From assembly GCA_020355945.1 (NCBI GenBank), contig CP070627.1:1496487-1503707 (forward strand): a DNA stretch of 7,221 bases, read 5' to 3'. Source of the stretch: Candidatus Aminicenantota bacterium (lineage in GTDB: Bacteria > Acidobacteriota > Aminicenantia > UBA2199). Positions 1-7,221 of this stretch are shown here, in pieces; positions within the stretch are counted from its first letter, which is position 1, and each line of letters starts with the position of its first letter. The translations under genes and the position numbers were made by a program. The notes beneath the pieces are model-generated. The model was given only the letters and a program-made list of their open reading frames with translations. It was not told where the DNA came from and did no database searches.

Positions 1-1
1 A

Positions 2-1010
2 TTGGAACATGCCGGGTATGACCCGGGGGTTTACAAAGGCAAGATCGGTCTTTATGCCGGTGCCAGTCCCAATCTATTCTGGGAAATTTCTTCATTAAAA
101 TCGTCTTCTGCGGATGTTTCCTATGCTGAGCAATGGGAAGCGGTTCAATTCAGCGATAAGGATTATCTCAGCACCCGCATCGGGTATAAACTTGATTTAA
201 AAGGCCCCTGTGTCACGCTGCAAACGGCCTGTTCCACATCGTTGGCAGCGGTTGTGCTGGCATGCCGGGAATTATTAAGCGGGGCATGTGATATGGCGCT
301 GGCTGGTGGTGTCTCTGTCACCTTCCACGATGAAAAGGGTTATGTGTACCAGGAAGGGGGAATCATGTCACCGGACGGTCTATGCCGGGCCTTTGATGCC
401 AGGGCCAGGGGAACCGTAGGAGGAAACGGTGCAGGGGTGGTGGTGTTGAAACCCCTTGACACAGCAATTACGGACAGGGATTGTATTCATGCCGTTATCA
501 AAGGTTTTGCCCTTAACAATGACGGAAAAAATAAAGTGGGTTTTACCGCTCCCGGTGTCCAGGGTCAGGCAGAAGTCATTGGCACGGCCCTGCAGGCGGC
601 CGGGATTGAGCCTGAAAGTATCGGGTATATTGAAGCACACGGTACCGGCACTCCCATGGGAGACCCCATTGAAATCGAAGGGTTAAAACTGGCCTTTAAG
701 CCCCGGGCAGGGGCACACTCTTATAAAAAAAATTCCTGTGCTGTCGGGTCGGTGAAAACCAATATCGGGCACCTGGATGCAGCCGCAGGGGCTGTGGGTT
801 TGATCAAAACCGTGCTTGCCTTAAAGCACCGGATGATTCCACCCAGTTTGCATTTTGAAACCCCCAACCCCAAAATCGATTTTGAAAACAGCCCCTTTTA
901 TGTGAATACGGAATTAAAGGAATGGAAAAACCATAAGTACCCGCTGCGGGCCGGGGTCAGCTCGTTTGGAATTGGCGGCACCAATGCGCATGTTATTCTT
1001 GAAGAATCCC
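2..1010 (+). other. Beta-ketoacyl synthase (KS) domain, N-terminally truncated by the window
   Basis: This domain performs decarboxylative Claisen condensation between the upstream acyl chain and the extender unit on the ACP. The catalytic triad is intact: Cys77 in TACSTS (codon 230-232), His213 in HGTGT (638-652) and His257 in NIGHLD (761-778). The domain closes with the usual GVSSFGIGGTNAHVILEE stretch (953-1006). The residue before TACS is Gln (LQTACSTS) rather than the commoner Asp; this variant occurs in active KSs. The window starts at LEHAGYDP, which in typical KSs lies about 100-120 residues in, so the first part is missing and I cannot say whether another module precedes it. Active Cys is present, so it is neither a KSQ decarboxylase nor a KS0. 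Confidence 0.96.
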
Positions 1011-4000
1011 CAAAGGGGACAAGGGGGCTTGGCTCCCTGTCTAAATACCATTTAATCCTATTATCTGCCAAAACCCAGTCCGCCCTGGATAAAATGACCG
1101 AAAATCTAGCGGAATATTTTAAAAAAACTCTTTTAAATCGCGGTAATCATGAGAATCCTACTAATCCTGGTCCAATCCTGGCAGATGCGGCGTATACTTT
1201 ACAAGTAGGCCGAAAACGATTCCCCTACAGGCGAATGCTGGTCTGTTCAACAGTGGATGAGGCCATTGCCATGCTGTCCACTCCCGGCACTCTCGACTGT
1301 CACTACCATCTCTTAAAAGAGGATAAGCCTCCGGTGGTTTTCATGTTTCCCGGGCAGGGTTCCCAGTATGTCAATATGGGACGGGAACTATACGAAAAAG
1401 AGCCGGTATTTCGCCAGGAAATGGACCGCTGTTTTGAAATATTGAAGCCGTTAATGGGTTATGACATCAAAGAAATCCTTTATCCTTCCTCTGTGTCCTC
1501 TGTGTCCTCTGTGGCAAAAAATATAGACCAAACCGAAATGACCCAGCCTCTTCTCTTTGCCTTTGAATATACTCTGGCAAAATTATTAGTAGAATGGGGA
1601 ATCAAACCCGATAGCATGATCGGGCACAGTATCGGTGAATATACGGCTGCTTGTTTATCCGGTATTTTTTCTCCGGAGGAAGCGTTAAAGCTGGTGGTAT
1701 TAAGGGGCCGGCTGGTCCAGCGTCTGCCCGGGGGGGCAATGTTGAGCGCCGCCATTGCAGAAGAAGAACTGGTTCCTCTTTTAAAAGATAAGGCACTTTC
1801 CCTGGCAGCGGTGAATAGCCCGTCACAGTGTGTGGTCTCCGGGACTCACCAGGCTGTTGAGGACTTTGCCCGGGACCTGAAGCAAAAAGGATATGACACC
1901 AGGCCGCTTCACACCTCTCACGCCTTTCATTCGTACATGATGGACCCTGTCTTGGAGGAATTTAAACAAACAGTTATAGGAATGAAGATCAATTTCACCA
2001 AAGCTTCGATCCCTTTTATTTCAAACGTTACAGGAAAGCGGATAACTGTTGAAGAGGCTTCAAATCCCGATTATTGGGTCACCCACCTCAGACGCACGGT
2101 CCGGTTTAACCATGGACTGGCGAAATTATTTGCAATGGAAGGAGCTATTTTTGTGGAAGTGGGACCGGGACGAGCGTTAAGTACGTTTGCCAGGCAGTAT
2201 TTCCAGGAATATAAAGAAAAAGGCCAATGCCCTTTGGTTATAAACCTGGTGCGGCACCCGGGTGAGGACTGCTCAGACTGCCGCACCCTATTCAATCAAA
2301 TCGGCCGGTTATGGCTTTACGGCATAGAAGTCGATTGGCCTGGTTTGCACCGCCAGGAAAAAAGATATCGCATTCCCTTAACCACATATCCCTTTGAGGG
2401 TAAACGTTTCCCGGTTAAAGCGGATTTACCGGGAACCGCGGCCAGGATCCCGGAAGACAAACAACCATTAACTGGAAAACCTGGAATAGCAGACTGGTTT
2501 TACACCCTGGTTTGGGATCAGTCGATCCTGGCAGGCCCCCCTTCAATATCACCCCTTAAAAGAGTGAACTGGTTAATATTCGTGGATTCATGGGGATTGG
2601 GGAGCCGTTTGCTCCGGCAATTGGAAGAAATTGGCTCAAAAGTGACTGCCGTAAGAATCGGACAGCAATTCCAAAAGTCCGGTGACCGGGTATTTACTAT
2701 AAACCCCCAATGCAGCAGCGATTATGATAAACTGTTCCGGGAGTTAAAAAAGTTGAGAATCCTCCCGGGAAAGATTGTTCACTTATGGGGGATCACAGGA
2801 GAAACAGGAAAAGAACCGGGGTTTGATGAGCTCGATTGGCTGCAAGATCAAGGATTTTACAGTCTGCTTAATATTGTCCGGGCAGCAGGTAGACAACATA
2901 TTACCGGTGAAATCGGGTTAGAAGTGCTTTCCGATCGGTTGCATAATGTAACCGGGGACGAGTCGATTGATCCGCTCAAAGCCACAATCCTGGGACCAGT
3001 AAAAGTCATTCCCCTGGAATACCCCAACATCACCTGCCGCAGTATCGATATTGTAAAACCAACGCCAGGGAGTGTGCAGGAGTCAAAACTCCCGGACCGG
3101 TTATTAAAGGAATTTGCACTGCCAATTGAATTCCCGGGCAGTATCATGGCTCTCCGGGGGAATCACCGTTGGGTCCGGAAAATCAAACCCATCCCACTGG
3201 AAAAAAGTAAAACAATTGACCGGCGATTAAAAAAAGGAGGTGTTTACCTGGTGACCGGTGGATTGGGGGGAATTGGCATGGCATTGGCTCAATACCTGGC
3301 AGAGCGTGTAAAAGCCAGGTTGATTTTGGTGGACCCTTCGGCTCTTCCTCCTGCAGGGCAGTGGGAACGGAAATTACAGCAGTTAAAAGCTCATGGCGCT
3401 GAGATCATGACCGCGGCTGCTGATGTTTCTGATATCCGGCAGATGAAAAAAGTGATTGCCCGGGCACTGGAAAGGTTCGGTACCATCGACGGTGTTATCC
3501 ATGCCGCCGGAGTTGTCGATTATAACGGTGTTATCCAGGCAAGGACCAAAGAGATGACCGAAAGTATTATGGCCCCAAAAGTCAAAGGAACCCTGGTGCT
3601 GGACCACCTGTTGAAAAATATTAAACCGGATTTTATCGTTCTTTGTTCTTCTCTAGGAAACATCACCAGGGTGCTTAATTTCGGGCAGGTGGGTTATACC
3701 GCAGCCAATGAATTCCTGGATGCTTATGCCCACTGGAAAAATACTTATGAGGACACCTTCACTGTATCGATTAATTGGCCTACCTGGCAAGGGGTGGGCA
3801 TGGGAAAAGAGGCCCTGCATTGGGCTGAAAAAATAGAAAACCTGGATAATCCCCTCTATCAATCAATACTTGATAATACCATCTCATCCCGGCAAGGAAT
3901 CGAAGCCTTTTGCCGTATCCTCTCAAGCTCCCTGACCCGGGCAGCGGTTTCACCCAAAGACCTGAACATCCTGGTTGACCGATGTAATGCTCTTTCATCA

Positions 4001-7000
4001 GCACCCCTTGGGGAGGCAGAGGCGGTAAAGATAACCGGTACAAGCGGGCGGATGCACCCCAGGCCCCAACTCAGTACAGCATATATTGCCCCCCGGGAAA
4101 AAATAGAAAAAACTCTCGCCAACACCTGGCAAGAATTCTTCAAAATTGAACCGGTGGGGATTCGAGATAATTTCTTTGAGCTGGGAGGAGATTCATTAAA
4201 AGCCATAGGCATGGCTTCAAGAATTCATAAAGAACTAAATGTAGAAATTCCCTTAGCAGAATTCTTTAGCAGACCCAGCATAGAAACTCTTGCCCGATAC
4301 ATCACGGATAAGGCAAAAAAAGAGGCTTATTCATCTATAAAGCCAGCAGAAAAAAAAGAGTATTACATATTATCATCCGCTCAAAAAAGATTATTTGTAC
4401 TCCAGCAGATGGTGCCCGGGACCACTGCTTATAACATATCCTGTCTCCTGCAACTGGAAGGAAGTGTGAAAAGGGAAAAATTGGAAGCGGTTTTCAGCAA
4501 ATTAATCCAACGGTTTGAAAGTTTTGGCACATCCTTTGTTTTGTTAGAGGGGCAACCGGTCCAGAGGATACACCATAACGTGGAAATTAAAGTTGAGGTT
4601 GAGGAAGAGCGGTCCTCAGACTTAGAGGGAACAAGGGGGCTTGCCCCCTTGCCTCTAGAACCCGCAGCCCGCAGCTCGCAGTTGGTAACAGGCACTTTAA
4701 AGAACTTCATCCGGCCATTTGATCTGTCCCGGGCCCCGCTCCTGCGGATAGGATTAACCCGGCTAGAGGAATTCCACCATATTTTGATCATAGATATGCA
4801 TCATATAATTGCAGACGGTACCTCCATCAATGTGTTGATGAAGGATTTTAAGAACCTGTACGCAGGAAAAGACCTGCCTCACCTGGAAATACAGTACAAA
4901 GACTTTTCAGAATGGCAAAACCGGGAACAAGAAAAAGAGGAAGTAAAACAGCAGCGCCTGTACTGGTCGAGGCAATTCCAGGACGATATCCCGGTATTAA
5001 ATTTACCCCTTGATTTTCCCAGGCCGCCGGTTCAAAGCTTTGCAGGAAATCGATTATGTTTCGATATAAATAAACAAGAGGCACATGCTTTAAAAACCTA
5101 TGCCCGGGACCAGGGAATAACATTGTACCTCTTGCTGCTCTCCGTATACGTCATCTTCCTGGCAAAACTAAGTAACCAGGAAGATATTGTAATCGGAACG
5201 CCAATATCAATCCGCAAACATGCGAACCTGGAAAACATCATCGGGATGTTTGCCAATACACTGGCGCTGCGGAATTTTCCCGGACCAGAGAAAAACGTTA
5301 ACCAGTTCCTGGACGAAGTAAAAGAACGGACATTAGGAGCTTTTGCTAACCAGGACTACCCCTTTGAAGAACTGGTAGAAACAGCAGCAGTAGAAAGAAA
5401 TACCAGCCGCAATCCCCTGTTCGACACCATGTTTGTCCTGCAAAATTTTGATACCCCGGCAATAGAAATACCCGGCTTGAAATTAAAACCAATGAATAGT
5501 GAAAACCTTATACAGGTATCGAAATTCGACCTGACCCTCGAGGTAGTGGAGATAGATAACAGGCTGTTTTTTTTCTTTGAATACAGTACAAAATTGTTTA
5601 AAAAAGCAACCATAGAAAGATTTATTCGATATTTCAAGAAGATAGTATCCGCTGTGCCGGCAAGCCCTAAAGCGAAGATATCGGGATTAGAAATCATATC
5701 TGATAAAGAAAAGAAACAGGTATTGTATGATTTTAATAACACTGCGTCGGAATACCCAGGACATAAGATGATCCATGAATTATTCGCGGAACAGACAGGA
5801 AAAACACCCGATCAAATCGCTCTAAAGGGGACAAGGGGGCTTGCCCCCTTGTATATTAGTTACCGGGAATTAAATGAAAAAGCCAGTCAATTGGCTCATC
5901 TATTAATAGAAAAAGGTGTCAAACCCGACACCCTTGTGGCCATCATGATGGAGCGGTCAATAGAGATGATTGTTGGTATCCTGGCAATATTAAAAGCCGG
6001 GGGCGCTTATTTGCCCATTGACCCGGCATATCCCTGGAAACGAATTCAATACGTGTTGGCAGACAGCAATACGAAGATTTTGTTAACCACACCAAAACTC
6101 CAGGTTAAGGTTAAGGCTGAATTTGAGGTTGAAGAGAGATTTATAAAGATAATAGATATTGCCATTCTTTCATCTTTCTCAACCTCAACCTTAACCTGCC
6201 AGGTGAGTCCCACGAACCTGGCTTATGTCATGTATACCTCCGGTTCCACCGGTAGAGCCAAAGCGGTAATAGTAGAGCACAGGAGTGTTGTCAGGCTGGT
6301 AAAAAATACCAATTATATAGAATTCAAGCAAGGCGACCGGATTTTACAAACCGGGGCATTGGATTTTGACGCCTCTACATTTGAAATATGGGGTGCTCTA
6401 TTAAACGGTTTGCTATTGTACCTGGTAAGTAAAGAAACAATATTAATCGCCAAAAAACTGGAAGAGGTGGTGCAGAAAAATGCCATTACCACGATGTGGA
6501 TGACCTCCCCACTGTTTAACCGGATGGTGGATGAGGACTTAGAGATTTTCAAAGGGCTCCGGGACTTGATCGTAGGAGGCGACTTGCTGTCACCCCTGCA
6601 CATCAACCGGGTGCGAGCCAGGTTCCCGGGTTTAAAAGTAACCAATGGCTATGGCCCAACAGAAAACACCACGTTTTCCACCACATTTTTGCCAGACCGG
6701 GAATATAAAAGAAATATTCCCATTGGCAAACCCATTGCCAACTCCACCGTCTACATCATGGATAACTATAATAATCTGCAGCCCATAGGAGTTCCGGGAG
6801 AACTATGTGTTGGTGGTGATGGATTGGCCAGGGGATATTTAAATAATGTTGAACTGACTGCGCAAAAATTCCAACTTCCCAACAAACCCGGATATCATAG
6901 GTCCTATAAGTCTTATAAGTCCTATATTCTTTACCACACCGGCGATTCAGCGCGGTGGTTATCAAATGGCAATATTGAATTCTTAGGACGAACCGACTTC

Positions 7001-7221
7001 CAGGTAAAAATAAGGGGATACAGGATAGAACCGGGCGAAATAGAAACTCATTTACTAAACCACGATAAAATAAATGAAATTGTTGTAACCACAAGGAAAA
7101 GCAAACAAGGTGAAAAATACCTGTGTGCCTATATAATCGCAAAGCGCAAAGCGCAGGGTGCGGAATTACGCGCCTTCCTGGCAAAAGATTTACCGGATTA
7201 TATGATCCCCTCTTATTTTGT
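2..7221 (+). CDS. Hybrid type I PKS-NRPS megasynthase, internal fragment (KS-AT-KR-ACP-C-A)
   Basis: One frame is open across the whole window (2406 complete codons, first at base 2, two bases left over at the end), so both start and stop lie outside. Domains in order: KS (residues 1-336), AT (about 444-745), structural KR (831-1078), catalytic KR (1079-1328), ACP (1365-1437), C (1454-1904), A (1923 to the end). Catalytic signatures seen: KS TACSTS / HGTGT / NIGHLD, AT GHSIGE, KR TGGLGGIG and YTAAN, ACP GGDSL, C HHIIADG, A TSGSTG, GYGPTE and YHTGD. PKS-NRPS assembly lines make polyketide-peptide hybrids on carrier-bound thioesters, and this piece holds one PKS module followed by the first two-thirds of an NRPS module. 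Both halves lie in one polypeptide, so the PKS-to-NRPS transfer is in cis. A PCP is expected just downstream, and roughly the first hundred KS residues upstream. Class assignment is very secure; the natural product cannot be named. Confidence 0.97.
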   Translation, partial: MEHAGYDPGVYKGKIGLYAGASPNLFWEISSLKSSSADVSYAEQWEAVQFSDKDYLSTRIGYKLDLKGPCVTLQTACSTSLAAVVLACRELLSGACDMALAGGVSVTFHDEKGYVYQEGGIMSPDGLCRAFDARARGTVGGNGAGVVVLKPLDTAITDRDCIHAVIKGFALNNDGKNKVGFTAPGVQGQAEVIGTALQAAGIEPESIGYIEAHGTGTPMGDPIEIEGLKLAFKPRAGAHSYKKNSCAVGSVKTNIGHLDAAAGAVGLIKTVLALKHRMIPPSLHFETPNPKIDFENSPFYVNTELKEWKNHKYPLRAGVSSFGIGGTNAHVILEESPKGTRGLGSLSKYHLILLSAKTQSALDKMTENLAEYFKKTLLNRGNHENPTNPGPILADAAYTLQVGRKRFPYRRMLVCSTVDEAIAMLSTPGTLDCHYHLLKEDKPPVVFMFPGQGSQYVNMGRELYEKEPVFRQEMDRCFEILKPLMGYDIKEILYPSSVSSVSSVAKNIDQTEMTQPLLFAFEYTLAKLLVEWGIKPDSMIGHSIGEYTAACLSGIFSPEEALKLVVLRGRLVQRLPGGAMLSAAIAEEELVPLLKDKALSLAAVNSPSQCVVSGTHQAVEDFARDLKQKGYDTRPLHTSHAFHSYMMDPVLEEFKQTVIGMKINFTKASIPFISNVTGKRITVEEASNPDYWVTHLRRTVRFNHGLAKLFAMEGAIFVEVGPGRALSTFARQYFQEYKEKGQCPLVINLVRHPGEDCSDCRTLFNQIGRLWLYGIEVDWPGLHRQEKRYRIPLTTYPFEGKRFPVKADLPGTAARIPEDKQPLTGKPGIADWFYTLVWDQSILAGPPSISPLKRVNWLIFVDSWGLGSRLLRQLEEIGSKVTAVRIGQQFQKSGDRVFTINPQCSSDYDKLFRELKKLRILPGKIVHLWGITGETGKEPGFDELDWLQDQGFYSLLNIVRAAGRQHITGEIGLEVLSDRLHNVTGDESIDPLKATILGPVKVIPLEYPNITCRSIDIVKPTPGSVQESKLPDRLLKEFALPIEFPGSIMALRGNHRWVRKIKPIPLEKSKTIDRRLKKGGVYLVTGGLGGIGMALAQYLAERVKARLILVDPSALPPAGQWERKLQQLKAHGAEIMTAAADVSDIRQMKKVIARALERFGTIDGVIHAAGVVDYNGVIQARTKEMTESIMAPKVKGTLVLDHLLKNIKPDFIVLCSSLGNITRVLNFGQVGYTAANEFLDAYAHWKNTYEDTFTVSINWPTWQGVGMGKEALHWAEKIENLDNPLYQSILDNTISSRQGIEAFCRILSSSLTRAAVSPKDLNILVDRCNALSSAPLGEAEAVKITGTSGRMHPRPQLSTAYIAPREKIEKTLANTWQEFFKIEPVGIRDNFFELGGDSLKAIGMASRIHKELNVEIPLAEFFSRPSIETLARYITDKAKKEAYSSIKPAEKKEYYILSSAQKRLFVLQQMVPGTTAYNISCLLQLEGSVKREKLEAVFSKLIQRFESFGTSFVLLEGQPVQRIHHNVEIKVEVEEERSSDLEGTRGLAPLPLEPAARSSQLVTGTLKNFIRPFDLSRAPLLRIGLTRLEEFHHILIIDMHHIIADGTSINVLMKDFKNLYAGKDLPHLEIQYKDFSEWQNREQEKEEVKQQRLYWSRQFQDDIPVLNLPLDFPRPPVQSFAGNRLCFDINKQEAHALKTYARDQGITLYLLLLSVYVIFLAKLSNQEDIVIGTPISIRKHANLENIIGMFANTLALRNFPGPEKNVNQFLDEVKERTLGAFANQDYPFEELVETAAVERNTSRNPLFDTMFVLQNFDTPAIEIPGLKLKPMNSENLIQVSKFDLTLEVVEIDNRLFFFFEYSTKLFKKATIERFIRYFKKIVSAVPASPKAKISGLEIISDKEKKQVLYDFNNTASEYPGHKMIHELFAEQTGKTPDQIALKGTRGLAPLYISYRELNEKASQLAHLLIEKGVKPDTLVAIMMERSIEMIVGILAILKAGGAYLPIDPAYPWKRIQYVLADSNTKILLTTPKLQVKVKAEFEVEERFIKIIDIAILSSFSTSTLTCQVSPTNLAYVMYTSGSTGRAKAVIVEHRSVVRLVKNTNYIEFKQGDRILQTGALDFDASTFEIWGALLNGLLLYLVSKETILIAKKLEEVVQKNAITTMWMTSPLFNRMVDEDLEIFKGLRDLIVGGDLLSPLHINRVRARFPGLKVTNGYGPTENTTFSTTFLPDREYKRNIPIGKPIANSTVYIMDNYNNLQPIGVPGELCVGGDGLARGYLNNVELTAQKFQLPNKPGYHRSYKSYKSYILYHTGDSARWLSNGNIEFLGRTDFQVKIRGYRIEPGEIETHLLNHDKINEIVVTTRKSKQGEKYLCAYIIAKRKAQGAELRAFLAKDLPDYMIPSYF
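1012..1040 (+). repeat. GC-rich palindromic element, copy 1 (degenerate), in frame
   Basis: Bases 1012-1031 are identical to 5824-5843 (20 bases). The right arm has drifted (ggctccctgt rather than gcccccttgt), leaving three mismatches in the 10-bp stem. It encodes KGTRGLGSL (residues 338-346) immediately after the last KS strand, at the KS-AT boundary. Confidence 0.85.
1145..1171 (+). repeat. 9-bp-period direct repeat, three units, in frame (NHE-NPT-NPG)
   Basis: The units are aatcatgag, aatcctact and aatcctggt, each exactly three codons, followed by a further partial aatcctgg (1174-1181) out of register. It lies in the KS-AT linker, between a helix ending FKKTLL and the conserved LADAAYTL segment. 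Confidence 0.7.
1331..2236 (+). other. Acyltransferase (AT) domain, predicted malonyl-CoA specific
   Basis: The AT loads the extender unit from CoA onto the ACP. It opens with VVFMFPGQGSQY (about 1334-1369), has the nucleophile Ser543 in GHSIGE (1622-1639), and has HAFH at residues 640-643 (1919-1930). In cis-AT PKSs, HAFH is associated with malonyl-CoA, whereas YASH marks methylmalonyl-CoA. It ends near EVGPGRALSTFARQ (about 2156-2197). The presence of this AT makes the module cis-AT. An in-frame triple SSV repeat (residues 496-504) sits between KEILYPS and the TEMTQPLLF helix region, probably a surface loop. A post-AT linker ending in TTYPFEGKRF (to about 2408) follows, the usual end of AT-linker regions. 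Domain identity is very secure; substrate is an inference from one motif. Confidence 0.95.
1487..1513 (+). repeat. Perfect triple 9-bp direct repeat (tcctctgtg x3), in frame
   Basis: There are three identical tandem units in register with the codons, encoding SSVSSVSSV (residues 496-504) within the AT. Read on the other strand it is cacagagga repeated, a motif I associate with dispersed repeats found in environmental bacterial genomes (from memory). Confidence 0.92.
2492..3235 (+). other. Structural (pseudo) KR subdomain, no DH or ER present
   Basis: From DWFYTLVWDQS (starting at base 2492) to just before the Gly-rich loop, this stretch has the layout of the catalytically inactive Rossmann-like half that pairs with the KR in modular PKSs. 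Family-like segments include KIVHLWGI, FYSLLNIVRA, IGLEVLSDRLHNVTGDE, LGPVKVIPLEYPNITCRSID and ALRGNHRWVRK. It is about 248 residues, a normal size for such a subdomain. The dehydratase HxxxGxxxxP motif and the enoylreductase NADPH motif were looked for between AT and KR and not seen. The module is therefore expected to stop at the beta-hydroxy stage. Confidence 0.85.
3236..3985 (+). other. Ketoreductase (KR) domain with intact catalytic tetrad
   Basis: This domain should reduce the beta-keto group on the ACP to a hydroxyl. It is an SDR fold with the nucleotide-binding loop TGGLGGIG (3254-3277, residues 1085-1092). The tetrad is present: Lys1193 in APKVKG (3578), Ser1217 in CSSLGN (3650), Tyr1232 and Asn1236 in GYTAANEFLD (3695 and 3707). 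Ser and Tyr are 15 residues apart, two more than in many actinobacterial KRs. The end of the second beta strand reads LILVDPS where active NADPH-dependent KRs usually have an Arg (G-R-S type), so cofactor use may differ. The usual LDD stereochemical marker reads VDY (after HAAGV), so the B-type marker is incomplete, and the A-type Trp is not evident. Stereochemistry is unassigned. The C-terminal tail to about 3985 (SRQGIEAFCRIL) belongs to the fold. Confidence 0.93.
4094..4313 (+). other. Acyl carrier protein (ACP), PCP-like motif, at the PKS-to-NRPS junction
   Basis: This carrier holds the growing chain as a thioester on a phosphopantetheine arm. The attachment site is Ser1398 in FFELGGDSLKA (codon 4193-4195). 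Helix 1 is REKIEKTLANTWQEFF; the domain closes with PSIETLARYI. The GGDS wording resembles peptidyl carriers, and it sits directly upstream of a condensation domain, consistent with a carrier that docks to an NRPS C domain. A short variable segment (about 3986-4093) separates it from the KR, and a lysine-rich linker of about 16 residues separates it from the C domain. Only one carrier is present in this module. Confidence 0.96.
4592..4604 (+). repeat. Short gttgag direct repeat, two units
   Basis: gttgag occurs twice in tandem followed by g, encoding part of KVEVEEE. It is short and could be ordinary coding sequence, but it has the same wording as the inverted-repeat arms at 6101-6198 (aggttgagg type) and starts a cluster of three repeat types in 90 bases. 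Confidence 0.4.
4624..4657 (+). repeat. GC-rich palindromic element, copy 2, in frame
   Basis: The core acaagggggc (4631-4640) and gcccccttg (4643-4651) form a stem with a tt centre. Outer arms tagagg (4624-4629) and cctcta (4652-4657) extend the symmetry. The 21-base core 4631-4651 is identical to 5831-5851. It encodes EGTRGLAPL (residues 1542-1550) in an extra loop of the C domain. Confidence 0.9.
4661..4681 (+). repeat. 7-bp-period direct repeat, three units
   Basis: The units are cccgcag, cccgcag and ctcgcag. The period is not a multiple of three, so the units encode different residues (within EPAARSSQL), but the total length of three units (21 bases) keeps the frame. It lies four bases after palindromic copy 2, in the same C-domain loop. 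Confidence 0.8.
5824..5852 (+). repeat. GC-rich palindromic element, copy 3 (best preserved), in frame
   Basis: Arms acaagggggc (5831-5840) and gcccccttgt (5843-5852) are perfect 10-bp inverted repeats around tt. It encodes KGTRGLAPL (residues 1942-1950) between DQIAL and YISYREL near the start of the A domain, where family members usually have a short beta-hairpin (roughly four residues fewer). Confidence 0.92.
6101..6198 (+). repeat. Interrupted inverted repeat inside the A domain
   Basis: The right arm is 6179-6198 (20 bases). Its complement matches the left arm in two blocks, caggttaaggtt (6101-6112) and gaggttga (6125-6132), separated by an extra 12 bases (6113-6124, four codons). The arms flank about 46 bases. 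It encodes the variable segment between LLTTPK and VSPTNLAYVMYTSGS, just upstream of motif A3. Confidence 0.85.
6902..6928 (+). repeat. 9-bp-period direct repeat, three units, in frame (SYK-SYK-SYI)
   Basis: The units are tcctataag, tcttataag and tcctatatt, each three codons. It lies just before motif A7 (YHTGD), in the loop that varies in length among A domains. Differences between units are two or fewer bases for the first pair. Confidence 0.85.
7139..7155 (+). repeat. 7-bp-period direct repeat (gcaaagc x2 plus partial)
   Basis: gcaaagc occurs twice in tandem followed by gca. It encodes AKRKAQ between the strand YLCAYII and helix ELRAFLAK in the A-domain C-terminal subdomain, a loop of variable length in the family. 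Confidence 0.6.

Follow-up and report, generated by a model that had tools for sequence, protein, structure and literature searches.

Scattered cases of intragenic palindromes were already known in bacteria. Rickettsia palindromic elements (RPEs) are described as palindromic DNA repeats of 105–146 bp that lie in frame within protein genes, where they encode a conserved peptide at tolerated sites, and that occur in varied host genes as well as between genes (PMC10969869, PMC2229807). Intragenic REP sequences are stem-loops of 20–40 bp that at times lie inside ORFs, even two per ORF, and two recB genes carry one at roughly the same position (PMC3733652). Coding MITEs (ERIC, Correia, YPAL/RU-2) are small repeats of approximately 100–200 bp with terminal inverted repeats, which can be fused in frame to genes (PMC2229807). 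Among the literature matches listed, none reported palindromes or other repeats for Aminicenantes or for NRPS/PKS genes.

The window, meaning the whole 7,221-nucleotide stretch of DNA that was analysed, is occupied by one megasynthase gene with the domain order KS-AT-KR-PCP-C-A:

2..7219, + strand, host gene, hybrid PKS-NRPS megasynthase, single open frame, both ends open
KS domain (part), first domain of the host gene
1337-2293, + strand, AT domain of the host gene
3239-3790, + strand, KR domain of the host gene
4112-4303, + strand, PCP domain of the host gene
4355-5722, + strand, C domain of the host gene
5783-6841, + strand, A domain of the host gene

The database protein P0126 was identified as the window's own product (100% identity over the query). 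No known RNA family scored over its gathering score in the window, and no plasmid DNA matched the window or a 31-nt piece of it. Viral contigs contained neither the 21-nt core of the repeat described below nor a locus related to the window. The plasmid and phage protein matches to the window were NRPS-like, with less than 60% identity.

Three GAGGGRACAAGGGGGCTTGCCCCCTTG-like copies of a palindromic repeat, translated as (E/K)GTRGL(A/G)(P/S)L, were located in the host gene:

1013..1039, + strand, copy 1, KGTRGLGSL, KS-AT linker; imperfect hairpin; zero net length gain; codons AAG GGG ACA AGG GGG CTT GGC TCC CTG
4625..4651, + strand, copy 2, EGTRGLAPL, C-domain loop before FIRPFDL; hairpin, outer stem included, covering 4622-4658; codons GAG GGA ACA AGG GGG CTT GCC CCC TTG
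5825..5851, + strand, copy 3, KGTRGLAPL, A-domain N-terminal turn before ISYRELN; codons AAG GGG ACA AGG GGG CTT GCC CCC TTG

The repeat search of the window gave the family extents as 1012-1043, 4624-4655 and 5824-5855. The conserved unit is 27 nt long and the hairpin about 20–37 nt. The copies are spaced by 3612 and 1200 nucleotides, both multiples of 3, and all lie inside the open frame 2-7219. With up to three mismatches, the 21-nt core gave five matches over both strands, corresponding to three places in the window, and it was found in 0/200 dinucleotide shuffles of the window. Given the window codon usage, complete agreement of two TRGLAPL codings over the seven codons has a probability of 7e-5, and agreement of three TRGL codings one of 3e-5. 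The three copies are real and beyond chance, which confirmed the claim of an earlier, sequence-only reading that one gene holds three palindromic copies in the same frame. The pairwise identity of 20–21 bases claimed there was correct for copies 2 and 3 (21 contiguous nt) and for copies 1 and 3 (20 nt) but not for copies 1 and 2, which share only 13 contiguous nt. The hairpins were as that reading had described them, near-perfect in copies 2 and 3, where cores of 8–9 bp were present, and imperfect in copy 1; copy 2 has an extra outer stem of 7 bp. Predicted hairpin energies ranged from -18 to -23 kcal/mol, with modest folding z-scores (copy 1 -1.8, copy 2 -2.6, copy 3 -1.6).

Alignment to solved structures placed the copies in the C-domain loop, the A-domain N-terminal turn and the KS-AT linker, in agreement with the linker and loop positions proposed earlier. 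That the copies had been inserted, as was also proposed, proved overstated. Copy 2 lies within an insert of approximately 21 aa in the C-domain loop (TycC structure 2jgp), but copy 3 corresponds to a net gain of only 4 aa at the turn preceding the ISYRELN strand (LgrA structure), and copy 1 to a net change of -1 aa in the KS-AT linker (structure 8xjy), which therefore had its sequence replaced rather than lengthened.

Recurrence was assessed by scanning for GTRGLAPL with up to two mismatches in 328 distinct megasynthases, the only proteins scanned, which were pooled from protein searches that each supplied the best 120 of several thousand matches. The scan returned 67 matches in 34 proteins. 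Three of these, GTR(I/V)LARL look-alikes in KR domains, were dropped, leaving 64 copies in 31/328 megasynthases, the window's three included. Eleven of the 12 named carriers were assigned to Candidatus Aminicenantes and one to Acidobacteriota; the repeat was missing from at least seven other Aminicenantes-named proteins (P0007, P0023, P0035, P0039, P0080, P0088 and P0289). The earlier proposal to look for the core elsewhere in the genome could be followed in part: 13 copies were present in six of the seven fetched proteins from contigs as long as the window's own (9,131,798 bases), and all of these were megasynthases.

The 64 copies, 62 of them assigned by rule and those of P0063 and P0093 by eye, were distributed over four sites: the C-domain loop (38), the A-domain N-terminus (18), the A-domain loop before TGD (4) and the KS-AT linker (4). 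As the sequence-only reading had argued, this is a DNA repeat and not a sign of shared domain ancestry; the loops in which it recurs are unrelated, and its frame is the same in each. Median lengths were 46.5 aa for C loops with the repeat vs. 27 without, and 25 aa for A N-termini with the repeat vs. 6 without. Among C loops found by pattern, 337/371 were without the repeat; in carriers, 34/62 had it. The C-loop copies often have common flanks (PAARSPQPAA...ISSFIRPFDL), which fits copying along with the module. Near-identical A N-terminal contexts were also observed, with HG.W.MEKHLKGTRGLAPLY twice in P0285 and a similar one in P0003, both from contigs of the window's length.

Codons were read in the window DNA, the other carriers being known as protein sequences. 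Among the 62 rule-placed copies (the window's included), 18 kinds of variant residue occurred in 26 cases, and all were one base away from the window's codons, including five Arg-to-Met variants that are reachable from AGG only. The shared unit is therefore DNA. The residue preceding GTRGLAPL (n = 64) was E in 54 copies, K in 7, G in 2 and D in 1, all equal to, or one base from, GAG; this fits a GAG codon within the unit, which thus comprises nine codons. A wide distribution of GTRGLAPL with different codons, which the sequence-only reading had held to speak against its interpretation, was seen in appearance only, since the variants are single-base steps from the window codons and the named carriers are confined to the 11 Aminicenantes and the single Acidobacteriota.

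The frame of all 64 copies in the 31 megasynthases was the same. Although the core is open in each of its six frames, the other five, searched with one mismatch in the 328 proteins, gave zero matches of their own; the 18 matches to the frame -2 word RGQAPLS were all RGLAPLS of copies already counted. At two mismatches (120 proteins plus the window), words of the other frames gave 7 (+1), 4 (+2), 6 (-1) and 0 (-0) matches, and their respective shuffled-word controls gave 71/7/0, 1/0/1, 5/3/6 and 0/0/0. These counts were similar to those of shuffled words except in frame +2 (4 vs. 0–1), whose words lay outside the loops discussed here. One +1 word, GPGGLVP at residue 3437 of P0046, lay in a C loop; it may be a genuine exception, or else a usual-frame copy that has become worn. 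In other phyla, the exact core in open stretches 200 or more codons long used all six frames (5/8/5/1/2/4, n = 25, these being open stretches rather than verified genes and several coming from one genome). The tandem nonamer GGTCCTATA of these megasynthases was read in three frames (SYR in 14 proteins, YRT in 3, GPI in 2). Openness alone thus does not force a single frame.

At least 120 stretches from other genomes contained the exact 21-nt core, with record titles chiefly of Bacteroidota and Betaproteobacteria, and near-exact matches reached 88 per genome with both strands counted. Only 41/121 core places (42 by the border rule) lay inside open stretches of 120 or more codons vs. 105 expected, and 21 inside stretches of 250 or more codons vs. 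88 expected. The flanks of the core differed from genome to genome, RAGGGR preceded it at 0/121 places in other genomes, and 0/300 other Chloroflexota genomes contained it (1/301 counting the seed). Shared ancestry of the core across phyla was rejected on these three grounds. Given their avoidance of open stretches and their other flanks, the cores in other phyla are probably convergent GC-rich hairpins, that is, intergenic look-alikes rather than kin. A backwards control of the core gave 0 matches in 38 genomes, a biased comparison as these genomes had been chosen for the core. A RAYT transposase in the genome is characteristic of the GTAG superfamily of REP sequences; Y1_Tnp was present in 9/12 other genomes that carry the core.

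Presence of the repeat was mapped on quick domain trees, on which gain and loss count alike as switches and whose NRPS domains recombine. The C-domain tree, built with loop columns excluded from 82 near-full domains of the 31 carriers (37 with the repeat), required 24 switches, of which 13 were forced by starred (well-supported) branches. This was hardly fewer than the mean of 27 obtained with shuffled labels, as 51–67 of 500 shuffles were as low. The A-domain tree comprised 83 near-full domains, 15 of them with the N-terminal copy (the remaining N-terminal copies belonged to domains short of near-full length or escaped the column rule), and required 11 switches, 10 of them forced, vs. a shuffled mean of 14; with 4–5 of 500 shuffles as low, presence was mildly clustered. 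The KS tree (the best 70 of 249 domains, four with the repeat) gave four switches, one forced. Three C-domain pairs, with identities of 72, 75 and 80% (two from P0325/P0062, one from P0319/P0097), had the repeat in one member and an unrelated loop in the other, while in other close C-domain pairs it was common to both.

Tandem and inverted mini-repeats were also present in the host gene, some of them sharing these loops, and had gone unmentioned in the earlier reading:

1487..1513, + strand, tandem nonamer (TCCTCTGTG)3, SSVSSVSSV, AT-domain loop
4661..4681, + strand, tandem heptamer (CCCGCAG)3, PAARSSQ, directly 3' of copy 2 in the same C loop
6101..6198, unstranded, hexamer repeats AGGTTA / CTCAAC, inverted arms flanking the A-domain loop before the YTSGSTG motif
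6897..6926, + strand, tandem nonamer (ATAAGTCCT)3.3, RSYKSYKSY, A-domain loop preceding YHTGD, which is longer by approximately 10 aa
7138..7155, + strand, tandem heptamer (CGCAAAG)2.6, C-terminal part of the A domain

PAARSPQ-type peptides, encoded by the heptamer, occurred in 15/62 C loops of carriers vs. 0/309 of other proteins, and EVEVKV-type peptides in seven C loops of carriers and two of other proteins. The remaining repeat types tried were rare in the C loops of both groups. A tentative and rather doubtful extension would be that a few fixed NRPS/PKS loops in Aminicenantes serve as landing strips for a community of mini-repeats, the one-frame palindrome and several tandem repeats together, with a turnover quick enough to make domains of 72–80% identity differ. 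The single frame would then reflect either frame-specific insertion, through a target rule linked to the codons, or strict selection on the encoded peptide; each of the two would be new, and the mini-repeats could also seed module recombination.

We consider it reasonably probable that a REP/RPE-like palindromic DNA repeat has spread into the loops and linkers of assembly-line enzymes in Candidatus Aminicenantes. The palindrome would enter, or be copied into, permissive loops and linkers of megasynthases, where its nine-codon unit would add (E/K)GTRGLAPL while the host frame is kept. Copies in tolerant loops and in the one frame would persist and be the only ones seen; these would subsequently drift and be lost or overwritten by other mini-repeats. 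We infer that a dispersed element spread by inserting itself, and that either selection acting on the peptide or a preference during insertion maintains the frame. It is conceivable, but to us unlikely, that each loop type instead goes back to one founder insertion, and that these few founders were copied with their modules through duplication and gene conversion, with the frame inherited rather than selected. Four founders in one frame would suffice for this, and the common flanks in many C loops and the near-identical A N-terminal contexts of P0285 and P0003 are consistent with it. However, the four loop types belong to unrelated folds, at least 10 A-domain switches fall on starred branches and carriers with unlike flanks are common; the KS carriers are also ungrouped, though starred branches force one switch only.

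A selected linker or docking peptide, with GTRGLAPL reached or retained for its function, would suit the single frame and the siting at linkers and turns. It appears improbable, given that the codon traces fit one DNA unit, that 20/64 copies deviate from the octamer, and that related domains lack the peptide or have unrelated sequence in its place (337/371 C loops were without it). The predicted hairpin energies could also point to an action as nucleic acid, either as a translational pause near domain borders or as a recombination seed for module exchange, the peptide being a by-product. Since folding was only 1.6–2.6 sd better than in shuffles, copy 1 is imperfect and the single frame would be left unexplained, we regard this as quite improbable. 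Chance or low-complexity convergence, to which the core in unrelated phyla with other flanks might point, is already refuted for the window by the 0/200 shuffles, and with 64 copies in 31/328 megasynthases we give it next to no credence.

Within a single class of enzymes, dozens of sites in related domains can be compared, some occupied and others empty. This makes it testable how such a repeat enters genes, why it survives in one frame and whether it affects the enzyme. The repeat-bearing loops mark insert-tolerant positions in NRPS/PKS domains, which is useful for engineering.

Compared with the systems described above, the repeat resembles RPEs in lying in frame in protein-coding genes and encoding a conserved peptide, as in the 64 copies from 31/328 proteins. 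The earlier comparison with RPEs holds insofar as the repeat behaves as a coding-compatible palindromic repeat. It is not a member of that family: a unit of 27 nt and a hairpin of at most approximately 37 nt fall well short of the 105–146 bp given for RPEs. It further differs from RPEs in its phylum, its single frame and the restriction of copies so far to megasynthases, the only class scanned. Coding MITEs are several times longer than this palindromic repeat, whose size lies outside their range. The stem-loop is within the 20–40 bp of REP sequences (GTAG/CGTC superfamilies), but unlike in those superfamilies, a GTAG or CGTC tag was absent beside all three window copies, the only ones whose flanks were read (by eye). 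Intragenic repeats in bacteria were thus already known, while a single frame combined with recurrence at the same loops was unreported in the literature matches listed, and the repeat is best read as a variant of intragenic REP-like repeats.

The window (1-7221) corresponded almost exactly to one database protein of 2407 residues on a 9.13-Mb contig. Several other megasynthases on this contig carried the label partial, and the contig is possibly a gapped scaffold. A second inverted repeat was observed inside the host gene:

Window 6101-6198: inverted hexamer arms flanking an A-domain loop, read KLQVKVKAE...FSTSTLTCQVSP

The words STST, TSTS or STLT preceded LAY..YTSGSTG in 14 of 51 such A-domain loops in the element-bearing proteins and in 9 of 372 in other proteins. 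Additional loop repeats were seen at the protein level in the megasynthases P0013, P0046, P0017 and P0093, among which a HELHEL repeat preceded the A-domain ITYRELN strand and a SPHSPH repeat preceded TGD; these peptide repeats suggest more tandem DNA repeats within the same loops.

The Betaproteobacteria MAG holding locus L005 (G004) contained 88 near-exact core matches, counting both strands, with the flanks gggggatat...ttcagtgaatcc; a search of this genome for the Y1-transposase domain gave no match. Look-alike palindromes accompanied by this domain were located in three genomes labelled Bacteroidota:

G001, contig C41, 25788-26073: palindrome and Y1-transposase domain
G006, contig C74, 3409-3748: palindrome and Y1-transposase domain
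G028, contig C56, 76607-76850: palindrome and Y1-transposase domain

Palindrome and domain, the latter a weak match, were 35-145 bases apart. In G001 (locus L001), an exact core lay inside one of the long open frames holding the domain, which spanned 1211-1295 codons across the three genomes and possibly represent an unusually large REP-associated transposase.
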